From contig NZ_CP041372.2 in assembly GCF_006965545.2 (NCBI RefSeq), positions 3,224,001 through 3,288,000 of the forward strand: 64,000 bases of DNA. The letters are read 5' to 3'. Below the pieces are notes generated by a model. It had not been told where the DNA came from and searched no databases. It saw nothing but the letters and a program-made list of their open reading frames with translations. This DNA is from Paenalkalicoccus suaedae (GTDB lineage: Bacteria > Bacillota > Bacilli > Bacillales > Salisediminibacteriaceae). Shown in pieces: positions 1-64,000 of the stretch. A program made the position numbers and the translations under genes. Positions within the stretch are counted from its first letter, which is position 1. Every line of letters begins with the position of its first letter.

Positions 1-2
1 TC

Positions 3-338
3 CTTGTGATGGAGGAGCATCTCGCCGAAGCTGCTGAGCCAGAATATGTGGCGATGTATCCGGACATGCAGACTCCGATCTTCTTTGTTGGCACGGAAGC
101 CGGCATTCTTCCGTTTGTTGATTTAAATAATCCGATCGGCTACGAGGAGACGGTGCGCCGCGCACGCGATGAATCGATCCATATTGCTGGTTTTGTGCCA
201 GATTATCCTGTCGACGGTGCGGAGGAAGAGACGCTTTTAACGCTCACGTTTGGCTATCCTATTGCGAACAACGAACTGCAAACAGATAATCCTGAATATA
301 GTTACTCCGAATTGTTCCGATTCATATCGGAGCATTAA
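3..338 (+). CDS. hypothetical protein, C-terminal part (partial at left edge)
   Basis: The reading frame is open from the window edge to a TAA at 336-338, so the true start probably lies upstream; an in-frame GTG-ATG at 6-11 has no visible ribosome binding site because the sequence begins there. The visible 110 residues are acidic, without a membrane segment or a motif I recognise. A strong hairpin terminator follows directly, so this is the last gene of its transcript. The next gene is convergent. Function unknown. Confidence 0.55.
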   Translation, partial: LVMEEHLAEAAEPEYVAMYPDMQTPIFFVGTEAGILPFVDLNNPIGYEETVRRARDESIHIAGFVPDYPVDGAEEETLLTLTFGYPIANNELQTDNPEYSYSELFRFISEH

Positions 339-342
339 GAAG

Positions 343-371
343 CCGCCAGCGACGTTGGGAGTCGCTGGCGG
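343..371 (+). terminator. intrinsic terminator
   Basis: An 11-bp perfect stem (CCGCCAGCGAC / GTCGCTGGCGG) with a 7-nt loop sits just after the first stop codon and is followed by a short T-rich stretch. It ends the transcript of the partial gene at the left edge. Confidence 0.8.
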
Positions 372-423
372 TTATTGTAGGCGGTGTGATTTATTTATCG
401 GCTGCCGTTATTAGCGGAGGGGC

Positions 424-605
424 TGTCATAATTATTTGCTGAAAAGTCATTATTGTATGTAGATCTGTCATTATTCAGTTGGGAAATGTCATTATTATTA
501 GCTCGATTGTCATTATTTCTGGCGATTTTGTCATAATTGTTTAGCGGTTTGTCATAACTTTCGTCCAATTTGTCATTACCTTCACCCAAACTGTCATTAC
601 CGCTC
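424..605. repeat. 21-bp tandem repeat array, GTCATWAY family
   Basis: About nine units, each starting TGTCATAAT or TGTCATTAC and spaced 21 bp apart, fill the gap between two convergent genes. The first 9-10 bp of each unit are conserved and the rest varies. The long open frame across it on the minus strand (many N-N-D residues) arises because 21 is a multiple of three; I do not call it a gene. Confidence 0.85.
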
Positions 606-671
606 CTCTGCTCCAACAAAGCCCTTAAACTCTCTCAACCATCGTCCCATTTTAGCCGTCACTAACTCACG

Positions 672-1118
672 CTACCACATTTCCATCGCTGCGTTCAAGC
701 GACTTCGACTATTTTTCTCCAGCTCACGAAGAAGGTAATTCCGCTCTACCTCGGCCTCAGAGCATTCTAGACTGCTCAGCTCATCGCGGTGGCACTCGAC
801 CTGAGAGTTCATAGTTGCTGCGATCCATCGATGAAAGTCCTCATACTCGCCGATAATCTGCTCGGATGCGCGTTCACGCTCGACCGTTTGTGACTGTATG
901 GGGACAGTCATTGCCATAAGATAATGAGGGTCGCGCTCCGAATCCTCCGTGTCCATTATTAAACAATCCTCTGTCTCATCAACGCCTACCATCCCTGTCT
1001 CTACATCCCACATTCCAACCGCGACACGTGGGAACCCTACCACAAATTCCTCGTCGTGCCCTTTTATGCGTGCACCAACCAGATTAAGCGCAGCATTACT
1101 CGTCCCATTAAATATCAT
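672..1118 (-). CDS. hypothetical protein
   Basis: A 148-residue protein, taking the ATG at 1118 (product begins MIFNGTSNAALNL) rather than the longer open frame, because a purine-rich AGGGGGCGAG lies just upstream. The N-terminal half is beta-rich with alternating hydrophobic residues; the C-terminal half, from about residue 90, is charged and probably helical, rich in Glu and Arg. I see no signal peptide, membrane segment or catalytic motif. It is monocistronic and convergent with the gene at the left edge across a repeat array. Function unknown. Confidence 0.6.
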   Translation of the reverse strand: MIFNGTSNAALNLVGARIKGHDEEFVVGFPRVAVGMWDVETGMVGVDETEDCLIMDTEDSERDPHYLMAMTVPIQSQTVERERASEQIIGEYEDFHRWIAATMNSQVECHRDELSSLECSEAEVERNYLLRELEKNSRSRLNAAMEMW

Positions 1119-1329
1119 TCCATCTCGCCCCCTAGAGGTTTTCCTAATAAATACACTGCAAATCCCCCGAATTAGCAAGATGCATTTACCATAATACCGT
1201 CATAATACCACAATCATCCATGATAGAAAATTCTAAATTTTTGTTTCGTACCATGTTTCGTTCGACAAAAATATGGTGTGGAATCCAGCCTATCACTTTC
1301 CACCATTCACGGTCTCCTCTCCCACGGTG

Positions 1330-1875
1330 TTAGCGCCCAACAACAGTTACGTCATCTCTAGTTTTAATCGCTTTAATCACACCGCTACTGATTTCTGCAT
1401 GCGTGAGCCATCTTGAATGGGTGTCTTCTAATATGAAGCCTAGCTGTACTTGTTGGTATCTACAAGTTGGCGGTGTGTTTATCGTTGCTCGGATGGCGTC
1501 TAGGTTGGAACTGCTGCCGACTACATGGACGAGCCTGTATGGCTGACCTTGAACGAGATGGTCCTCGACCTGTTGGAGGACTGCTTCTGGATTGGAATGA
1601 ATCCATGCAACTACTAAGTCAGCGGTTCCACTAGATTTTCTCACCGAAGTAAGGGTTTGGGTGAGCTTGGTCGTATCATTATAGTCGACGAGATGTGTGC
1701 ACAGGGTGTCTGGCGGCGCGGTGCGCTTGAGGGTGTCGGCGCGATCCTTGTTGCGGCAGATGACGGTGACGCGATAGCCGGTGCGGGCAAGCCAAAGGGA
1801 GACCTCGGCCATCATGCCGGTGCCTCCGATGACGAGTGCGTGCTGGGGCTTGTTTGGTTGATTCGGCGTTGCCAT
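1330..1875 (-). CDS. short-chain dehydrogenase-like NAD(P)-binding protein
   Basis: A 181-residue single Rossmann-fold protein. The N-terminus carries the dinucleotide-binding glycine motif GGTGMMAEVS (residues 13-22), followed by a typical beta-alpha pattern. The central Val-Val-Gly-Ser-Ser stretch takes the place of the usual catalytic serine strand, but I find no clear YxxxK, so it may bind cofactor without classical SDR chemistry. Family members of this length are common in Bacillaceae with unknown substrate. Its ATG overlaps the stop of the upstream membrane gene (TGATG), which implies translational coupling and a two-gene operon. I use this start rather than the longer frame because of that overlap. 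Confidence 0.75.
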   Translation of the reverse strand: MATPNQPNKPQHALVIGGTGMMAEVSLWLARTGYRVTVICRNKDRADTLKRTAPPDTLCTHLVDYNDTTKLTQTLTSVRKSSGTADLVVAWIHSNPEAVLQQVEDHLVQGQPYRLVHVVGSSSNLDAIRATINTPPTCRYQQVQLGFILEDTHSRWLTHAEISSGVIKAIKTRDDVTVVGR

Positions 1876-2345
1876 CAGTCTCTCACCGCCCGAATGATTT
1901 GGAGTCCGTCGGATGCTCGCGCTTTGGCCCAGCGCGGGTAGGCCATTGGTGTTGCGGTTAGGATGAGCATGACTGCTGCTATGAGGAAAAATCCGTTTGC
2001 TATATTCATCCAAAAGTTGCCTTCCGGTGTGATCGTAACGATGTACCAAAGCAGTCCTGTGAGGACGAGCGTCATGAGTGGTCCGCCCGCGTATGCAACG
2101 ATTCGTTGCGCTTTTGTGAGCGTGGTGTCCCACTGGACGGATCCTTCGTATGAGAGGATCAGGTGGAAGTGAATTCTTCCGATGGAGAATGTACGCGTAT
2201 TTTGCTCTGTTGCCGGTCCAAGATAGACTCGCGCCTCAGATTTTGATGTTAGTACAACTCCTAGTGCATGCCCGATTTGGTGGAAAAGGACGAGGAACGG
2301 TACGGCAATTAAAGAAAAGATAGCTACAAACATTACGTAGAGCAC
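1875..2345 (-). CDS. M50-like integral membrane protein with degenerate HQxxH motif
   Basis: A 156-residue protein with about four predicted membrane helices. Helix 1 contains FHQIGHALG, aligning with the zinc-binding HExxH of site-2-protease (M50) families but with Gln for the catalytic Glu. The later segment AGGPLMTLVL resembles the conserved GGPL stretch of the M50 core. The family normally cleaves membrane-embedded substrates; replacement of the Glu suggests a non-proteolytic relative, although zinc ligands could remain. It is the first gene of a two-gene operon with the SDR-like gene. A 61-bp gap and a repeat array lie upstream of it. Assignment to M50 rests on these two motifs only. Confidence 0.65.
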   Translation of the reverse strand: MLYVMFVAIFSLIAVPFLVLFHQIGHALGVVLTSKSEARVYLGPATEQNTRTFSIGRIHFHLILSYEGSVQWDTTLTKAQRIVAYAGGPLMTLVLTGLLWYIVTITPEGNFWMNIANGFFLIAAVMLILTATPMAYPRWAKARASDGLQIIRAVRD

Positions 2346-2462
2346 CTCGATTTCGTTGAGTTTGCTTTATTGTAACACAAATCCCAATTAAATGGATGTA
2401 CGGATTGGTTTACGTTTGCTATGGTGGGGAGAGATGATGGGGAGGGGGCGAGTTGAGGGGGC

Positions 2463-3165
2463 TTATTGCGTGGGTTTGTGCTTCTATTGCGTGAAAGTCT
2501 GCTTGAATCGCGCGAGTTTTTGCTTCAATCGCGTAACTTCAATTTAATCGCGCAAGTTGACCGCTCGACTGCGCAGATTTTCGCTTCCATTGCGTGAAAG
2601 TCTGCTTGAATCGCGCGAGTTTTACCTTCAATCGCGTAACTTCAATTTAATCGCGCAAGTTGACCGCTCGACTGCGCAGATTTCCGCCTCCATCGCGCGA
2701 AAATCTACTCGAATCGCGCGAGTTTTACCCTCAACTGCGTAACGTCATTTTAATCGCGCAAGTTGACGGTTCAACTGCGCACATTTTCGCTTCGATCGCG
2801 CGAAAATCACCCCGAATCGCGCGACTTTCACCCTCAACTGCGTAACGTCATTTTAATCGCGCAAATTGAGCCATTTACTGCGCGAGTTCACGCCTCCATC
2901 GCGCGAAAATCACCCCGAATCGCGCGACTTTCACCCTCAACTGCGTAACGTCATTTTAATCGCGCAAGTTGACGGCTCGACTGCGCAGATTTCCGCTTCC
3001 ATTGCGTAAAAATCACACCGAACCGCGCGACTTTCACCTTCAATCGCGTAACTTCAATTTAATCGCGCAAGTTGACGGCCCGACTGCGCAGATTTCCGCT
3101 TCCATCGCGCGAAAATCTCCCCGAACCGCGCGACTTTCACCCACAATCGCCCAACCTCACTCCCC
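2463..3165. repeat. 103-bp higher-order tandem repeat array (ATCGCG family)
   Basis: Six copies of AATCGCGCAAG occur exactly 103 bp apart (2546, 2649, 2752, 2855, 2958, 3061). Each 103-bp monomer is made of four 21-bp subunits and one of 19 bp, each beginning ATCGCG or ACTGCG, so this is a higher-order repeat. The right end stops within 5 bp of the stop codon of the next gene. Open frames across it are artefacts of composition. Confidence 0.9.
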
Positions 3166-3169
3166 CTAG

Positions 3170-3856
3170 CTAATTCCAATTCTCCGGCCTTCCACTGCGC
3201 TCACTCACTCCTTCTAAAAACTCCTCCGACAACGTGAACACGTCATCATCGTAATTAATTCCCAATGTATAGTCCTCTACCGTTCTCAACGTATCGCCAC
3301 TTTCGCCAACCTGACGTTCCTGAATCCGATACGATGTCTCTTGGTCAAACCAATATTCGTAGCGTTCGCCTTCATCGCTGAAAACAACGTGATTTGCTGC
3401 GCGACCATTGACCATCGTTTCTCGAGCAAGGGTCAATTCAGAGGTTGCTAAGTGAACACTCAGCTCTGCGGCAAGATCGCTTTGCGCTAAGCGATCCTCG
3501 TAAGGGAGCTCCTCTTCAAACTGGTAGTAGGCATTTTGTGTGTCGTTATACACCGTCACGCCTTTACCATCATAAATGACCATCCGCGTTAAGCCTTGCG
3601 AGCCTGAATAGGCATCTTCTCGATAACTAATTCCATCGTCTGTCTCTACGTACCACGTGGCAAAAATGCTCGTATGACCGCCCGGAATTGTCGTTGCAAT
3701 CCTCTCATAATACGAGTCCGTCTCCCCGTGGCGCTCAATAGCGTCACGCACCATCGCCTCCCCCGGATCCGAATCATCATTAATATTTCCACACGCGACA
3801 ACGAATGCCGACATAGCAAGTACACTTAGTAGTACACGACTGTTTTTCATCATCAT
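3170..3856 (-). CDS. secreted lipoprotein, LolA/sigma-regulator-like fold
   Basis: A 228-residue protein with a type II signal peptide; the lipobox VVAC puts the lipidated Cys at residue 22. The mature part is acidic. The pattern of 'measured on polypeptide with Y/F-rich strands', Asn-His-Val-Val-Phe, Trp-Phe-Asp-Gln and Asp-Tyr recalls LolA-like or DUF4412-type lipoproteins that bind apolar ligands or monitor the envelope. A second protein of the same type is encoded at 33908-34798 and shares the His-Val, Trp-Phe-Asp-Gln and 'D.A.F' landmarks, so the genome has at least two paralogs. It stands alone, with a repeat array directly after its stop. Function inferred by fold resemblance only. Confidence 0.7.
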   Translation of the reverse strand: MMMKNSRVLLSVLAMSAFVVACGNINDDSDPGEAMVRDAIERHGETDSYYERIATTIPGGHTSIFATWYVETDDGISYREDAYSGSQGLTRMVIYDGKGVTVYNDTQNAYYQFEEELPYEDRLAQSDLAAELSVHLATSELTLARETMVNGRAANHVVFSDEGERYEYWFDQETSYRIQERQVGESGDTLRTVEDYTLGINYDDDVFTLSEEFLEGVSERSGRPENWN

Positions 3857-3993
3857 CCTCCTAAGGAATGTTTATCCATTTCTCCTCCTATTCCCTAAAC
3901 TCTCTCCCAGTAAAACGCCATCCGCCCTATCGTCCAGCCGTAAATTAAGCTATACTTTTACTATATATTGGTTTTAGAGAGGGGTTCTTTTCT

Positions 3994-5181
3994 ATGAGGA
4001 AAATAGGATTACTTACTGTCAGCACGTTAGCCGTTATCACCGGCTTTTTCCTCCTTCAATCGGAGTCTCGAGAACAGATCTCGAGCGGAGCCGAAGCACA
4101 AAACGATGTAACTAATGAGGTGACAAACGACACCACCCATACCGAAGCAAAGGACACAACGGACACAGAGGTGGAGGACATTGAACCGCTTTCTTCTCAA
4201 GAAGAGATTGAAGCGACCATGGAGGACGCGATGTCTTGGCTAACGATTCAGAGCTACGATCTTGGGCTACCTTACTTGGAGGCTGTGCTCGAGGCAGACC
4301 CTGAGCATGAGGAGGCATTGATGTTGGCGGGCTACGCTAGCTTTATGTTGCATGAATTTGAGGACTCACGTGATTACTTTGAGCGTCAGTCAGATCCGAG
4401 TGTTTTTGAGTACAAGGCGCTGGCGGAGCTGAGCTATTTATTAGATGATTTGGAAGGTGCGGCGGCTTACGCTGATGAAATGGCGCTGGCGCATGAGGCG
4501 ACGGAGTACGATTCCGTCCTTCCTGAGGGCGCTCACCGTGCATGGATCGAGGAATTTCCAAGCTTTATACATGTGGCAAAAAGTGACTGGACGCTAAGTG
4601 AGCTCGACGAACTCATGAATCTATTTTATGCACCGCTTCAGATGGAGCTATTTTCAACTGCATTAAACAACTCGAATGAAGAAGATACGCTAAGCGCGAA
4701 AACGTATGAGGTCCTTGGTGAATATATGGCGATTGCTAATAACTTTGAAGATGCTACAATCGTGGCTCAAACTTACGTAGAGCGTTTTAATGAAAACGAG
4801 TCTCCTTTTTATATCGAAGAAGCGCAAGTAGCAATGGATGTGTATTCGTGGCAAGCCTATGTAGAAACGGGTGAAGAGGGAACAACTGCTACAGTCATAG
4901 GAGAAGCTTGGCACGAATTTTATCATGGCGATCGAGAGCAAGCCTTTGAGCTACTTGAAGCAGAAATCACTGGAGAAAATGGTTTTAATCATTATGATGT
5001 CGTAAGGATTGTATATGCGCTCTTTATGATTAACATCGCGGCAGAGGACACGGACCAAATTCAGTATTATTATGAGTTATTCACAGAGCATCCAGAAATC
5101 GAAGGTATCAATATAGATCACTATAGTTTATACCCTTCACTTGAACGCACATATCGTTTATGGAATGAGGGCCTGGAGTAA
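3994..5181 (+). CDS. membrane-anchored acidic TPR-like protein (copy 1)
   Basis: A 395-residue protein with an N-terminal hydrophobic anchor (residues 5-22, no lipobox Cys), a low-complexity Thr/Asn/Glu linker (residues 30-65), then an all-helical region with TPR-like spacing from about residue 70 (for example PYLEAVLEADPEHEEALMLA). The extracellular part is very acidic, as expected for alkaliphile or halophile surface proteins. GAGAGGGG precedes the ATG. It is followed after 36 bp by a paralog sharing a nearly identical 5' region but a diverged 3' region. The role is probably protein-protein interaction outside the membrane; no enzyme motif seen. Confidence 0.75.
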   Translation: MRKIGLLTVSTLAVITGFFLLQSESREQISSGAEAQNDVTNEVTNDTTHTEAKDTTDTEVEDIEPLSSQEEIEATMEDAMSWLTIQSYDLGLPYLEAVLEADPEHEEALMLAGYASFMLHEFEDSRDYFERQSDPSVFEYKALAELSYLLDDLEGAAAYADEMALAHEATEYDSVLPEGAHRAWIEEFPSFIHVAKSDWTLSELDELMNLFYAPLQMELFSTALNNSNEEDTLSAKTYEVLGEYMAIANNFEDATIVAQTYVERFNENESPFYIEEAQVAMDVYSWQAYVETGEEGTTATVIGEAWHEFYHGDREQAFELLEAEITGENGFNHYDVVRIVYALFMINIAAEDTDQIQYYYELFTEHPEIEGINIDHYSLYPSLERTYRLWNEGLE

Positions 5182-5217
5182 CTAGTTGGTATAACAGTCC
5201 GCAAAGGAGATCTTTAC

Positions 5218-6399
5218 ATGAAAAAAGTATTATTAACACTTGGAATCGTAGTAGCCGTTATCACCGGCTTTTTCCTCCTTCAATCGGAGTCTCGAGAACA
5301 GATCTCGAGCGGAGCCGAAGCACAAAACGACATAACTAATGAGGTGACAAACGACATAACTAATGAGGTGACAAACGACATCACCCATACCGAAGCAAAC
5401 GAAACAACGGACACAGAGGTGGAGGACATCGAACCTCTTTCTTCTCAAGAAATAGAATCTCAGGTCGATCGTGCACTCGAAGTCATTGCGTATAAGGATT
5501 TCGAATCTGTCATCGAGATACTCGAGCCAGTCTTAGCAGCCGATGAAAATCATCAGCTAGCCAACGAATTGATGGGGCACGCACTGTTTTTTGTTGATGA
5601 TTATGAACAAGCTCTCGTGCATTTCGAGCGGTTGGAGGAGCGTTCGTTAAATCTGGTAAAGGCGATGGCGGAGCTTAGCTATTTGTCTGGTGACGTAGAG
5701 AAAGCGAGTGGCTACGCGGATACTGCGGAAGCGGAGTTTAACGCCATTATGGAGGGCGAAGGATTTGAGAGTCGAGGCATTGAAGCTGTCAACAGCATCT
5801 GGGTGTCAGCCTTCCCTGCACTCATTAGCGAAGGACTTTCTCTCGAAGATATGATAGATGTCATCGGTATTTTTGAGGCTCCGACGCGTCTCGTGCTGTT
5901 TGAGGAATTAGCCGCCGACACGAGTAACTACCACGTCATTGGAGAGCGGGGCTTTATCGACATGGCGATGCTCGAGGCCTCTCGTCATGATTTCGTCGCA
6001 GCTAAGCGCCTCATGGAGCAGTTTCACGACTTCGCTCAGGTCGATTCACCCCTTCTCTACATCGACTTTCTCTCTTGGGCTTCTGGAGAAAATAACGGGA
6101 CGACGCACACCTATTTAGGCGAGGCATGGAACGAGTTTTGGAACGGCGACCGTGAGCTTGCTATCCAATCACTTGAAGAAAAATTAGTAGAAGATGATGA
6201 CTTGTATGGTTTTCCTATTAACGTAGATCTCCACGTACACGCGCTATTCTTTATGAATCTATTAGATGAAAATACGGAAGCAACGGAAGCCTACTACGTA
6301 AAATATACAGAGGAAATGGAAGACCAGCAGATCGATTACACTAGTTGGTATAATTTACAGCCATCCGTGCACCTAGCATATGAAGAATGGCAGAGATAA
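5218..6399 (+). CDS. membrane-anchored acidic TPR-like protein (copy 2)
   Basis: A 393-residue paralog of the preceding gene. Nucleotides from about 5254 match those from about 4030 almost perfectly through the anchor and linker, up to the Leu-Ser-Ser-Gln-Glu junction (residue about 75); after that the helical repeats are only distantly similar. The linker has extra tandem copies of a 24-bp unit (ACTAATGAGGTGACAAACGA and flank), encoding repeated TNEVTNDI. A good AAAGGAG lies upstream of the ATG. Same inferred location and role as copy 1. Confidence 0.75.
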   Translation: MKKVLLTLGIVVAVITGFFLLQSESREQISSGAEAQNDITNEVTNDITNEVTNDITHTEANETTDTEVEDIEPLSSQEIESQVDRALEVIAYKDFESVIEILEPVLAADENHQLANELMGHALFFVDDYEQALVHFERLEERSLNLVKAMAELSYLSGDVEKASGYADTAEAEFNAIMEGEGFESRGIEAVNSIWVSAFPALISEGLSLEDMIDVIGIFEAPTRLVLFEELAADTSNYHVIGERGFIDMAMLEASRHDFVAAKRLMEQFHDFAQVDSPLLYIDFLSWASGENNGTTHTYLGEAWNEFWNGDRELAIQSLEEKLVEDDDLYGFPINVDLHVHALFFMNLLDENTEATEAYYVKYTEEMEDQQIDYTSWYNLQPSVHLAYEEWQR

Positions 6400-6538
6400 G
6401 ACGTGAGTGCGTAATATGGGGTCGATTCCTACCGTCTCCACCAGATTGCGTGTACCTTTTTCAAAATGAGCTTTTAAATTAGTAGTAATATGTATCAGAA
6501 TCTAGCTACAATTTTTAAACGAAGGTGGTTATAATTTA

Positions 6539-6625
6539 ATGAACCAACGCTCGATACTTATTTACGCTGTCACTTTTACTATAGTTACTATTCTATTGCT
6601 CGTCTTTTTTGGAGATAGTTTATAG
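6539..6625 (+). CDS. 28-residue single-pass membrane peptide
   Basis: ATG at 6539 is preceded by GAAGGTGG at suitable spacing. The product starts MNQRSILIY and is otherwise one hydrophobic helix ending FFGDSL. No homolog recognised; small membrane peptides of this type are often missed by annotation. It is isolated between the TPR pair and a terminator. Confidence 0.45.
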   Translation: MNQRSILIYAVTFTIVTILLLVFFGDSL

Positions 6626-6705
6626 GAGACGGAGCTTGGGGGATGACGAGGTAATTGGTCATACTCTGATGCACGTTTCACATAGTGTTTAAACCTATGT
6701 GAATA

Positions 6706-6736
6706 AATCGGCAGGGGCTCGCGAGCCTCTGCCGAT
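6706..6736. terminator. strong GC-rich hairpin, probable bidirectional terminator
   Basis: ATCGGCAG-GGCTCGCGAGCC-CTGCCGAT forms an almost perfect 15-bp hairpin followed by CTTTGTTT. Just upstream, TCACATAG and CTATGTGA (6678-6702) form a smaller inverted repeat. Confidence 0.7.
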
Positions 6737-6767
6737 CTTTGTTTATCAACCGCTTAGAGCGTTTAGT

Positions 6768-7125
6768 AGATTGTGATAACTGAACTCGATTCTGTGATAA
6801 CTGCCCGGCATTCTGTGATAACTGCCCGGCATTCTGTGATAACTCAGCCCAATTTCGTGATAACTGCTCGGCATTCTGTGATAACTCAACCTGATTTCGT
6901 GATAACTGCCCGGCATTCTGTGATAACTCAGCCCAATTTCGTGATAACTGTCCGGCATTCTGTGATAACTCAACCTGATTTCGTGATAACTGCATGCCAC
7001 TTTGTCATAACCTCTCACCATATTGTCATAACCTCTCACCACATTGTCATAACCTCTCACCACATTGTCATAACCTCTCACCACATTGTCATAACCGCCC
7101 ACCACATTGTCATAACCGCTCACCC
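6768..7125. repeat. 21-bp tandem arrays, GTGATAAC then GTCATAAC families
   Basis: Roughly ten TGTGATAACT units at 21-bp spacing are followed without loss of phase by six TGTCATAACC units. The array fills the gap between the convergent TPR and GNAT operons and ends about 15 bp from the GNAT stop codon. Confidence 0.9.
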
Positions 7126-7140
7126 AAGCTACCCTTACTG

Positions 7141-7569
7141 TTACCCCCGCTCCCACTCCATCATCACTTCTACCTCACCTGTGGCTTCGTCTACACTCTC
7201 GCTCACCTCAACGAAGCCTTCGCGCTTGTAGAACGCCCTCGCGCGGACGTTTTTCCTATAAACACGCAGCACAAGCTTATCATGCTCCACCTTTACATAA
7301 TCGAGCAAGCGCCGACCGACGCCTCTCGACTGATGCGTAGCATCTACAAAAATGCCTGCGATATACGAATCGCTCAAGCCAATAAAGCCAGCTATGACCC
7401 TATTTTCCTCCCAGACAAAGATGGTTGCCTCGGGCAGCATCTCGCGTACGGCGTCGAGATTGCCCCGCCAGTAGCTCTCGGGCACGAAGTCGTGTGCGCG
7501 CACATTTGTCTCGAGCCATAGCTCGGCGATGCGCGGTAGATCAGCGGTATTAAACGGTCGTAGCATCAT
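7141..7569 (-). CDS. GNAT family N-acetyltransferase
   Basis: A 142-residue GNAT-fold enzyme that transfers an acetyl group from acetyl-CoA to an amine of unknown identity. The acetyl-CoA binding signature Q/R-x-x-G-x-G/A appears as QSRGVGRRLLDYV (about residues 75-87), followed by the NVRARAFYKREGF motif typical of the family. The ATG at 7569 is chosen because GGGAGGAG lies just upstream; the longer open frame lacks a site. Its start overlaps the end of the upstream GNAT gene by 20 nt in a different frame, so the two are cotranscribed and probably coupled. Confidence 0.85.
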   Translation of the reverse strand: MMLRPFNTADLPRIAELWLETNVRAHDFVPESYWRGNLDAVREMLPEATIFVWEENRVIAGFIGLSDSYIAGIFVDATHQSRGVGRRLLDYVKVEHDKLVLRVYRKNVRARAFYKREGFVEVSESVDEATGEVEVMMEWERG

Positions 7570-8095
7570 GCTCCCACTCCTCCCTAAGTAGCCCCATCCG
7601 AATCGAATCGTAGTACTCGGCATTATAGTAGCGACACTTCCGCAGCCGCGCCTCCATCGTCATCCCAAGCTTCTCGCCAACCTTGACCATGCGATAGTTG
7701 CCAGACCACGTCGTGTAGCCGACACGCACAAGCGGCATTGTCGCAAACAAATGCTCAATCCAAAGCTTGAGCGCACGCGTACCATAGCCCCCGCTCCAAT
7801 ACGCCGAATCGTAAATCCCAATCCCCATCTCCAGCCAACGCGACGGCTCGTGCTCCCAGTAGTAGCTCACCGTCCCGATGATTTTATCCGAGACCTCAAT
7901 GAGCCAATAATCTTCTTGGTTAACGAGAGTATGCTGTTTCTCCATATACGTTTCAAACGGTATAGCTTTGTGCGCAAAATAAGGCGCATCCCACTTCTTC
8001 CATTCCGGATTCTCGTCCCGATACGTAAGTGCCCAAAGCGCAGGCAAATCCTGCTCCGTGACAGGACGGATTGTAAGTTCGTTGTCTTGTATCAT
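7550..8095 (-). CDS. GNAT family N-acetyltransferase, RimJ/RimL type
   Basis: A 181-residue member of the larger RimJ/RimL/SpeG-like GNAT group. It has the N-terminal LTIRPVTEQDL strand, the long central insertion with Trp and Tyr residues, and the CoA-binding loop YWSGGYGTRALKLWIEH (about residues 111-127), followed by Asn-Tyr-Arg-Met and the ending Arg-Met-Gly-Leu-Leu. The start at 8095 follows AAAGGA at good spacing; upstream residues of the longer frame look non-coding. Acceptor unknown. First gene of the two-gene GNAT operon. Confidence 0.85.
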   Translation of the reverse strand: MIQDNELTIRPVTEQDLPALWALTYRDENPEWKKWDAPYFAHKAIPFETYMEKQHTLVNQEDYWLIEVSDKIIGTVSYYWEHEPSRWLEMGIGIYDSAYWSGGYGTRALKLWIEHLFATMPLVRVGYTTWSGNYRMVKVGEKLGMTMEARLRKCRYYNAEYYDSIRMGLLREEWEHDATTV

Positions 8096-8239
8096 GTATG
8101 TCAGTCCTTTCAGGATGGTGCTTCCAATAACTAGGATAACATACAAGCAAAATAACGCACTGCCTGTTTCAGCAGCGCGCTTTGATTTAGGTCAGATCTA
8201 GGTGAATCGGCGTGTTGGGAAGAGCGTCTCGGGTGGATG

Positions 8240-8775
8240 GGTTGTAATCGCGCAAGTTGAACGCCTTACTGCGCAGATTTCCGTCTCCACCGCGCGAAAA
8301 TCACCCCGAATCGCGCGACTTTCGCCTTCTACTGCGTAACTTTATTTTAATCGCGCAAGTTGATGGCTTAACTGCGCACGTTCTCACCTTAATCGCGTGA
8401 AAATCACCCCGAACCGCGTGACTTTTACCCTCAACTGCGTAACTTTATTTTAATCGCGCAAGTTGAACCCTTAACTGCGCATGTTCACACCTTAATCGCG
8501 TGAAAATCACCCCGAATCGCGCGACTTTTACCCTCAACTGCGTAACTTTATTTTAATCGCGCAAGTTGATGGCTTAACTGCGCACGTTCTCACCTCCATC
8601 GCGCGAAAATCACCCCGAATCGCGCGACTTTTACCCTCAACTGCGTAACGTCAATTTAATCGCGCAAGTTGATGGCCCGACTGCGCAGGTTTCCGCCTCC
8701 ATCGCGCGAAAATCACCCCGAATCGCGTGACTTTCACCCTCAATCGCGTAACCTCCATTTAATCGCGCAACACCC
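8240..8775. repeat. second 103-bp higher-order repeat array
   Basis: AATCGCGCAAG recurs at 8246, 8349, 8452, 8555, 8658 and a final AATCGCGCAAC at 8761, always exactly 103 bp apart. The monomer is the same as in the array at 2463-3165, 5.7 kb away, with the same five-subunit structure. It lies downstream of the sugar-binding protein gene and ends about 17 bp before its stop codon. Confidence 0.9.
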
Positions 8776-8791
8776 CATTAACTCTCCCTAC

Positions 8792-10036
8792 TTACTCCGT
8801 ATAAAACTGTGAAATGTCTGTCTCAATCATTTCTACGGATTCTTCAAGCGCCTCTTCCACATTTTCACCCGTTGAAATAAATTCGAGGGCGTCGGCCATT
8901 GGATCCCAAACTGCGGAGAGGGCTGGCAGTGGGATGAATGGCTCCGCGCGCTCAAGCTGCGTGGCGAAGCCTGTTAACAACGGATCGTTCTGGAATTCTT
9001 CACTCTCTAACAGCGCTGAATTCGCCGGCATTTCGCCCGTTGCGCGGTAAAATTCCGCTAACGATTCCTCCGACGTCAGGTGAATCGCAAGTTGCGTTGC
9101 CTCCTCTGGATAGTCGGAGTACTCGGACAACATCCAGCCCTTCGTACCTAAAAACGTGCGCGGATACTCACCGTTATCGAGCTGCGGTAGTGGCGCCGTT
9201 GCTAAACTATCGCCAAGCGACTCCTCTAGCTCTCGAAGCGCCCACGGTCCGTTAATAATCGCCGCAACGTTACCGTCCGTAAACAGCCCCTGCGCAATAT
9301 CGTTATTTACCCCGACCATCAAATAGCCGTTCTCATACCAACGCTGGAACATCTCGCCTGCCTGAATCGCGCCATCATTCGCTAAACCGACGTCCGTCTG
9401 ATCGTAGACCCCTTCTTCTTCTGCGAAAATATAAGCTCCATATCCCGCCATAAAGGGGAACGAAAAATAGAAATCGGTCGCAGGATATAAGAAGCCAAAC
9501 TGATCGTTAGAAGGATCCGTCATGTCAGCCGCAATTGCTTCAAGCTCCTCCATCGTCTCCGGCGCCTCTGGAATAACGTCCTGATTATAGTACATCGCCA
9601 ACGTTTCGACCACGGCAGGAAGCCCGTAAAGCTCGCCCTGATAGCTAAGCGCCTCCGTCGAACCCTCCGAATACTGCGCCAAAATCTCCTCATCAACCTC
9701 CATCGGTTGCACGAGCCCCGTCAGCGCTAAATTACCTACGCCAGGCTGATAAAACAAGTCGGGACCGCGCCCAGACGGTCCATCAAGCGAAATCGACTGC
9801 TCCTGCTCATCCATCGCAAACGGTACGACCTCAACCTCAATTCCTGTCTCCTCCGTAAATCCCGCCGCAAGCGCCGCCACATGCTCCTCATCATCATCGT
9901 TCGCCCAAATCAGCAGTTGCCGAGGCTCACCGTCCGCCGCCTCACTCGCACCGTTTGTTCCTTCGTCCCCGCCATTACTACACGCCGCGAGCACGCTCGC
10001 CGACATCAAACTCACTACTACCGTCCACTTTTTCAT
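8792..10036 (-). CDS. extracellular sugar-binding lipoprotein (ABC transporter, MalE-like)
   Basis: A 414-residue family 1 solute-binding protein. Residues 1-19 are a lipoprotein signal with VLAAC lipobox; the mature N-terminus is a Gly/Asp/Asn-rich linker, then LLIWANDDDEEHVAALAAGF begins the first lobe, and GDSLATAPLPQ-like and GTKGWMLSEYS segments match maltodextrin-binding proteins. It would capture an oligosaccharide for import. ATG at 10036 has AGGAGG nine nt upstream. No permease or ATPase gene adjoins it, so it must share a transporter encoded elsewhere. A LacI-type operator lies upstream and the LacI gene follows, implying sugar-induced expression. Confidence 0.85.
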   Translation of the reverse strand: MKKWTVVVSLMSASVLAACSNGGDEGTNGASEAADGEPRQLLIWANDDDEEHVAALAAGFTEETGIEVEVVPFAMDEQEQSISLDGPSGRGPDLFYQPGVGNLALTGLVQPMEVDEEILAQYSEGSTEALSYQGELYGLPAVVETLAMYYNQDVIPEAPETMEELEAIAADMTDPSNDQFGFLYPATDFYFSFPFMAGYGAYIFAEEEGVYDQTDVGLANDGAIQAGEMFQRWYENGYLMVGVNNDIAQGLFTDGNVAAIINGPWALRELEESLGDSLATAPLPQLDNGEYPRTFLGTKGWMLSEYSDYPEEATQLAIHLTSEESLAEFYRATGEMPANSALLESEEFQNDPLLTGFATQLERAEPFIPLPALSAVWDPMADALEFISTGENVEEALEESVEMIETDISQFYTE

Positions 10037-10120
10037 ATCCATTCTCCTCCTCATTATGTGTGTAAATCCGTGACGCGCCAAAGCCATGTAACCAACTCCG
10101 ACCACCACCTCCCTCAAAAG

Positions 10121-10134
10121 GTTAAGCGCTTAAC
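10121..10134. promoter_or_regulatory. LacI-family operator, copy 1
   Basis: GTTAAGCGCTTAAC is a perfect 14-bp palindrome with the central CG typical of LacI-family sites. It lies 85 bp upstream of the sugar-binding protein start. The identical palindrome recurs upstream of the adjacent lacI-type gene. Confidence 0.8.
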
Positions 10135-10242
10135 TTAACCCTTAAATTTTTTTACGTTAAATCATGTATTCGCTTTTTTTAAAACGCTTTCTTTTATTCG
10201 TTTAAAAATTGGGTGGTACATGGTGTCCCCACCCGTTAGTAA

Positions 10243-11268
10243 CTATAGCTTTCTCGTTGATTCTCTTTCCACCAGCTCGACTGGTAACACAACCGTATTG
10301 TGACCATGACTTTCTTCTTCAATAGATGCAATAACAAGCTCCGCCGCTGTACGTCCTTTTGTAAAAATATCCTGACGAACCGTCGTTAACGGAGGTGTAA
10401 TGTATTCACTTATAATCAAATCGTCAAATCCAATGACCGAATAGTCGTCCGGCACGCTTTTACCAAGCTTCTTCAGCTCGTTGATGACACCGATTGCGAG
10501 CACATCTGAAACGGTGACGATACCGGTCGGCGCAGGATCCGCGGTAACGATCCGGTTTACGAGCGCAGGTTGCTCAAACTTTACGTCATACGATTCAAAC
10601 ACGAGGTCTTCATCAAAAGCGATGCCACTCTCCGAAAGTGCGCGCCTATATCCATTCATACGATGCAGATCGACTGGCGATGTTTGCAAATTAGTAGGCA
10701 CGAAAGCGACCTTGGTATGGCCGAGCTCAATCAAATGCTTGGTCGCAAGATATCCGCCGCGCTCATCCTGGATGCGCACGTTGTTGTAATTGGCCGCTTC
10801 CTTCGCATACGTGTCGATGAGCACGAGCGGCACGTCAAGCTGAATGAGCTCTTCATAGAGGTTCTCGGGTAGCTCGCCGATATAAATCAGGCCATCGAGG
10901 TTGCGCTTTTTGACCCAGCCTTTCACATCCTCAGGCTCGGCGACGCCGCTGATCATGGTGTCATAGTTATTTTTGCGCGAGATGACTTCGATGCCGCTCA
11001 CGAACTCGTTGTAATAAATATTCTTTTTAAACATGGCTGCGGGCGAATCCCCTAGCATCGGGATCAAGATGCCGATGAGGTTCGATTTGCGTCGCGACAG
11101 GCTCACGGCGGACGAATCGGGATAATAGTTTAGCTCTCTAATTGACTCAAAAACCTTCTCCTTCGTCTTATCCGACACCTTTTTAACGCCATTCAGCACA
11201 TAGGACACCGTCGCAATCGACACATTCGCATGCGTCGCCACATCCTGCATAGTAGGCTTTTTACTCAT
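10243..11268 (-). CDS. LacI family transcriptional regulator
   Basis: A 341-residue repressor. Residues 4-50 hold the DNA-binding head (MQDVATHANVSIATVSYVLNG helix-turn-helix, then hinge helix SSAVSLSRRKSN), followed by a periplasmic-binding-protein-like effector domain with the IGFDDLIISEYITPPLTTV motif of the CcpA/MalR group. It very likely represses the downstream sugar-binding protein gene and itself, since the same 14-bp palindrome lies upstream of both. Ligand probably an oligosaccharide or its metabolite. Confidence 0.9.
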   Translation of the reverse strand: MSKKPTMQDVATHANVSIATVSYVLNGVKKVSDKTKEKVFESIRELNYYPDSSAVSLSRRKSNLIGILIPMLGDSPAAMFKKNIYYNEFVSGIEVISRKNNYDTMISGVAEPEDVKGWVKKRNLDGLIYIGELPENLYEELIQLDVPLVLIDTYAKEAANYNNVRIQDERGGYLATKHLIELGHTKVAFVPTNLQTSPVDLHRMNGYRRALSESGIAFDEDLVFESYDVKFEQPALVNRIVTADPAPTGIVTVSDVLAIGVINELKKLGKSVPDDYSVIGFDDLIISEYITPPLTTVRQDIFTKGRTAAELVIASIEEESHGHNTVVLPVELVERESTRKL

Positions 11269-11373
11269 CTCGTCTCTCCCTCTAGTGGGGTTTGTGTGGT
11301 GCAGTTGCTGGAGAAATGTCGCGCGTGCTCCAGCAGTTTGGGAAGCACATTGTTAACTGTTTTGTGTAGTTAT

Positions 11374-11387
11374 GTTAAGCGCTTAAC
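11374..11387. promoter_or_regulatory. LacI-family operator, copy 2 (autoregulation)
   Basis: A second GTTAAGCGCTTAAC, identical to that at 10121-10134, about 105 bp upstream of the lacI-type start codon. This supports autoregulation and, with copy 1, a 1.25-kb-spaced operator pair. Confidence 0.8.
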
Positions 11388-11636
11388 TACCTGTATATGC
11401 TCACTATCCTACCCTAAGAGGAGAAGCTACGTCAATATGTATTTTGGGGGAGAGGAAATTGCGTACACAGAGCCCAAATTGCGTTCGCTCGCCCCGCTTT
11501 AGAAAGAACTTCAGGTTGCTGGCACCTATTCACTTGCCATTTTTATCTATTTTGCCATGATGACTTTGATATAATAGGATCAATCGCAACACTATATCGA
11601 AACCATTCCATAATAAGTGCTTCTAGGAGGACGCCT

Positions 11637-11963
11637 ATGAAACAATTATCTGCATATACCATTTATTTTCTGCTCGTTATCGCCGCTACTGCAGTTGCCC
11701 AATTCATGCTTTTTATTTATATCTCATCTGGACAATTCCGGGCAGCTGACGGCCCTCCATTTGACTACACGCCTACCGGAATGCTTATAGAGAGCGTTGC
11801 TATCCCTGTTGGAATTGCCGTTTTATTATACGCAGCCTTCTTAATTTATAAGAAATCCGCCAAGCATTACAACGTGCATGTGTCCACAAGCGTCGGCGTA
11901 ATTGCGACTATCATAAGCGGCGTATATCTAATTTGGCATGCTGTTTCCTATATGTTTTTATAG
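11637..11963 (+). CDS. small integral membrane protein
   Basis: A 108-residue protein with three predicted membrane helices (about residues 7-28, 48-67, 82-103) and a short charged loop YKKSAKHYNVH. TAGGAGG stands 8 nt before the ATG. No conserved motif recognised; it is monocistronic. Function unknown. Confidence 0.65.
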   Translation: MKQLSAYTIYFLLVIAATAVAQFMLFIYISSGQFRAADGPPFDYTPTGMLIESVAIPVGIAVLLYAAFLIYKKSAKHYNVHVSTSVGVIATIISGVYLIWHAVSYMFL

Positions 11964-12021
11964 AAAACAAGTTTACTAGTATATCATTCTGCATCCCTTC
12001 AGACGATAAAACTTCCTACAA

Positions 12022-12056
12022 AAAAGAGGACCCCTAATCTGGGATCCTCCTCCATC
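12022..12056 (-). terminator. intrinsic terminator for the 38-residue gene
   Basis: On the minus strand GAGGATCCC...GGGGTCCTC is followed by a TTTTTT run. It sits just after the small gene at 12096-12212; the stem could also stop the plus-strand transcript of the small membrane gene at 11637. Confidence 0.65.
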
Positions 12057-12095
12057 AAAATACCTAGCATATATGTGTCTAACAAAAAGTAAAAA

Positions 12096-12212
12096 TTAGC
12101 TTAGCGACCCTAATGCTTTAATAAATGCGACCCCTTGATAAGCTAGGATGCTGAGACTCGTCACGCCCATCGTACCCATCAAAACGTAGCGAATTACATG
12201 CAATGAAATCAT
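12096..12212 (-). CDS. 38-residue hydrophobic peptide
   Basis: ATG at 12212 is preceded by AAAGGAG at workable spacing and the gene is followed by a terminator. The product MISLHVIRYVLMGTMGVTSL continues as one hydrophobic helix with a short Ala-Leu-Gly-Ser-Leu-Ser tail. Start signal, stop and terminator together argue for a real short gene; function unknown. Confidence 0.5.
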   Translation of the reverse strand: MISLHVIRYVLMGTMGVTSLSILAYQGVAFIKALGSLS

Positions 12213-12370
12213 AATCACTCAACTCCTTTCTTCCTAATATACTCCTGTCTAGGAATTAAGCAATCGAACTATTATGTAAAATTCTGGTCAACCGTTTACA
12301 TGTCAAAGGACATAGGCATATGATTAAATTATCGTATGTATCACAAAAGTTAACGCGCCTCTATTCATAT

Positions 12371-12406
12371 AAAAAACCCTCATGCAAATGAATCAGCACG
12401 AGGGCT
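12371..12406 (-). terminator. rbs operon terminator
   Basis: Minus-strand GCCCTCGTGC and GCATGAGGGT form a 10-bp stem followed by TTTTTT, immediately after the rbsB stop codon. Confidence 0.85.
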
Positions 12407-12418
12407 TTTGCCATTGAT

Positions 12419-13378
12419 TTATTCTCGGACTAGCTCTAGTTCTACTGGAATAAAGTCTTCCACATCTTCATCTTGAAGGAACGCTAGCGCCGTCTCAAGC
12501 GCTTGTTCCCCAATTAAAGTTGGCTGTTGCGCAACTGTTCCAGCTAAGCGACCTGCCTCTACCGCTGCCACAGCATCATCCGTTGCGTCAAAGCCTACAA
12601 TAACTAGTTCGTCCATACCTGAAGCTTCTGCAGCTTCTAATGCACCTAATGCCATTTCATCGTTGTGTGCGAATACACCGACTATATCGGGATTACTCTG
12701 TAAAATGTTCTCCATAACATTTAGACCTTCAGCTCTGTTAAAGTTAGCTGTCTGAGAGGATACAACAGATAAAGCATCCGTCGCAATATTATTAAATCCC
12801 TCTCCACGTTCACGCGCAGCAGATGATCCTGGAATGCCCTCAATTTCAGCTACTTCTGCACCTTCGCCTAATAGTTCAACTAAAAGATCTCCAGCCATTT
12901 CTCCGCCTGCTACGTTGTCAGAAGCAATATGACTGACAACGTCACCACCATCTGCTCCACGGTCAACTGTGATAACAGGGATTCCTGCATCGTTTGCAGA
13001 TGAAACTGCCGTAACGACAGAGGATGAATCGGTTGGATTAATTAAAATAACATCTACGCCTTGCTGAATTAAATCTTCCACATCATTCACCTGTTTAGCG
13101 TCATCGTCCTGTGCATCAACCATGATTATTTCGATTCCTAGCTCTTCTGCCTTCGCTTCAGCACCCTCTTGTAAAGTGACAAAGAACGGGTTATTGAGCG
13201 TTGAAATAGAGAATCCGACCGTATAATCTGCGTCTCCTGAATCGTTTCCAGCTGCGTTGTTGCTCGTATTATCCGTGTCTTCGTTAGCATTGCCTCCGCT
13301 GCCTGGCGCTTCTGTTGAACACGCTAATAAAAACATCCCTACTACTGCAAACATCACCCATACAAGTACCTTTTTCAT
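12419..13378 (-). CDS. rbsB: ribose ABC transporter substrate-binding lipoprotein RbsB
   Basis: A 319-residue periplasmic-binding-like lipoprotein: signal peptide with LLAC lipobox (Cys about residue 20), an Asn/Asp/Gly-rich tether, then TVGFSISTLNNPFFVTLQEG opening the ribose-binding fold. Conserved ligand-contact regions include the LNNPFF stretch, DRGADGG and GFDATDDAVAAVEAG, as in RbsB. It captures ribose outside the membrane for RbsA/RbsC. Last gene of the rbsRKDACB operon, 16 bp after rbsC. Confidence 0.93.
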   Translation of the reverse strand: MKKVLVWVMFAVVGMFLLACSTEAPGSGGNANEDTDNTSNNAAGNDSGDADYTVGFSISTLNNPFFVTLQEGAEAKAEELGIEIIMVDAQDDDAKQVNDVEDLIQQGVDVILINPTDSSSVVTAVSSANDAGIPVITVDRGADGGDVVSHIASDNVAGGEMAGDLLVELLGEGAEVAEIEGIPGSSAARERGEGFNNIATDALSVVSSQTANFNRAEGLNVMENILQSNPDIVGVFAHNDEMALGALEAAEASGMDELVIVGFDATDDAVAAVEAGRLAGTVAQQPTLIGEQALETALAFLQDEDVEDFIPVELELVRE

Positions 13379-13394
13379 GTCTACTTCTCCCCTT

Positions 13395-14339
13395 TTAAGC
13401 AGTTTTTTTGCGGTCTAAAAGAACGGCTAATAGAATGACGCTTCCTTTCACGACTTGTTGGAAAAATGAGCTGACTCCAAGCAAGTTTAAACCGTTATTC
13501 AAGACACCTATGATTAAGGCACCTATTAAAGTGCCGACAATCCACCCACGTCCACCAGTTAAACTCGTTCCACCTAGTACTACTGCTGCAATAGCATCTA
13601 ACTCATACATCGTTCCAGCCGTTGGCTGTGCAGAGTTTAAACGAGATGTTAATATGATTCCTGCAAGCGCAGACAAAAATCCAGTTAAAGAATAGACGTA
13701 AATTTTAATGCGATCCGCCTTAATCCCTGATAGAATTGCTGCTTCCTCATTACCACCCACCGCATAGACACGGCGTCCAAACGTTGTTTTCTTCAGAATG
13801 AGATAAAGCACTAGAAAGCTCATTAGCATTGTTACAGCTGGAACAGGAATACCGAAGAAGTATCCGCGGCCTAGCATTTCAAATAAAGTAGATTCTCCTA
13901 AACCTGACACAGGACGACCATCTGTAAATACGAGAGTAAGACCACGGTAAATCGTCATTGTGGCAAGTGTCGCAATAAACGGAGCCACTTTTCCTTTTGA
14001 AATGATTAGTCCATTAATAGCACCTAATATGGCTCCGACTAAAAGTCCGACCATCATAGCTAAAATTGGATCAACACCTGCCGCCATTAACGTGGCTGTC
14101 ACCGCACCAGAAAAGGCTAGAATTGCACCAACTGATAAATCAATACCTCCAGTAAGAATGACAAAGGTCATCCCAAATGCAATTAGTGCATTAATAGAAA
14201 CTTGTCGTAATACGTTTAAAACGTTAGATAAGGACAAAAAACTTGGATTTAGAATAGTGATGACGGTTACAATTAAGAATAATCCAATGAATGGTCCTAT
14301 CGTTGCAAGTAACGATTTCATCTGTTTACTGCTTAACAT
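13395..14339 (-). CDS. rbsC: ribose ABC transporter permease RbsC
   Basis: A 314-residue membrane permease of the sugar-ABC (BPD_transp_2) type with about ten helices. Diagnostic segments are FGMTFVILTGGIDLSVG (about residues 56-72) and AIAAVVLGGTSLTGGRG near the C-terminus. ATG at 14339 has AGGAGGAG upstream; the longer open frame runs back into rbsA. It overlaps rbsA by 14 nt, consistent with coupled translation. Forms the pore for ribose import with RbsA and RbsB. Confidence 0.93.
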   Translation of the reverse strand: MLSSKQMKSLLATIGPFIGLFLIVTVITILNPSFLSLSNVLNVLRQVSINALIAFGMTFVILTGGIDLSVGAILAFSGAVTATLMAAGVDPILAMMVGLLVGAILGAINGLIISKGKVAPFIATLATMTIYRGLTLVFTDGRPVSGLGESTLFEMLGRGYFFGIPVPAVTMLMSFLVLYLILKKTTFGRRVYAVGGNEEAAILSGIKADRIKIYVYSLTGFLSALAGIILTSRLNSAQPTAGTMYELDAIAAVVLGGTSLTGGRGWIVGTLIGALIIGVLNNGLNLLGVSSFFQQVVKGSVILLAVLLDRKKTA

Positions 14340-15825
14340 GCTTATCTCCTCCTGTCGCATAGTGCATGATTCCTTCTTCTGACAGCTCATCTCTTTCTAG
14401 CGTCTTTATTAGTCTGCCTTCGTGCATCACAGCAACTCTACTACTAAGACCGATAATCTCAGGTAGTTCTGACGACACCATAATAATCGCTACACCAGCT
14501 TTAGCAAGTTCATTCATAATCATATAAATCTCTTTTTTCGCTCCAACGTCCACTCCTCGAGTTGGTTCATCTAATATAAGAATGCGCGGATTGAGTCCTA
14601 ACCACTTTGCTATAACGACTTTCTGCTGATTCCCGCCACTTAGCGATTTTGCCGTTTGGTTTGGACCAGCCAGCCTAACTCCTAATTTTTTAACAAGTCT
14701 ATGATAAAGCTCCATTTCTTTTTCATTAGATATCCAACCATTCTTTGATATAGAAGAAAAGTTAGTGATGTTTAAGTTATCTTTGATCGAGAAGTCTACA
14801 ATTAATCCTTTTGTTTTTCGATCCTCTGAAACAAACCCCATTTGCTGGCGAATACCGTCAAGTGGCGTTTTTATAGAGGTGATATTTCCATCAATCGCAA
14901 TCTCGCCACTGTCAGCTCTTCGGTAGCCAAAGATCGTCTCAACTAACTCTGATCTTCCGGCTCCCATTAGACCAGAAATCCCTAAAATTTCTCCTTCTCT
15001 TACAAATAGACTCGCTCCCTCGAACTCTCCTTGTCGAGTCAGCTCTTTAACCTCAAGCTTTGTATTGCCAGGAGTAAGGTCATAATCTGGGAATCTTCCT
15101 CCGAGTTCACGTCCCACCATCATTTTCACTATCTCGTCAAAACTTGTTTCCGATATAACTTTTGTTCCTACGTACTCACCGTCTCGCAAAATAGTGATTC
15201 GTTGGCATAAAGAGAATATTTCTTCCATTCGGTGAGAGATATAAATAAACGAAACTCCTTTATTCTGTAAGTCACGCACCGTTTTAAACAGAGTAGATAT
15301 CTCTTTTCCTGTTAAAGCAGCTGTCGGTTCATCCATAATAATGATGTCAGCATTCGTCAGTAAAGACTTAGCAATTTCAATGATTTGTTGTTTTCCAACA
15401 GACAAGTTACCAGCACGCTCCGTAGCTTTGACATCTAAACCAAGCTCTCTAAGTTTCTCTTCTGCTTGACGATTCATCTGTTTTGTTTTAAGCCACCCAA
15501 AACGTCCCACAGTTTGCTCATTGCCTAAAAATAAATTCTCTGCAACTGTTAATTCTGGCAATATATTAAGCTCTTGATGAATAACTGCTATACCATCTAA
15601 TTCTGCATCTTTTGGGTGTTTATAGGTAACCTCTTTTCCTTTTACCGATACGGTTCCATTGTCACGCTGATGAATGCCAGTAAGAATTTTTACAAGTGTC
15701 GATTTACCCGCACCATTCTCGCCCATTAGTGCATGAATCTCACCTTTTTTTAAGGAAAATTGCACATCTTTCAGCACTTGGTTGCCAGTAAAGGACTTAT
15801 CGATATGTTGCATATCAATAACCAT
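14326..15825 (-). CDS. rbsA: ribose ABC transporter ATPase RbsA
   Basis: A 499-residue tandem ABC ATPase. The first domain has Walker A GENGAGKST (about residues 37-45), signature LSVGKQQ and Walker B IIIMDEPTA; the second has a degenerate Walker A (GLMGAGRSE), signature LSGGNQQ and Walker B LILDEPTRGVDVG. This pattern is typical of RbsA. The ATG at 15825 has AAAGGGG upstream. Energises ribose import. Confidence 0.94.
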   Translation of the reverse strand: MVIDMQHIDKSFTGNQVLKDVQFSLKKGEIHALMGENGAGKSTLVKILTGIHQRDNGTVSVKGKEVTYKHPKDAELDGIAVIHQELNILPELTVAENLFLGNEQTVGRFGWLKTKQMNRQAEEKLRELGLDVKATERAGNLSVGKQQIIEIAKSLLTNADIIIMDEPTAALTGKEISTLFKTVRDLQNKGVSFIYISHRMEEIFSLCQRITILRDGEYVGTKVISETSFDEIVKMMVGRELGGRFPDYDLTPGNTKLEVKELTRQGEFEGASLFVREGEILGISGLMGAGRSELVETIFGYRRADSGEIAIDGNITSIKTPLDGIRQQMGFVSEDRKTKGLIVDFSIKDNLNITNFSSISKNGWISNEKEMELYHRLVKKLGVRLAGPNQTAKSLSGGNQQKVVIAKWLGLNPRILILDEPTRGVDVGAKKEIYMIMNELAKAGVAIIMVSSELPEIIGLSSRVAVMHEGRLIKTLERDELSEEGIMHYATGGDKHVKQ

Positions 15826-15838
15826 CTTTACACCCCTT

Positions 15839-16237
15839 TCAAAAAATAACGCCAGATTGAAGGATGACATTTGCATATGGTGTTGTTTCACCTGTTCGAA
15901 TAATTGCTTTTACATGCTTTAATTGCAACTTAAAATCCTCATGTGTAACATAGTCAACCTTTATATCAGTTCCGAGCTTTATTCGAAGGTCATCATGTAC
16001 ATACACATTCTTTGTTTTAATTTCTTCAGCCAGTATTATTTTTTCCACAACCATATCATTCGTTATTTCATTTAGCACATCCAAAAATGATGGAATTCCT
16101 TGCTTCAATGACAGATCAATGCATAGCACGTTAGGTGGTATCGGCAAGCCGCAGTCCGCTATAACGAGCTGATCTGTATGCCCCATCTTCGCTAAAACCC
16201 CTGCTATATCTCGGTTCAAGATTCCTTGCTTTTTCAT
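15839..16237 (-). CDS. rbsD: D-ribose pyranase RbsD
   Basis: A 132-residue cytoplasmic enzyme interconverting pyranose and furanose forms of ribose before phosphorylation. N-terminal MKKQGILNRDIAGVLAKMGH carries the conserved His20; VIADCGLPIP and the C-terminal RTGETTPYANVILQSGVIF match the family. The start overlaps the rbsK stop by 4 nt (ATGA). Confidence 0.94.
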   Translation of the reverse strand: MKKQGILNRDIAGVLAKMGHTDQLVIADCGLPIPPNVLCIDLSLKQGIPSFLDVLNEITNDMVVEKIILAEEIKTKNVYVHDDLRIKLGTDIKVDYVTHEDFKLQLKHVKAIIRTGETTPYANVILQSGVIF

Positions 16238-17121
16238 GTCACATTCTCCTCATTCATTCGGATAAATGATTCTACTGATTCTCGTGAAGGCATTCCAGTT
16301 TGCGCTCCTAATTGTTGAATACTTAATGCAGCTGCCGCATTAGCGAAGCGAATTGCCTCTTTTAATGTTGCTCCTTCAGCGACTTTAACGGCAAAAGCTC
16401 CATTAAATGTATCTCCAGCGCCAGTTGTATCTAGCGGATTTACTTGAAAGCCTAATACTTTAATTTTTTCACCAGAGGTATAGTAGGCAGCGCCCTGTGA
16501 ACCTAACGTAATAATTAATTTATCAGTGAGTGTGTCATTAAGTTCAAAAAGCTGCTTATATTCTGTCTCATTAGGTGTTAAATAAGTTGCTTTTTCTAAG
16601 GTCTGGAGTGGTAAAGACTGAGCAGGTGCAGGATTAATGATAACTGGTACTTTCCCGTGACAGCGGTCTAAAATATACTCAACTGTTTGCACCGGAATTT
16701 CTAGCTGCACAATGACAATGTCATTCGCTAAAATGCTAGCTAAATGACGATCAATATAGTCTGGGGTTACATGTGCATTCGCGCCTTGATGAACAATGAT
16801 TCGATTATCGTGATCGGAGACAATGATTGTAGCAACTCCAGAATTTATATGTGTAACCGGTTCCACATTATCAATATTTACATGATCATGCTTTAATGCG
16901 TCGAGTAGAACATTACCAAACGCATCGTCACCCACACATCCAAACATGCTAACTGATGCCCCTAACCTTGCTGCGGCAACAGCTTGATTAGCACCTTTTC
17001 CACCTGGAAAGGTTTTAAAGGAGTCTCCAAGCACAGTTTCACCTTGCTTTGGGAAGTTTGTTGTCTCTGTCACCATATCCATATTGATACTACCAATTAC
17101 AGCAATCGTAGATTTACTCAT
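16234..17121 (-). CDS. rbsK: ribokinase RbsK
   Basis: A 295-residue PfkB-family kinase phosphorylating ribose to ribose 5-phosphate. Residues 10-15 (SINMDM), the GGKGANQAVAAARLG motif (about 39-53) and the C-terminal PfkB signature DTTGAGDTFNGAFAV with catalytic Asp are intact. It overlaps rbsR by 8 nt. Its coding sequence contains a near-perfect copy of the RbsR operator palindrome (16849-16868). Confidence 0.94.
   Translation of the reverse strand: MSKSTIAVIGSINMDMVTETTNFPKQGETVLGDSFKTFPGGKGANQAVAAARLGASVSMFGCVGDDAFGNVLLDALKHDHVNIDNVEPVTHINSGVATIIVSDHDNRIIVHQGANAHVTPDYIDRHLASILANDIVIVQLEIPVQTVEYILDRCHGKVPVIINPAPAQSLPLQTLEKATYLTPNETEYKQLFELNDTLTDKLIITLGSQGAAYYTSGEKIKVLGFQVNPLDTTGAGDTFNGAFAVKVAEGATLKEAIRFANAAAALSIQQLGAQTGMPSRESVESFIRMNEENVT
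16849..16868. promoter_or_regulatory. candidate intragenic RbsR operator inside rbsK
   Basis: ATGTGTAACCGGTTCCACAT matches 19 of 20 bases of the palindrome upstream of rbsR, about 1.3 kb away. It falls in the rbsK codons for Pro-Val-Thr-His. LacI-family proteins can bridge two operators by looping, so an auxiliary site is plausible; the match itself is direct. Confidence 0.6.
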
Positions 17122-18106
17122 GTGATACCTCCAAATTCTTCGTTGTTTCTCTCACAACTAGTTTAGTCTCAAGCTTATAGTGATACGTATCAAGTCTTGT
17201 TTTCTCGACTTGCTTAATTAAAAGTCTAGTTGCTAATGCACCCATATCATAAATTGGTTGCTTCACTGTAGTAAGAGCAGGCGTTAACATGGTTCCCATA
17301 GGAATACCATCAAAACCAATCACATTCAAGTTCTCTGGAATCAAACGTCCTACAGAATGAGCAGCCTTCATTACTCCTGCGGCCGCAACATCACTACTGG
17401 CAAAAATACCATCTATATTAGGATGATTACGCAATAATTCTTCTGCTACTTCGCGAGATCGATCTAGATGAAAATCAGCGTTCACAACGATATATGGAAC
17501 GTTAAACTTTTCAGCTGTCTCAACGAACCCCTCATACCGATCATCTGCAGGCCCAACTCCTATCGGCCCTCGAATATGCGCAAGATACTTACATCCATTC
17601 GCTATTAAGTGTTCTGTAGCCATTTCTCCGCCCTTCTTATTATCAGAAAAGACAGAAGGGGTTTTATCATCGATCACACGGTCTAAGGCTACAATCGGAA
17701 TATTCAACTTGCTATAATCTTCGTCTGACAAGCTAGAGGTTGTTAAGATAATTCCATCTATATATTTTTGCTTTAATGCATGTAGATATTGTTTCTCTTT
17801 TTTAACTTCCTCATCTGTATTACATAAAACAACCGTATATCCGTAAATGTTAGCCACATCTTCTATGGCTCTAGCTAGTTCAGGAAAGAAGGGGTTTGTG
17901 ATATCTGGAACGACGAGCCCAATCATGCTAGAAGATTTATTATTTAGTGTCCTTGCAACAGAGTTAGGCTCGTAGTTTAAAGACGCAATAGCTGACATGA
18001 CAGCCTTCTCTGATTCCTTACTCACATAACCTTTTTTGTTAAGCACGCGAGAAACTGTTGCGACAGATACTCCAGCACTTTTAGCAACATCTCTAATCGT
18101 CGCCAT
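17114..18106 (-). CDS. rbsR: ribose operon repressor RbsR (LacI family)
   Basis: A 330-residue LacI-family repressor: helix-turn-helix IRDVAKSAGVSVATVSRVLN (residues 3-22), hinge with ARTLNNKSSSMIG, then the effector-binding domain. First gene of rbsRKDACB, the usual Bacillus order. A 20-bp palindrome lies in the leader just upstream and is the likely target; ribose would release it. Confidence 0.92.
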   Translation of the reverse strand: MATIRDVAKSAGVSVATVSRVLNKKGYVSKESEKAVMSAIASLNYEPNSVARTLNNKSSSMIGLVVPDITNPFFPELARAIEDVANIYGYTVVLCNTDEEVKKEKQYLHALKQKYIDGIILTTSSLSDEDYSKLNIPIVALDRVIDDKTPSVFSDNKKGGEMATEHLIANGCKYLAHIRGPIGVGPADDRYEGFVETAEKFNVPYIVVNADFHLDRSREVAEELLRNHPNIDGIFASSDVAAAGVMKAAHSVGRLIPENLNVIGFDGIPMGTMLTPALTTVKQPIYDMGALATRLLIKQVEKTRLDTYHYKLETKLVVRETTKNLEVSHE

Positions 18107-18145
18107 GATAACCCCTCCTTTCTTGTGAAGATGATATGTACTAGC

Positions 18146-18165
18146 ATGTGTAACCGGTTACACAT
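18146..18165. promoter_or_regulatory. RbsR operator
   Basis: ATGTGTAACCGGTTACACAT is a perfect 20-bp palindrome with central CCGG, typical of LacI-family sites. It lies about 20-40 bp downstream of the predicted transcription start, so a bound repressor would block elongation or promoter clearance. Confidence 0.85.
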
Positions 18166-18190
18166 CAAACTAAAAAAATTTGATAACTGG

Positions 18191-18219
18191 ATTATATCTG
18201 ATATGAAAGCGTTTTACAA
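18191..18219 (-). promoter_or_regulatory. sigma-A promoter of the rbs operon with overlapping cre-like site
   Basis: Reading the minus strand, -35 TTGTAA (18214-18219) and -10 TATAAT (18191-18196) are 17 bp apart. The plus-strand TGAAAGCGTTTTAC at 18204-18217 overlaps the -35 and matches most of the CcpA cre consensus, with mismatches at its last two positions. This suggests carbon catabolite repression in addition to RbsR. Confidence 0.75.
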
Positions 18220-18433
18220 TAACTAATTTAAAAATTCATTTTGCCACCTTTATACTAAAGTTTGTTATCTCAAGATTTAAATAATCCTGTAGTCTAGTAT
18301 TAACGTTTAATATCCTACTACCACATCCTAACACGGGACCCACCCAAAAAATCGCCTACCCCCCTGGCGATGTCAGTGCTATCATGGACATACGGATTTT
18401 GTAAGTGACAAATACAGAGATTGAGGTGGAGAG

Positions 18434-19807
18434 ATGAACAGATCGAGGATGCTCCCTGCGCTATTTTTGCTCGCGCCGTTGGTTATGACGGCCTGCGGGA
18501 CAGAAACACCGGAGGATATGCAAAACGCAAACGACGTCAACGTAGCTCCGAACGAAGAAATCGAAAGCGAAGCTTCTGCATCAGAGAATGACGAGGTTTC
18601 TCAAGAGAACGAGGTTGAAGAGACTTCTAATGAAGCAACACACACAGAGAACGAAATAAATGAAGCAAACGAACCTGTTGAGGAAGAAGCCGCTGACTCA
18701 TCCAACGAAGACATTCAGATCGCGAGCGCGACAGAAGACTTAGGCTCGTTAAGCGTCCACTTTATTGATGTAGGACAGGCTGATGCCACGTTGTTTGAAT
18801 TCGACGAGGCGACGATTCTATTCGATACTGGCGATTACAGTCGCAATGATGTGGTCAATTATTTACATGCCAATGATATCGAAGAAATCGACATTCTAAT
18901 TGGCAGTCACCCACACGCGGATCACATCGGTCAGATGGACACCATTTTAAACGAATTCGATGTATCGGAAGTATGGATGTCCGGTGCCACAGCTACGTCT
19001 CAAACGTTTGAACGTGTCTTAGATGCGATCGAGACGACTGGGGTCGATTACTACGAGCCGCGCGCAGGTGATATTTTTGACGTCGGACCGCTAGTTGTGG
19101 AGATTGTCCACCCTGTTTCTGCCTTGAATGATTTAAATGATGACTCTATCTCTGCCACGTTTACGTACGGCGACATTACCTTCCTGCTTACTGGTGACGC
19201 GGAGCAGAATGCGGAGCAAATGATGGTGAATAGTGGCTATGATATTAGTGCGGACGTGCTTCAGCTTGGTCACCACGGCTCAAATACGTCCACAACCGAG
19301 GGCTTTTTATCTGCCGTGTCCCCGAGCATTGCCATTGTTTCTGCTGGCGAAAATAATTCATACGGTCACCCGCATGAAGAGGTCGTCACGCGCGTGGAGC
19401 AGGCAGGCATTGATCTATACGGCACCCACGTGCACGGCACGGTTATCGTAGAAACGGATGGTCAAGAGATGAATGTCTTAACAAGCGCGGACGGCACGGT
19501 TTCGCCTTCATCATCGGGAGGATCTAGCGGCGGAGCTACGCCAGCGGACGACCCAGATCCAGTTGAAGAAGAGCCTGTGGAAGAGCCCGCAACGGATCTC
19601 ACTCCAAGTGGCTGTATCGATATTAACAGCGCGTCGTTCGACGAACTGCAGGGAATTATCCACATCGGTCCTGAGCGGGCCGAGGAACTGATATCGCTCC
19701 GTCCATTCAACTCCGTCGATGACCTTACTCGCGTAAACGGCATCGCCGCTGGTAGACTTGGCGATATTGTCGCCGAGGGCGCAGCCTGTGCAGGAGGTTC
19801 ATCATGA
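18434..19807 (+). CDS. secreted ComEC/Rec2-like metallo-beta-lactamase-fold lipoprotein with HhH tail
   Basis: A 457-residue protein. Signal peptide with TAC lipobox (Cys about residue 22), an acidic Glu/Asn linker to about residue 100, then an MBL-fold domain (about 105-340): VHFIDVGQADATL, the zinc motif SHPHADHIGQMD, LTGDA and LGHHGSNTST. A Ser/Gly/Pro linker leads to a ComEA-like helix-hairpin-helix (about 398-455, INSASFDELQGIIHIGPERA). The MBL part equals the hydrolase domain of ComEC; the HhH binds DNA in ComEA. The combination suggests an extracellular nuclease or phosphodiesterase tethered to DNA. The stop overlaps the next start by 4 nt. Confidence 0.85.
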   Translation: MNRSRMLPALFLLAPLVMTACGTETPEDMQNANDVNVAPNEEIESEASASENDEVSQENEVEETSNEATHTENEINEANEPVEEEAADSSNEDIQIASATEDLGSLSVHFIDVGQADATLFEFDEATILFDTGDYSRNDVVNYLHANDIEEIDILIGSHPHADHIGQMDTILNEFDVSEVWMSGATATSQTFERVLDAIETTGVDYYEPRAGDIFDVGPLVVEIVHPVSALNDLNDDSISATFTYGDITFLLTGDAEQNAEQMMVNSGYDISADVLQLGHHGSNTSTTEGFLSAVSPSIAIVSAGENNSYGHPHEEVVTRVEQAGIDLYGTHVHGTVIVETDGQEMNVLTSADGTVSPSSSGGSSGGATPADDPDPVEEEPVEEPATDLTPSGCIDINSASFDELQGIIHIGPERAEELISLRPFNSVDDLTRVNGIAAGRLGDIVAEGAACAGGSS

Positions 19808-20073
19808 AAAAATTAGGTGTGATCGATCGTATAGAAGACGGACAGCACGCTGTCATTCTCGTTGAGTCTGAGCAGCTCCAATTCAATGTTCTTCGCGAAG
19901 ACCTCCCAGCAGGTGCAGAGGAAGGTACCTGGATAACGTTTGACGCGGTGGACGGGGTCGTTAGTAATATAGAGCTAGACTCCGCCAAAACGCACGAGCA
20001 GACAGAGCGCATCGAGAACAAACTAGGACGAATACGTAAGAAAAGTAGTGGCAGTAAGTTTAAAAGAAGATGA
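19804..20073 (+). CDS. DUF3006 domain protein
   Basis: An 89-residue protein of the DUF3006 type: the GVIDRIEDGQHAVILVE beta-hairpin start and the 'L..DLP.GA.EGTWI' core are characteristic, followed by a basic helical tail (RIRKKSSGSKFKRR). DUF3006 genes are regularly found beside ComEC-like MBL hydrolase genes; here the ATGA overlap makes them a coupled pair. Molecular role unknown. Confidence 0.85.
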   Translation: MKKLGVIDRIEDGQHAVILVESEQLQFNVLREDLPAGAEEGTWITFDAVDGVVSNIELDSAKTHEQTERIENKLGRIRKKSSGSKFKRR

Positions 20074-20083
20074 TAGCTATAGA

Positions 20084-20125
20084 ACAAGCCCAGCCAGGAG
20101 ATTCTCTCTCAGGCTGGGCTTGTTT
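20084..20125 (+). terminator. intrinsic terminator
   Basis: ACAAGCCCAGCC and GGCTGGGCTTGT form a 12-bp stem just after the DUF3006 gene, followed by TTGTG. Confidence 0.8.
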
Positions 20126-20261
20126 GTGTAGAAGTATTAGAGATAGAGTTGCTAAGTGCCGTGCTGTGAGGAGCGTTGGCGGACGGTTGTTTGATCGGGT
20201 TCTGGTTCGGGCTGGTAGATATGTTGAGGACTTCTAAATTTGGTTATATGGTAACTGAGCC

Positions 20262-20600
20262 TCGTTTCTGGATTATCGATCTCCGTTTTCGGATAATGAT
20301 CGACTGCTTCCGGATTATCGATCTCCGTTTTCGGATAATGATCAACTGTTTCCGGATTATCGATCACCGTTTTCGGATAATGATCGGCTGTTTCCGGATT
20401 ATCGATCACCGTTTTCGGATAATGATCGGCTGTTTCCGGATTATCGATCACCGTTTTCGGATAATGATCAACTGTTTCCGGATTATCGAACCCCGTTTCT
20501 GGATAATGATCGACTGTTTTCGGATAATGAACACCCGTTTTCGGATAATGATCAACTGTTTCCGGATTATCGAACCATCTATCCGGATAACCGCACTACC
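20262..20600. repeat. 42-bp dimeric array of 21-bp units (CGGATAAT/CGGATTAT)
   Basis: Units TTTTCGGATAATGATCNNCT and TTTCCGGATTATCGATCNCC alternate at 21-bp spacing, making a 42-bp dimer repeated about six times, with some monomer units at the right end. It fills the gap between the convergent DUF3006 and tyrZ genes. Confidence 0.88.
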
Positions 20601-20637
20601 GCACCGCACCCCATCCCCATCAGCACAACACCCCAAC

Positions 20638-21927
20638 CTACCCCACACGCACCTTCACAAATTTCCGCTTCCCAACCTGCACGATCATCTCGTCCGTTAC
20701 TTCAACGCGCGCTTTATCATCCTCTACCTTCACACCGTTAATCCGAACGCCACCGTTCGCAATCATACGACTTGCCTCACTATTCGAATGGAACAAATTC
20801 AGCTGCGTTAGCAACACTAACACACGCACACTGTTTCCTGCGCCCGACGATTTTTTCTCACCGACGCCAGCAGCTTCAAAATCAAACACGACTTCATCCA
20901 TAAAATCAGGCAACGCGCCCTTTTGGAAGACCGCGATAAAATCGTCCTCGGCCTTACGCGCAGCCTCCTCGTCGTGGTACATCCGCACAATCGTCTTCGC
21001 CAAACGCATCTTGCCATCGCGCGGATGCAACGCCCCAGACGCCAAGTCTGCCTTGACCTTCTCGACCTCATCCACCGACAAATCCGTCACCAGCTCAAAG
21101 TATTTGCCCATCAGCTCATCCGGAATCGACATCGCCTTCCCGTACATGTCGCGCGGCGCCTCGTCGATGCCGATGTAGTTATTCTTCGACTTCGACATCT
21201 TCTCCACACCGTCAAGCCCCTCTAAAAGCGGCATCAGTAGCGCCACCTGCTTCGGCTCGCCAAACTTCTCCTGGTAGTGGCGCCCCATCAGAATATTGAA
21301 ATGCTGATCCGTGCCGCCAAGCTCAATATCATTCTTTAGGACGACCGAATCGTACCCCTGCATCAATGGGTAGAAAAATTCGTGGAGCGAAATTGGCTTA
21401 CCGAGCGCCGTCCGCTCCTCGAAATCGTCACGCTCCATCAAGCGCGCCACCGTAATTTTACCTGCAAGCTGAATCACGTCCTCAAACGACAGCGTGCGCA
21501 ACCACTTTGAATTGTAGTGAAGCTCCACCTTCTCCATGTCGAGCACCTTGCCAAACTGCTCAAAGTACGTCTTCGCATTGTGCTCCACTTCCTCGTCCGT
21601 CAACGCGCGACGCGCCACAGACTTACCAGTTGGATCCCCAATCTTACCCGTAAAATCACCAATTAACAGCTGAATAATGTGACCGTTGTCCTGAAATTGA
21701 CGCATCTTTTTTAGCACCACCGTATGTCCAAGATGGACATCAGGCGCAGATGGATCCAAGCCTAGCTTAATCTTGAGAGGGCGCCCCTCTAAAACCGACT
21801 GGGCTACCTTCAGCTCCAGTTCCTCCGACGGGATCACCTCTTGGGCACCGTGCGCGTACAATCGCACCTGCCGCTTCACTTCAAGACGTTGCTCCTCGTT
21901 TAATTGCTCCAACACATTTTGACCCAT
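20638..21927 (-). CDS. tyrZ: tyrosyl-tRNA synthetase, TyrZ type
   Basis: A 429-residue class I synthetase charging tRNA-Tyr. [16 protein letters not shown] holds the HIGH-like motif (about residues 64-67), [13 protein letters not shown] the tyrosine-pocket region, [11 protein letters not shown] the KMSKS loop (about 246-250), and the C-terminal 70 residues an S4 RNA-binding domain ending [14 protein letters not shown]. Sequence pattern is of the TyrZ kind, not the B. stearothermophilus TyrS kind. A tyrosine T-box leader precedes it and a MarR gene lies upstream, as for ywaE-tyrZ in B. subtilis. Confidence 0.93.
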
Positions 21928-21950
21928 AATAGTATCCCTCCATAATAAAA

Positions 21951-22180
21951 TATAAAAAGGCTATCAACCTCGCGAAGGGACGTGCGCACACGCGGTACCA
22001 CCCTTCTTGAAGTCAATAGCCTTCCAACTCTGCGACTAACGGCTCGCTAACCGGCCTGCGCTACTCACGCTGGCAGCTCAAGGAGTGTAATTCGGTTCAC
22101 CTGTGTATCGGTTCGCAGCACCCACCGACTCTCTGCAACAGGGAGATGACACCTACTTCGCTTCCTCTCAATGCTATTCT
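21951..22180 (-). promoter_or_regulatory. T-box riboswitch leader of tyrZ
   Basis: The minus strand shows the T-box sequence AAGGGTGGTACCGCG (21991-22005) ahead of a terminator whose 3' arm is followed by TTTTTATATTTT. In stem I, GAATTACAC places a UAC Tyr codon at 22087-22089 in the specifier position. Uncharged tRNA-Tyr would stabilise the antiterminator and raise tyrZ expression. Confidence 0.92.
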
Positions 22181-22191
22181 TATATAGTTGA

Positions 22192-22713
22192 TTATTCCAT
22201 ATTCACAATCACACGACGCATCAGCGACGCAACAAGCCTCTGCTCATCTCCGGTGAGGCCGGACGCAATCTCTTTTTCTCCTTGATGAAACCGCGGATAC
22301 AGCTCCCTCATCAAGTCCTTGCCAGCATCCGTTAAAAGCAGGTGCGTGATTCTGCGATCTCGCGCGTCCGTCTCTCTAACAAGTAGCCGTTTGCGCTCAA
22401 GCGTTTTCGTGATGTTACTCACAGTCGCCTTCGACACCCCGGTAAGCTCCGCCAGTCTCTTCGTTTCGACGGACTCCCAAATCCAAAGATCGTACAGCAT
22501 CGAAAACGCTGTCCACGACAGCCCATGCTCTGCGAGCACCTCGCGCTCCATCTTGTTGCGCAACCCCTGCGCCACCTTATATATCGACGTCACCATGGCG
22601 ATGGCATCGCCATCCAGTGACTCCACCGGTAGCTCCGAAAGCCTATTAACAGCCTCGCGCTCTTCCTCAAGCAACGCACCTTCATCCGTGAACGAATAAA
22701 TAGACACCACCAC
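22192..22713 (-). CDS. MarR family transcriptional regulator
   Basis: A 173-residue winged-helix regulator. Residues 60-130 hold the MarR core: LSWTAFSMLYDLW, the recognition helix region VSKATVSNITKTLERK and the wing DARDRRITHLLLTDAG. Located directly upstream of the tyrZ T-box, the same arrangement as ywaE in B. subtilis, although its target is not established by position. An extended imperfect palindrome upstream (22738-22782) may be its operator. Confidence 0.88.
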   Translation of the reverse strand: MVVSIYSFTDEGALLEEEREAVNRLSELPVESLDGDAIAMVTSIYKVAQGLRNKMEREVLAEHGLSWTAFSMLYDLWIWESVETKRLAELTGVSKATVSNITKTLERKRLLVRETDARDRRITHLLLTDAGKDLMRELYPRFHQGEKEIASGLTGDEQRLVASLMRRVIVNME

Positions 22714-22737
22714 CTTGGATTAGTTTAAGCTTAGATT

Positions 22738-22782
22738 GTTTCATAAGTTGATCGTTATTTCGTCGATCGTTAGCTATGAAAC
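22738..22782. promoter_or_regulatory. extended inverted repeat upstream of MarR gene
   Basis: GTTTCATA...TGATCG and CGATCG...TATGAAAC form interrupted inverted arms over 45 bp, 25 bp before the MarR start codon. Candidate autoregulatory site; it could also be a hairpin. Confidence 0.5.
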
Positions 22783-22849
22783 GATATTAACAGAGGAGTA
22801 AAAATAAAGCAAGAGGGAAGTTTTTGAGCAAGCGGATGATGGAGGGCTG

Positions 22850-23010
22850 GTTCTGGTTAATTGAGTGACGTTTCCGGTTAATTAGAGCTCCGTTCCGGTT
22901 TATTGAGCCTCTGTTTCGGTTAATTACAGCTCCTTTCCGGTTAATCACAGCTCTTTTCCGGTTTATCGACCTTCGGTTTCGGTTAATCAAGCAACGTCTC
23001 CGGTTAATTT
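22850..23010. repeat. 21-bp array, CGGTTAAT family
   Basis: About seven units with core TTCCGGTTAATNNNAGCTCC at 21-bp spacing, between the divergent MarR and toxin genes. Some units have TTTAT in place of TTAAT. It is followed directly by the conserved palindromic module at 23011-23050. Confidence 0.85.
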
Positions 23011-23050
23011 AACAACCTTACGAGCATGCGAATAAGTGCCACTTATCAAA
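23011..23050. repeat. conserved palindromic module associated with repeat arrays (copy 1)
   Basis: The stretch with TACGAGCATGCGAATAAGTG and CCACTTATCAAA contains the perfect 15-bp palindrome ATAAGTGCCACTTAT. Closely similar stretches occur at 51079-51119 and 57806-57849, each time beside a CGG(A/T)TAAT array. Confidence 0.7.
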
Positions 23051-23146
23051 ACCGACTAAACTCTATCCGAAGTAATGGTTTTCGGTTAACCGCACCCCAC
23101 CTCCAAAGAACCAACATGTAAAGACTAATACCTCACACTTTTTTGA

Positions 23147-23158
23147 TATCAATTGATA
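23147..23158. promoter_or_regulatory. candidate toxin-antitoxin operator
   Basis: TATCAATTGATA is a perfect 12-bp palindrome about 60 bp upstream of the toxin start and just before a CATAAT -10-like element. HTH antitoxins commonly autoregulate at such sites; this one fits by position. Confidence 0.45.
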
Positions 23159-23216
23159 GCATTTTTATTTCAGTTGTGACATAATACTCTTATCCAGTAA
23201 TGTTGGGGGTGTCGCC

Positions 23217-23567
23217 TTGCATAGTAGTTCCATTCAAGAGGTCAATGCATTCCTTAAAGAAATGAGAAAGGTTATTATGCTGCCAAGACAGTTTAGAATG
23301 GAACCTAGAACGTTTGATGGATTGGCTGCACTTGGATTAACAATTCCTCAAGCCAAAAAAGAGATTCAAACACTTAAATTTGTCCACTATGATCGCGGTC
23401 CTACACCTGATAAGATTGGCGATGATACATCTATTTGGGAATTTGGAAAACCAATAGATGATGACATTGTCTACATCAAACTGAAACTTCACCCAAAACG
23501 AGGTTGTATTTGCTTGTCCTTTAAACCTTCAACAGGACCTTTTACACTTCCATATAGAAATTTGTAG
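23217..23567 (+). CDS. MqsR-family toxin
   Basis: A 116-residue protein resembling MqsR, a RelE-fold mRNA interferase. The arrangement LKFVHYDRGPTPDKIGDD, WEFGKPIDDDIVYIKLKL and CICLSFKPS follows the MqsR pattern of short strands with conserved Tyr, Arg-Gly-Pro, Phe-Gly and Cys-x-Ser. TTG is used as start with GGGGGT at good spacing. The antitoxin gene follows after 58 bp, so toxin-first order as in mqsRA. Predicted to cleave mRNA when unopposed. Confidence 0.75.
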   Translation: MHSSSIQEVNAFLKEMRKVIMLPRQFRMEPRTFDGLAALGLTIPQAKKEIQTLKFVHYDRGPTPDKIGDDTSIWEFGKPIDDDIVYIKLKLHPKRGCICLSFKPSTGPFTLPYRNL

Positions 23568-23625
23568 TTGCAGAGAAGATAGCCTAATAAGCTGTCTTCA
23601 TAAAGAAATAGAGAGGGTGAACAAG

Positions 23626-24672
23626 ATGACTAATAAACTAGATCAACACTCGTTAAATGAATTCTGCGACACGTGTAATGATTTTATGCCAACAACCATT
23701 GTCCATTCAGAAGAAACATATAAAGTTCGCGGTAAAGAAATTTCTATACTAGCTTCCGTTCGCATTTGCACAACGTGTAAAACGAGCATTTTTGACGAGG
23801 ATCTTGATTCTGTCAACTTAGAGAAAGCCTACGATTTGTTTCGCCAAGAAGAGAACTATCTATCTGCTAAAGAGATTGTTGCCATTAGACAGTCCTATCG
23901 TTTATCACAACGAGGTTTTGCCGCACTTCTTGGGTGGGGTCCAGCAACTGTTGCTAGATATGAAAGTGGATCGATCCCATCCAAGTCTCATCACACCAGT
24001 TTACGTCAGGCAAAGGACGATCCTACCTACCTCCGCGACTTATATGCGCGTAATCAACATGCATTAGGAAGGCTCGATCAACAGCGATTTGAGTCAACTC
24101 GCCAAAAGCCTTACATCGATGATGAAAAGGACACAATTGAACTACTGACAAAAAAATATTCCCCCGTGGCCGTCAATCAGGAATATACTGGCTACACAGA
24201 TTTTAATTTTAATAAGCTCTCAACAATTATTTTATACATGACAAGCCACATTCCTAAAGTTTCTAAAACGAAGCTCATGAAACTCCTTTTTTATTCAGAT
24301 TTTAAGAGCTATCAAAAATACGGGCTCTCCATCACCGGTATCGCCTATCAGCATTTCCCCTACGGCCCGGTGCCCTATCACCACTTGCTCATGCTCGATG
24401 CACTGACAGAAAATCACGTCGTACACTTACAACCATTCGACAACTTTGAAGGTGAATTTATCGAACCTAATCAACAATACGATTTATCCTTACTAGATAA
24501 GGAAGAGATCGAGACAATCCAAGAGGTCATCGATCACTTTCACTCCTTCAACGCGTCCACTATCTCGGACTATTCACATGAAGAAGATGCTTATAAACAA
24601 ACCAGGAATGGAGAGTTCATCCCTTATGAATATGGGGAGACGATGAGGGAGTTTGGTGAGGACGGGAAGTAA
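23626..24672 (+). CDS. MqsA-like antitoxin fused to a Panacea (DUF4065/SocA-like) domain
   Basis: A 348-residue fusion. Residues 9-60: a zinc-binding domain with two Cys-x2-Cys pairs (FCDTCND, RICTTCKT). Residues 75-125: an XRE-type HTH (YRLSQRGFAALLGWGPATVARYESG), the MqsA layout. Residues 190-348: a Panacea/DUF4065 domain (TKLMKLLFYSDFKSYQKYG, HFPYGPVPYHHL). Panacea domains neutralise many unrelated toxins; here the domain is joined to an MqsA antitoxin beside an MqsR toxin. ATG at 23626 is favoured over the GTG 9 nt earlier because GAGAGGG fits it. A perfect terminator follows. Confidence 0.85.
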   Translation: MTNKLDQHSLNEFCDTCNDFMPTTIVHSEETYKVRGKEISILASVRICTTCKTSIFDEDLDSVNLEKAYDLFRQEENYLSAKEIVAIRQSYRLSQRGFAALLGWGPATVARYESGSIPSKSHHTSLRQAKDDPTYLRDLYARNQHALGRLDQQRFESTRQKPYIDDEKDTIELLTKKYSPVAVNQEYTGYTDFNFNKLSTIILYMTSHIPKVSKTKLMKLLFYSDFKSYQKYGLSITGIAYQHFPYGPVPYHHLLMLDALTENHVVHLQPFDNFEGEFIEPNQQYDLSLLDKEEIETIQEVIDHFHSFNASTISDYSHEEDAYKQTRNGEFIPYEYGETMREFGEDGK

Positions 24673-24678
24673 TAGTTA

Positions 24679-24716
24679 AGCACATGAAAAAGAGCCTTCT
24701 GGGCTCTTTTCATGTG
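24679..24716 (+). terminator. intrinsic terminator
   Basis: GCACATGAAAA-GAGCC and GGCTC-TTTTCATGTGC form a long near-perfect hairpin directly after the antitoxin gene. Confidence 0.85.
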
Positions 24717-24809
24717 CTATAAAGTTGTTATAACGATCATTAGCTCTTGTTCCCACTCTCACACCACATAATTAACATAAGCGAACACAGGCATTATTAC
24801 AACAATCGC

Positions 24810-25561
24810 TTACAGTTGCAACGACTTAATAAAGCTCGTGGGACTGTGGTTCGTATACTTTTTAAACACCGTCGTAAAGTACTTGTAATCACTGTAACCG
24901 ACGCTTTGTGCGATAGAGTAAATGTGATCTTCACCGTTTCGCATTTGCTCGATACTTTTTTGAATACGGACTTTGTTGATATATTGACTTAGCGTTTGGT
25001 TCATCTCTTTTTTAAACTTTCCATGAAGATAGGTCGGGCTTTTATCGATATGGTCAGCTAGTTCTTGAACCGTCAGTTTTTCCGCAAAATTCTCATCAAT
25101 AAAATCTAACACTCGCTTAATTGAATTAGAAATAGAGGAAGGTTTTGCGTCATTTGCAAAAAACCACTCCGCTTTCTCGCTCTTCTTCCCTACTGATCCA
25201 CTTTCATCCAAATGAGTGACTGCCTTTTTTAAAGTAGCTGAGAGCTCCTCATGGTTTAAAGGCTTTAACAAATAATCAAATGCTCCAAGCTTCATCGCTT
25301 GCTTCGCATAGTCAAACTCATCATAACTACTTAAGATAATCGAGAGTTGATTCGTCCTATACTTACACGTTTCTAGGAGCTCAATACCAGTCATATTTGG
25401 CATACGAATATCCGTAATTACTATATCAGGTTGTACCTGCTCGCCTCGAGTCCATCGCTTGCCTCCCCTACAATACAGCAATCGTGACTATGCCAGTCAA
25501 AGGTTAACACAAGTCCTCGTCTTATAATCCGTTCATCCTCAACAAGCAACACCTTTTTCAT
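24810..25561 (-). pseudogene. YesN-like AraC-type response regulator, frameshifted
   Basis: The normal start is ATG at 25561, reading MKKVLLVEDERIIRRGLVLT with the acidic pocket, up to SDGLEA; the frame then runs into TAG at 25421. The rest continues in another frame from EQVQPDIVITDIRMP (phosphoacceptor Asp) through the Lys motif FDYLLKPLN to a C-terminal AraC HTH pair ending NHSPTSFIKSLQL. About 10-13 nt appear lost between the two parts. Would be the partner of the adjacent YesM-like kinase, 2 nt downstream of it. Whether this is a real mutation or a sequence error cannot be told here. Confidence 0.8.
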
Positions 25562-25563
25562 TG

Positions 25564-27285
25564 TTATCCTACACTCCTCTCGTGCGTAAGAATCAGCGGC
25601 ATCTCGAATGAAACGCGAAGCCCTCCGTTATTTACTGCTACATCCAAGCCTTTATTATCTGGGAAAAGTAGTTGAATGCGCCTATGCACATTGTAAAGAC
25701 CTAACCCAATCTCCGAACTGTTTTCATCCTGTAATTCTTTAGTTAACAAATCGACTTTCTCAAAAGTACATGTTTTACCGTTATCTATTACCGTGCATAA
25801 AAGCTGATTTTGTTTTAATCGCATTTGTACATGTATTTGAAGTGCTTCACCTTTAGGATCTGCGTGCTTTATTGCGTTTTCAACTAGTGGTTGAATAAGA
25901 AGACGAGGCAGAAGAATAACATGCTGATGTAGTTGGAGCATAGGATCGACTTCAACTACATAATGAAGGGAATCTTCAAACCTCAGTTGATGCAAGTCAA
26001 TGTAATGCTGTAGCTGGTTCAGTTCATCTACCAAAAGAACCTCTTGATCGCTCTTCTGCACACTATAACGAAGTAGCTTTGAGAGGGCTAGGATGCTTTT
26101 TTCCGCATTTTTAGGCTCAATTAAAATCGAATAGCGAATCGATTCTAACACGTTAAATACAAAGTGGGGATTAAACTGCAACTCTAAATGCTTAATTTCT
26201 GATTCGCGCTGACGTTTAGAGAGCTCCTCCTTCTCTCTAATTAACTGCTTAATTTCATCTAACATGTCATTGAATTGTCCGGCTAAGACATTCATTTCCT
26301 CTTCGTCAGAGGATTTCAAGTAGTAATCATTACTACCGATTTTGAACTGATTGATAGATTCCGTCATATTGTTAATACTCTCTGTAAGCTTGTCTGATAG
26401 CTTAGAAGACAACACTCGTAGCACGATAAAAATGAACAAAGATAAAACTAAAAAGAAGCCTGTAATAATCGCAAGTGTACTAGAATATTGTTGTACAGGA
26501 TTAAGCGTGTAAACGGATAATGCTGATCCAGGTATCTGCTCTTTTGCTTGAACAAAATCATTATCTCTTATTTGCACGTTCATTCCCTCTTCAACATCTG
26601 GCCGATACTTATTTAAAAAGTCTCGGACCGAATTGTTGCTTGTTGCAATAATCGTATCGTATGGATCCGTAATCACTGATAAATTGACCGGGTGTTGAAA
26701 AAGTAATGTAAGAAAATCTTCTTCGTGCAGTAAGTAAAAAACATATCCCTTCTCTTCATTCTCGTCAACGATTTGTGCTCCATACAAGTACGAGCTAAGT
26801 CTGCCATTATGATAAGGAATTTGATTAACGCGATTAATAACAGGCGACTCCTGTCGGTCAAGTAATCGCTTAGATGTCAAAAAGTAATCAGCGAGATCTG
26901 GTGCTAGCTGATCCACATCAATCGCATTGGATAGAACAAGTGACTCATTTTTATCGAATAAGAAAAAGTCACTTTGAATGATTTGTTGCGTATTAAACTC
27001 ATAGAAAGCTTGAAAGAGTGAAGACTCTCCCTGCATAAAATCAAGGTAATCAATTACAATGGCACTTTGTGCTGTCTCTTCGATAAACTGTGCGTAAGAC
27101 TCATGCATCTCACTTAAATCTGCAGCTAACGCTTGCCCAGCCTCTTCTGTTTGCCTGATCAGGATTTGAGAGGAATTGAAGTAAAAAAAGGCAGACACTG
27201 CCACAGCTACTATGAGCAATGGAATCAGCGTGTAGCGCATAAACGCCTTACGGACTTTTTCCTTTAAACTAGTAGTCTGTGGCAT
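25564..27285 (-). CDS. YesM-like sensor histidine kinase
   Basis: A 573-residue membrane kinase of the LytS/YesM group. Helix 1 at about residues 18-36, an extracytoplasmic sensor domain to about 265, helix 2 at about 270-292, HAMP, then the His-kinase motif HLELQFNPHFVFNVLESIR with phosphorylated His, and an HATPase domain (LLIQPLVENAIKHAD, GIGLGLYNVHRRI-like GLGLYNVHRRIQ). Such kinases usually sense sugars or other nutrients and pair with AraC-type regulators; the downstream partner is frameshifted. It lies beside an ABC importer that it probably controls. Confidence 0.88.
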   Translation of the reverse strand: MPQTTSLKEKVRKAFMRYTLIPLLIVAVAVSAFFYFNSSQILIRQTEEAGQALAADLSEMHESYAQFIEETAQSAIVIDYLDFMQGESSLFQAFYEFNTQQIIQSDFFLFDKNESLVLSNAIDVDQLAPDLADYFLTSKRLLDRQESPVINRVNQIPYHNGRLSSYLYGAQIVDENEEKGYVFYLLHEEDFLTLLFQHPVNLSVITDPYDTIIATSNNSVRDFLNKYRPDVEEGMNVQIRDNDFVQAKEQIPGSALSVYTLNPVQQYSSTLAIITGFFLVLSLFIFIVLRVLSSKLSDKLTESINNMTESINQFKIGSNDYYLKSSDEEEMNVLAGQFNDMLDEIKQLIREKEELSKRQRESEIKHLELQFNPHFVFNVLESIRYSILIEPKNAEKSILALSKLLRYSVQKSDQEVLLVDELNQLQHYIDLHQLRFEDSLHYVVEVDPMLQLHQHVILLPRLLIQPLVENAIKHADPKGEALQIHVQMRLKQNQLLCTVIDNGKTCTFEKVDLLTKELQDENSSEIGLGLYNVHRRIQLLFPDNKGLDVAVNNGGLRVSFEMPLILTHERSVG

Positions 27286-27370
27286 CTGTCTGCCTCCTTA
27301 CCTGTGTAGGTTCTTCTTCTGATCATATCATAAGGTTACTAAGGAAGAATCCTTCATTTTTATCCAACTC

Positions 27371-29026
27371 TTAAATGGCAACTTCTCTTTTCCCAGTTAC
27401 TTTGAAGAATACGAGAAGAGATAGAACTGTTACGATGGTTAAAATCGTAGAGAGTGCGGCAGCTGTTCCGTAGCTCCCTCGAAGTACTTCGGTATAAATA
27501 GCAATACTCATTGTACGCGTCGCACCAGTGTAAAGAATGATGGATGTACTAAGCTCACTAAAGATGTTGATCCAGCTTAAAATACTACCCGCAATAATAC
27601 CTGATGCCATCATAGGAAGCGTTATTTTTACAAATGTCTTTAAGTTCGAGGCACCTAAGCTTATAGAGGCTTCCTCTACAGATTTACTAATTTGATTTAA
27701 AATAGCGGCACTTGACCGTATGGTATATGGCAGTCTACGAATCGCAAAGGAAATAATCATAATAAATGCCGTACCACCAAGTAAGATTGGTCCACTATTA
27801 AACGATGCTAATAACGCAATACCTAAGATTGAGCCCGGGACGATAAATGGGAACATACTGACTGTATCAAGTGTATCGTTTATTTTATTCGGTCGGCGTA
27901 CTGTCAAGTAGGCGATAAATACAGACATAATCACGATGATGACCATGGCAGCAATAGCTAACATAAACGTAATTTGAATACTGCTACCAAGTCGATCAAA
28001 TGACATAAAGTAACTATCTAGCGAAAATCGTTGTACAAACACCGTTCCACTTGTTTCTAAAAACGAGGTATAAATCACGTAAATCCTCGGCAGAAGCGCA
28101 ATAGCGGTAACACCATAGACAAAGGTGTGGGCCACAATATTCGCTACTCCAGTTGAATTCTTTGCTTCGATTGGTTTTAACGCACTCATCGTAAAGGACT
28201 TCTTTTTAGAAATGTACTTTTGTAAAAGGAAGACAAGGGAAGCAATGATGACTACAATGACACTAATCGCAGCTGCAAATCCTGCGTCTCCACCAACTTC
28301 ACTAATGAACTCATTAAAGATTAATACAGGAATTGTTCGATATCCTTCTCCAATTAGCATTGGTGTACCAAAATCAGAGAGTGCTCGCATGAAAACGAGA
28401 AGGGAGCCAGCAAGGAGTGTCGGAATGATGAGTGGGACAATAATTTTGTACATCTTTTGCAATCCAGTACACTGCATGCTCTCTGCAGCTTCAATGAGCG
28501 AGTTATCAACACTTCTTAAAGCTCCTAATGTGTAAATGTACACAAGTGGAAATAATTGAAGAACTAGAACAAGGGAAATTCCAGTAAATCCATAAATATC
28601 AGGAACTGGGATACCTAATGTATTTTGAAAGAAATTTGTGATGACTCCGTTTCTCCCTAAAAGAAGAATCCATGAGTATGCTCCTATAAACGGTGGTGAC
28701 ACAGAGGAGATGATAATGAGTGTCGTAACGAGTATAGCGCCTTTAATTTTAACGGTCGTCATAATATATGCAAGCGGGACAGCCACTAAGGCTGATATAG
28801 CTGTAACTGCAATTGTCACCTTAAAGCTGTTCCAAAGTGCCTCCATATAATATGCGCTAGAGAAGAAATCGGAGAAGTAACGTAGCGAAAAGCTACCTGA
28901 TCCCGGGTCTTGCACACTCGTAATTAATAAGGAGAATAACGGATACAAGAGAAACAATGCATATACGCTAAAAATAACGATGGTCATCGTCGACCAAATA
29001 TCTCGATTTGATTTAGATTGCAACAT
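27371..29026 (-). CDS. ABC transporter permease, fused double-domain (FbpB/AfuB type)
   Basis: A 551-residue permease with about twelve membrane helices, being two BPD_transp_1 units fused. Each half has an EAA-like loop: EAAESMQCTGLQKMYKIIVPLIIPTL near residue 185 and EASISLGASNLKTFVKITLPMM near residue 455. This arrangement is typical of the ferric/sugar-phosphate/AEP group. Overlaps the ATPase gene by 14 nt. It would form the pore for the substrate bound by the 30185-31204 protein. Confidence 0.88.
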   Translation of the reverse strand: MLQSKSNRDIWSTMTIVIFSVYALFLLYPLFSLLITSVQDPGSGSFSLRYFSDFFSSAYYMEALWNSFKVTIAVTAISALVAVPLAYIMTTVKIKGAILVTTLIIISSVSPPFIGAYSWILLLGRNGVITNFFQNTLGIPVPDIYGFTGISLVLVLQLFPLVYIYTLGALRSVDNSLIEAAESMQCTGLQKMYKIIVPLIIPTLLAGSLLVFMRALSDFGTPMLIGEGYRTIPVLIFNEFISEVGGDAGFAAAISVIVVIIASLVFLLQKYISKKKSFTMSALKPIEAKNSTGVANIVAHTFVYGVTAIALLPRIYVIYTSFLETSGTVFVQRFSLDSYFMSFDRLGSSIQITFMLAIAAMVIIVIMSVFIAYLTVRRPNKINDTLDTVSMFPFIVPGSILGIALLASFNSGPILLGGTAFIMIISFAIRRLPYTIRSSAAILNQISKSVEEASISLGASNLKTFVKITLPMMASGIIAGSILSWINIFSELSTSIILYTGATRTMSIAIYTEVLRGSYGTAAALSTILTIVTVLSLLVFFKVTGKREVAI

Positions 29027-30161
29027 TATTCACCTCACTCTGCACCTCACCTGCTGCGTCATTTTTCACACCCTCAGTCAAATTGACAGATCCATCTTCA
29101 TTAAAAACGTTCACTTTGGCTTGATTTAGCTTTAAATAGACGACGGAACCTTCAGGAATCAATGTATCAATGTCAGACTCTTGAATCACCTCCACAGTCT
29201 CTCCGCTCTCAAGTTCGATAAAGTAATTCGTGTTAAGACCTAAGAACGAGCTACGTTGTACTTTCCCTTTTAAGCCATTCGTATCGCTCGTAAAAAGGAA
29301 TTCCTCTGGGCGAACACAAACCTGTACATTTGTTTTTGTACTTTTTATGAGTTCTTGACGAATATTTGTTAATACAACGCGGTGTTTATCGTGTATGACG
29401 ATTTCAGTTTTATCGTTTGTTGCAAACAGTGTTGCGTTAAGAATATTACTACGTCCAATAAAGCTTGAAACAAATAAGTTTGCAGGACGATGATAAATAT
29501 TTTGTGGCGTACCAGCGTGTTGAATGTATCCATCCTTCATAACAGCAATCCTATCGGACACAGCCATTGCTTCTTCTTGATCATGCGTCACGTAAACGGT
29601 TGTAATTCCTACTTCTTTCTGGATTTTACGAATCGCATTTCGCAATTCTATCCGTAGCTTGGCATCTAGATTAGAGAGTGGTTCATCCATGAGTAAAACA
29701 TCTGGATTAATAACAATAGCCCTTGCCAAGGCCACACGCTGTTGCTGTCCACCTGATAAATTCTCAGGCAATCGATCTTTAAATTTCTCAATTTGCACGA
29801 TTCTTAAAATCTCATCGACTCGTCGCTCTATTTCTGCTTTTGGCGTCTTGCGATTCTCAAGTCCAAATGCAATGTTTTTCTTCACACTTAAATGGGGGAA
29901 AATAGCGTAGTTTTGAAACACCATACCGATGTTACGTTTACTTGGCTTTACGTCGTTCATCACCTTTTCATCAAACTTTATTTCTCCACCTTCGATACTA
30001 TTAAAACCTGCGACCATTCGAAGCAAGGTCGTTTTTCCGCATCCAGAGGGTCCGAGAAGGGTAAAAAACTCCCCTTCTTTCACCTTGATCGAGAGACCAG
30101 GAATGACAGCCTGGTCTCCGTATTTTTTTACTACATGGTTAAAATCGATCGCAATGCTCAT
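29013..30161 (-). CDS. ABC transporter ATP-binding protein (FbpC/AfuC type)
   Basis: A 382-residue ATPase. Walker A GPSGCGKTT (about residues 38-46), Q-loop QNYAIFPHLSV, signature LSGGQQQRVALARA, Walker B VLLMDEPLSNLD and H-loop YVTHDQEEA are intact; a C-terminal TOBE-like regulatory region follows from about residue 290. It drives the fused permease. 23 bp separate it from the binding-protein gene, so SBP-ATPase-permease form one operon. Confidence 0.92.
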   Translation of the reverse strand: MSIAIDFNHVVKKYGDQAVIPGLSIKVKEGEFFTLLGPSGCGKTTLLRMVAGFNSIEGGEIKFDEKVMNDVKPSKRNIGMVFQNYAIFPHLSVKKNIAFGLENRKTPKAEIERRVDEILRIVQIEKFKDRLPENLSGGQQQRVALARAIVINPDVLLMDEPLSNLDAKLRIELRNAIRKIQKEVGITTVYVTHDQEEAMAVSDRIAVMKDGYIQHAGTPQNIYHRPANLFVSSFIGRSNILNATLFATNDKTEIVIHDKHRVVLTNIRQELIKSTKTNVQVCVRPEEFLFTSDTNGLKGKVQRSSFLGLNTNYFIELESGETVEVIQESDIDTLIPEGSVVYLKLNQAKVNVFNEDGSVNLTEGVKNDAAGEVQSEVNNVAI

Positions 30162-30184
30162 GCTGGGACACCCTCTCTACCTTT

Positions 30185-31204
30185 TTAGTTCGTGATGAAT
30201 TGAATATAACGTTCTACAATTGCGTCTTTATTTTCAGTTACATAGTCTAGATCCTCAAAAAGAAGGTTGATATCTTCCATTGGTGTTAAGTGATCTGCTA
30301 CAACAGCATCTTTATGAAGCGGTCTGTTATTCAAATTTTCACCGATCGTATTTTGAACTTCCTCAGAGAGAAGGAAATCAATAAATCTCTCTGCATTTGC
30401 TAAATTAGGTGCACCCTCAATGATAGAAGAAGCTGATGCTGCATAAACCGTTCCTTCAACAGGGTGAACGACTCTCACTGGTGCCACCTCTCCACGAATG
30501 TATCCAACAGCCGGATCCTCCCACGTCAAGCCCACAGTATATTCTCCATCAGCTACGCTGCGATGTACCGCTCCAGATCCACTTGAGATGCGCCCATCTA
30601 AGTTATCCACAAATTCTTCTACAAATGCCCATCCCTCTTCACTCTCATAGTCGCCACCAATTGCTAAAAGCATGTTTGTCACATGATTAAAAGCAGAACT
30701 TGAGCTTGCTGCATCCGTATGGGCAATCTTTCCTCTGAGCTCTGGGTTTAGTAAGTCGGCATACCCTTCGATTTGGATATCACCAATTAGATTTTCATTA
30801 ACTAACAGGACGTTCCCATCTAATACGTACGATGTCACCTTACCTGTGTCGTTTTGATATTCTTCAATTAAGTTCGCGTCGTTCTCAGAGACATATTCAT
30901 GAAAGAGATCCAAATTCTCTAAGTGAACTGATTCTGTCCCTCCAAAAATCACATCGCCGTATGGAGAGTTTTGCTCCGTCTCAATACGTCTCATCAGTTC
31001 GCCTGTCCCAGCACTGATTACTTCAACACGAATCCCTGTTTCCTCTTCAAAAAGTGGTACGATAGTAGAAATGAGCTCTTCACTGTTAGGTGAATATAGT
31101 ACTAGCTCGTCTGATTCCGTCTGTCCCGACCCTTCTTCACTACACGCTGACAAACTGAGTAATACCGCCGCACTTGCTAAAACAACTCCTGAAAGCTTTT
31201 TCAT
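30185..31204 (-). CDS. ABC transporter solute-binding lipoprotein (AfuA/FbpA-like)
   Basis: A 339-residue lipoprotein with signal peptide and LSAC lipobox (Cys about residue 21). The mature protein starts ELVLYSPNSEEL and has VISAGTGELMRRIETEQNSP, GDVIFGG and GLTWEDP, a layout of AfuA-type binding proteins. The tandem tyrosines that FbpA uses for ferric iron are not present near the expected position, so an anionic organic ligand such as a sugar phosphate is more likely than iron. ATG at 31204 follows AGGGGG. First gene of the transporter operon. Confidence 0.8.
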   Translation of the reverse strand: MKKLSGVVLASAAVLLSLSACSEEGSGQTESDELVLYSPNSEELISTIVPLFEEETGIRVEVISAGTGELMRRIETEQNSPYGDVIFGGTESVHLENLDLFHEYVSENDANLIEEYQNDTGKVTSYVLDGNVLLVNENLIGDIQIEGYADLLNPELRGKIAHTDAASSSSAFNHVTNMLLAIGGDYESEEGWAFVEEFVDNLDGRISSGSGAVHRSVADGEYTVGLTWEDPAVGYIRGEVAPVRVVHPVEGTVYAASASSIIEGAPNLANAERFIDFLLSEEVQNTIGENLNNRPLHKDAVVADHLTPMEDINLLFEDLDYVTENKDAIVERYIQFITN

Positions 31205-31236
31205 AACATGTTTCCCCCTCAAACTTATTTTGTTAT

Positions 31237-31270
31237 TACACTAAGTGTAGCGGTAATTAAAACGCTTACA
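31237..31270. promoter_or_regulatory. palindrome and cre-like site upstream of the ABC operon
   Basis: TACACTAAGTGTA (31237-31249) is a 13-bp palindrome; TTAAAACGCTTACA (31257-31270), read on the minus strand as TGTAAGCGTTTTAA, matches the CcpA cre consensus except at one position. Together they suggest a specific regulator plus catabolite repression. Confidence 0.5.
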
Positions 31271-31378
31271 TATCCCAAAATCCTTCAACTTTATCAACTA
31301 TTCTGCATTTTCACACTCCTTGCTTGTCTCGTCACAAAATACTCGGTACGCTAGAAGAAACGAAAGGTGGCGTCTAAA

Positions 31379-32185
31379 ATGACAAAAGTTGATTTACATA
31401 CTCACCATTATAGATGTGGGCATGCATCAGGAGATATACACGATTATATCGAAGCTGCTATTTCACAAGGCTTTGTACAAATTGGTATTACAGACCATAA
31501 CCCCTTTTTTCACAAAGAAGAAGATGATGGCTTCCCGGGGATGGTGATGAAAAAGTCAGAGTTCTCCGCTTATATAGGTGCTATGAAGCAAGCCCAGGCT
31601 AAGTATGCGGATAAAATTGAGGTATTGCTAGGTGTCGAAGGAGATTATTTTGAAGGTCACACGGATGTGTATAAAAGTGCGTTTAAAGAGGCTGGATTAG
31701 ACTACTACATCGGTGCCGTACACTACGTTAACGGAAAGCATATTTTTGATAAGACGCGTTGGAGCGATCCCTCAGTGGATGTTGAAAAAGAGCTACTAGA
31801 TTATTACACGCTCACCTATCAAATGGTGGCAGAAGACTTCGGGGATATCGTCGCCCACATGGATGCCTTAAAGGCATTTGCACCTGCAATCTCTAGCAAA
31901 CTTGTAGATGAAAAGTTAGATCAAATCATTCAATTAATCGGAGAAACGAAGAAAACGGTAGAGATCAACACGTCAGGATTAAGAAAATGCAAGGAGCTTT
32001 TTCCAAGCAAAGCGGTCATAAAGAAACTAGCAGAAAGTGGCGCAAGCTTCACATTCGGATCAGACAGCCACGATCCAAAGGAAGTCGGCTACGAATATGA
32101 CTATGTAGCGGGAGTATTAAAGGGCGTCGGAGTAACAGAATGGGCTGTGTTTAGGCAAGGAAAGAGAGAATTTGTGGAGATTTAG
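31379..32185 (+). CDS. PHP-domain phosphatase (histidinol-phosphatase family)
   Basis: A 268-residue PHP metallophosphatase. The four metal-binding motifs are visible: VDLHTHHYRCGHA near the N-terminus, ITDHNPF, GVEGDYFEGH with AHMDALKAF, and FGSDSHDP near the C-terminus. ATG at 31379 is preferred to an upstream GTG because GAAAGGTGG fits it. The family hydrolyses histidinol phosphate or other phosphate monoesters. Divergent from an AfuABC-like transporter, it more likely acts on an imported phosphoester than in histidine synthesis; no his genes are nearby. Confidence 0.85.
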   Translation: MTKVDLHTHHYRCGHASGDIHDYIEAAISQGFVQIGITDHNPFFHKEEDDGFPGMVMKKSEFSAYIGAMKQAQAKYADKIEVLLGVEGDYFEGHTDVYKSAFKEAGLDYYIGAVHYVNGKHIFDKTRWSDPSVDVEKELLDYYTLTYQMVAEDFGDIVAHMDALKAFAPAISSKLVDEKLDQIIQLIGETKKTVEINTSGLRKCKELFPSKAVIKKLAESGASFTFGSDSHDPKEVGYEYDYVAGVLKGVGVTEWAVFRQGKREFVEI

Positions 32186-32203
32186 GGAGGGTTGATAGAT
32201 GGG

Positions 32204-32233
32204 AAAAGAAGAGCCGTGGGGCTCTTCTTTTTT
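32204..32233 (+). terminator. intrinsic terminator
   Basis: GAAGAGCC-GTGG-GGCTCTTC followed by TTTTTT, directly after the PHP phosphatase gene. Confidence 0.85.
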
Positions 32234-32457
32234 AGTAAATATGGAAAGTCGAATAAAATTATTTAGCAAGCTAGATTTGTTTTAAAGAATCATTTATTGA
32301 ATTAACAAAGTGCCAGATAGCACCTCGTCTTAACTGCATCTAACACATTAGTCTTATTTAATACGCGAAGGCCACTCTATTGAAGATCAACCTGATATTC
32401 TTCGCGCTAGTTAAGGTATTTCATACTTTTTAAGTTCTGCATGAAGCACAAATAGAT

Positions 32458-32540
32458 TTTATGCTAAGGGTTATGTTCCGCATTCCGTTTTTATGTTCCT
32501 GATCCTCTTTTTATGTTCCCCATTCCATAGTTATGGACTT
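32458..32540. repeat. 20-bp array, TTATGTTC family (copy 1)
   Basis: Three TTATGTTCC units and a terminal TTATGGACTTC at exact 20-bp spacing. The same structure with the same terminal unit occurs at 53105-53180. The rest of 32234-32640 holds no gene or other signal that I can see. Confidence 0.75.
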
Positions 32541-32644
32541 CCCCACACAGCTCCCGAACCAAATACCCGCACACCCCTAACAAAAAAAGGAAACCACATC
32601 ACCACACCAAACGTATCTATATAAACTAAAGGAGATGAACATAT

Positions 32645-32767
32645 ATGAAGAAACTACTTATCCTTATCGCCTCAGCAATGATACTTACTGGCTGCTCCAT
32701 TGAAACCGGCAAAGCCGATCCCGAAAAAGGCATTTTCTCTATAGATGTGAATGAAGAGAACGAATAA
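32645..32767 (+). CDS. 40-residue lipoprotein
   Basis: ATG at 32645 follows AAAGGAG. The product MKKLLILIASAMILTGCSIE is a full lipoprotein signal with LTGC lipobox (Cys 17), leaving a 24-residue acidic mature peptide. Function unknown. The lipobox and start signal make it credible despite its size. Confidence 0.65.
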   Translation: MKKLLILIASAMILTGCSIETGKADPEKGIFSIDVNEENE

Positions 32768-32844
32768 GCCAGGGGCATTATCCAGGTTTTTCTCTCTCAA
32801 AAAGAGCGCTAACCACTTACGGTCAGCGCTCTCTCCTCGATTAT

Positions 32845-33045
32845 TCAATCTGTCGCTTTACCTACCTGCTCAACAACCACGTCTCCCTTTTCATCTAACA
32901 AAGGAGTCAACGCGCAACCTTGAGCCGTCCACGTATAAAGGTAGTTGACACCCGTCTCGCGATCCACCCAAATATAAATGATACCTTGGCCAGAATTTTG
33001 CACTAACCTCTCTTCAAATCGACTTTCTTCTTTTTTACGGAAAAT
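32845..33045 (-). CDS. DUF6440-like protein with apparent AUU start codon
   Basis: A 66-residue protein. FEERLVQNSGQGIIYIWVDR, TGVNYLY and LTPLLDEKGDVVV match the pattern of DUF6440 proteins, which usually begin Met-Phe-x-Lys-Lys. Here the equivalent codon before Phe-Arg-Lys-Lys is ATT (33043-33045). AAGGAG lies 9 nt upstream of it, and an in-frame TGA overlaps that region, so no upstream ATG, GTG or TTG is available; the next in-frame alternative (GTG) would delete the conserved N-terminus. Initiation at AUU is therefore the simplest reading, as in infC. Function of the family unknown. Confidence 0.7.
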   Translation of the reverse strand: MFRKKEESRFEERLVQNSGQGIIYIWVDRETGVNYLYTWTAQGCALTPLLDEKGDVVVEQVGKATD

Positions 33046-33220
33046 AATGAATCACTCCTTCTCATTTTGACTCGCAAAAGTAGATACTTAATACCTTAGT
33101 TACGCTTGATCGCTCCTCAATGTTTCATCAATTGTATATATAGGGCGAGCAAATAGCAGACTAGTAGCTAAGATTTTTGATACACTAAGAGCAATCAGAT
33201 AAAGAAAGGATGAATCACGC

Positions 33221-33409
33221 ATGCAACTACCAGAAGTCGAAGCTCAAATGAACGAGCTAAAGGACGAATATATGCAGCTCCAAAACAATCTCGAGAAGCT
33301 AGAATCCATCGGCGGCGGCAACACGCAACCAATGGAGGCGCGCCTCAAAGAGATCGAAGCCGAGCTGACGGAGCTATATAAAAAGCGCGCGGAGTTGCGC
33401 GGGTACTAG
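33221..33409 (+). CDS. SE1832-like short coiled-coil protein
   Basis: A 62-residue, highly charged protein made of two heptad-rich helices (residues 5-29 and 37-60) around an IGGGNT turn. It follows the pattern of the small SE1832-type cytoplasmic proteins of Firmicutes. AAAGGA is upstream of the ATG and a terminator follows, so it is monocistronic. Function unknown. Confidence 0.7.
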   Translation: MQLPEVEAQMNELKDEYMQLQNNLEKLESIGGGNTQPMEARLKEIEAELTELYKKRAELRGY

Positions 33410-33423
33410 GAAAAAGTGAACAA

Positions 33424-33466
33424 TGCAAAAAGCAGTCGCAGATTGAGATGCGGCTGCTTTTTGCAT
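33424..33466 (+). terminator. intrinsic terminator
   Basis: GCAAAAAGCAGTCGCA and TGCGGCTGCTTTTTGC form a 16-bp stem after the coiled-coil gene. Confidence 0.85.
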
Positions 33467-33497
33467 ATGGGAAGTTTAGAAAATCAGTTGGTTGGTC

Positions 33498-33622
33498 GGT
33501 TTGTCATAATTGATGGTTGAATTGTCATAATTCCTACCTAGACTGTCATTATTATTGGTTGGATTGTCATAATTACCGCTCAGGCTGTCATAATTATTGC
33601 TCAGTTTGTCATAATTAACTCT
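33498..33622. repeat. 21-bp array, GTCATAAT family
   Basis: Six TGTCATAATT or TGTCATTATT units at 21-bp spacing after the terminator of the coiled-coil gene. Confidence 0.85.
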
Positions 33623-33674
33623 CGCATTCCGTCAGCCTACACTCGAACTATCCAATTAAAACAATATTGAATGC

Positions 33675-33825
33675 CAACTGCCAGCCACCACCTCGAGAAA
33701 GGATAACTGCACCTGATTTTCGGTTAATCGCACCTCGGTTTCGGTTAATCGCACCTCGGTTCCGGTTAATCACTCCTTGGTTCCGGTTAATCGACCTTCC
33801 CTTCCGTTTAATCGCACACCATCCC
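33675..33825. repeat. array leader motif plus 21-bp CGGTTAAT array
   Basis: CCAGCCACCACCTCGAGAA (from 33677) resembles the leader found before other arrays (35519, 45121). It is followed by one GATAACTG unit and four or five CGGTTAATCGCACC units at 21-bp spacing. Confidence 0.75.
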
Positions 33826-33907
33826 CCAACATTCCCCGTTACTCCTCACCCTTTTTCGGGTACTGGTACTATATAACCAATCGACATATCTGAGGGGACG
33901 TGAATTT

Positions 33908-34798
33908 TTGAAGCATTTACTAAGTACTTCCGCAACGATACTCGCATTTGCCGCGCTCGCTGCATGCTCCAATGACAACAACGGCGGCACAGACAGCGCT
34001 ACTACCAATCAATCAGACGCAACAAATAACTCATCCACCGACAACAACACCGGCTCCCAACCCGAACAGGACGAAGAGGCCATCGAGGTGCTCGAGCAGG
34101 CCATTGCTACATACAGCGACATCGACAGCGCCTACCGCGAGCTCAATATTGACACGTCATCTGACTCTGACGAGGAGCAAAGCACTACTATGTTCGAAAA
34201 AACGTGGACGTTTGTGGACCGTAACGATATTTTCCACCGAACAGAGACAAGCTCAAACGAAATGGACTTCACCACATATCAGCTGACAGATATTGATGAG
34301 CCAGAATACTCCTTCCACTATATTTCGGGCGAAGACGAAGCAATTCGCTACGAGCCTGAAGCGCAAATTACGGAGGACACGCTTTGGTTCAACATGGATC
34401 TCGGCTCATTCGAGGCAATTCTCGAATCAGGCACGCTCCGCTACCTCGGTGAGGACGAAGTCAACGGCTATACGACTCACGTGATTGAGTCAGAGACAGA
34501 CGGATCCACGGCCCGCCACTGGTTTGACCAGGATTCGTACGTAGAAATTCGGAGCGAAACAGCAAGCTTCGGCGATGAATTGACTGTTACGGAGGTAATC
34601 GCCTTCGCGCTCAACATCGACATGGATGAGGCTCTCTTCAGTCCGCCTGGTCACATGGAAATCATCGACGGCGATGTAGATGATGTCACAAGTAATATCA
34701 CGGATCGCGATGAAGAGTCCCAAGATAATATGGACGAAAACGACTCCAACACGGACTCATTCAACGACCCGTCTAACAACGAGGACGACGATTTCTAA
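33908..34798 (+). CDS. secreted lipoprotein, LolA-like (paralog of 3170-3856)
   Basis: A 296-residue acidic lipoprotein: signal peptide with LAAC lipobox (Cys about residue 20), Asn/Thr/Asp-rich linker to about 55, LolA-like beta domain to about 245 (THVIESETDGSTARHWFDQD is the clearest match to the paralog), and an acidic disordered tail. TTG start with GAGGGG upstream. The paralog lies 30 kb away. Expected outside the membrane; ligand unknown. It ends 2 bp before the convergent GGCT-like gene's stop codon region, so the two 3' ends touch. Confidence 0.7.
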   Translation: MKHLLSTSATILAFAALAACSNDNNGGTDSATTNQSDATNNSSTDNNTGSQPEQDEEAIEVLEQAIATYSDIDSAYRELNIDTSSDSDEEQSTTMFEKTWTFVDRNDIFHRTETSSNEMDFTTYQLTDIDEPEYSFHYISGEDEAIRYEPEAQITEDTLWFNMDLGSFEAILESGTLRYLGEDEVNGYTTHVIESETDGSTARHWFDQDSYVEIRSETASFGDELTVTEVIAFALNIDMDEALFSPPGHMEIIDGDVDDVTSNITDRDEESQDNMDENDSNTDSFNDPSNNEDDDF

Positions 34799-35283
34799 TT
34801 CCCGTCGCCCCCTCTAATCCGCGCCATCATTTCTCGCGCTTCACGCACATATGCCTCCTTTTCCCCCGCGGAGAAGGAGCCCTGCGCGTGCGCCAAATCC
34901 ACCGATTCGCCCACCGCGTCCGGCCGCACGTACACCCACGCACGCACGACCTCGCCCGCGACCCGCACATCCACCGCAACTCGCGCGTAAACCGGCACCT
35001 CCTCCCACCGGTCCGCCACCGCAAGCTCCGCGCCCGTAAGCCGCAGCACCGCTCCCTCGATCACCCCAATTCCTTTTTTGAGAAAATAGTAGCCATCCTC
35101 CCCCACATAGGCAGCATGTCCATCCAACACAGCCTCGCGCACCTCCACAACACGCCCAAACAACACACGCTGAACGTCTTCATCACGCAACGTCCCATAG
35201 CTAAAAAGCAGCTGTCCACCGCCATCTTGTTCGAACACCTTGTCAAAACTTTTGTTTAATTTGTCATTACTTTTACCCATCTT
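34795..35283 (-). CDS. gamma-glutamylcyclotransferase-like (AIG2/GGCT) protein with repeat-derived N-terminus
   Basis: The core from LLFSYGTLRDEDVQ to AWVYVRPD is a GGCT/AIG2 fold: the substrate-binding YGTLR loop, GHAAYV, an 'Asp-Arg-Trp-Glu' motif with the family's acidic residue, and VYAR. The open frame extends back to 35427 through a 21-bp repeat array, giving heptads of Gly-Gly-Tyr-Asp-Lys. I choose ATG at about 35283 (MGKSNDKLNKSFDK) because AAGGAGG stands 10 nt upstream. Even so, about 20 N-terminal residues are repeat-derived. The reaction would be cyclisation of gamma-glutamyl amines or a related amide cleavage; substrate unknown. Confidence 0.7.
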   Translation of the reverse strand, partial: KMGKSNDKLNKSFDKVFEQDGGGQLLFSYGTLRDEDVQRVLFGRVVEVREAVLDGHAAYVGEDGYYFLKKGIGVIEGAVLRLTGAELAVADRWEEVPVYARVAVDVRVAGEVVRAWVYVRPDAVGESVDLAHAQGSFSAGEKEAYVREAREMMARIRGGDGN

Positions 35284-35435
35284 GTCATAACCTCCTTCCA
35301 AACTGTCATAACCGATGCTCACTTTGTCATAACCTCCAACCAAAATGTCATAACTGATGCCCACTTTGTCATAACCTCCAACCAAAATGTCATAACTGAT
35401 GCCCACTTTGTCATAATCTCCATCCAAACGCCATT
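35235..35435. repeat. 21/42-bp GTCATAAC array overlapping the GGCT 5' end
   Basis: TGTCATAACCTCCAACCAAA and TGTCATAACTGATGCCCACT units alternate at 21-bp spacing. On the minus strand each unit reads GGAGGTTATGACA, so the array itself carries SD-like GGAGG and ATG triplets, and it runs into the GGCT reading frame. Confidence 0.85.
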
Positions 35436-35518
35436 AATAAAACGGCTCTCCATTCACATAATCTCTATAAAACAACGCCCACCTCCGCACATCCAGCAGA
35501 AGATCTAGGTGAATCTAA

Positions 35519-35612
35519 GAGCCAGCCATCACCTCGCGAAGCTCCGTTCGTTTGTGATAACTGACTCCGATTTTGTGATAACTGCACCACATTTCCGGAT
35601 ACTCGTATTTCA
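35519..35612. repeat. composite unit C: leader plus short 21-bp array
   Basis: The leader GAGCCAGCCATCACCTCGCG is followed by two GTGATAACTG units and one CGGATACTCG unit, then ATTTCACC. The same order occurs at 45119-45390, where it is followed by the same structured element. Confidence 0.7.
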
Positions 35613-35653
35613 CCGCGCCTCACTTTCTCACATAATCTTACTATCATTAAAAG

Positions 35654-35743
35654 CGAGGCAACGACCTATCGCCTCGTGTCCCTCATCAATAAATAGGAAA
35701 AGGTTCATAACCCTTATTAACATCGTAACCACAGGTGTCCCGC
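35654..35743 (-). ncRNA. truncated copy C of the structured element
   Basis: The segment has the conserved CGAGGCAACG-N6-CGCCTCG hairpin and AACATCGTAACC, matching copies A and B, but ends where the GGTGCCCC helix would begin (here GGTGTCCC) and lacks the rest. Strand is uncertain; minus is chosen because the hairpin is then followed by CTTTT. Confidence 0.5.
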
Positions 35744-35774
35744 TCTTGAACTTGACCTCATCCTCTATCCTAAT

Positions 35775-35815
35775 CAAAAAAAGCCGACTGGCAACATTCC
35801 GTTACCAATCGACTA
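35775..35815 (-). terminator. terminator of the mannitol-type operon
   Basis: Minus strand AGTCGATTGG and CCAGTCGGCT pair (two G-U) and are followed by TTTTTTT, after the mtlA-type gene. Confidence 0.75.
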
Positions 35816-35862
35816 GATTTCACCTAAAAAATCTCATTAGTATAAGTACCGCCTAGACCGTA

Positions 35863-37311
35863 CTATTTTTCTTCACTACTTAACGAATCCAACAGCTCCG
35901 ATAGCTTAGGGTCATTCAAATAGCTTTCGATCGTAATAATGTTTTTATTAGGGTGTGCCATTTTAGCACGATCATATAAATTCTTGTGAACAACAATGAT
36001 GTCAGAAGCATCAGGTGCATCTTCAATGCGATAGTGTTTTACTTCAATATCAGAGATGCCTTTCTTTTGGAGCTTCTTTCTAAACGTTGTAGCACCTAGT
36101 GCACTACTACCCGCTCCAGCGTCACATACGAAGGAAATCTTGTTTACCTTTGTTACATCTGTAGCTTCGTTAGACGCCGTGCCCATTAGTTGCTTTCCTT
36201 CTGCTTTCATAGCCTGTGATTTTTCTAGTGAGCTAGAGAAAGCAGCGTCATCCTCTTTACTTTTATCGAGCTTTAGAATAAATGCAGTGATGACAAAGGT
36301 AACAGCCGCTGCGATCACGACCCCTGCAATAATTCCAAGGAAATTACCTCTTGGAGTCAGTGCCAAATAGGAGAAGATAGAGCCTGGACTTGGTCCTGCA
36401 ACAAGACCTGCATCAAAGAAGCTGAATACCGCAATACCTGACATACCACCAGCAATCATACCAATAATTGTTAACGGTTTCATTAACACATACGGGAAAT
36501 ATAGTTCGTGAATTCCACCGAAGAAGTGAATAATGATCGCGCCAGGAGCTGTTCTTCTTGCCACTTTTGCACCAAAGAATGTAAATGCAAGTAGTAATCC
36601 TAATCCAGGTCCTGGGTTAGATGCAACCGTAAAGAAGATGGACTGGCCTATTTGCAAGGATTCTTGCAAGCCTAATGGATAATAAATACCTTGGTCAATA
36701 ACGTTATTTAAGAAGAGAACTTTTGCCGGTTCGTTAATAATTGAAAGCAAAGGTAGGAACCCTGTTGAAACAAGTGCTTGAATAGCCGCCGTCATACCTT
36801 CATTTGCCGTTTGAATAAGCGGACCGATGAACTGATACGAAATCATCATTAAGCCGAAGCCTAAAATACCAATAGAGAAATTGTTTACGATCATCTCAAA
36901 TCCAGCTGGTACCTTATTTTCGATAAGCTGATCGAACTTTTTAATGATTAAACCACCAAGAGGTCCAATGATCATAGCACCTAAAAACATTGGAATATCG
37001 GAACCAATGATCAAACCAATTGCACCAATTGATCCCATGACAGCACCACGCTGCCCTGCAACCATTCGCCCACCTGTATAGGCTAATAACAATGGAAGTA
37101 AAAAGGTAATTGTCGGACCAACCATCTCAGCAAAATGCTCATTTGGCAACCAACCAGTCGGGATAAATAACGCGGTTAAAATTCCCCACGCTATGAATGC
37201 CCCGATGTTTGGCAACACCATATTGGTGAGGAAGCCACCCATGGCCTGGATCTTTGCTCGAATAGACGGCTTCTTATCTTCACCTTGCTGATACCCTTCA
37301 GCACTTGCCAT
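35863..37311 (-). CDS. mtlA: PTS mannitol-type EIICB component (MtlA)
   Basis: A 482-residue permease. The EIIC domain (about 20-345) has some eight membrane helices and segments such as GGFLTNMVLPNIGAFIAWG, NNFSIGILGF and FFGGIHELYFPYVLM (the GIHE motif of mannitol EIIC). The EIIB domain (about 385-482) has the phosphorylated Cys in FVCDAGAGSSALGA. EIIA is on the separate mtlF gene. ATG at 37311 follows GAAGGAG. It imports and phosphorylates a hexitol; mannitol by homology, but operon neighbours leave room for another polyol. Confidence 0.9.
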   Translation of the reverse strand: MASAEGYQQGEDKKPSIRAKIQAMGGFLTNMVLPNIGAFIAWGILTALFIPTGWLPNEHFAEMVGPTITFLLPLLLAYTGGRMVAGQRGAVMGSIGAIGLIIGSDIPMFLGAMIIGPLGGLIIKKFDQLIENKVPAGFEMIVNNFSIGILGFGLMMISYQFIGPLIQTANEGMTAAIQALVSTGFLPLLSIINEPAKVLFLNNVIDQGIYYPLGLQESLQIGQSIFFTVASNPGPGLGLLLAFTFFGAKVARRTAPGAIIIHFFGGIHELYFPYVLMKPLTIIGMIAGGMSGIAVFSFFDAGLVAGPSPGSIFSYLALTPRGNFLGIIAGVVIAAAVTFVITAFILKLDKSKEDDAAFSSSLEKSQAMKAEGKQLMGTASNEATDVTKVNKISFVCDAGAGSSALGATTFRKKLQKKGISDIEVKHYRIEDAPDASDIIVVHKNLYDRAKMAHPNKNIITIESYLNDPKLSELLDSLSSEEK

Positions 37312-37336
37312 ATTGCTCAACTCCTTCGTTATTTTA

Positions 37337-37774
37337 TTATTCAACCGATTCAATTAGCTCTAACACCTGCTCTTCCGTTGTACATTGCTTAAGTTGCTCC
37401 ATTACATCATCATCAATGAGTAACGAGGATAAGTCGGAAATTAAGTCTAGGTGTCCATCACTATCTTCGGCAGCTAAGACGAATAGTACTTTGACCGCCT
37501 TGTCCTCGGGATACATGACGCTATCTTCTAGCTTCAGAAAGGAGATTCCCGTTTGTAATACACTACCTTGATTTTGCGCGTGAGGCATTGCGATTTCTGG
37601 TGCGATTACAATATAAGAGCCATTCTCTTCCACGTTCTGAATCATATCTCGTACATAATCTTCCGTAATATGTTTTTTTGTAAGTAGCGGTTCTGCAGCT
37701 ACTTTGATCGATTCCTCCCATGTAGGGATGCCCTCTTTAAAGTGAATATTGCCTTTTAATAAGTCTTGTAACAT
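37337..37774 (-). CDS. mtlF: PTS mannitol-type EIIA component (MtlF)
   Basis: A 145-residue EIIA of the mannitol/fructose class. The active His is in IAMPHAQNQGSVLQTG (about residue 65). It passes phosphate from HPr to the EIIB Cys of MtlA. It lies 25 bp upstream of mtlA in the same operon. Confidence 0.92.
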   Translation of the reverse strand: MLQDLLKGNIHFKEGIPTWEESIKVAAEPLLTKKHITEDYVRDMIQNVEENGSYIVIAPEIAMPHAQNQGSVLQTGISFLKLEDSVMYPEDKAVKVLFVLAAEDSDGHLDLISDLSSLLIDDDVMEQLKQCTTEEQVLELIESVE

Positions 37775-37802
37775 AGCTAACTGCCTCCTTAAAATCTCTT
37801 CT

Positions 37803-38972
37803 TCATGATGATATACTATCAGCTATTTCTTTTAAAAACGTATATTCATTTAGGATACTCGTAAGAAGCTCCTTTTCTTCAATCTTACTGAACGTTCGCA
37901 CCGCTTTTTCTATCCCATTGTCTCGGATAAAGTCTTGGAGCTTAGCGGATTCCTCGTCTTCTGGGACGTCGAATAAATATCCTGCTGCAATGGATTTTGC
38001 CAAAGATTTAACCGAATGGCCTACTTTAATTAGCGTTAGTGCCGGCGTGACAATTCGCTCATTCGCGCCTAACTTACGAATCGGAGCTCGACCGACGCGA
38101 CTGACAGGATCCGACACGTTTGGATTGGTGAACCGTGTTAGCGTCACATCGACAAATTGATACAATTCCTCGATATCCTGTCCATGTTTGAGTGAGACAT
38201 AGGTAGCAGCTTCACGCATGGCGCCCATGACAACAGTCTTTATATCGTCATTTTCTAGCGATTCTCGAATTGTCGTGTAGCCAATTAAATGTCCCAAATA
38301 GGCAGTCGTCGCATGTCCTTGATTAACAATATATAGCTTCCTGTCAATGTATGGCGCTAAGGATTTCGTATAGTGCACCCCTTTTAATGGAGCAAGTCCA
38401 TCATCCATGCACGCAGATTCGTCAATAACCCACTCATAAAATGGCTCGACTAGCAGAATATCTCCGTCTTCACTCGTGCTTGATAATGCAAGCCGATCTA
38501 CCGCTGTATTAGGGAACGAGGTAAAAGCTTCAAGCTCTTCTTTCTCTTTTTCAGAAACGTGTTTGTACACTTCTTCCTTCAGGATAGAACTCGCATTTAT
38601 CGCGTTCTCATTCGCAAATACGTTCAGCTTCTTCTTGCCGGCTGCGCTCCGCTTCATAAGCCCTTCTGCAAGCACTGCAGCTATTTTGGTCAAATTATCA
38701 ACGCCAACAGAAGTCGTAATCACATCCGCTCGTGCAATCGTATCAATGACATCCTGCTTTTGCGTGATACTGTTTAGAGCGTAAGCAGGCGCTACTTCTT
38801 GCTTACTCCGTGTCTTATCTAATAGCTCTATGTCATAGCTTCGTTTCGTATTAATCTGGTCAATGTGCAATTGGTTAACATCAACAAAGCAAAGATCATA
38901 TCCATTTTTACTTAACACGTAGCCAATAAAGCCCTTCCCTATGTTACCAGCTCCAAAATGTAACGCTAACAA
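37803..38972 (-). CDS. mtlD: mannitol-1-phosphate 5-dehydrogenase (MtlD)
   Basis: A 389-residue polyol dehydrogenase. N-terminal NAD-binding LHFGAGNIGKGFIGY, then ADVITTSVGVDN, FANENAINASS, the catalytic Lys region YTKSLAPYIDRKLYIVNQGH, and the all-helical C-terminal half. Oxidises mannitol 1-phosphate to fructose 6-phosphate, or another hexitol phosphate to a ketose phosphate. It sits between the PTS genes and the isomerase gene. Confidence 0.92.
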   Translation of the reverse strand: MLALHFGAGNIGKGFIGYVLSKNGYDLCFVDVNQLHIDQINTKRSYDIELLDKTRSKQEVAPAYALNSITQKQDVIDTIARADVITTSVGVDNLTKIAAVLAEGLMKRSAAGKKKLNVFANENAINASSILKEEVYKHVSEKEKEELEAFTSFPNTAVDRLALSSTSEDGDILLVEPFYEWVIDESACMDDGLAPLKGVHYTKSLAPYIDRKLYIVNQGHATTAYLGHLIGYTTIRESLENDDIKTVVMGAMREAATYVSLKHGQDIEELYQFVDVTLTRFTNPNVSDPVSRVGRAPIRKLGANERIVTPALTLIKVGHSVKSLAKSIAAGYLFDVPEDEESAKLQDFIRDNGIEKAVRTFSKIEEKELLTSILNEYTFLKEIADSISS

Positions 38973-38999
38973 GGTAGATCCCCCTCTCCGATTTCGATC

Positions 39000-39560
39000 T
39001 TACTCTAAGTTTGCGTGGTATTCCCAAAGTTCCTTCATATTGATCTGATTTTCTTTAATCATCATGAGTGCTAATGTATCTCCTAACACTAATAAGCTTT
39101 GTTCAAATAAACTTGTCATGGGCTGAATAGATGGAATTTCGTTCGGTAAGTCCAGTTTCGTTTGAACAGGGATTCGCACAAATTCATCGGCAAATTCTCT
39201 CATGGAACTCTCAGGATTCGCTCCGATATGGACAACTCGCGCGTTGTGTTGCTTTGCCTTCTTTGCAATAATTAGTGGAAATGCCGTCTCCCCACTACCT
39301 GATCCAACAATTAAAAGGTCCTTCTCTGTAATTGCTGGCTCTGTGATCTGTCCAACAAGATACGTGTCGACACCAAGGTGCGCTAGTCTTTTCGCTACAG
39401 ATTGTAAGGAGAGAAACACTCGTCCTACCCCAACAAAAAATACTTTGTTCGCCTTGTTAATTTCCTTAAGCAGTTTTTCTACTTCCTCTTCGCTCACACT
39501 CGCGAGCGTCGACTGAAGCTCTTGTGTAATCTCTTTTACAGATTCATGATAGTGAGTCAC
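39000..39560 (-). CDS. 6-phospho-3-hexuloisomerase-like SIS-domain protein
   Basis: A 186-residue SIS-domain isomerase. FFVGVGRVFLSLQSVAKRLAHLG and LIVGSGSGETAFPLIIAKKAK carry the phosphosugar-binding Ser residues, and MTSLFEQSLLVLGDTLALMMI is typical of HxlB. HxlB interconverts arabino-3-hexulose 6-phosphate and fructose 6-phosphate. No hexulose-phosphate synthase (HxlA) is present, so the substrate is more likely a 3-ketose phosphate from the neighbouring dehydrogenase or epimerase. Stop of the epimerase gene abuts its start. Confidence 0.85.
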   Translation of the reverse strand: MTHYHESVKEITQELQSTLASVSEEEVEKLLKEINKANKVFFVGVGRVFLSLQSVAKRLAHLGVDTYLVGQITEPAITEKDLLIVGSGSGETAFPLIIAKKAKQHNARVVHIGANPESSMREFADEFVRIPVQTKLDLPNEIPSIQPMTSLFEQSLLVLGDTLALMMIKENQINMKELWEYHANLE

Positions 39561-40265
39561 TTACTTTACCTCCTCGAATAGACCTTTTTTAATTTGCTCT
39601 TCCATTTCCTTTTTGTTTTCACTTAAGCTTTGTTTGGATGAAAATAGGCTCGTACTTCCCGCAACCAGGATATCCGCCCCTGCGTGAACGAGTTCCGGAA
39701 TGGTATCAAACGATACGCGCCCATCTACTTCGATTTGTGTTTGCAGTCCTTTTTCGTCGATCATCTTTTTAAGGTCTTTCACCTTCTGCACGGCGTAAGG
39801 AACTTGCTTCTCGTTTTTATTCGTTGCAAATCCAGGGTTAATTAGCATAAGAACGACGGTGTCACAAAGTGGCAAGATATACTCAAGTTCTGTAAGCGGC
39901 GTTGCTGGATTTAATGCAACAGCCGTTTTAATTCCACTTTGCTTAATAAGCTGAACGTGACGATCTACGTGATCACTTGTTTCGATATGAAAGCTAATTT
40001 GATGAACATCAAGATCAATCATTTCCTGAATAAAGTACTCATTGTTCTTTGACATGATATGAACATCGAATTTCATGTTTGTGCGTGTTTTTAATTGTTT
40101 GATCGTATCTATGCCGAGTGGCATGCTTGGACTAAAATGACCATCGAGAATATCTACATGTAACAACTCAATCCCTAAGTCACTAATCTCTTTGACTCCA
40201 GCTTCTAAATTACAAAGATCTGCACACATGACGGAAGGTGCAATATCCACTTTCTTATTTTGCAT
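39561..40265 (-). CDS. ribulose-phosphate/allulose-6-phosphate 3-epimerase family protein
   Basis: A 234-residue TIM-barrel epimerase. APSVMCADLCNLE, LLHVDILDGHFSPSM (metal His/Asp), FDVHIM, SFHIETSDH, LMLINPGFATNKN and IEVDGRV supply the metal-binding and catalytic residues of the RPE family. The details look closer to AlsE-like hexulose-6-phosphate epimerases than to housekeeping Rpe. First gene of the PTS operon; with the SIS protein it could channel an unusual ketose phosphate into fructose 6-phosphate. Confidence 0.82.
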   Translation of the reverse strand: MQNKKVDIAPSVMCADLCNLEAGVKEISDLGIELLHVDILDGHFSPSMPLGIDTIKQLKTRTNMKFDVHIMSKNNEYFIQEMIDLDVHQISFHIETSDHVDRHVQLIKQSGIKTAVALNPATPLTELEYILPLCDTVVLMLINPGFATNKNEKQVPYAVQKVKDLKKMIDEKGLQTQIEVDGRVSFDTIPELVHAGADILVAGSTSLFSSKQSLSENKKEMEEQIKKGLFEEVK

Positions 40266-40276
40266 TTTTATGCCTC

Positions 40277-40370
40277 CTTGTGCTTGTTTTTGCTTGTTTA
40301 ACTTATTATAAGCGCTTCCATTTGATATGTAAAGTCTATATTTGCGCTTTTATGCGTTTTTATTGCGTGT
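40277..40370. promoter_or_regulatory. divergent control region: cre-like site and phased direct repeats
   Basis: TATAAGCGCTTCCA (40307-40320) matches the cre consensus except one position. To its right, GCG triplets in T-rich DNA recur at 40344, 40354 and 40365 (10-11 bp apart); to its left TTTGCTTGTTT or a close variant occurs twice. Such phased direct repeats fit a DeoR-type operator between the operon and its regulator. Confidence 0.6.
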
Positions 40371-40442
40371 TTCCTCCTAAAAGCACTTAAATTGTGCTAA
40401 AATATAGTTAGTTATTATTAGATAAAAGAGGTGTGATAAGCC

Positions 40443-41192
40443 GTGCTTAAACAGGAACGCCAGCAAAAGATTTTAGAGATATTAGAAGACGAGCATAAAA
40501 TCATTGCAAGTGATTTAAGCCGAAGATTAACTGTATCAGAGGATACAATACGAAGAGACTTAAAAGAATTAGATAAACAGGGGCTCATCAAACGCGTTCA
40601 TAGCGGAGCTCTCCGCATCGGACCTCCGGTTGTCGACTTTACAACAAGGCAGCAAATGTCTAATGAGATTAAAGTTAGCCTCGCAAAAAAAGCCATGGAA
40701 TTAATCCATGACGACATGGTCTTGCTCATTGATGGCGGCACGACAAATCTGCAGTTTGTAAAAAATCTTCCATCAACATTGCGTGCAACCATAATCACTA
40801 ACAGCCCTCCGATTGCAATGGCACTCGGAGACCGCGAAGATATTGAGGTCATTATGATAGGTGGCACGTTATTTAAACAATCTATGGTCAACCTAGGTAT
40901 CGACACTGTCGAAGCATTAGATTCTATTCGCGCAGACCTCTATATAATGGGTGTTTATAATATTGACCCTCACATCGGTATTAGCGTACCTAGTATTTCA
41001 GAAGCTCTCGTCAAGCGAAAAATGGTGAATATCTCAACAAAAACACTCGCAATGGTAACGTCTGATAAACTCGATACAGTGTCTAATCATATTATTTGTC
41101 CAACAAATCAGCTAACGTACCTCGTTACAGAGAACGTAAAGGAATCTGTCCGTAAACTGTATGATAAACAAGATATTTTTGTAGTAGAGTAA
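40443..41192 (+). CDS. DeoR family transcriptional regulator
   Basis: A 249-residue regulator: N-terminal winged helix (residues 1-55, QERQQKILEILEDEHKIIAS and VSEDTIRRDLKELDKQG), then a DeoR C-terminal sugar-phosphate sensor (IDGGTTNLQFVKNLP, IMIGGTLFKQS, DLYIMGV). GTG start with GAGGTG upstream. It is divergent from the PTS operon and probably represses it until a sugar phosphate binds. Bacillus mtl operons normally use the PRD activator MtlR, so the DeoR control is unusual. Confidence 0.9.
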   Translation: MLKQERQQKILEILEDEHKIIASDLSRRLTVSEDTIRRDLKELDKQGLIKRVHSGALRIGPPVVDFTTRQQMSNEIKVSLAKKAMELIHDDMVLLIDGGTTNLQFVKNLPSTLRATIITNSPPIAMALGDREDIEVIMIGGTLFKQSMVNLGIDTVEALDSIRADLYIMGVYNIDPHIGISVPSISEALVKRKMVNISTKTLAMVTSDKLDTVSNHIICPTNQLTYLVTENVKESVRKLYDKQDIFVVE

Positions 41193-41195
41193 AAA

Positions 41196-41237
41196 AAGAA
41201 GCAACCTCCCAAGTGGAGCGGGTTGCTTCTTTTTTAT
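41196..41237. terminator. bidirectional terminator after deoR-type gene
   Basis: AAGAAGCAACC and GGTTGCTTCTT form an 11-bp stem flanked by AAAAA and TTTTTT. Confidence 0.85.
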
Positions 41238-41273
41238 GTAGCTGCTACTAATAATGCTGCCTTCAATGAAAAG

Positions 41274-41502
41274 CGAGGCAACGGTCTTGCGCCTCGTGCC
41301 TCTTCCTCACAAAAAAGAGAAAGATGTCACTACTATTACAAACATCGTAACCGCAGGTGCCCCGTAGCGACGGGCGGACTCCTAGAGGGGAACTCGCGTA
41401 GGTGAAAATCCTTTTGCACGGCCCATGGACGGGCAAAATAGTTGAACTAGCGCCTCAGGAAAGACGCCCCATAGCGCAGGGGCACCGGAGGTGACCTCTC
41501 TT
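41274..41502 (-). ncRNA. structured RNA-like element, copy A
   Basis: An eight-bp outer helix GGTGCCCC (41356-41363) / GGGGCACC (41480-41487) encloses further helices, and a CGAGGC/GCCTCG hairpin stands outside it. Compared with copy B, conserved stretches (CATCGTAACCGCAGGTGCCC, GAAAATCCTTT, AATAGTTGA, ACCGGAGGTGACCTCTC) alternate with segments that differ in sequence but still pair. Strand unproven; minus is chosen because the terminal hairpin is then followed by CTTTT. An IS256 element inserted 17 bp beyond it. Confidence 0.6.
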
Positions 41503-41509
41503 AACAATG

Positions 41510-41518
41510 ATCTCCCCG
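41510..41518. repeat. IS256 target-site duplication, left copy
   Basis: GATCTCCCC here equals 42890-42898 on the other side of the element. Confidence 0.9.
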
Positions 41519-42889
41519 GCCTTGTAAACTAAACTGTGTAAGTAAGAGTGCGTACGACTTTTACTTCGCAGTTTAGTTTTTTATTGTTAAGATAAATTCA
41601 TATGGTTGGAGGAGGATGGGTATGGTGAAAAAGGATCGAAATGCTAAAGCGAGTGAGTTGGCAAAACAGATACTAGAGACGTATGAGCCTGAATCCGTTC
41701 AAGATATGCAGGAAGCCCTTAAAGATATCTTTGGTCCAATGTTTGAATCTATGCTAAAAGGCGAGATGAATCACCATCTAGGTTACCAATCTAACAGTAA
41801 AGAAGAGAAAGAATCACTAAACAGAAGAAATGGTTATGGGAAAAAGACGCTTCAAACGAGCTCTGGTGAACTGGACATTCAAGTGCCACGTGATCGAGAC
41901 GGATCATTTGAACCTCTTCTTGTCCCAAAGCGTAAAAAGAATCTCTCTGAGATGGAGGATAAGGTAATCTCGATGTACGCGAGAGGTATGTCACAACGTG
42001 ATATCTCCTCTACAATTGAGGAGATCTATGGCTTTTCCATCTCTCACGAGATGGTCTCAGACATCACAGACAGTGTGATGCCAGATCTTGAAGAGTGGCA
42101 GTTCCGTCCACTTCAAAGCTGTTATTCATTTCTGTTTGTAGACTGTATGTATACCACCATTCGTAACCACCACGAGACGAGAAAGTATGCCGTTTATACG
42201 ATTCTCGGTTATACACTTGAAGGTAAAAAAGAGATTTTAGGTTTGTGGCTAAATGAAACAGAAAGTAAACACAAATGGATGCAGATCTTCGATGAGATTA
42301 AGTCCCGAGGTGTCGAAGACATCTTCTTTATTTCAATGGATGGTGTCAGTGGATTAGAAGAAGGCGCTAAAGCCGTCTTCCCAGAGGTCGTGGTCCAGCG
42401 TTGTATTGTTCATTTAATACGCAACTCTGTCCGTTATGTACCTTATAAAGACTATCGTGCTTTCACTAAATCTCTTAAAACCGTTTATGGTGCTCCAAAT
42501 TTGAAAGCTTGCCGAAAAGCCTTTGATGAGTTTGAGAAGCAATGGACACAATACCCAGGCGCTATTGATGTCTGGAGAAGAAACCTTCAACACGTTGAAC
42601 AGCTTTTTGATTATGGCAGTGCGATTCGAAGAATCATGTACACCACCAACGCGGTCGAAAGTGTTCACTCCAGCTTTAGAAAAGTCACTAAAAAAGGAGC
42701 ATTCCCCCATGAGAATGCTTTATTAAAACTACTCTTTTTACGGATTAGAGAATTAGAAGTGAAATGGGCAACTGGCTTCGTTCCTAACTGGGCCCAAGTA
42801 TTAAATCAGCTATTGATCAATGAAAGCCTACAGACTAGGGCTGCCAAGTACCTGGAGTAAGAAACTTACACAGTTTATTTGACAAACCC
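41519..42889 (+). mobile_element. IS256-family insertion sequence, complete (1371 bp)
   Basis: Imperfect terminal inverted repeats: left GGCCTTGTAAACTAAACTGT and right (reverse complement) GGGTTTGTCAAATAAACTGT, each continuing GTAAGT. A 9-bp duplication GATCTCCCC flanks both ends, in line with IS256. The single transposase gene is intact. It inserted between structured element A and the MFS gene. Confidence 0.95.
41616..42860 (+). CDS. IS256-family transposase
   Basis: A 414-residue DDE transposase of the MULE/IS256 (Transposase_mut) type. N-terminal ALKDIFGPMFESMLKGEM region, then SSGELDIQVPRDRDGSFEP; catalytic Asp candidates in FLFVDCMYTTI and ISMDGVSGLEEG, the C/H motif RCIVHLIRNSVRYV, and the Glu region in TTNAVESVHSSFRKVTKKG. 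Full length and uninterrupted, so probably able to transpose the element. Confidence 0.95.
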   Translation: MGMVKKDRNAKASELAKQILETYEPESVQDMQEALKDIFGPMFESMLKGEMNHHLGYQSNSKEEKESLNRRNGYGKKTLQTSSGELDIQVPRDRDGSFEPLLVPKRKKNLSEMEDKVISMYARGMSQRDISSTIEEIYGFSISHEMVSDITDSVMPDLEEWQFRPLQSCYSFLFVDCMYTTIRNHHETRKYAVYTILGYTLEGKKEILGLWLNETESKHKWMQIFDEIKSRGVEDIFFISMDGVSGLEEGAKAVFPEVVVQRCIVHLIRNSVRYVPYKDYRAFTKSLKTVYGAPNLKACRKAFDEFEKQWTQYPGAIDVWRRNLQHVEQLFDYGSAIRRIMYTTNAVESVHSSFRKVTKKGAFPHENALLKLLFLRIRELEVKWATGFVPNWAQVLNQLLINESLQTRAAKYLE

Positions 42890-42915
42890 GATCTCCCCTG
42901 CAAACACCCCCACCA

Positions 42916-44124
42916 TCAAGCAGACACCCTCACTCTTTCCTCCTCACGCACCCCAATCACAACCCGACACACATACACGCCTAACGCCAAAAACGCCACC
43001 GAACTCCCGACGTACACCGCCCGAATGCCGAGCCACTCCGCAAGCACCCCAACGCCAAACACCACCACAATTGCCCCGACCGCCTCGATCATCCCGACTA
43101 AATTCGTGAACCGCCCCAGTATCTCCACCGGGATCCGCGCTTGATAAAACGTCAAGAATCCAACGTGCGCAAACGTCATCGCAAACGTCAGCACGAAGAA
43201 TCCGATCGCCGCCACCAAAAACGATTCCGCAAACGCGAACACCAAATACCCCACCGGCGTCACGACTGCTCCGACTCCCATCAACACGCTGACCCGCAAC
43301 CGCGCGGCGAATCCTGCGTTTACCAGCGACCCAACAACCATGCCGAGACCTGCAATGCCAACTAAAAATCCATATGCCGATTCAGAAAATAACAACACGC
43401 TCGTCGCGAACGCGACCTCAAGAGAATCAATTCCAGCTAAAAATACGCCAAACATCCCAAACAGCACGTACACCCAAGTCACATAGCCGTTACTCCGTCC
43501 AAACGCGAGCACCGTCCGCAAGTCCTCCTTCACAACAGCAAACGTCACACGTTCAAACACCTCGTCTTCCTTCCGCGGATCTAAATCCGGCAACAGTATG
43601 ATAATAAACGCCGACACTAGAAGCGCCACCGCATTCACCACGATCGCCGTCTCCGGTGAACTCACCACAAACAGAATTCCCGCAACCGACGGTCCGATGA
43701 TAAAGCCACTCGATTGAATGAAGTTACGCAACGAATTGAACCGCTGCCTGTTTTCCCCCGGCACAAGCTTGGTCATGTACACGAGCGACGTCGACTCAAA
43801 GATCGAGCTCGCCATGTTGATCAAAAACACCAGCACATAAATCACGACCAACGAGTCAACAAACGCCACACATAAAATCAACCCCGCACGCACCACATCC
43901 AGTCCAATCATCATCGTCCGCTTATTAAGCCGATCGATAAACGACCCCGCCCACACATCCGTGGCGAGCGACGCCAACGGAATCAGCATATACAAAACTG
44001 CCACCGCAAACGGCGAGCCCGTCATCGTAAACACCAAAATGTTCAACGCGAGCAAATACACCCACGCACCAATATTCGAAATCCCAACTCCAACTAACAG
44101 TAAAAACGGAGCCTTCCAATTCAT
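42916..44124 (-). CDS. MFS transporter under T-box control
   Basis: A 402-residue major facilitator protein with twelve predicted helices. The loop SFIDRLNKRTMMIGLDVVRA after helix 2 corresponds to the MFS motif A region, and the overall pattern is that of the MefA/EntS-like efflux group. It probably exports a small molecule. GGGAG lies upstream of the ATG. Unusually, a T-box leader precedes it, linking its expression to an aminoacyl-tRNA, so the exported or imported compound is probably amino-acid related. Confidence 0.88.
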   Translation of the reverse strand: MNWKAPFLLLVGVGISNIGAWVYLLALNILVFTMTGSPFAVAVLYMLIPLASLATDVWAGSFIDRLNKRTMMIGLDVVRAGLILCVAFVDSLVVIYVLVFLINMASSIFESTSLVYMTKLVPGENRQRFNSLRNFIQSSGFIIGPSVAGILFVVSSPETAIVVNAVALLVSAFIIILLPDLDPRKEDEVFERVTFAVVKEDLRTVLAFGRSNGYVTWVYVLFGMFGVFLAGIDSLEVAFATSVLLFSESAYGFLVGIAGLGMVVGSLVNAGFAARLRVSVLMGVGAVVTPVGYLVFAFAESFLVAAIGFFVLTFAMTFAHVGFLTFYQARIPVEILGRFTNLVGMIEAVGAIVVVFGVGVLAEWLGIRAVYVGSSVAFLALGVYVCRVVIGVREEERVRVSA

Positions 44125-44156
44125 GTAGCATCACTCCCGACTAATTCTTCTTACCA

Positions 44157-44477
44157 AACAAAAAAAGTCCCACCCCCAAGGTTCATTAACCTTGAGGACG
44201 AGACTTCGTATGTAAGAAGTTCGCGGTGCCACCCCAGTTTGCGCACGTATCGCCACGGGCGCCTTTTCAAGTACGTCGCGATGCCCCGCGAGTATACTCT
44301 ATCTCTGTAACGGGAGAACCCGGCGCGCCATCACCCTCCTAGCGAGAGATCCTTCGCACAGCTCAGAGACTTGTTTCCCGCGGCCATCGCATCCCCCATT
44401 CCCACCACCAGGAGGTCTCTAACATGCCAGCACCGCCGTACTTTCCTCATCATCGCCAAATAATTAGGATAAGTATA
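44157..44477 (-). promoter_or_regulatory. T-box riboswitch leader and promoter of the MFS gene
   Basis: Minus strand: promoter TTTGCA - 17 bp - TATACT (-10 at 44472-44477), then stem I, the T-box GGGGTGGCACCGCG (44222-44235), and a terminator GTCTCGTCCTCAAGG / CCTTGGGGGTGGGAC followed by TTTTTTT. Just before the closing stem GTCTCT, the specifier loop reads GGAAACAA, making ACA (Thr) or AAC (Asn) the candidate codon; I cannot decide between them by eye. Confidence 0.88.
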
Positions 44478-44634
44478 GCAGATCCCAGAACCCCTGCAAA
44501 CATTCTTTTGGGGAGGAAATGTGGCTGAACTGCTGAAGCCACTGTAACCCACCTTCTATGTAAAAACTCTTTCGCTAATGCCTAAACCCAAGTTAACCCG
44601 AAGATCCAGCCGCTACCTCGTCGGTTGTGATTTG

Positions 44635-44760
44635 CATTTTGTCATAACCTCTTCCCATATTGTCATAACTGTCTACCACATTGTCATAACTGTCTACCAC
44701 ATTGTCATAACCTCACCCTATTTCCGGATTACCTCCACCCTTGAACGGATTACCGCTCCA
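44635..44760. repeat. 21-bp array, GTCATAAC then CGGATTAC units
   Basis: Four TGTCATAAC units at about 21-bp spacing pass into units with CGGATTAC. A leader-like GATCCAGCCGCTACCTCGTC (44601) stands upstream. The array ends at the stop codon of the small membrane protein. Confidence 0.8.
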
Positions 44761-44955
44761 CTACGCGAGCCACCTTCGCACCCACGCATACAACTCCTGC
44801 ATCACCACAACCGCCACCACAAAGTACACGCCAAACAACAAGTTCCGCACGATCTCTGGATCCCCGCCGCTGTGATAGTCACCCTGCGCGTGCAACCCGA
44901 CGATCACCACAAATCCGACCAGCAATCCGATAACTCTCGCCCGCGTCACCTTCAT
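44761..44955 (-). CDS. small membrane protein
   Basis: A 64-residue protein with two predicted helices (about 7-21 and 39-56) separated by a polar loop HAQGDYHSGGDPE. GGAGGGG precedes the ATG. Family unknown to me; the layout resembles many short Bacillaceae inner-membrane proteins. Confidence 0.65.
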   Translation of the reverse strand: MKVTRARVIGLLVGFVVIVGLHAQGDYHSGGDPEIVRNLLFGVYFVVAVVVMQELYAWVRRWLA

Positions 44956-45118
44956 AAAATCCCCTCCAATTTACCAGTTAACCCATCATATCACATGACA
45001 GAAAATCCAGCAGACCCTCCCCACCTCGCCGACCGGATCTTCATAACCGGCACTTCATTCACTAACTCTCTATATGAAGTAACACCCCTCAACCTAGTAA
45101 GAAAAACGGAGCGAACAA

Positions 45119-45390
45119 AAAGCCAGCCACCACCTCGCGAAGCTCCGTAAGTTCGTGATAACTGAACCTAGTTTTGTGATAACTGAACCGCATTTTGTGA
45201 TAACTACTCCTGATTTCCGGATAACTCAACCTAATTTTGTGATAACTGACTTCGATTCTGTGATAACTCTTCTACATTTCGTGATAACCGAACCCGATTC
45301 TGTGATAACTGTACTCCAATTCCGGATAAGCGCACCCGATTCATTGATAACCACACCACATTTCCAGATATCGTATTTCACCAAGCTTGA
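45119..45390. repeat. composite unit B: leader plus 21-bp GTGATAAC/CGGATAAC array
   Basis: The leader AGCCAGCCACCACCTCGCGA (from 45121) and AGCTCCG are followed by about ten units at 21-bp spacing; the core is mostly GTGATAACTG but switches to CGGATAA or TTGATAA in some units without loss of phase. It ends CACCACATTTCC-GATA-TCGTATTTCACC, as unit C does. Confidence 0.85.
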
Positions 45391-45422
45391 TTTTTGGAGG
45401 AAACCTTACCCTCATTTAAAAA

Positions 45423-45657
45423 CGAGGCAACGAACTCTCGCCTCGTGCTCCTTAACAATAAAGAGGAAGGGTTCATATCCCTTATCAACATCGTAACCGC
45501 AGGTGCCCCGCAGTGACGTTTGCGTACTACTAGTGGTAGCCCTTACGCGCAGCGAAAATCCTTTCGAACGGCCATTGGTTTGGCCGTTCGAAATAGTTGA
45601 GCTAGCAACCACCTGTAGTTGCAAACGACACGTAGGGGCACCGGAGGTGACCTCTCT
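45423..45657 (-). ncRNA. structured RNA-like element, copy B
   Basis: Outer helix GGTGCCCC (45502-45509) / GGGGCACC (45635-45642); next GTG-CGTTTGC / GCAAACG-CAC; then GCGTA / TACGC with inner CTAC / GTAG; then a 13-bp hairpin TTTCGAACGGCCA / TGGCCGTTCGAAA. Copy A differs in most of these arms but keeps pairing at several. On the minus strand the final hairpin is followed by TTTTT and a TATAAT box (45675-45680) lies just upstream, so a roughly 235-nt minus-strand transcript is plausible. Confidence 0.65.
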
Positions 45658-45792
45658 CGATTTTCTCATGCACTATTATATAAAGGAAAATTTTCTTACG
45701 ATAACCGAATAAACCGCAAAAACAAGAAAAATTTCCACCATATCGCTTGATCTTTGCCTGCCTCCCCTTTACACTTAACGTAATTAGTGCTG

Positions 45793-45810
45793 ACTTGGGC
45801 ATGACCAAGT
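45793..45810. promoter_or_regulatory. palindrome before the SDR gene
   Basis: ACTTGG-GCATGA-CCAAGT, an inverted repeat directly before the ribosome binding site AGAAAGGAGG. It could be an operator for the cluster's RpiR regulator or a small leader hairpin. Confidence 0.4.
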
Positions 45811-45830
45811 AGAAAGGAGGGCTTTACTAG

Positions 45831-46622
45831 ATGGATCAACCGGCACACAAAATAACGGACTTCAGTATGGATTTCTTCAATCTGAAGGGAAAGACAGCGA
45901 TCGTCACAGGTGGCAACTCCGGCATTGGACAAGGCTTCACGCTCGCACTTGCAAAGGCTGGAGCTGACATTTTTATTGTCAGCATGGAGGATGATCCTCT
46001 GACAAAGGAGCTTGTTGAAGCGGAAGGTGTTCGCTATCACCTCAAAATTGCCGACATTACAAAGGATGGAGCCTGCCGTGAGATCGTAGAGGAATGCATC
46101 GACACGTATGGCAAAGTGGATATCCTCATGAACAATGCTGGCATCAGTATCAACGAACCAGATGTCACGAAGTTCTCTCGATTACAGTGGGACAAAATGG
46201 TGTCCGTTAACTTAACCGCGCCATTTGAGCTCTCGCATGAGGTTGCAAAGTATATGATTCCTCAGCGGAGCGGCAAAATTATTAACACGTGCTCCCTATT
46301 TTCTTACCTCGGAGGTAAATGGTCTCCGGCATATGCGGCGACAAAGCACGGCCTAGCAGGCTTTACGAAGGCCTATTGCGACGAGCTCGCGGGGTACAAC
46401 ATTCAAGTAAACGGGATCGCGCCTGGCTATTTTGCGACCGATGTTACCGCTGCAACGCGCGCGAATCTCGAGAGCAATCAACGCGTGTTAGACCATATCC
46501 CAGCCAATCGTTGGGGAAATATTTTAGATTTGATGGGAGCTGTTGTGTATTTAGCAAGCGACGCATCTAATTACGTCAACGGTACGCTCTTAAACATAGA
46601 CGGCGGGTATTTAGTCCGCTAG
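45831..46622 (+). CDS. SDR family oxidoreductase (YgcW-like)
   Basis: A 263-residue classical SDR. GGNSGIGQG cofactor motif (about residues 25-33), NNAG (about 102-105), catalytic Ser in INTCSLFSY, YAATK (Tyr-x3-Lys) and the PGYFATD motif are all present. Would interconvert a sugar or polyol hydroxyl and a ketone using NAD(P). AAAGGAGG precedes the ATG. First gene of an SDR-FAD oxidase-FGGY kinase cluster that matches the E. coli ygcW-ygcU-ygcE set; substrate unknown. Confidence 0.88.
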   Translation: MDQPAHKITDFSMDFFNLKGKTAIVTGGNSGIGQGFTLALAKAGADIFIVSMEDDPLTKELVEAEGVRYHLKIADITKDGACREIVEECIDTYGKVDILMNNAGISINEPDVTKFSRLQWDKMVSVNLTAPFELSHEVAKYMIPQRSGKIINTCSLFSYLGGKWSPAYAATKHGLAGFTKAYCDELAGYNIQVNGIAPGYFATDVTAATRANLESNQRVLDHIPANRWGNILDLMGAVVYLASDASNYVNGTLLNIDGGYLVR

Positions 46623-46710
46623 CGAGAAACGCAAGCTACAAACGTGCAAGGAACAAACGTGCAAGCAAGCACTACCATCAAGCACCACCAAACCAAAAGG
46701 AGACGATAAA

Positions 46711-48189
46711 ATGAGTACACAGATGATTAACGACCTTATTAGCATGCTATCAGAAGATCAAGTTGAGACAAACGACGAGGCGCTTTACGACGCGTCGGCG
46801 GACCGCTACAAAAAATATGCGAAAGCAATGAACAAACTCGATGTGCCAGCACCGATTGCGATTGTGTATCCCCTATCAAAAGAGGATATCTCCGCTATTC
46901 TAAAATACTGTAACGAAAACAACATCAACGTGATCCCACGTAGCGGGAAGACAGGTACAGAAGGTGGACTTGAGAACTGGAAGGAAACAAGTCTTGTTGT
47001 AGACGGCTCACGCATGAACAACATTATCAAGATTGATTCCTACAACATGCAGGCTACTGTTCAAACAGGCGTTAAGCTACAAACGTTAGAGGACGAGCTT
47101 CGTAAGATTGGCTATACAACAGGACACTCTCCTCAGTCGAAGCCAGTAGCACAGTTCGGTGGACTAGTTGCGACGCGTAGTATCGGTCAGTTCTCGACAT
47201 TATACGGCGCTATCGAAGACATGGTTGTTGGTCTTGAAGCTGTCTTCCCAGACGGGCATATTTCTAAAATCAAAAATGTCCCACGTCGTTCTGGTGGACC
47301 GGACATTCGCCACATCGTTATCGGCAACGAGGGCGCGCTTTGCTACGTATCCGAAGTGACCGTGAAGATCTTTAAGTTTTCTCCTGAAAACACGACGTTC
47401 CATGGCTATCTACTTGACGATGTAGAAACTGGTATTAAAATCCTACGCGAAGTCATGGTAAATGGCTACCGCCCGTCCGTTGCTCGCGTTTATTCCGAAG
47501 AGGATGCGCGCCAGCACTTCGAGCACTTTTATAAGGAAAAATGCGTGCTGATCTTTACAAGCGAAGGGCCGAAGGGCATCGTCGAAGCGACGAATCACGG
47601 GATTGAAGAGGCCGTTAAAAAGTTTGAGAGTGGCATCGTGGAGAAGGTTAATCCGAGCGAGATCGAGACATGGTTCAACAACCTTAACTGGGACCAGAGC
47701 CGCATCGACCGCGAGATTCAGGACATGCTCGATAAAAAGACGCACGATGGCTTCACGACCGAGATCTCTGCTGATTGGGAAAATGTGGTGCACATCTACA
47801 ACAACGTTATCAACCGTATTCGCAACGAATTTGACCGTGCGGACGATTTAACGATGCTAGGTGGACACTCTTCTCACAGCTATTTAAACGGAACGAACAT
47901 GTACTTCGTGTACAACTACGAGATTAACTGTGAGCCTGAAGAAGAATTGATGACGTACCACCACCCAATTCATGAAATCATCATTGAAGAAACGATTAAA
48001 ATGGGCGGTTCTATGTGTCACCACCACGGAATTGGAAAGTACCGTTCTGAGTGGACGAAGGATGAACACGGCTCTGCTTACTACATGCTAGAGAAGCTCA
48101 AAGAAGCATTTGATCCTAACGGGATTATGAACCACGGCACGATTTTCCCGCAGCCGAATGAAATCAAGAAGTATATTCGCAACAAGTAG
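46711..48189 (+). CDS. FAD-linked oxidoreductase (YgcU-like)
   Basis: A 492-residue PCMH-type FAD enzyme. The FAD domain (about 45-225) includes VIPRSGKTGTEGG and TGHSPQSKPVAQFGGLVATRS; the C-terminal FAD-oxidase domain contains HHHGIGKYRSEW and ends FDPNGIMNHGTIFP. Large stretches agree with E. coli YgcU as I remember it. Oxidises a hydroxy-acid, alditol or alkyl-glycerone-like substrate; the real one is unknown. 88 bp after the SDR gene, same strand. Confidence 0.88.
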   Translation: MSTQMINDLISMLSEDQVETNDEALYDASADRYKKYAKAMNKLDVPAPIAIVYPLSKEDISAILKYCNENNINVIPRSGKTGTEGGLENWKETSLVVDGSRMNNIIKIDSYNMQATVQTGVKLQTLEDELRKIGYTTGHSPQSKPVAQFGGLVATRSIGQFSTLYGAIEDMVVGLEAVFPDGHISKIKNVPRRSGGPDIRHIVIGNEGALCYVSEVTVKIFKFSPENTTFHGYLLDDVETGIKILREVMVNGYRPSVARVYSEEDARQHFEHFYKEKCVLIFTSEGPKGIVEATNHGIEEAVKKFESGIVEKVNPSEIETWFNNLNWDQSRIDREIQDMLDKKTHDGFTTEISADWENVVHIYNNVINRIRNEFDRADDLTMLGGHSSHSYLNGTNMYFVYNYEINCEPEEELMTYHHPIHEIIIEETIKMGGSMCHHHGIGKYRSEWTKDEHGSAYYMLEKLKEAFDPNGIMNHGTIFPQPNEIKKYIRNK

Positions 48190-48201
48190 GAGAGGACGCT
48201 T

Positions 48202-49632
48202 ATGACGACTCGATATGTAATGGGGATTGATAACGGTTCACAGAGCACAAAGGTCGCCATCTACGACCTCGACGGACAGGAAGTCGCCTTTGGATCCGCC
48301 ACGCTTAGAGAGACGCTCACGCCAAAACCTGGCGTGGTCGTCCATCCTGAAGAGGATCTATGGGATAGCGTGAAGGCTGGAATGGATGACTGCCTCTCAA
48401 ACTTTAACGGAGACAAAAAGGCGATTGAAGCGATCGGTCTATGCACGATCCGTTGCTGTCGCGTACTCTTGCAGGAGGACGGAGAGCTCGCCTCCCCGGT
48501 CCAAAGCTGGATGGATGAGCGGCTCTCGAAGCCGTACGAGCATACGGACGATAGCGTTCAGTATGTCACGACCACGTCCGGCTACCTCGGTCTGCGCATG
48601 ACGGGCGAGCACCGAGATACCGCGGCTAACTGCGAAGTTTACTGGCCATTAGACTGGGAGACGCTCGATTGGTCGACGGATGAGCAGGTTATGAAAGACA
48701 ACGGTCTGTCGCGCGACATGCTGTTTGACTTAGTGAAGCCCGGAGAGGCGCTCGGCACGTTACGCGCTGAGCTCGCGGAGGAATTCGGCCTGGGTAAGAT
48801 CCCCGTCGTGGCAACGGCAAACGATAAAGCCGTCGAAGCACTCGGCGCTGGGATTCAGAATCCACAGTCGATTATGATTTCGCTCGGCACGTTTATCTCA
48901 GCGATGTCGTCTCACGATCATTACTTTGAAGACGCCAAAACGTTCTTCCCAACGCTCGCGTCCGTTCCACATAAATTCGTTTACGAATCGACTGGAATCA
49001 GACGTGGTCTTTGGACCGTTAGCTGGTTTAAGCGGTTGATTGGTGAGGAAATTACGAAGGAAGCGGAGCAAGAAGGCGTCTCTGTCGAGGATATATTGAA
49101 CCTTCGCGCAGCGGACATCGCTCCTGGTAGCGATGGATTAATTACGATGCTCGATTGGCTCGCATCACCCGACACGCCTTACAGGAAGGGCGTTATGATC
49201 GGCTTCGACCAGCGCCATACGCGCTATCACATGTATCGCTCGATTTTAGAAGCTATTGCTTATGAAATGAAAAACAATATTGATGCGATGGCGGACGAAG
49301 TTGGTTTAGATCTGCGAGAAGTCGTCGTCATCGGTGGCGGTTCGAAGAGTAACGTGATGATGCAAATCTTATCAGACGTTTTTGGACTTCCCGTCCACCG
49401 CCGCAAGGGTAGTAGCGTCGCATGCCTTGGCGCCGCCATTTGTGCCACGACCTATCTAGGCGTTTACGAGGACTTCGATGCCGCGACGAGTTCTCTCGTG
49501 CAGAACGACTCTACCTTCGAGACAGATGCCCGGAATCACGCGTTTTACACAAACGTCAACGATTCCGTCGTCAAACACGTGAGACAGCATACCGACAGCA
49601 TTTTAAAGCGCATGCACCCTATTTTTTCTTAA
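48202..49632 (+). CDS. FGGY-family carbohydrate kinase (YgcE-like)
   Basis: A 476-residue sugar kinase. The first domain opens YVMGIDNGSQSTKVAIYDLDG (phosphate-binding DNGSQSTK); the second has SLGTFISAMS and the C-terminal adenosine motif VVVIGGGSKSNVMMQILSDV. Length and pattern fit xylulokinase-like FGGY proteins. 12 bp after the FAD oxidase, so cotranscribed; it would phosphorylate the ketose product. Terminator follows. Confidence 0.9.
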   Translation: MTTRYVMGIDNGSQSTKVAIYDLDGQEVAFGSATLRETLTPKPGVVVHPEEDLWDSVKAGMDDCLSNFNGDKKAIEAIGLCTIRCCRVLLQEDGELASPVQSWMDERLSKPYEHTDDSVQYVTTTSGYLGLRMTGEHRDTAANCEVYWPLDWETLDWSTDEQVMKDNGLSRDMLFDLVKPGEALGTLRAELAEEFGLGKIPVVATANDKAVEALGAGIQNPQSIMISLGTFISAMSSHDHYFEDAKTFFPTLASVPHKFVYESTGIRRGLWTVSWFKRLIGEEITKEAEQEGVSVEDILNLRAADIAPGSDGLITMLDWLASPDTPYRKGVMIGFDQRHTRYHMYRSILEAIAYEMKNNIDAMADEVGLDLREVVVIGGGSKSNVMMQILSDVFGLPVHRRKGSSVACLGAAICATTYLGVYEDFDAATSSLVQNDSTFETDARNHAFYTNVNDSVVKHVRQHTDSILKRMHPIFS

Positions 49633-49651
49633 GAAACATCGAGAACGGGCA

Positions 49652-49684
49652 GAATAAGGCTACCCTTTGTAGCCTTATTTTTGT
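49652..49684 (+). terminator. intrinsic terminator
   Basis: AATAAGGCTAC and GTAGCCTTATT with CCTTT loop, followed by TTTG, after the FGGY kinase gene. Confidence 0.85.
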
Positions 49685-49744
49685 ATAGTTAATCATTAGA
49701 GAGAACGATGCATTCGCTCCATCACAGAAAGGACGGATTGCGCT

Positions 49745-50470
49745 GTGATTAAAATTGTAACAGACAAATTAACAACCCTCGAAGTAGACGTGCACGAGAA
49801 GCTCTCCGAGCTGGTCAAAACGGATCAACGCATGAAAATCGTCGATGCCGCTGACCACTGCGGAGTGTCGCCATCCAAGGTGTCAAAGCTTGTACGAAAG
49901 CTCGGGTTTGAAAACTTTAAACAATACAAGACGTACTATAGTGGCGAGAACGTCACGCAACAGCCAGTAAAGCACTCATCCGAAATCGAACGCCTCACCC
50001 AGTTTTTAGCTGATTTCGATCATGCACTTGTGGAGGACTTCGTTTCGACGTTTGATCAGTATCAAAAAATCATTTTATTCGGTCTCGGCCCATCCTTCAT
50101 ATGCGCCGAATATTTTGCCTACAAGCTCGCTACCGTATCACAGAAAAATATCACGGTCGCACAAAGCGAGGGCTTCGCCGAACGTATTGCAGATGATCAG
50201 ACGCTCTTAGTCGTCTTCTCTGTCACCGGCCAGTTCTCCTCGTTCGAGCGACTATTTGCGAACGTCAAACAGCAAGGCACGAGCATCATGCTCTTACTCG
50301 AAGAATACGTCAACATCGAAGACACCAATCCCGACTACGTCTTCCACCTATCCAAGTACCACCAAGCATCCGACCTAAAGCCATACGAAAAAACACGCAC
50401 CAGTTTCTTCATCTTCATCGAAGAAGTCGTAAGCCTCCTGATTCGCAGGCAGCGCGGGGAGATAGGCTAG
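49745..50470 (+). CDS. RpiR family transcriptional regulator
   Basis: A 241-residue regulator: N-terminal HTH (about 25-75, IVDAADHCGVSPSKVSKLVR and LGFENFKQYK) and C-terminal SIS domain (about 105-225, IILFGLGPSFICAEYFAYKL and VVFSVTGQFSSFE). Somewhat shorter than usual (about 280). GTG start with AAAGGA upstream. Placed after the sugar-kinase cluster, it probably regulates it in response to a phosphosugar. Confidence 0.88.
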   Translation: MIKIVTDKLTTLEVDVHEKLSELVKTDQRMKIVDAADHCGVSPSKVSKLVRKLGFENFKQYKTYYSGENVTQQPVKHSSEIERLTQFLADFDHALVEDFVSTFDQYQKIILFGLGPSFICAEYFAYKLATVSQKNITVAQSEGFAERIADDQTLLVVFSVTGQFSSFERLFANVKQQGTSIMLLLEEYVNIEDTNPDYVFHLSKYHQASDLKPYEKTRTSFFIFIEEVVSLLIRRQRGEIG

Positions 50471-50502
50471 ACAGGTTCTTTTTTGGGAGGAAAATAAAGT
50501 AA

Positions 50503-50540
50503 CGGTGACACCCTAGCTTAAGAGGCTTAGGGTGTTGTTT
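50503..50540 (+). terminator. intrinsic terminator
   Basis: ACACCCTA-GC and GC-TTAGGGTGT form a stem followed by TGTTTTGTTTTTT after the rpiR-type gene. Confidence 0.75.
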
Positions 50541-50699
50541 TGTTTTTTGGGGGATTGAGTTGGAGCGATTTCGAGAGTAACCGTAACGCTCTACCCTTAC
50601 GCTCGAGCGAGAGATCCTAGTTGAATCTGAAGAGCCAGCCACCGCCACGTCGGCAGGAGCTGTATGTAGGTAACTGAGTGGAGGATTTGATTAAATTCG

Positions 50700-51058
50700 G
50701 GTGTGGTTTTTGGATAATGATGCCTCGTTTTCGGATAATGATACTATGTTCTCGGATAATCGAGGCTCCTTTCCGGATAATGATGCCCCGTTTCCGGATA
50801 ATGTCGCCCCGTTTCCGGATAATGTCGCCCCGTTTCCGGATAATCAAAGCTTCTTTCCGGATAATGATGCCGTGTTTTCGGATAATTGAAGCTCCTTTTC
50901 GGATAATGATGCTGTGTTTTCGGATAATCGAAGCTCCTTTTCGGATAATTATGCTTCGTTTTCGGATAATCGAAGCTCTTTTCTGGATAATGTCACCTCG
51001 TTTTCGGATAATCGAAGCTCCTTTCCGAATAATAATGCCTCCGTTTTAGATAATCGCA
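50700..51058. repeat. 21-bp array, CGGATAAT family (part 1)
   Basis: About seventeen units TTTTCGGATAATGATGCC or TTTCCGGATAATCGNAGCTC at 21-bp spacing. A leader-like GAGCCAGCCACCGCCACGTC lies at 50632. Open frames of seven-residue FPDNxAP repeats on both strands follow from the period and are not taken as genes. Confidence 0.9.
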
Positions 51059-51078
51059 CCCTCCACCTAATAAATTCA

Positions 51079-51119
51079 ATACCCTACAAGCATATGAATA
51101 AGAGCCACCTATCAAACCA
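51079..51119. repeat. conserved palindromic module (copy 2)
   Basis: TACAAGCATATGAATAAGAG-CCACCTATCAAA corresponds to the modules at 23011 and 57806; the palindrome is imperfect here. It separates the two halves of the array. Confidence 0.65.
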
Positions 51120-51152
51120 ACTACAAAGTTATAGTGTCTTTTAATTTATAGT

Positions 51153-51358
51153 TGTTTTGGATAATCAGTGCTCTTTTTCGGATAATGATGCTATGTTTTC
51201 GGATAATCGAGGCTCCTTTCCGGATAATGATGCCGTGTTTTCGGATAATCAGTGCTCCTTTCCGGATAATGATGCCCCGTTTCCGGATAATCGCATTACC
51301 TTTCCGGATAATGTCGCCCCGTTTCCGGATAATCAAAGCTCCTTCCCGGATAACCACA
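51153..51358. repeat. 21-bp array, CGGATAAT family (part 2)
   Basis: About ten further CGGATAAT units at 21-bp spacing between the module and the gene terminator at 51379. Confidence 0.9.
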
Positions 51359-51378
51359 CCACCACCCAACCAAAAAAC

Positions 51379-51411
51379 CCCCGCCCAGCACCAAGCTGAA
51401 CGGGGGTCTCC
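51379..51411 (-). terminator. hairpin terminator of the membrane protein gene
   Basis: CCCCCG...CGGGGG arms around CCCAGCACCAAGCTGAA, close to the 3' end of the minus-strand gene starting at 52972. Confidence 0.65.
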
Positions 51412-51442
51412 AAAAAAACGCATTATCCTATATCACCCTAAC

Positions 51443-52972
51443 CTACAACACTAACGCCACGAGCGCTCCGACTAGTCCGATCGCCGCCAGCACGTATACT
51501 GGTTTGACTGGCATCTCGCCGTCTCGCTCCATCGCTTTACCAAACATGTAGAACACGATTGGGTGCACGAGGAATGGCATCGAGAAGATGAACGGGATCA
51601 GTAATGACGCCTCTGTTCCAAACATTCCCTCCTGAATTGCTGCAAATAATCCGAAGTGGGAGATCGCCGACGCCTGTGCCATCGCCGAGTAATCCATCGC
51701 AAGCGAGCTCAAACTCAACAACGACAGTCCACCAAATACCGCAACAATCTGCCAACCGAAGGAGAACTGCATCAGTGCCGTTACTTCCTTACGATCTTCA
51801 TTATTCGCCTTGCGCAGATTCTTCAGCGCAAGCGCCGTCAGCCCGATTCCGATCGCAACCAGAATCATCGCAGGCCCGATCCATAGCGCGCCTCTCTCAG
51901 CACTTACCGCTAGGATAGAAAATACGAAAATGTGGCCAAAAAACGGGATATTAATCATAATTGGGGCACGACTCGCCGCCGTTTTCCCAAAATCACCAGC
52001 CGTGCACGCTCCAGTCAAGCCGGAGTGAGACAACGCGCCGGCCATACCAGGCGCTAGGTTACGCGCATTCGCCGTCTTCGCGAAGAACATAATCAGCGCG
52101 ATACCACCGAACATCCACAGAAGCTGTCCAAAGAATCCGTACACAAGCACCGCGTTAACGCCCGGAATCGCGAACGCCTCGCTAATACGAGAGCCCCCGA
52201 CCAAGAAGTTCGCCGCAAGCACCACGGGAATCCCCGCAAATAACAGCGCGCGTAGCGTCGGACCAGCCACGTAGTTGTACGCAAGCGCACCGAACGCCGC
52301 CGAGATCATCATCGCAAAGAAAATCTGCGGCAGTGCAATCACCGATTCAACCGCTCCAGAAATATGGAACGATCCGAATAACACCACCACAATCCCGATA
52401 ATCTCGATGATCCCTTTATTCACATACCCCTTCTTATTCACAAAACGAGCCTTATTATTCAATAAGAACGTCGCCAAGAATAAGCCAACCACCGCTAAAA
52501 ACGGATAGAAGGATTGGAACTCATTGCCCGTCCCTAAAATCGCGCGCATCAGCGTCTGAATTCCGAGCAATAGTAAGAACGCTCGTAAGATAAAGAAGAA
52601 CTGCGTTCGTGTCGTACCAGCCACCGGCTTTTCGCCCGAATAATCGACGATATCGTCCGCTTCCTCCTCCAATGACTTTTTGGAGAGGATCTTACGCAGC
52701 TCCTGTCCCCCAACGAAGAACGAGACAACAAGCGCAATAATCGTCGTCCCCGCCATCAAATCGATGAATGGCAAATTCGCCAGCCCAGGCGTCGAGATGC
52801 CTGTAAACTCAAGTAAAAATCCAGAGCCAAGCCCCAAGATCACGACAATGAGTATGGGCGAAAATCGAGACCCAGCCACCACTAAACGTGAAATCAACAC
52901 AATCGGCACTAAAAATAACAGAATAGCAAAAAATTGACCAACAACATCTAAACCAGTAATCGCATCAGACAT
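51443..52972 (-). CDS. large polytopic membrane protein, putative transporter
   Basis: A 509-residue protein with about fourteen predicted helices, spread over the whole length, with one cytoplasmic-looking charged loop (RKILSKKSLEEEADDIVD). The stretch ALSHSGLTGACTAGDFGKTA, rich in small and polar residues between helices, may form a substrate site. I do not recognise the family. AAAGGGAG lies before the ATG at 52972. It is convergent to the YgcW/U/E-like cluster, which lacks its own importer, so it is a candidate carrier for that pathway. Confidence 0.7.
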   Translation of the reverse strand: MSDAITGLDVVGQFFAILLFLVPIVLISRLVVAGSRFSPILIVVILGLGSGFLLEFTGISTPGLANLPFIDLMAGTTIIALVVSFFVGGQELRKILSKKSLEEEADDIVDYSGEKPVAGTTRTQFFFILRAFLLLLGIQTLMRAILGTGNEFQSFYPFLAVVGLFLATFLLNNKARFVNKKGYVNKGIIEIIGIVVVLFGSFHISGAVESVIALPQIFFAMMISAAFGALAYNYVAGPTLRALLFAGIPVVLAANFLVGGSRISEAFAIPGVNAVLVYGFFGQLLWMFGGIALIMFFAKTANARNLAPGMAGALSHSGLTGACTAGDFGKTAASRAPIMINIPFFGHIFVFSILAVSAERGALWIGPAMILVAIGIGLTALALKNLRKANNEDRKEVTALMQFSFGWQIVAVFGGLSLLSLSSLAMDYSAMAQASAISHFGLFAAIQEGMFGTEASLLIPFIFSMPFLVHPIVFYMFGKAMERDGEMPVKPVYVLAAIGLVGALVALVL

Positions 52973-53104
52973 GTATTCAGAAACTCCCTTTCTCATTTAA
53001 CACTCAACTATTAACTATATAATAAAAGAAGTTTCGACACAATTCATCACCTGTGCCTCACACAAAAAAGATGTGGCGAAATCGGTAAAACCACCCTATT
53101 CTTG

Positions 53105-53180
53105 AGTTATGTTCCGCATCCTGCATTTATGTTCCTAATTCTGAATTTATGTTCCGCATTTCAAAGTTATGGACTTCGTG
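53105..53180. repeat. 20-bp array, TTATGTTC family (copy 2)
   Basis: Three TTATGTTCC units then TTATGGACTTC at exact 20-bp spacing, the same design as 32458-32540. The gap 52973-53356 otherwise holds promoter-like AT-rich DNA. Confidence 0.75.
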
Positions 53181-53309
53181 CCAAAACCTTACTAAGTTAT
53201 GTACAGCCTCCTACTTTTAAATGCCCGCTCTGTACATAGAAAATTCCTGTAGCATGTATATAATATTCCTACTTCATAAACACCATTCTCATAAATGAGC
53301 AATTAGACC

Positions 53310-53349
53310 TGGTTAACTATAACTAAAAAAGCTACAATATAGTTAACCA
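53310..53349. promoter_or_regulatory. inverted repeat before the NERD gene
   Basis: TGGTTAACTAT and ATAGTTAACCA form perfect 11-bp arms around AACTAAAAAAGCTACAAT, ending 7 bp before the start codon. This could be an operator covering the promoter or a leader hairpin. Confidence 0.55.
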
Positions 53350-53356
53350 TACATAG

Positions 53357-54205
53357 ATGAAGGGGATGTCCAAACTGTTATTTTTAAGCTTTTTTAAAAA
53401 GAAAAAACCAGCAGCCACGAAACCAAAGACCACGTCACCTACCGTTACAAAGCCTAAAAAATCGAACGAAGAGATCGCTAAACGCAAAGGAGAACTAGGA
53501 GAATACAAAATTGATATTCAATTGGATCAGTTGCCTAAGGAGTACCGTCACCTAAGCGATCTCATGCTACATAACCCCAAAGCTAAATCAGACTATTCCC
53601 AAATCGATCATGTCGTGATCACGCCTTACGGGATTTTCACCATTGAGACAAAGAATTATCAAGGCACGATCTATGGAGGAAAAGATAGAAAAACGTGGCT
53701 AGTTAATGGAAAGTTTAAAATGATGAACCCATTTGTGCAAAACTATGGACACATAGAAGCTCTTAAAAGAACAATTGATAAAAGTTATCATGATACCTTC
53801 ATTTCGATGGTATCTTTCACAAAACGTTGCACGTTCAAGGTTGATTTAGACTATCGTCATATCTTGTCTGATGAATTAATCGTGTATGACGTCGAACTAT
53901 CTGATTTCATCCATCGCAAAGTGTCCGTTCTGAAGATCCAACACAATGAACCACTCTTAACAGAGCAGGATATCGCGAGCATCCACCACACGTTTACCGA
54001 GGCAAATATTATTGACTCAAAGCTGCGTGAAGAGCATACCCGCGCTTTGAAAGATAACACTTCAAGCGCTCTTCCATCACCAAGCTCCACCTGTACCATT
54101 TGCAATAAATCCGTCTCAGATAAAGTCACTAAATTCTGCTTAGCAAATAAAAAGTTCGCAGGTAAGATTTATTGCTACGAGCATCAGAAGGGCGTTCTTA
54201 ACTAG
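53357..54205 (+). CDS. NERD domain nuclease-related protein with C-terminal zinc ribbon
   Basis: A 282-residue protein. A Lys/Thr/Pro-rich N-terminus precedes the NERD domain (about 45-170): GELGEYKIDIQLDQL, the PD-(D/E)xK-like SQIDHVVITPYGIFTIETKN with Asp and Glu-x-Lys, and the NPFVQNYGHIEALKR helix. The C-terminus has four Cys/His ligands (STCTICNK ... FCLANKK ... YCYEHQKG), a probable zinc ribbon. NERD proteins are predicted nucleases of unknown role. Start choice between ATG 53357 and 53366 is uncertain. Terminator follows. Confidence 0.82.
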   Translation: MKGMSKLLFLSFFKKKKPAATKPKTTSPTVTKPKKSNEEIAKRKGELGEYKIDIQLDQLPKEYRHLSDLMLHNPKAKSDYSQIDHVVITPYGIFTIETKNYQGTIYGGKDRKTWLVNGKFKMMNPFVQNYGHIEALKRTIDKSYHDTFISMVSFTKRCTFKVDLDYRHILSDELIVYDVELSDFIHRKVSVLKIQHNEPLLTEQDIASIHHTFTEANIIDSKLREEHTRALKDNTSSALPSPSSTCTICNKSVSDKVTKFCLANKKFAGKIYCYEHQKGVLN

Positions 54206-54218
54206 AAGATTAAAAGTA

Positions 54219-54262
54219 AAAAACGAGCACACTGCCTTAAGATAGGCAGCGTGCTCGTTTTA
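54219..54262 (+). terminator. intrinsic terminator
   Basis: AAACGAGCACACTGCC and GGCAGCGTGCTCGTTT form a long stem after the NERD gene. Confidence 0.85.
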
Positions 54263-54274
54263 AATAGAAGATCT

Positions 54275-54349
54275 TTATTTGTAACCAGGTCCACCAGGTC
54301 CTACCCCGTTTGGACATCCACCTAAAACGCCACGCACGCAGCATAGCAT
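54275..54349 (-). CDS. 24-residue Cys/Gly-rich peptide (tentative)
   Basis: ATG at 54349 to TAA at 54275, product with an N-terminal Cys-Cys pair and C-terminal GCPNGVGPGGPGYK. GGGGGTG lies about 10 nt upstream. It is immediately downstream of the GGDEF-EAL gene. Gly-Pro-Gly-Gly-rich ends of this type occur in small exported peptides, but I cannot identify a family. Confidence 0.3.
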   Translation of the reverse strand: MLCCVRGVLGGCPNGVGPGGPGYK

Positions 54350-54370
54350 TTCGCCACGTCACCCCCACAC

Positions 54371-56671
54371 TCACACAAGCTTCGACTGGTTACCCTCCAT
54401 GTCGCTTAACAGCTCCGTTACTGCTTCGGGCGTGATTGGTTTACTAAAGTAATAGCCCTGCATCTTTATTCCAGGATGATTTAATAGGAATTTAAATTGC
54501 GCTTCATTTTCGATTCCTTCTGCAATGATTTCGATATTAAGCTGATTTAGTAGCGTACAAATTCCTGTAAGTAAGCTTGCATTAAAGTTTTCAAAAGGAA
54601 TGCTTTCCATAAAGCTGCGATCAATTTTTACTACATCTACTGGATGCTTTCTAAGGCCCGAGAGTGAGGTGCTTCCCTTACCAAAGTCATCGAACGCAAT
54701 TTTGACGTTTCTCTTTTGAATTTCTTTAATAAAATGCATCAGCTCATTGTCATAATAAGAAACTTCACTTTCCGTTATTTCAATAATGATCGAGGAAGGT
54801 GCAACATTGGTTTCTTTCAGAGCTTTATCAAGCTCATCCAAAAAGGCTTGATAGGATTGAAGCTGTGTCTTTGAGAAATTAAACGATAAGCTCAAGCTTC
54901 GATGCCCACTGCGGTGCCACATACTAAGCTTGCTGATCCCTTCCTTTAACACCCAAATCCCTATCTCATTGATCACACCAGTCTCCTCGAATAGATCTAT
55001 AAATAAATCTGGAGAAAGAGAACCAAATTTAGGATGATTCCATCTCAATAAAGCTTCTACTCCAGTTATCAAAGGATTTTCTCCCTTAAATATAGGTTGG
55101 AAAACGAGGTGAAGCTGATTATTTTCTAAAACAAACTGGGCGTCCTTCTTCAACGTTTCTACCTTAGTAAATGCACTACCGACGAGAAGATCCTGATATA
55201 GCGTAAGCTGATTTTTACCTCTAGCCTTAGACTCATACATCGCTTCATCGGCTTTCTTTATCAATCCAGATAACTGATCACCATCATCTGGATACATGCT
55301 AATACCGACGCTCGCAGAAATACTAACTGTAATAGAACCGAGCCGAAAGGCCTGTGCAAGCTCTCCTCTCATTTCAGTGATTTGAATAAGCATCGCTTCC
55401 TTCTCCTCAAAAGGGAGAATGACCGAGAACTCATCGCCTCCAACTCTTGCGATAATAGTATTTTCATCCTTAAAATGACGCTTCAACCTTTTGGCGACCT
55501 TTTTAAGTAACAAATCTCCTACTTCATGCCCCCATATATCATTCACTTTCTTAAAGCCATCTAAGTCAAAAAAGACAACGGCTCTTTTCCTAGTATCCTG
55601 ATTCACAAACTCATCAAACTTTTTCGTAAGATAAAACCGATTCCTGAGCTTTGTTAGTTGATCATGATAAGCCATCTCCGTGATTTCTTCATTTGCCAAT
55701 TGAATATTAGTAATCATCTGTTTAAATTCAAGTTCTATTTGATTAATTTCTGTTGCTGTAATATTAAATGGCCCACTTAATTGACTTTCACTAGTATTTG
55801 TAGCCGTAGATTCTTGAAGAATGGCCGCAAGCCTTTTAACTGGATCTAAAACAAAGGATTTAAAGAAGAAATAGAATAAGGATGCTAGCGATAGAAGAAC
55901 AACACTCACTAGTATTTTTAAGTTAAATAGATTTGCTTGCTTTTCATGATAAAAAAAGCGATCAGCAGCTATATTTAAAGGAATAATGGTGTTTTGGTTG
56001 ACGTCCTCAATCATATGGTCTGCGCTAATTTTATCTTGGCTACTTACAAACGCATCACGCTCTGGGCTAGCTAGAGCAACATCTAAAGAAAGTGACTCTG
56101 CTAATGTTTGTAGATAATCCTCATTAATTATTCTGCCCATGAGTAGAAGCCCTGACTCACCAGTCCGATCATTTCTAGTGATAGGGTGAGAAGCTAGTAA
56201 AACAGGAATACCATCAAGACTCTCAAAAAATACATCCTCCCCATCAGTTGCAAGTTGTGTTACTCTCTCCAAAAAAGAGGAAGACACAGAGGTGCTCTCA
56301 CCATTCTCATCTATAGCATGTGAATGAAAAATACTTCCCTGACTATCAAGATAGATGATCATTTGAATCCGATTGTTAAGCAGCACGTCATTTTCTAGAT
56401 TATCTGAGATATAACTATCACTCTGATTGTTCACAAAGAAGTACGTATCGTCCCACATAGACCAGTCGATATTTTGCCTCATTAAGTTATCAGATTCCAT
56501 TGTAAGATAGTTACTCACTCTTGATACGTCACTATCAAGTACTTTTTCATCAAATTCATTTGCTTCATCTAACAACGCAGGCGTCATGAAAAATTGAATA
56601 AAAAAGAAAAATAAGATTAAAAATAGTCCAATTACAATTAAAGACAGTGTCCTTATCCGCATAACCCTCAT
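54371..56671 (-). CDS. membrane GGDEF-EAL protein (c-di-GMP turnover) with extracytoplasmic CHASE4-like sensor
   Basis: About 766 residues. Helix 1 (about 8-30), a sensor domain (LMRQNIDWSMWDDTYFFV is CHASE4-like) to about 250, helix 2, a HAMP-like linker, a GGDEF domain with intact RVGGDEFSVIL, and an EAL domain with TGVEALLRW, DDFGKGSTSL and KIDRSFM. Both catalytic motifs look complete, so it may make or degrade c-di-GMP. No RxxD inhibitory site is visible before GGDEF. The start shown follows AAGGTGG; the longer frame begins with TTG. Confidence 0.88.
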   Translation of the reverse strand: MRVMRIRTLSLIVIGLFLILFFFFIQFFMTPALLDEANEFDEKVLDSDVSRVSNYLTMESDNLMRQNIDWSMWDDTYFFVNNQSDSYISDNLENDVLLNNRIQMIIYLDSQGSIFHSHAIDENGESTSVSSSFLERVTQLATDGEDVFFESLDGIPVLLASHPITRNDRTGESGLLLMGRIINEDYLQTLAESLSLDVALASPERDAFVSSQDKISADHMIEDVNQNTIIPLNIAADRFFYHEKQANLFNLKILVSVVLLSLASLFYFFFKSFVLDPVKRLAAILQESTATNTSESQLSGPFNITATEINQIELEFKQMITNIQLANEEITEMAYHDQLTKLRNRFYLTKKFDEFVNQDTRKRAVVFFDLDGFKKVNDIWGHEVGDLLLKKVAKRLKRHFKDENTIIARVGGDEFSVILPFEEKEAMLIQITEMRGELAQAFRLGSITVSISASVGISMYPDDGDQLSGLIKKADEAMYESKARGKNQLTLYQDLLVGSAFTKVETLKKDAQFVLENNQLHLVFQPIFKGENPLITGVEALLRWNHPKFGSLSPDLFIDLFEETGVINEIGIWVLKEGISKLSMWHRSGHRSLSLSFNFSKTQLQSYQAFLDELDKALKETNVAPSSIIIEITESEVSYYDNELMHFIKEIQKRNVKIAFDDFGKGSTSLSGLRKHPVDVVKIDRSFMESIPFENFNASLLTGICTLLNQLNIEIIAEGIENEAQFKFLLNHPGIKMQGYYFSKPITPEAVTELLSDMEGNQSKLV

Positions 56672-56967
56672 GGTGATCACCACCTTTTTCATCTTATATC
56701 GGCATGAAAATAGAATATTAGATGTAAATATCAAAAAAAGAGATAAAAAAAATATTAAATAGAACTATACCAATCAGCACTTAAAATAAACAAATTATGT
56801 AATAATCATTGATCGGAGCAAAGCTTTACCAACATGTTTCCCCTCCCACCTTTTTGGGAAATGGAAAATAGAAGCCATTATTCCACCCTAACCTAAAGCG
56901 CACGGCTATGCCCGCCAAGCCCTGCCATGCACCGCCCCACCCACTCACCCAAAAAGGAGTGTCATCC

Positions 56968-57147
56968 ATGCATTACGTCGAAGGCATTTTACGAATGTAC
57001 CACCTACTCACCATCTTAACCCTTGCAGCTGGAGTATTCTTCATCCTGCTATTCCCGCTCCTCCGAAAAGAATCCACCATCTTCGCCTATGCATCAGTCG
57101 CAGCCGGCATCGCGATCATCATCGCCTGCTTAACCATTATTTTATAG
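56968..57147 (+). CDS. small membrane protein (59 residues)
   Basis: ATG at 56968 with AAAGGAG 8 nt upstream; the longer open frame lacks a site. Two predicted helices (about 9-28 and 34-57) joined by LLRKES. Next gene 51 bp downstream is a similar small membrane protein; the two probably form an operon. Function unknown. Confidence 0.65.
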   Translation: MHYVEGILRMYHLLTILTLAAGVFFILLFPLLRKESTIFAYASVAAGIAIIIACLTIIL

Positions 57148-57198
57148 CCCTAAAGCGGGCAACTCGCTCACCACTACTCACAACTAGGAGGTACCCCC

Positions 57199-57408
57199 AT
57201 GCCCAACACAACCACCAAAGGCAGCAATCACTTACTCAAAAAATACTGGAAGTCCTACCTGGGCATCCATTTGCTCGTCGTCGTGCCAGCGTTTGCGGTG
57301 TATATGAACACAGACTCCCGCTACCTCGGCTTCATCTTCCCCATCGCCCTAGTCCTCTTCCCCATCATCTTCATCACCTACGCCACCCGCAAAGAAAACC
57401 GCGCATAG
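57199..57408 (+). CDS. small membrane protein (69 residues)
   Basis: Preceded by TAGGAGG. A basic N-terminus (KKYWKSYLG) is followed by two helices (about 20-36 and 43-61) and a basic tail ATRKENRA. Second gene of the small-membrane-protein pair, followed by a terminator. Function unknown. Confidence 0.65.
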   Translation: MPNTTTKGSNHLLKKYWKSYLGIHLLVVVPAFAVYMNTDSRYLGFIFPIALVLFPIIFITYATRKENRA

Positions 57409-57412
57409 CCAA

Positions 57413-57445
57413 ACCCGCCTCGCGCCGCAGGCGGGCCTTTTACTT
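57413..57445 (+). terminator. intrinsic terminator
   Basis: ACCCGCCT-CGCGCCGC-AGGCGGGC followed by CTTTTACTTTTTT. Confidence 0.8.
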
Positions 57446-57520
57446 TTTTGGGACAGAAACTCAGGCTAACGCTCTTATAAAACCCAGCAACACAAACATC
57501 TCCCGCCCACGAACAGCGTT

Positions 57521-57795
57521 TTTTGGATAATGATGAGGACTTTCCGGATAATGTTTCTTCATTTTTGGATAATGTTCCTACATTTTCGGATAATCATCCT
57601 TCGTTTTCGGATTATGATCCTACATTTCCGGATAATCATCCTCCGTTTTCGGATTATGATCCTACATTTCCGGATAATCATCCTCCGTTTTCGGATAATG
57701 ACCCTACATTTCTGGATAATCATCCTTCGTTTTCGGATTATGATCCTACATTTCCGGATAATCGAGCTCCGTTTATGGATAATCGCACTCTTTAT
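57521..57795. repeat. 21-bp array, CGGATAAT/CGGATTAT family (part 1)
   Basis: About thirteen units at 21-bp spacing; TTTTCGGATTATGATCCTAC and TTTCCGGATAATCATCCTCC alternate for a stretch, making a 42-bp dimer. Confidence 0.9.
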
Positions 57796-57805
57796 CCAAT
57801 AAATC

Positions 57806-57849
57806 TAACAATCTTACGAGCATGTGAATAAGTGCCACTTATCAAACCA
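57806..57849. repeat. conserved palindromic module (copy 3)
   Basis: TTACGAGCATGTGAATAAGT-GCCACTTATCAAACC, containing the perfect ATAAGTGCCACTTAT palindrome, nearly identical to 23011-23050 although 34.8 kb away. Confidence 0.75.
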
Positions 57850-57884
57850 GAAAAAAGTAGCAGCCTCTTTTAGTCTGTATCTGT

Positions 57885-58220
57885 TTTTGGATAATGTTCC
57901 TACGTTTTTGGATAATCGCGCACCCTTTCCGGATAATCGAGCTCCATTTTTGGATAATGTCACCACATTTCCGGATAATCGAGCTCCATTTTCGGATAAT
58001 GTCGCCACATTTCCGGATAATCGCGCACCCTTTCCGGATAATCGAGCTCCATTTTTGGATAATGTCACCACATTTCCGGATAATCGCGCACCCTTTCCGG
58101 ATAATGCCCCACATTTCCGGATAATCGCGCACCCTTTCCGGATAATGTCACCACATTTTCGGATAATCGCGCACCCTTTCCGGATAATGATCCCCTATTT
58201 CCGGATAATCGCCCTCTCCC
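57885..58220. repeat. 21-bp array, CGGATAAT family (part 2)
   Basis: About sixteen units, mostly TTTCCGGATAATCGCGCACC or TCGAGCTCC variants, at 21-bp spacing. The array ends about 70 bp before the esterase gene. Confidence 0.9.
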
Positions 58221-58297
58221 CCCCGGTTCATCACTGGCATTTTATAAACACCCCCAGAATATGAGATAATAAAATCACAAAAAGGAGAGAATATCCC

Positions 58298-59221
58298 ATG
58301 ACCATACATACCTACAACAAAAAACGCTCCATCCAAAGCCGTATTCTCGAAAAATACTTAATTCTAAGAGGAACGAAGAAAGAATTTTCGACCGAAAAAA
58401 ATACGACGAAGATGATCAACAAAAAGGCCATCGAAAACACGAAGCCATATCTGATCAAAAAAGGCGTCGTCACCAGCTCGCTACAAGAAGACACCCACGA
58501 AGAGATGCAGGTGTTCACGATAAATGACCGCAACGCCCCCGAGCAAAAAGTCATCCTCTACCTTCACGGCGGGGCATGGACGAAGCAGCCGCTCCCGTTC
58601 CACTGGAAGCTCATGGACAAGCTCGCTCAGTCGCTAGACGCAAAAATCATTGCGCCCATTTATCCGAAAGTGCCCAATTTTACCTACCAGGACACGTATT
58701 CCAAGCTACTCACCCTGTATAAAAACACCCTCAGCACGGTCAACAGCGCCGATCAGCTGACGATCATGGGAGATTCTTCTGGCGGAAATATCTCACTCGG
58801 CCTCGCGCAACTTTTAAAACAGAATGATCTGCCGCAGCCAAAGGACATCATTTTATTATCAGCAGCGCTCGACCTCTCTCTCGAAAATCCGCTTATACCA
58901 GAGTACGAAAAACGTGATCCTATGCTTTCCATTGGAGGCGTAACGGTCATAACGAAGGTTTGGGCCGGCGACAAAACACTCAAGGATCCGCTGATCAGCC
59001 CGTATCACGGTGACTTGCAGGGGCTCGCGAAGATCACGCATTTCGTTGGGACACATGAGATCATTTGCCCGGACGCCATCAAGCTCGACAAGAAGCTGAC
59101 CGAGCAAGGCATCGACATCCAAACCTACGTGTACCCTAAAATGAATCACGTCTTTGTGATCATGCCGCTCCCCGAAGCGCAGGACGCCCAGCAAAAAATC
59201 ATCGCCATCATCGGTAGCTAA
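58298..59221 (+). CDS. alpha/beta hydrolase (HSL-type esterase)
   Basis: A 307-residue alpha/beta-hydrolase fold enzyme. LYLHGGAWTK is the HGG oxyanion motif (about residue 89), MGDSSGGNISLG the nucleophile elbow GDSSG (about 152-156), then the Asp region and MNHVF with the catalytic His near the C-terminus. This fits the hormone-sensitive-lipase family of short-chain carboxylesterases. Cytoplasmic, no signal peptide. AAAGGAG upstream; terminator downstream; monocistronic. Confidence 0.9.
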   Translation: MTIHTYNKKRSIQSRILEKYLILRGTKKEFSTEKNTTKMINKKAIENTKPYLIKKGVVTSSLQEDTHEEMQVFTINDRNAPEQKVILYLHGGAWTKQPLPFHWKLMDKLAQSLDAKIIAPIYPKVPNFTYQDTYSKLLTLYKNTLSTVNSADQLTIMGDSSGGNISLGLAQLLKQNDLPQPKDIILLSAALDLSLENPLIPEYEKRDPMLSIGGVTVITKVWAGDKTLKDPLISPYHGDLQGLAKITHFVGTHEIICPDAIKLDKKLTEQGIDIQTYVYPKMNHVFVIMPLPEAQDAQQKIIAIIGS

Positions 59222-59278
59222 ACAACCCTCATCCCCACCCCTACAGCTTTTTGACAGAAAATCCAGTTCACACAAACA

Positions 59279-59306
59279 AGGGTCTGCAGAACACCCCGCA
59301 GACCCT
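59279..59306 (+). terminator. hairpin terminator
   Basis: GGGTCTGC and GCAGACCC arms around AGAACACCCC, after the esterase gene. Confidence 0.7.
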
Positions 59307-59457
59307 CCAATCAATCCCCCACCAACCCCAAACAATAGATATACACCGCCCGCATAATGAGGTAATATTTGTTAATAAGAGCACCGCAGCACTAAGCGCC
59401 TGGCACCCCATTCACCCATGTAGCCAAGCGCCACCTATAACCCGGAGGTCATTTCCT

Positions 59458-60507
59458 ATGCCTAAAAAATGGTCCAAACAAAAAATAGTACGCACCACCA
59501 TAATCACACTAGCTCTCCTCATTGGAGGCTTCTATCTCTTCATCAATTATACATCCATTGGCGTCGTTAATGCCCACACCTTGTCGAACTACGGAGATCT
59601 CGTCACCATTGAGCATAAGTGGACTGCCGATGTCGGCTCGCCCGCAGATTATGACGTCCAATCCCTTTATAACCCAAAGCTTCGATACCGTATCACTGTC
59701 GAGCGATCCTTATACCTCGGCCTTTTACAGGACGTAAGTAAGGACACATACACACAAGCTCAAGGAGCCCAACAAGAACTTCAAAAGCTTGACCCAATCT
59801 TAGACGACATCAAAAAACTTGGCTTTCGCGGAACCGACTACCATGGCATCATTCTCGATTATCGACCTGATCATCCAGACGGGACTAACGGCAGTCTCAA
59901 AACGCTCACACTCTACAATAATCGAACCATTTCCTTCGGCACCATACAAGAAGAGATGATCACTAGACTTCACCAGCTAATCACACTCATCCAAAGTACT
60001 GACGCAGATATTCATCGCGTCTACGTCGAGGATCCATGGACCGACTTCGCCATAGCATTCGACCGCTACGCCTCCACGACACCGCTTACCGAGGACGAGC
60101 TTTATGCGTATTTACGGAAAACGAATCCAGCCATCGGCAACTTTGAATCTCTAGAAAAATACGGAGAGGAATTGACCCAATTACAAAACAACCGCTTCCA
60201 ATTCGGATTCGAGCACGAGGATTTTCTATATAAATGCAGAGATTTCGACGAGACTGGTACATGTACGAGCATTGAGCTAAACGTCCGCTACGAGCACCTT
60301 GGACTCACACCAGACAACGAAAACCTACTAGCAGACGTCACCGCCATCTTGAATCTCTTAGACAACACCATGCAGGAAATAACCGCCTACGAAATCTTCT
60401 TCGTCGAACAAAACGACGAAGGCGAATGGTTCAAACAAGTCCGCTTCACTAAACAAGAACGCGACCAGTTTGAGACAGTGGAGGGACTAATAGAAGAGTT
60501 GTTTTAG
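59458..60507 (+). CDS. anchored extracytoplasmic protein (paralog 1)
   Basis: A 349-residue protein with one N-terminal membrane helix (about 10-32) and a large outside domain. GGAGG lies 9 nt before the ATG at 59458; the longer open frame is upstream noise. Landmarks are AHTLSNYGDLV, YDVQSLYN, ALTED-like PLTEDELYAYLRKTNP and a terminal Cys pair (YKCRDFDETGTC) that may form a disulphide. No family recognised. A close paralog follows but is split by an insertion sequence. Confidence 0.75.
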   Translation: MPKKWSKQKIVRTTIITLALLIGGFYLFINYTSIGVVNAHTLSNYGDLVTIEHKWTADVGSPADYDVQSLYNPKLRYRITVERSLYLGLLQDVSKDTYTQAQGAQQELQKLDPILDDIKKLGFRGTDYHGIILDYRPDHPDGTNGSLKTLTLYNNRTISFGTIQEEMITRLHQLITLIQSTDADIHRVYVEDPWTDFAIAFDRYASTTPLTEDELYAYLRKTNPAIGNFESLEKYGEELTQLQNNRFQFGFEHEDFLYKCRDFDETGTCTSIELNVRYEHLGLTPDNENLLADVTAILNLLDNTMQEITAYEIFFVEQNDEGEWFKQVRFTKQERDQFETVEGLIEELF

Positions 60508-61034
60508 AGCAGCGAACCCGTCGCTGCTCTTTTTCAATCGAGACTGTCCTATTACATGCTTGCGAGCGATTTTAAAAACCCGATCCTTTATCACACTTCC
60601 CGCTCAAAAACTACATATACTTACTCGATAAAATAAGCTACTCTTTATATAGACGTAATCTAGCACCACTCATGGCAAACATCCCACCTCGTGCCTAGTG
60701 CCAACTTACTCGGAGGTCCCTATGTTTAAATTATTTTTCAAAAACAAAAAACTACGCATTACCCTAATCACAACAGCCTTCCTCATTGGCGGCTTCTATA
60801 TCTTTATCAACTACACAGCGATCGGCCTCGTCAACGCCCACACCTTGTCGAACTACGGAGATCTCGTCAAGATTGAACAGACATGGACTGCCGGCCTCGG
60901 CTCACCCGCAGAGTATGACGTAAAATCTCTCCGCAATTCAGATATCGAATACACCGTGACTGCAGAGAGATCCTTCATGCTAGGTATTCTCCAATACGTG
61001 AGCGGGTGGCTACCCCTAAAAGTTAGAGTTTTTA

Positions 61035-61901
61035 TTATGCAGCTAATTGGCTGGTTTGTGTTCGGTATTCGACTGGATTAAAACCAGCCAATTTTTCTTT
61101 TGATCGTATATGGTTGTACCAGTAAATATATTCTTCAATCTGCCTTTTTAATTCTTCGTAGCTCACTAATTTTTCTCCATAATACATTTCTTGTTTTAAT
61201 ATACCAAAGAAATTCTCTATTGAAGCATTGTCTGCGCAGGTTGCTTTACGTGACATGCTTTGAAATACTTTATTTTCTTTTAATGTCCTCACCCATTGGT
61301 TGTGCTGATAATGCCAGCCTTGATCGGAGTGGATAGTCGTACGATAGGTTGCCTGAGCTCCTAGTACTTCTATTGTTTCTTTTAAAGGTTCCATGACAAG
61401 ATCTAATGTTGGACGTTTCTTGATACCAAACGCGATAATTTCCCCATTGTAAAGATCAAGGAGTGGATTTAAGTACAATTTCTCTTCTCCTAGACATTTG
61501 AATTCTGTAATGTCGGTTACTAATTTCTGAAAAGGAATAGGCGTGCTAAATCGGCGGGACAGTCGATTCTTCGCTACCTTTCCAACCTTACCCTTATAAG
61601 AATTGTATCTACGAGACTTCCTCATAAACTTTACGCATTTTAACCCTAATTCCCTCATAAGTCGATACACTTTTTTGTGATTAATACACCAGGCTGATTT
61701 CTTTAATTCCTTGGTAATGCGTTTATAACCATAACGTTCATGAAACGCCTTAAACAGCTCAGTAATGACTTCTTTTAGTTCTCTATCCGGATCTTCTTTC
61801 CCAAAGTTTTTCACATGATAGTGGTAGGTTGATTCTGGAATACCTACAATAACTAGAATATCTTTTAATCGGTATCCTTCTTCTTTGAGTTCGAACGCCA
61901 C
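61035..61901 (-). CDS. IS150-type transposase OrfB (DDE integrase)
   Basis: A 288-residue frame with the HTH_21 region (LFKAFHERYGYKRITKELKK), and the rve catalytic core: VTDITEF (Asp), HSDQGWHYQH (Asp) and NASIENFFGILKQE (Glu), a normal DDE triad. It overlaps orfA by 37 nt in another frame; in this family OrfAB is normally made by -1 frameshifting, though GTG at 61901 is available. Confidence 0.93.
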   Translation of the reverse strand: MAFELKEEGYRLKDILVIVGIPESTYHYHVKNFGKEDPDRELKEVITELFKAFHERYGYKRITKELKKSAWCINHKKVYRLMRELGLKCVKFMRKSRRYNSYKGKVGKVAKNRLSRRFSTPIPFQKLVTDITEFKCLGEEKLYLNPLLDLYNGEIIAFGIKKRPTLDLVMEPLKETIEVLGAQATYRTTIHSDQGWHYQHNQWVRTLKENKVFQSMSRKATCADNASIENFFGILKQEMYYGEKLVSYEELKRQIEEYIYWYNHIRSKEKLAGFNPVEYRTQTSQLAA

Positions 61902-62428
61902 TGTTGCTTGTGCTTTTCGTGGAAGGCATTCGGATTCTCTCGAAAAGCTCTCAACTTTTTTAGGTAGGCATTTTCTAGCCGCAACAGTTCATTCTCGCGT
62001 TCTAGTTCGTCTTCACGTGTTAACTTCTTCTCTTCTTTTCCCTTTGATTTATTACTGTTTTTAGACATAGAAGGTCGCTCCTTTGATCTTGGTTTCAGGC
62101 CTCCTAATCCTTGTTCATTAAATGTTTTCATCCAACTGTAAATTAAAGCAGGATTATTTAATCTAAATTGTTCAGCAGTTTCCTGAAAAGAAGCACCTGT
62201 CTCAAGCATAAATTGTATCGTATCCACTTTAAATTGAACAGAGTACGCCTCATTCGTTCTTCTTCGTTTTAATCCTTCAACCCCTTGCGTTTTATAGGAT
62301 CTTACCCAATTTTGTAGTGGAGTTCGAGAGGGCATATTATACTTTTTAGCTAATAATTTATACCCGAGATTTCCATTCAAATATTCGCTAACAAGTTTCA
62401 TTTTAAATTCTTCACTATATTTGGCCAT
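61865..62428 (-). CDS. IS150-type transposase OrfA (HTH)
   Basis: A 187-residue DNA-binding subunit with two helix-turn-helix units (LVSEYLNGNLGYKLLAKKYN and FMLETGASFQETAEQF) and a leucine-zipper-like C-terminal segment (ELERENELLRLENAYLKKLR) that would mediate dimerisation. ATG at 62428; the upstream extension of the frame lies in the terminal repeat. Confidence 0.92.
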   Translation of the reverse strand: MAKYSEEFKMKLVSEYLNGNLGYKLLAKKYNMPSRTPLQNWVRSYKTQGVEGLKRRRTNEAYSVQFKVDTIQFMLETGASFQETAEQFRLNNPALIYSWMKTFNEQGLGGLKPRSKERPSMSKNSNKSKGKEEKKLTREDELERENELLRLENAYLKKLRAFRENPNAFHEKHKQQWRSNSKKKDTD

Positions 62429-63545
62429 AAAAACACCCCCGAAAGTTAGATTATCTACTCTAACTTTCGGGGGTCGGTACCGCGAAGACACCTATGAGGA
62501 CGGTAAAGCCGCTTATGAGAAGCTACAAAAGCTCGCTCTCGTCACCGAAGATATCAAAGAGCTAGGCTTTAGCGGTAGAAACAATCAGGAGATCAAAGTA
62601 GATTTCATTCCAACTCACCGCGACGAAAATGGCGTCAGTCTCAAAACGCTCCATCTTATGAGCAATCAATCTATGCCTCTTGGCAACCTGCAAGAGAGCG
62701 AGATCACAAGGCTTCAGCAATTAATCATGCTCATCCAGAGCTCCGGTGCAGATATTTCCCGCGTCTACGTGGAAGACTTCCGCACAGACACAACCATTAC
62801 CTTCGACGGCTATGCCTCCACCACAGCTCTAACGGAGGACGAGCTTTATACGTATTTACGGAAAACAAATCGATCCATCGGCACCTTTGAGTCCATAAAA
62901 AAGTACGAAGAGGACTTTAATCAGACAACAAACGAGCGCTTCCGTTTTGGATTTGATGAATTGGATCACCTCTATACATGCTCGGAGTACACCGAAGCAG
63001 GCACGTGCACCGGCATTAGGTTAACCGTTCGCTATCAGTATCCTGGCCTTTCAGAAGATAACGAACACCTATTAGCAGACGTCACCGCCATCTTAAATCT
63101 CTTAGACAACACCATGCAGGATATAAACTCCTACGAGCTCTTTATAGCAGAAGAAAACGACGAAGGCGAATGGTTCAAAGAAGTCCACTTCACCAAACAA
63201 GAACGCGACCAGTTTGAGAGTGTGGAAAATTTTATAGAAGTAAAGTTCTAGAGCATCCTAACGCAAATGTCCATACTCCCTATCTATGAAAAAGATGATA
63301 AGTAATTTAAAGAGCCATTTAAATACCTATTACGGATAAGTCTGTTCCAATTAAAGACATCATAGTGAACAGATTTCCTCTCTGAAATTGTCACAAGGAA
63401 TAGATGTCTTACAAAAGGTACAGTTAGCAGAGTTCCGTTAATCAATGCAAATATCTCTGAAGTTACTCAATTCAATTGTTCCGTATGGATTACCAATTCA
63501 TCGAAATATACATTACTTGAAATTCCCCTATTACATAACAAACGA

Positions 63546-63582
63546 TTAAGAGTACCAACTCAAATTGAGAAGGTACTCTTAA
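63546..63582. terminator. perfect hairpin in gene-poor region
   Basis: TTAAGAGTACC and GGTACTCTTAA are perfect 11-bp arms with an inner CTC/GAG pair. No U-run follows on either side, so it may be a terminator or another structure. The remainder of 63252-63650 is AT-rich DNA in which I see no gene. Confidence 0.5.
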
Positions 63583-63650
63583 ATACTGAATACAAAGGAT
63601 CTTAAAAATTTAAAATTGAATTTTTAAAATCTTTCGTTATTCACTATCTG

Positions 63651-64000
63651 CTATATAGTCTTGCCATTCTTAATAAACATTACAGCCTTTTTAAATCCTG
63701 AACCTGAAGTTAATCCAGATAATTTACCCCCTTTAAGCCAATCCTCTTCAGTAAGCGGGCTTTTATTAATGATTTTTTCAAACTCCTCAATATTTTCCGA
63801 TTGATTAAGTAATTGAAAAACTGCATTTACTCCAGTTGTTTTTTGCAAATAATAAGAGTTATCGTAGTAAAAATCATATTTCTCAGATTCTATAATTATA
63901 CTTTGTACCTTGAAACAACTCTCCCATTTCTCGTAAACCTTTTGCCATGCCTGATTAAAATAATCTGCTAAATCTAAAGCTTTATCGTCTAAATTTTGAA
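63651..64000 (-). CDS. hypothetical protein, C-terminal part (partial at right edge)
   Basis: The frame is open from the right edge to the stop at 63651, giving about 116 residues; the TTG at 63848 is internal, since the reading continues upstream (for example ADYFNQAWQKVYEKWESCF). The visible part is rich in aromatic residues and ends SGSGFKKAVMFIKNGKTI. No family recognised. Codon use is more AT-rich than the rest of the window, which could mean a more recently acquired region. Confidence 0.55.
   Translation of the reverse strand, partial: QNLDDKALDLADYFNQAWQKVYEKWESCFKVQSIIIESEKYDFYYDNSYYLQKTTGVNAVFQLLNQSENIEEFEKIINKSPLTEEDWLKGGKLSGLTSGSGFKKAVMFIKNGKTI

Follow-up and report, generated by a model that had tools for sequence, protein, structure and literature searches.

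A dispersed repeat with a covarying, rod-shaped core in Paenalkalicoccus suaedae and its relatives across class Bacilli

The window analysed here, a 64,000-nucleotide stretch of Paenalkalicoccus suaedae DNA (contig NZ_CP041372.2, positions 3,224,001 to 3,288,000), contains two related segments, copy A (41274-41502) and copy B (45423-45657), over which reading frames are short (60-113 aa). A first-pass annotation had proposed them as a candidate new structured RNA, and re-reading and alignment bore out both the coordinates and the pattern described, in which identical blocks alternate with divergent segments that still pair. The helix GGTGCCCC/GGGGCACC is, as claimed, the same in both copies, the loop of the CGAGGC hairpin varies freely, and the last minus-strand hairpin is followed by a short U-run, visible on the plus strand as AAAA at 41269-41272 (A) and AAAAA at 45418-45422 (B). 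The end hairpins are closed by CGNAG triloops. Copy A adjoins an IS256-family insertion, whose 9-bp target duplication reads GATCTCCCC (41509-41517 and 42890-42898). Before this insertion, by computation, copy A followed the stop codon of the right-hand MFS-type gene at a distance of about 32 nt. The features of the locus are collected in Table 1.

Table 1. Features of the repeat copies in the window (R1 and R2, covariance models)
Feature	Position	Strand	Basis
Third copy, reduced to left hairpin, linker and end hairpin (no rod)	35649..35743	+	partial BLAST match C3:3259634-3259743
Copy A left end, CGAGGC/GCCTCG hairpin and U-run, terminator-like	41269..41299	-	read in sequence
Copy A rod, subfamily S2	41342..41502	+	R1 107.1 bits; R2 41352-41491, 121.3 bits
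Copy A GAAAATCC, 5' side of conserved internal loop (GA - AA - AUCC)	41404..41411	+	
Copy A TAGTTGA, 3' side of conserved internal loop (UAG - UU - GA)	41439..41445	+	
IS256-family insertion adjoining copy A, bystander	41518..42889	+	NF033543 E 1e-114
Copy B left end, CGAGGC/GCCTCG hairpin and U-run, terminator-like	45418..45449	-	read in sequence
Copy B rod, subfamily S1	45488..45658	+	R1 194.9 bits; R2 45498-45647, 105.4 bits
Copy B GAAAATCC side of internal loop	45554..45561	+	
Copy B apical hairpin TTTCGAACGGCC-ATTGGTTT-GGCCGTTCGAAA	45562..45593	+	best-paired helix
Copy B TAGTTGA side of internal loop	45594..45600	+	

Common to A, B and the wider family is a rod, a single long hairpin, imperfectly paired, whose helices covary. 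The alignment took in 56 rods: 31 were selected among this genome's 98 copies and 25 came from 13 other genomes, two of the 27 relatives fetched being left out (one partial, one a near-duplicate). The compensatory changes suggested for the first two copies are upheld in this alignment: 28 of 30 pairs vary on both sides, the covariation score is 0.694 (shuffled, 0.219; slid, at most 0.143), and 93.2% of cells are paired (shuffled, 67.9%; slid, at most 49.0%). Read on the plus strand, the near-invariant core comprises a tandem G.A motif in which GA lies opposite GA, two covarying pairs, an AUCC/UAG internal loop and the apical hairpin, with ATCC in 56/56 rows, the 5'-side GA in 55/56, TAG in 54/56 and the 3'-side GA in 53/56. 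The two pairs inside the motif change jointly, GAAAATCC occurring with TAGTTGA, GAGAATCC with TAGTCGA and GAAGATCC with TAGCTGA, and the apical helix is paired in 98.4% of cells, its columns 73-95 holding GC 20, CG 17, AU 11 and UA 6 times (n = 56). It counts against the reading preferred below that the TAGTTGA/TAGTCGA motif is missing from 11 of the 98 copies.

The plus strand is favoured as the one that carries the fold, because the opposite strand would have UC facing UC in place of the GA steps and because a distant similarity to the S. aureus small RNA tsr24, discussed at the end, is on the same strand. With the structure derived on the plus strand, G.U cells outnumber A.C cells by 86 to 33, or by 50 to 31 once two doubtful pairs are dropped. 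When 92 of the 98 copies were tested in a strand-neutral way, the counts were 91 G.U against 70 A.C; wobble is thus barely favoured, unlike the expectation for an RNA. UNCG loops on the minus strand had also been considered and were dropped after the pairs were counted.

The two copies belong to a large family within their own genome. BLAST with copy B as query returned 41 matches, far above chance; model R1 found at least 98 sense copies (129 rows, less 31 that overlapped these copies in antisense; a lower bound, with 150 of 798 candidates scored) and model R2 found 99 places. The single new RNA gene first envisaged has therefore given way to a dispersed, non-coding repeat of about 235 bp in at least 98-99 copies, which fall into four subfamilies, with relatives in transposon-like elements elsewhere. 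The copies display no chromosome-strand bias (49 vs 49), and on the best reading they mostly sit at gene 3' ends, the typical site in this genome being just beyond the stop codon of the right-hand gene, often beside a terminator-like hairpin of the minus strand. Counting ORFs of 200 aa or more, a right-hand gene within 150 nt points toward the element in 44 of 60 cases and away in 16, and the gene pairs flanking the 98 copies are convergent in 36 and divergent in 11. Under a strict rule, 59 of the 98 copies bear a left-side hairpin of the CGAGGC or CTAGGC kind, and 39 of these 59 have at least five A in the 10 nt before it, both being raw counts. Against the main reading, the siting preference is absent at 21 loci of relatives (6, 6, 4 and 4, with one unclassed).

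The rod family is spread across class Bacilli. Matches were found in 161 of 299 genomes drawn from the order and in 57 of 348 drawn from the class, while a draw of 398 genomes from the phylum gave three, all inside class Bacilli; the relatives searched included no other species of the source genus. In three genomes, the same gap after an orthologous DeoR-type gene holds different members of the family, one of them inverted (copy A of the window; L031, 47.2 bits, plus strand; L045, 16.4 bits, minus strand). A scan of genome contigs for the DeoR-type gene also yielded Jeotgalibacillus loci.

Evidence for mobility comes from these other genomes. In G215, rods lie in elements of 209-210 bp with 16-bp inverted repeats at 9 of 10 loci, and in G113 they lie in 187-bp elements, with ends unlike those of G215, at both loci. 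G190 has seven places, including the query, with 100% identity over 268-325 nt, truncated at contig ends, and direct repeats adjoin the element ends at L200 (8 bp), L187 (9 bp), L227 (9 bp) and L228 (8 bp). One rod occupies the space between a fragmentary IS1380-family transposase gene (NF033539, E 4.7e-27) and the end of that element; the sole carrier with a transposase has a DDE-type enzyme (PF13701). A shuffle control weakens this evidence: among 29 loci from other genomes, the inverted repeats of only four exceed in length those of all 116 shuffles, three of these four loci being from the already picked G215, G190 and G113, and 11 loci have no inverted repeat of 9 or more. A plasmid search with the G215 element gave no match; the G113 element had one partial match (72%), flanked by pth and an IS110-family gene on a Radiobacillus plasmid.

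The copies of this genome have no terminal inverted repeats beyond chance, the longest flanking inverted matches being 4-11 against 5-10 after shuffling; mobility in this genome is therefore argued by analogy. On that footing we lean, with some reserve, towards regarding A and B as old copies, by now diverged, of a mobile repeat that is non-autonomous and has a conserved, plus-strand, rod-shaped payload. Such copies would have been spread by transposases acting in trans, and would persist at gene 3' ends because insertion is tolerated there. Transcription of the plus strand would yield the RNA that folds into the rod, as with the catalogued tsr24, and a protein of the host or of a transposon may bind the conserved loop of the rod and aid the survival or movement of the element. 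A bolder and rather doubtful proposal goes further: the rod would be a functional RNA domain (GA facing GA and the AUCC/UAG loop on an adjustable stem) captured separately by unrelated mobile elements of Bacilli for some advantage, for example binding a host protein or shielding element transcripts. The same joint proposal makes it a selfish RNA module common to transposons, of which tsr24 would be the catalogued representative.

Among other explanations, a domesticated 3'UTR cassette fares best, unlikely as we consider it. The minus strand would be transcribed from the neighbouring gene, and rod and terminator hairpin would end its mRNA and protect it from 3' exonucleases, a protection that E. 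coli REP elements can provide. The inward orientation of most close right-hand genes and the terminator-like hairpin on the minus strand of 59 copies both agree with this, but it is the opposite strand on which the conserved mismatch motif makes sense, 16 of the 60 right-hand neighbours face outward, the siting preference is absent at the relatives' loci, and some genomes have their rods within transposon-like elements. A parallel exists in the bcr repeats of B. cereus, which one study places in UTRs, with a correlation between bcr3 and longer mRNA half-life from which its authors drew no firm conclusion (PMC3446304).

It is somewhat less probable that the structure acts at the DNA level, as a single-stranded hairpin or cruciform recognised in transposition or replication, with RNA irrelevant. 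Consistent with this are the near lack of wobble intermediates in the apical helix (2 cells in 8 pairs over 56 rows), the near-equal G.U and A.C counts of the strand-neutral test and the closing triloops, CGNAG-type loops being very stable in DNA. Against it, the Y1 (HUH) transposase gene is absent from the genome (PF01797, 0 matches, with 5 of 14 control genomes positive), which also told against an identity as REP/RAYT or IS200/IS605; moreover, the copies are evenly divided between the strands, the only transposase-bearing carrier has a DDE-type enzyme, and a related RNA is catalogued as an S. aureus small RNA.

The original proposal of an independent minus-strand RNA of about 235 nt now appears very improbable. 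It drew on the terminator-like hairpin with its U-run and on a TATAAT box upstream of copy B, which is real (ATTATA on the plus strand at 45675) but peculiar to that copy. Upstream of the 98 copies, promoter-like sites on the minus strand are rarer than after shuffling (9 vs 17.9), as are TATAAT boxes with at most one mismatch (40 vs 61.2), and plus-strand sites are no more enriched (13 and 14 vs 24.3 and 26.6). The GA facing GA, the AUCC/UAG motif and the tsr24 similarity all indicate the opposite strand, and copy A originally lay just behind the stop codon of the MFS-type gene. Least credible of all is a chromosome-organising site bound by a nucleoid protein: 98 of the 99 R2 places do lie outside one 1.58-Mb stretch containing the point opposite dnaA, and with copies placed uniformly in 2000 simulations no gap exceeded 0.46 Mb, but the two arms are very unequal (16 vs 82 copies), there is no strand rule, and rods ride in transposons in other genomes. 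The B. subtilis dif pattern, allowing up to three mismatches, gave no match.

The preferred reading, an old mobile repeat with a structured payload, concerns an element present in about half of one order's sampled genomes, with very strong covariation and no Rfam cut-off reached in the stretches tested. If the structure is functional, it would be a widespread element adjoining many genes; if selfish, its occurrence in carriers whose ends differ would represent an unusual passage of a structural module between transposons. Either way, an orphan S. aureus small RNA appears linked to a class-wide family, and a covariance model is now available for annotating it.

Rfam searches at gathering and relaxed thresholds, covering the window, A, B, relatives and class-level copies, gave no family at its cut-off over the element; the earlier statement that no known riboswitch or ribozyme is matched agrees with this, there being no credible match over A or B, T-box included. 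Group II intron matches in L108 and a Bacillaceae-1 match in L217 adjoin the element and lie outside it. The claim of novelty held insofar as every Rfam cut-off was missed, and has to be qualified by a distant resemblance to the little-studied tsr24 (RF02577), the closest family, below its cut-off. Of 20 class-level stretches, 7 gave same-strand matches to it, at 25.7-37.3 bits where its gathering score is 50 bits; no match was seen to A or B up to E 5. Against the main reading, none was seen in the L031 copy or in any of 20 closer sources up to E 0.5. Members of the family from other genera align on the same strand to the core of the tsr24 model (positions 129-204 of 238), sharing the arms GACUCC...GGGA / CCC...GGAAAGCG and the words GAAGACC / GGCUGA, whereas the printed tsr24 model has a short apical loop and the family here a long hairpin. 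Tsr RNAs were discovered by RNA-Seq in USA300 (PMC9266662, PMC7392542).

In being short, non-coding and multi-copy, the family is similar to MITEs. Inverted repeats enclose the rods in G215, G113 and a few other genomes, in some cases with adjoining direct repeats, whereas the copies in this genome lack inverted-repeat ends. To our knowledge, a structured core common to elements with different ends is no defining trait of MITEs. REP/RAYT systems are likewise dispersed extragenic palindromes, but REPs measure 20-40 bp (PMC3733652), and the genome here has no Y1 transposase. No earlier description of the repeat family was found in the open-access literature, subscription papers lying mostly outside that scope, so one may exist. 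Compared by description only, bcr1-bcr18 of the B. cereus group and Bhal-1 of B. halodurans are also dispersed, structured, intergenic repeats of Bacillaceae. Bhal-1, given as 74 bp in 36 copies (PMC2267715), is much shorter than the repeat here, and bcr10 and bcr18 are predicted functional RNAs (PMC3446304).

The description of copies A and B in the first-pass annotation was confirmed on re-reading and by alignment, and the finding is real; what had been taken for a single new RNA gene is, however, a dispersed repeat family with at least 98 to 99 copies in the P. suaedae genome (G000, 4.04 Mb; the window is C3:3224001-3288000). BLAST with copy B as query returned 41 matches in this genome. 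R1, a covariance model built from 31 own copies (alignment A2), gave 129 rows, leaving at least 98 sense copies after removal of 31 antisense overlaps (150 of 798 candidates scored), and R2, built from 56 rods (the long imperfect hairpin cores of the repeat), gave at least 99 places (150 of 489 candidates scored), including C3:2098766 in a stretch without an R1 match.

A simple word rule divides the 98 copies into four subfamilies of 46, 31, 15, and 6 members. The expansion looks old, because median identity is 0.75-0.83 inside subfamilies and 0.62 across them and no two copies are identical. The R1 copies are absent from a 1.58-Mb stretch including the point opposite dnaA (dnaA at C3:663), with 16 copies before and 82 after it, versus a largest gap of 0.46 Mb in 2000 uniform simulations; R2 adds one place there (1 of 99 rod places within C3 0.97-2.55 Mb).

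Features of the window associated with the repeat or otherwise noted
Feature	Position	Strand	Remark
Copy A	41274-41502		matches earlier description
Copy B	45423-45657		matches earlier description
IS256-family element	41509-42898		between copy A and MFS-type gene; 9-bp duplication GATCTCCCC
Rod-less repeat derivative	35649-35743		behind PTS EIIC-type gene
Degenerate tandem arrays	44639-44711, 45148-45357		21-bp units on TTGTCATAACT and TTTTGTGATAACTGAACC
T-box leader	21973-22180	minus	115.3 bits

On the plus strand, the core forms one long rod in which three stems (an outer one, a GC-rich one, and a third) run up to a conserved internal loop, beyond which comes an apical hairpin. The compensatory changes originally proposed are well supported: both sides have changed in 16 of 40 predicted pairs among 31 copies of G000, and in 28 of 30 pairs among the 56 rods (31 chosen from the 98 own copies, the other 25 from 13 genomes in four other genera of the family), for which the covariation score was 0.694 compared with 0.219 +/- 0.010 after shuffling and no more than 0.143 when the partner was shifted by 1-3 columns. 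The best-conserved part is the internal loop, 5′ GA-NN-ATCC facing 3′ TAG-N′N′-GA, with ATCC retained in 56/56 rods, TAG in 54/56, and the GA steps in 55/56 and 53/56, while its two NN pairs covary (AU 44 with GC 10; AU 44 with GC 9). Sheared G.A pairs are to be expected where the GA steps face each other; on the complementary strand these steps would read UC facing UC, so the plus strand was taken as the structured one. Wobble counts lend this weaker support: G.U outnumbers A.C by 86 to 33 when the structure derived on the plus strand is used, and by 50 to 31 once two doubtful pairs are dropped, but by only 91 to 70 in a strand-neutral test, which covered the 92 of 98 copies in subfamilies S1-S3. 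The TAGTTGA/TAGTCGA side is absent from 11 of the 98 own copies, L073, L076, L080, L119, L123, L154, L165, L168, and L173 among them; in nine of the 11, copies of S1 and S3, an AGCC-type block replaces it, as if by exchange between copies.

Evidence for mobility came mainly from other genomes. At 9/10 loci of G215 the rod lies within an element of 209-210 bp bounded by 16-bp inverted repeats, and at 2/2 loci of G113 within a 187-bp element with other ends. Among 29 other-genome loci, inverted repeats exceeded all 116 shuffles (13-22 identities versus at most 12) at four, namely L187 and, again from G215, G190, and G113, L196, L198, and L199; those of L200 and L204 (11 and 12) fell inside the shuffled range, and 11 of the 29 had none of at least 9. 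Direct repeats of 8 bp (TATTTGGT) exactly adjoin the ends of L200, and repeats of 8-9 bp lie one base outside the ends as cut at L187, L227, and L228. Seven places in G190, counting the query, share 100% identity over 268-325 nt and terminate at contig ends; in a 95% copy (L235) the rod follows the end of a transposase of the IS1380 family (NF033539, E 4.7e-27; PF13701, E 6e-11), a fragment cut by the contig start and below the whole-protein cut-off, and a further rod of G190 (L212) is carried by an element of the G215 type.

The gap behind a DeoR-type gene (PF00455), occupied in the window by copy A, holds a different family member in Jeotgalibacillus terrae (L031, R2 47.2 bits) and a weak one of opposite orientation in Jeotgalibacillus sp. 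R-1-5s-1 (L045, 16.4 bits; E 3.4e-4 when 561 bases were searched with filters off, unreported with filters on). These look like separate insertions at one place. The rod-less derivative suggests that loss of the rod can leave the repeat ends in place.

A CGAGGC or CTAGGC hairpin stands left of the rod in 59/98 copies by a strict rule, preceded in 39 of these 59 by an A-rich stretch, which reads as a U-run on the minus strand, and degenerate CTTGAC-type words occur at least once within 60 nt to the right in 75/98 (control mean 0.15 per copy, one shuffle each). Promoters were not enriched beside the own copies on either strand, and the suggested independent minus-strand RNA with its own promoter was thus not upheld. 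By simple ORF calls rather than annotation, 44 of 60 right-hand genes point towards the element (ORFs of at least 200 aa within 150 nt), a left-hand gene is present by the same rule at only five copies, and convergent settings outnumber divergent ones by 36 to 11 (ORFs of at least 90 aa); no orientation preference was seen across 21 loci in relatives. Tandem arrays differing from those of the window, of like style (TTATCCGATTATAGCC, GAATGAACCGTA, GAAATGCAGAC), occur in the left flanks of some other copies (12 copies inspected).

Within the family, R1 matched 15 of the 35 genomes searched, the own one counted. With 7-10 candidates scored per genome in the wider draws, so that copy numbers are lower bounds and genomes may have been missed, R2 matched 161/299 genomes of the order (77/116 genera), 57/348 of the class (44 of the 57 outside the order), and three of 398 in a draw from the phylum that also took in class members (the three being the own genome, one of the order, and one of the class). 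Two genomes of one genus (2.3-2.6 Mb) each carry three rods in direct repeat at about 310-360 bp spacing (L268 in G626:C8, and G524:C16).

Most likely, the family is a mobile element that is old and non-autonomous and carries a conserved structured core, the plus strand being the one read; in G000 its copies would now be mostly parked at gene 3′ ends. Our best guess is that the core binds a protein through its conserved loop.

The first-pass annotation recognized no known riboswitch or ribozyme class, and the Rfam comparison agrees: in none of the stretches searched did a family score at its cut-off over the element. The S. aureus small RNA tsr24 (RF02577) matched below cut-off in 7 of 20 class-level sources (25.7-37.3 bits versus 50; E 8.7e-6, 7.8e-5, and 0.0092 in three searched again), and in none of 20 closer sources or L031. 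Tsr RNAs came from RNA-Seq of S. aureus USA300, and 5 of 39 were examined by northern blot (PMC9266662); the literature searched gave no description of tsr24 itself. Copies A and B gave no match up to E 5. Of the seven sub-cut-off matches, six coincide with the element and share its plus strand; the other one (L269) is a neighbouring copy.
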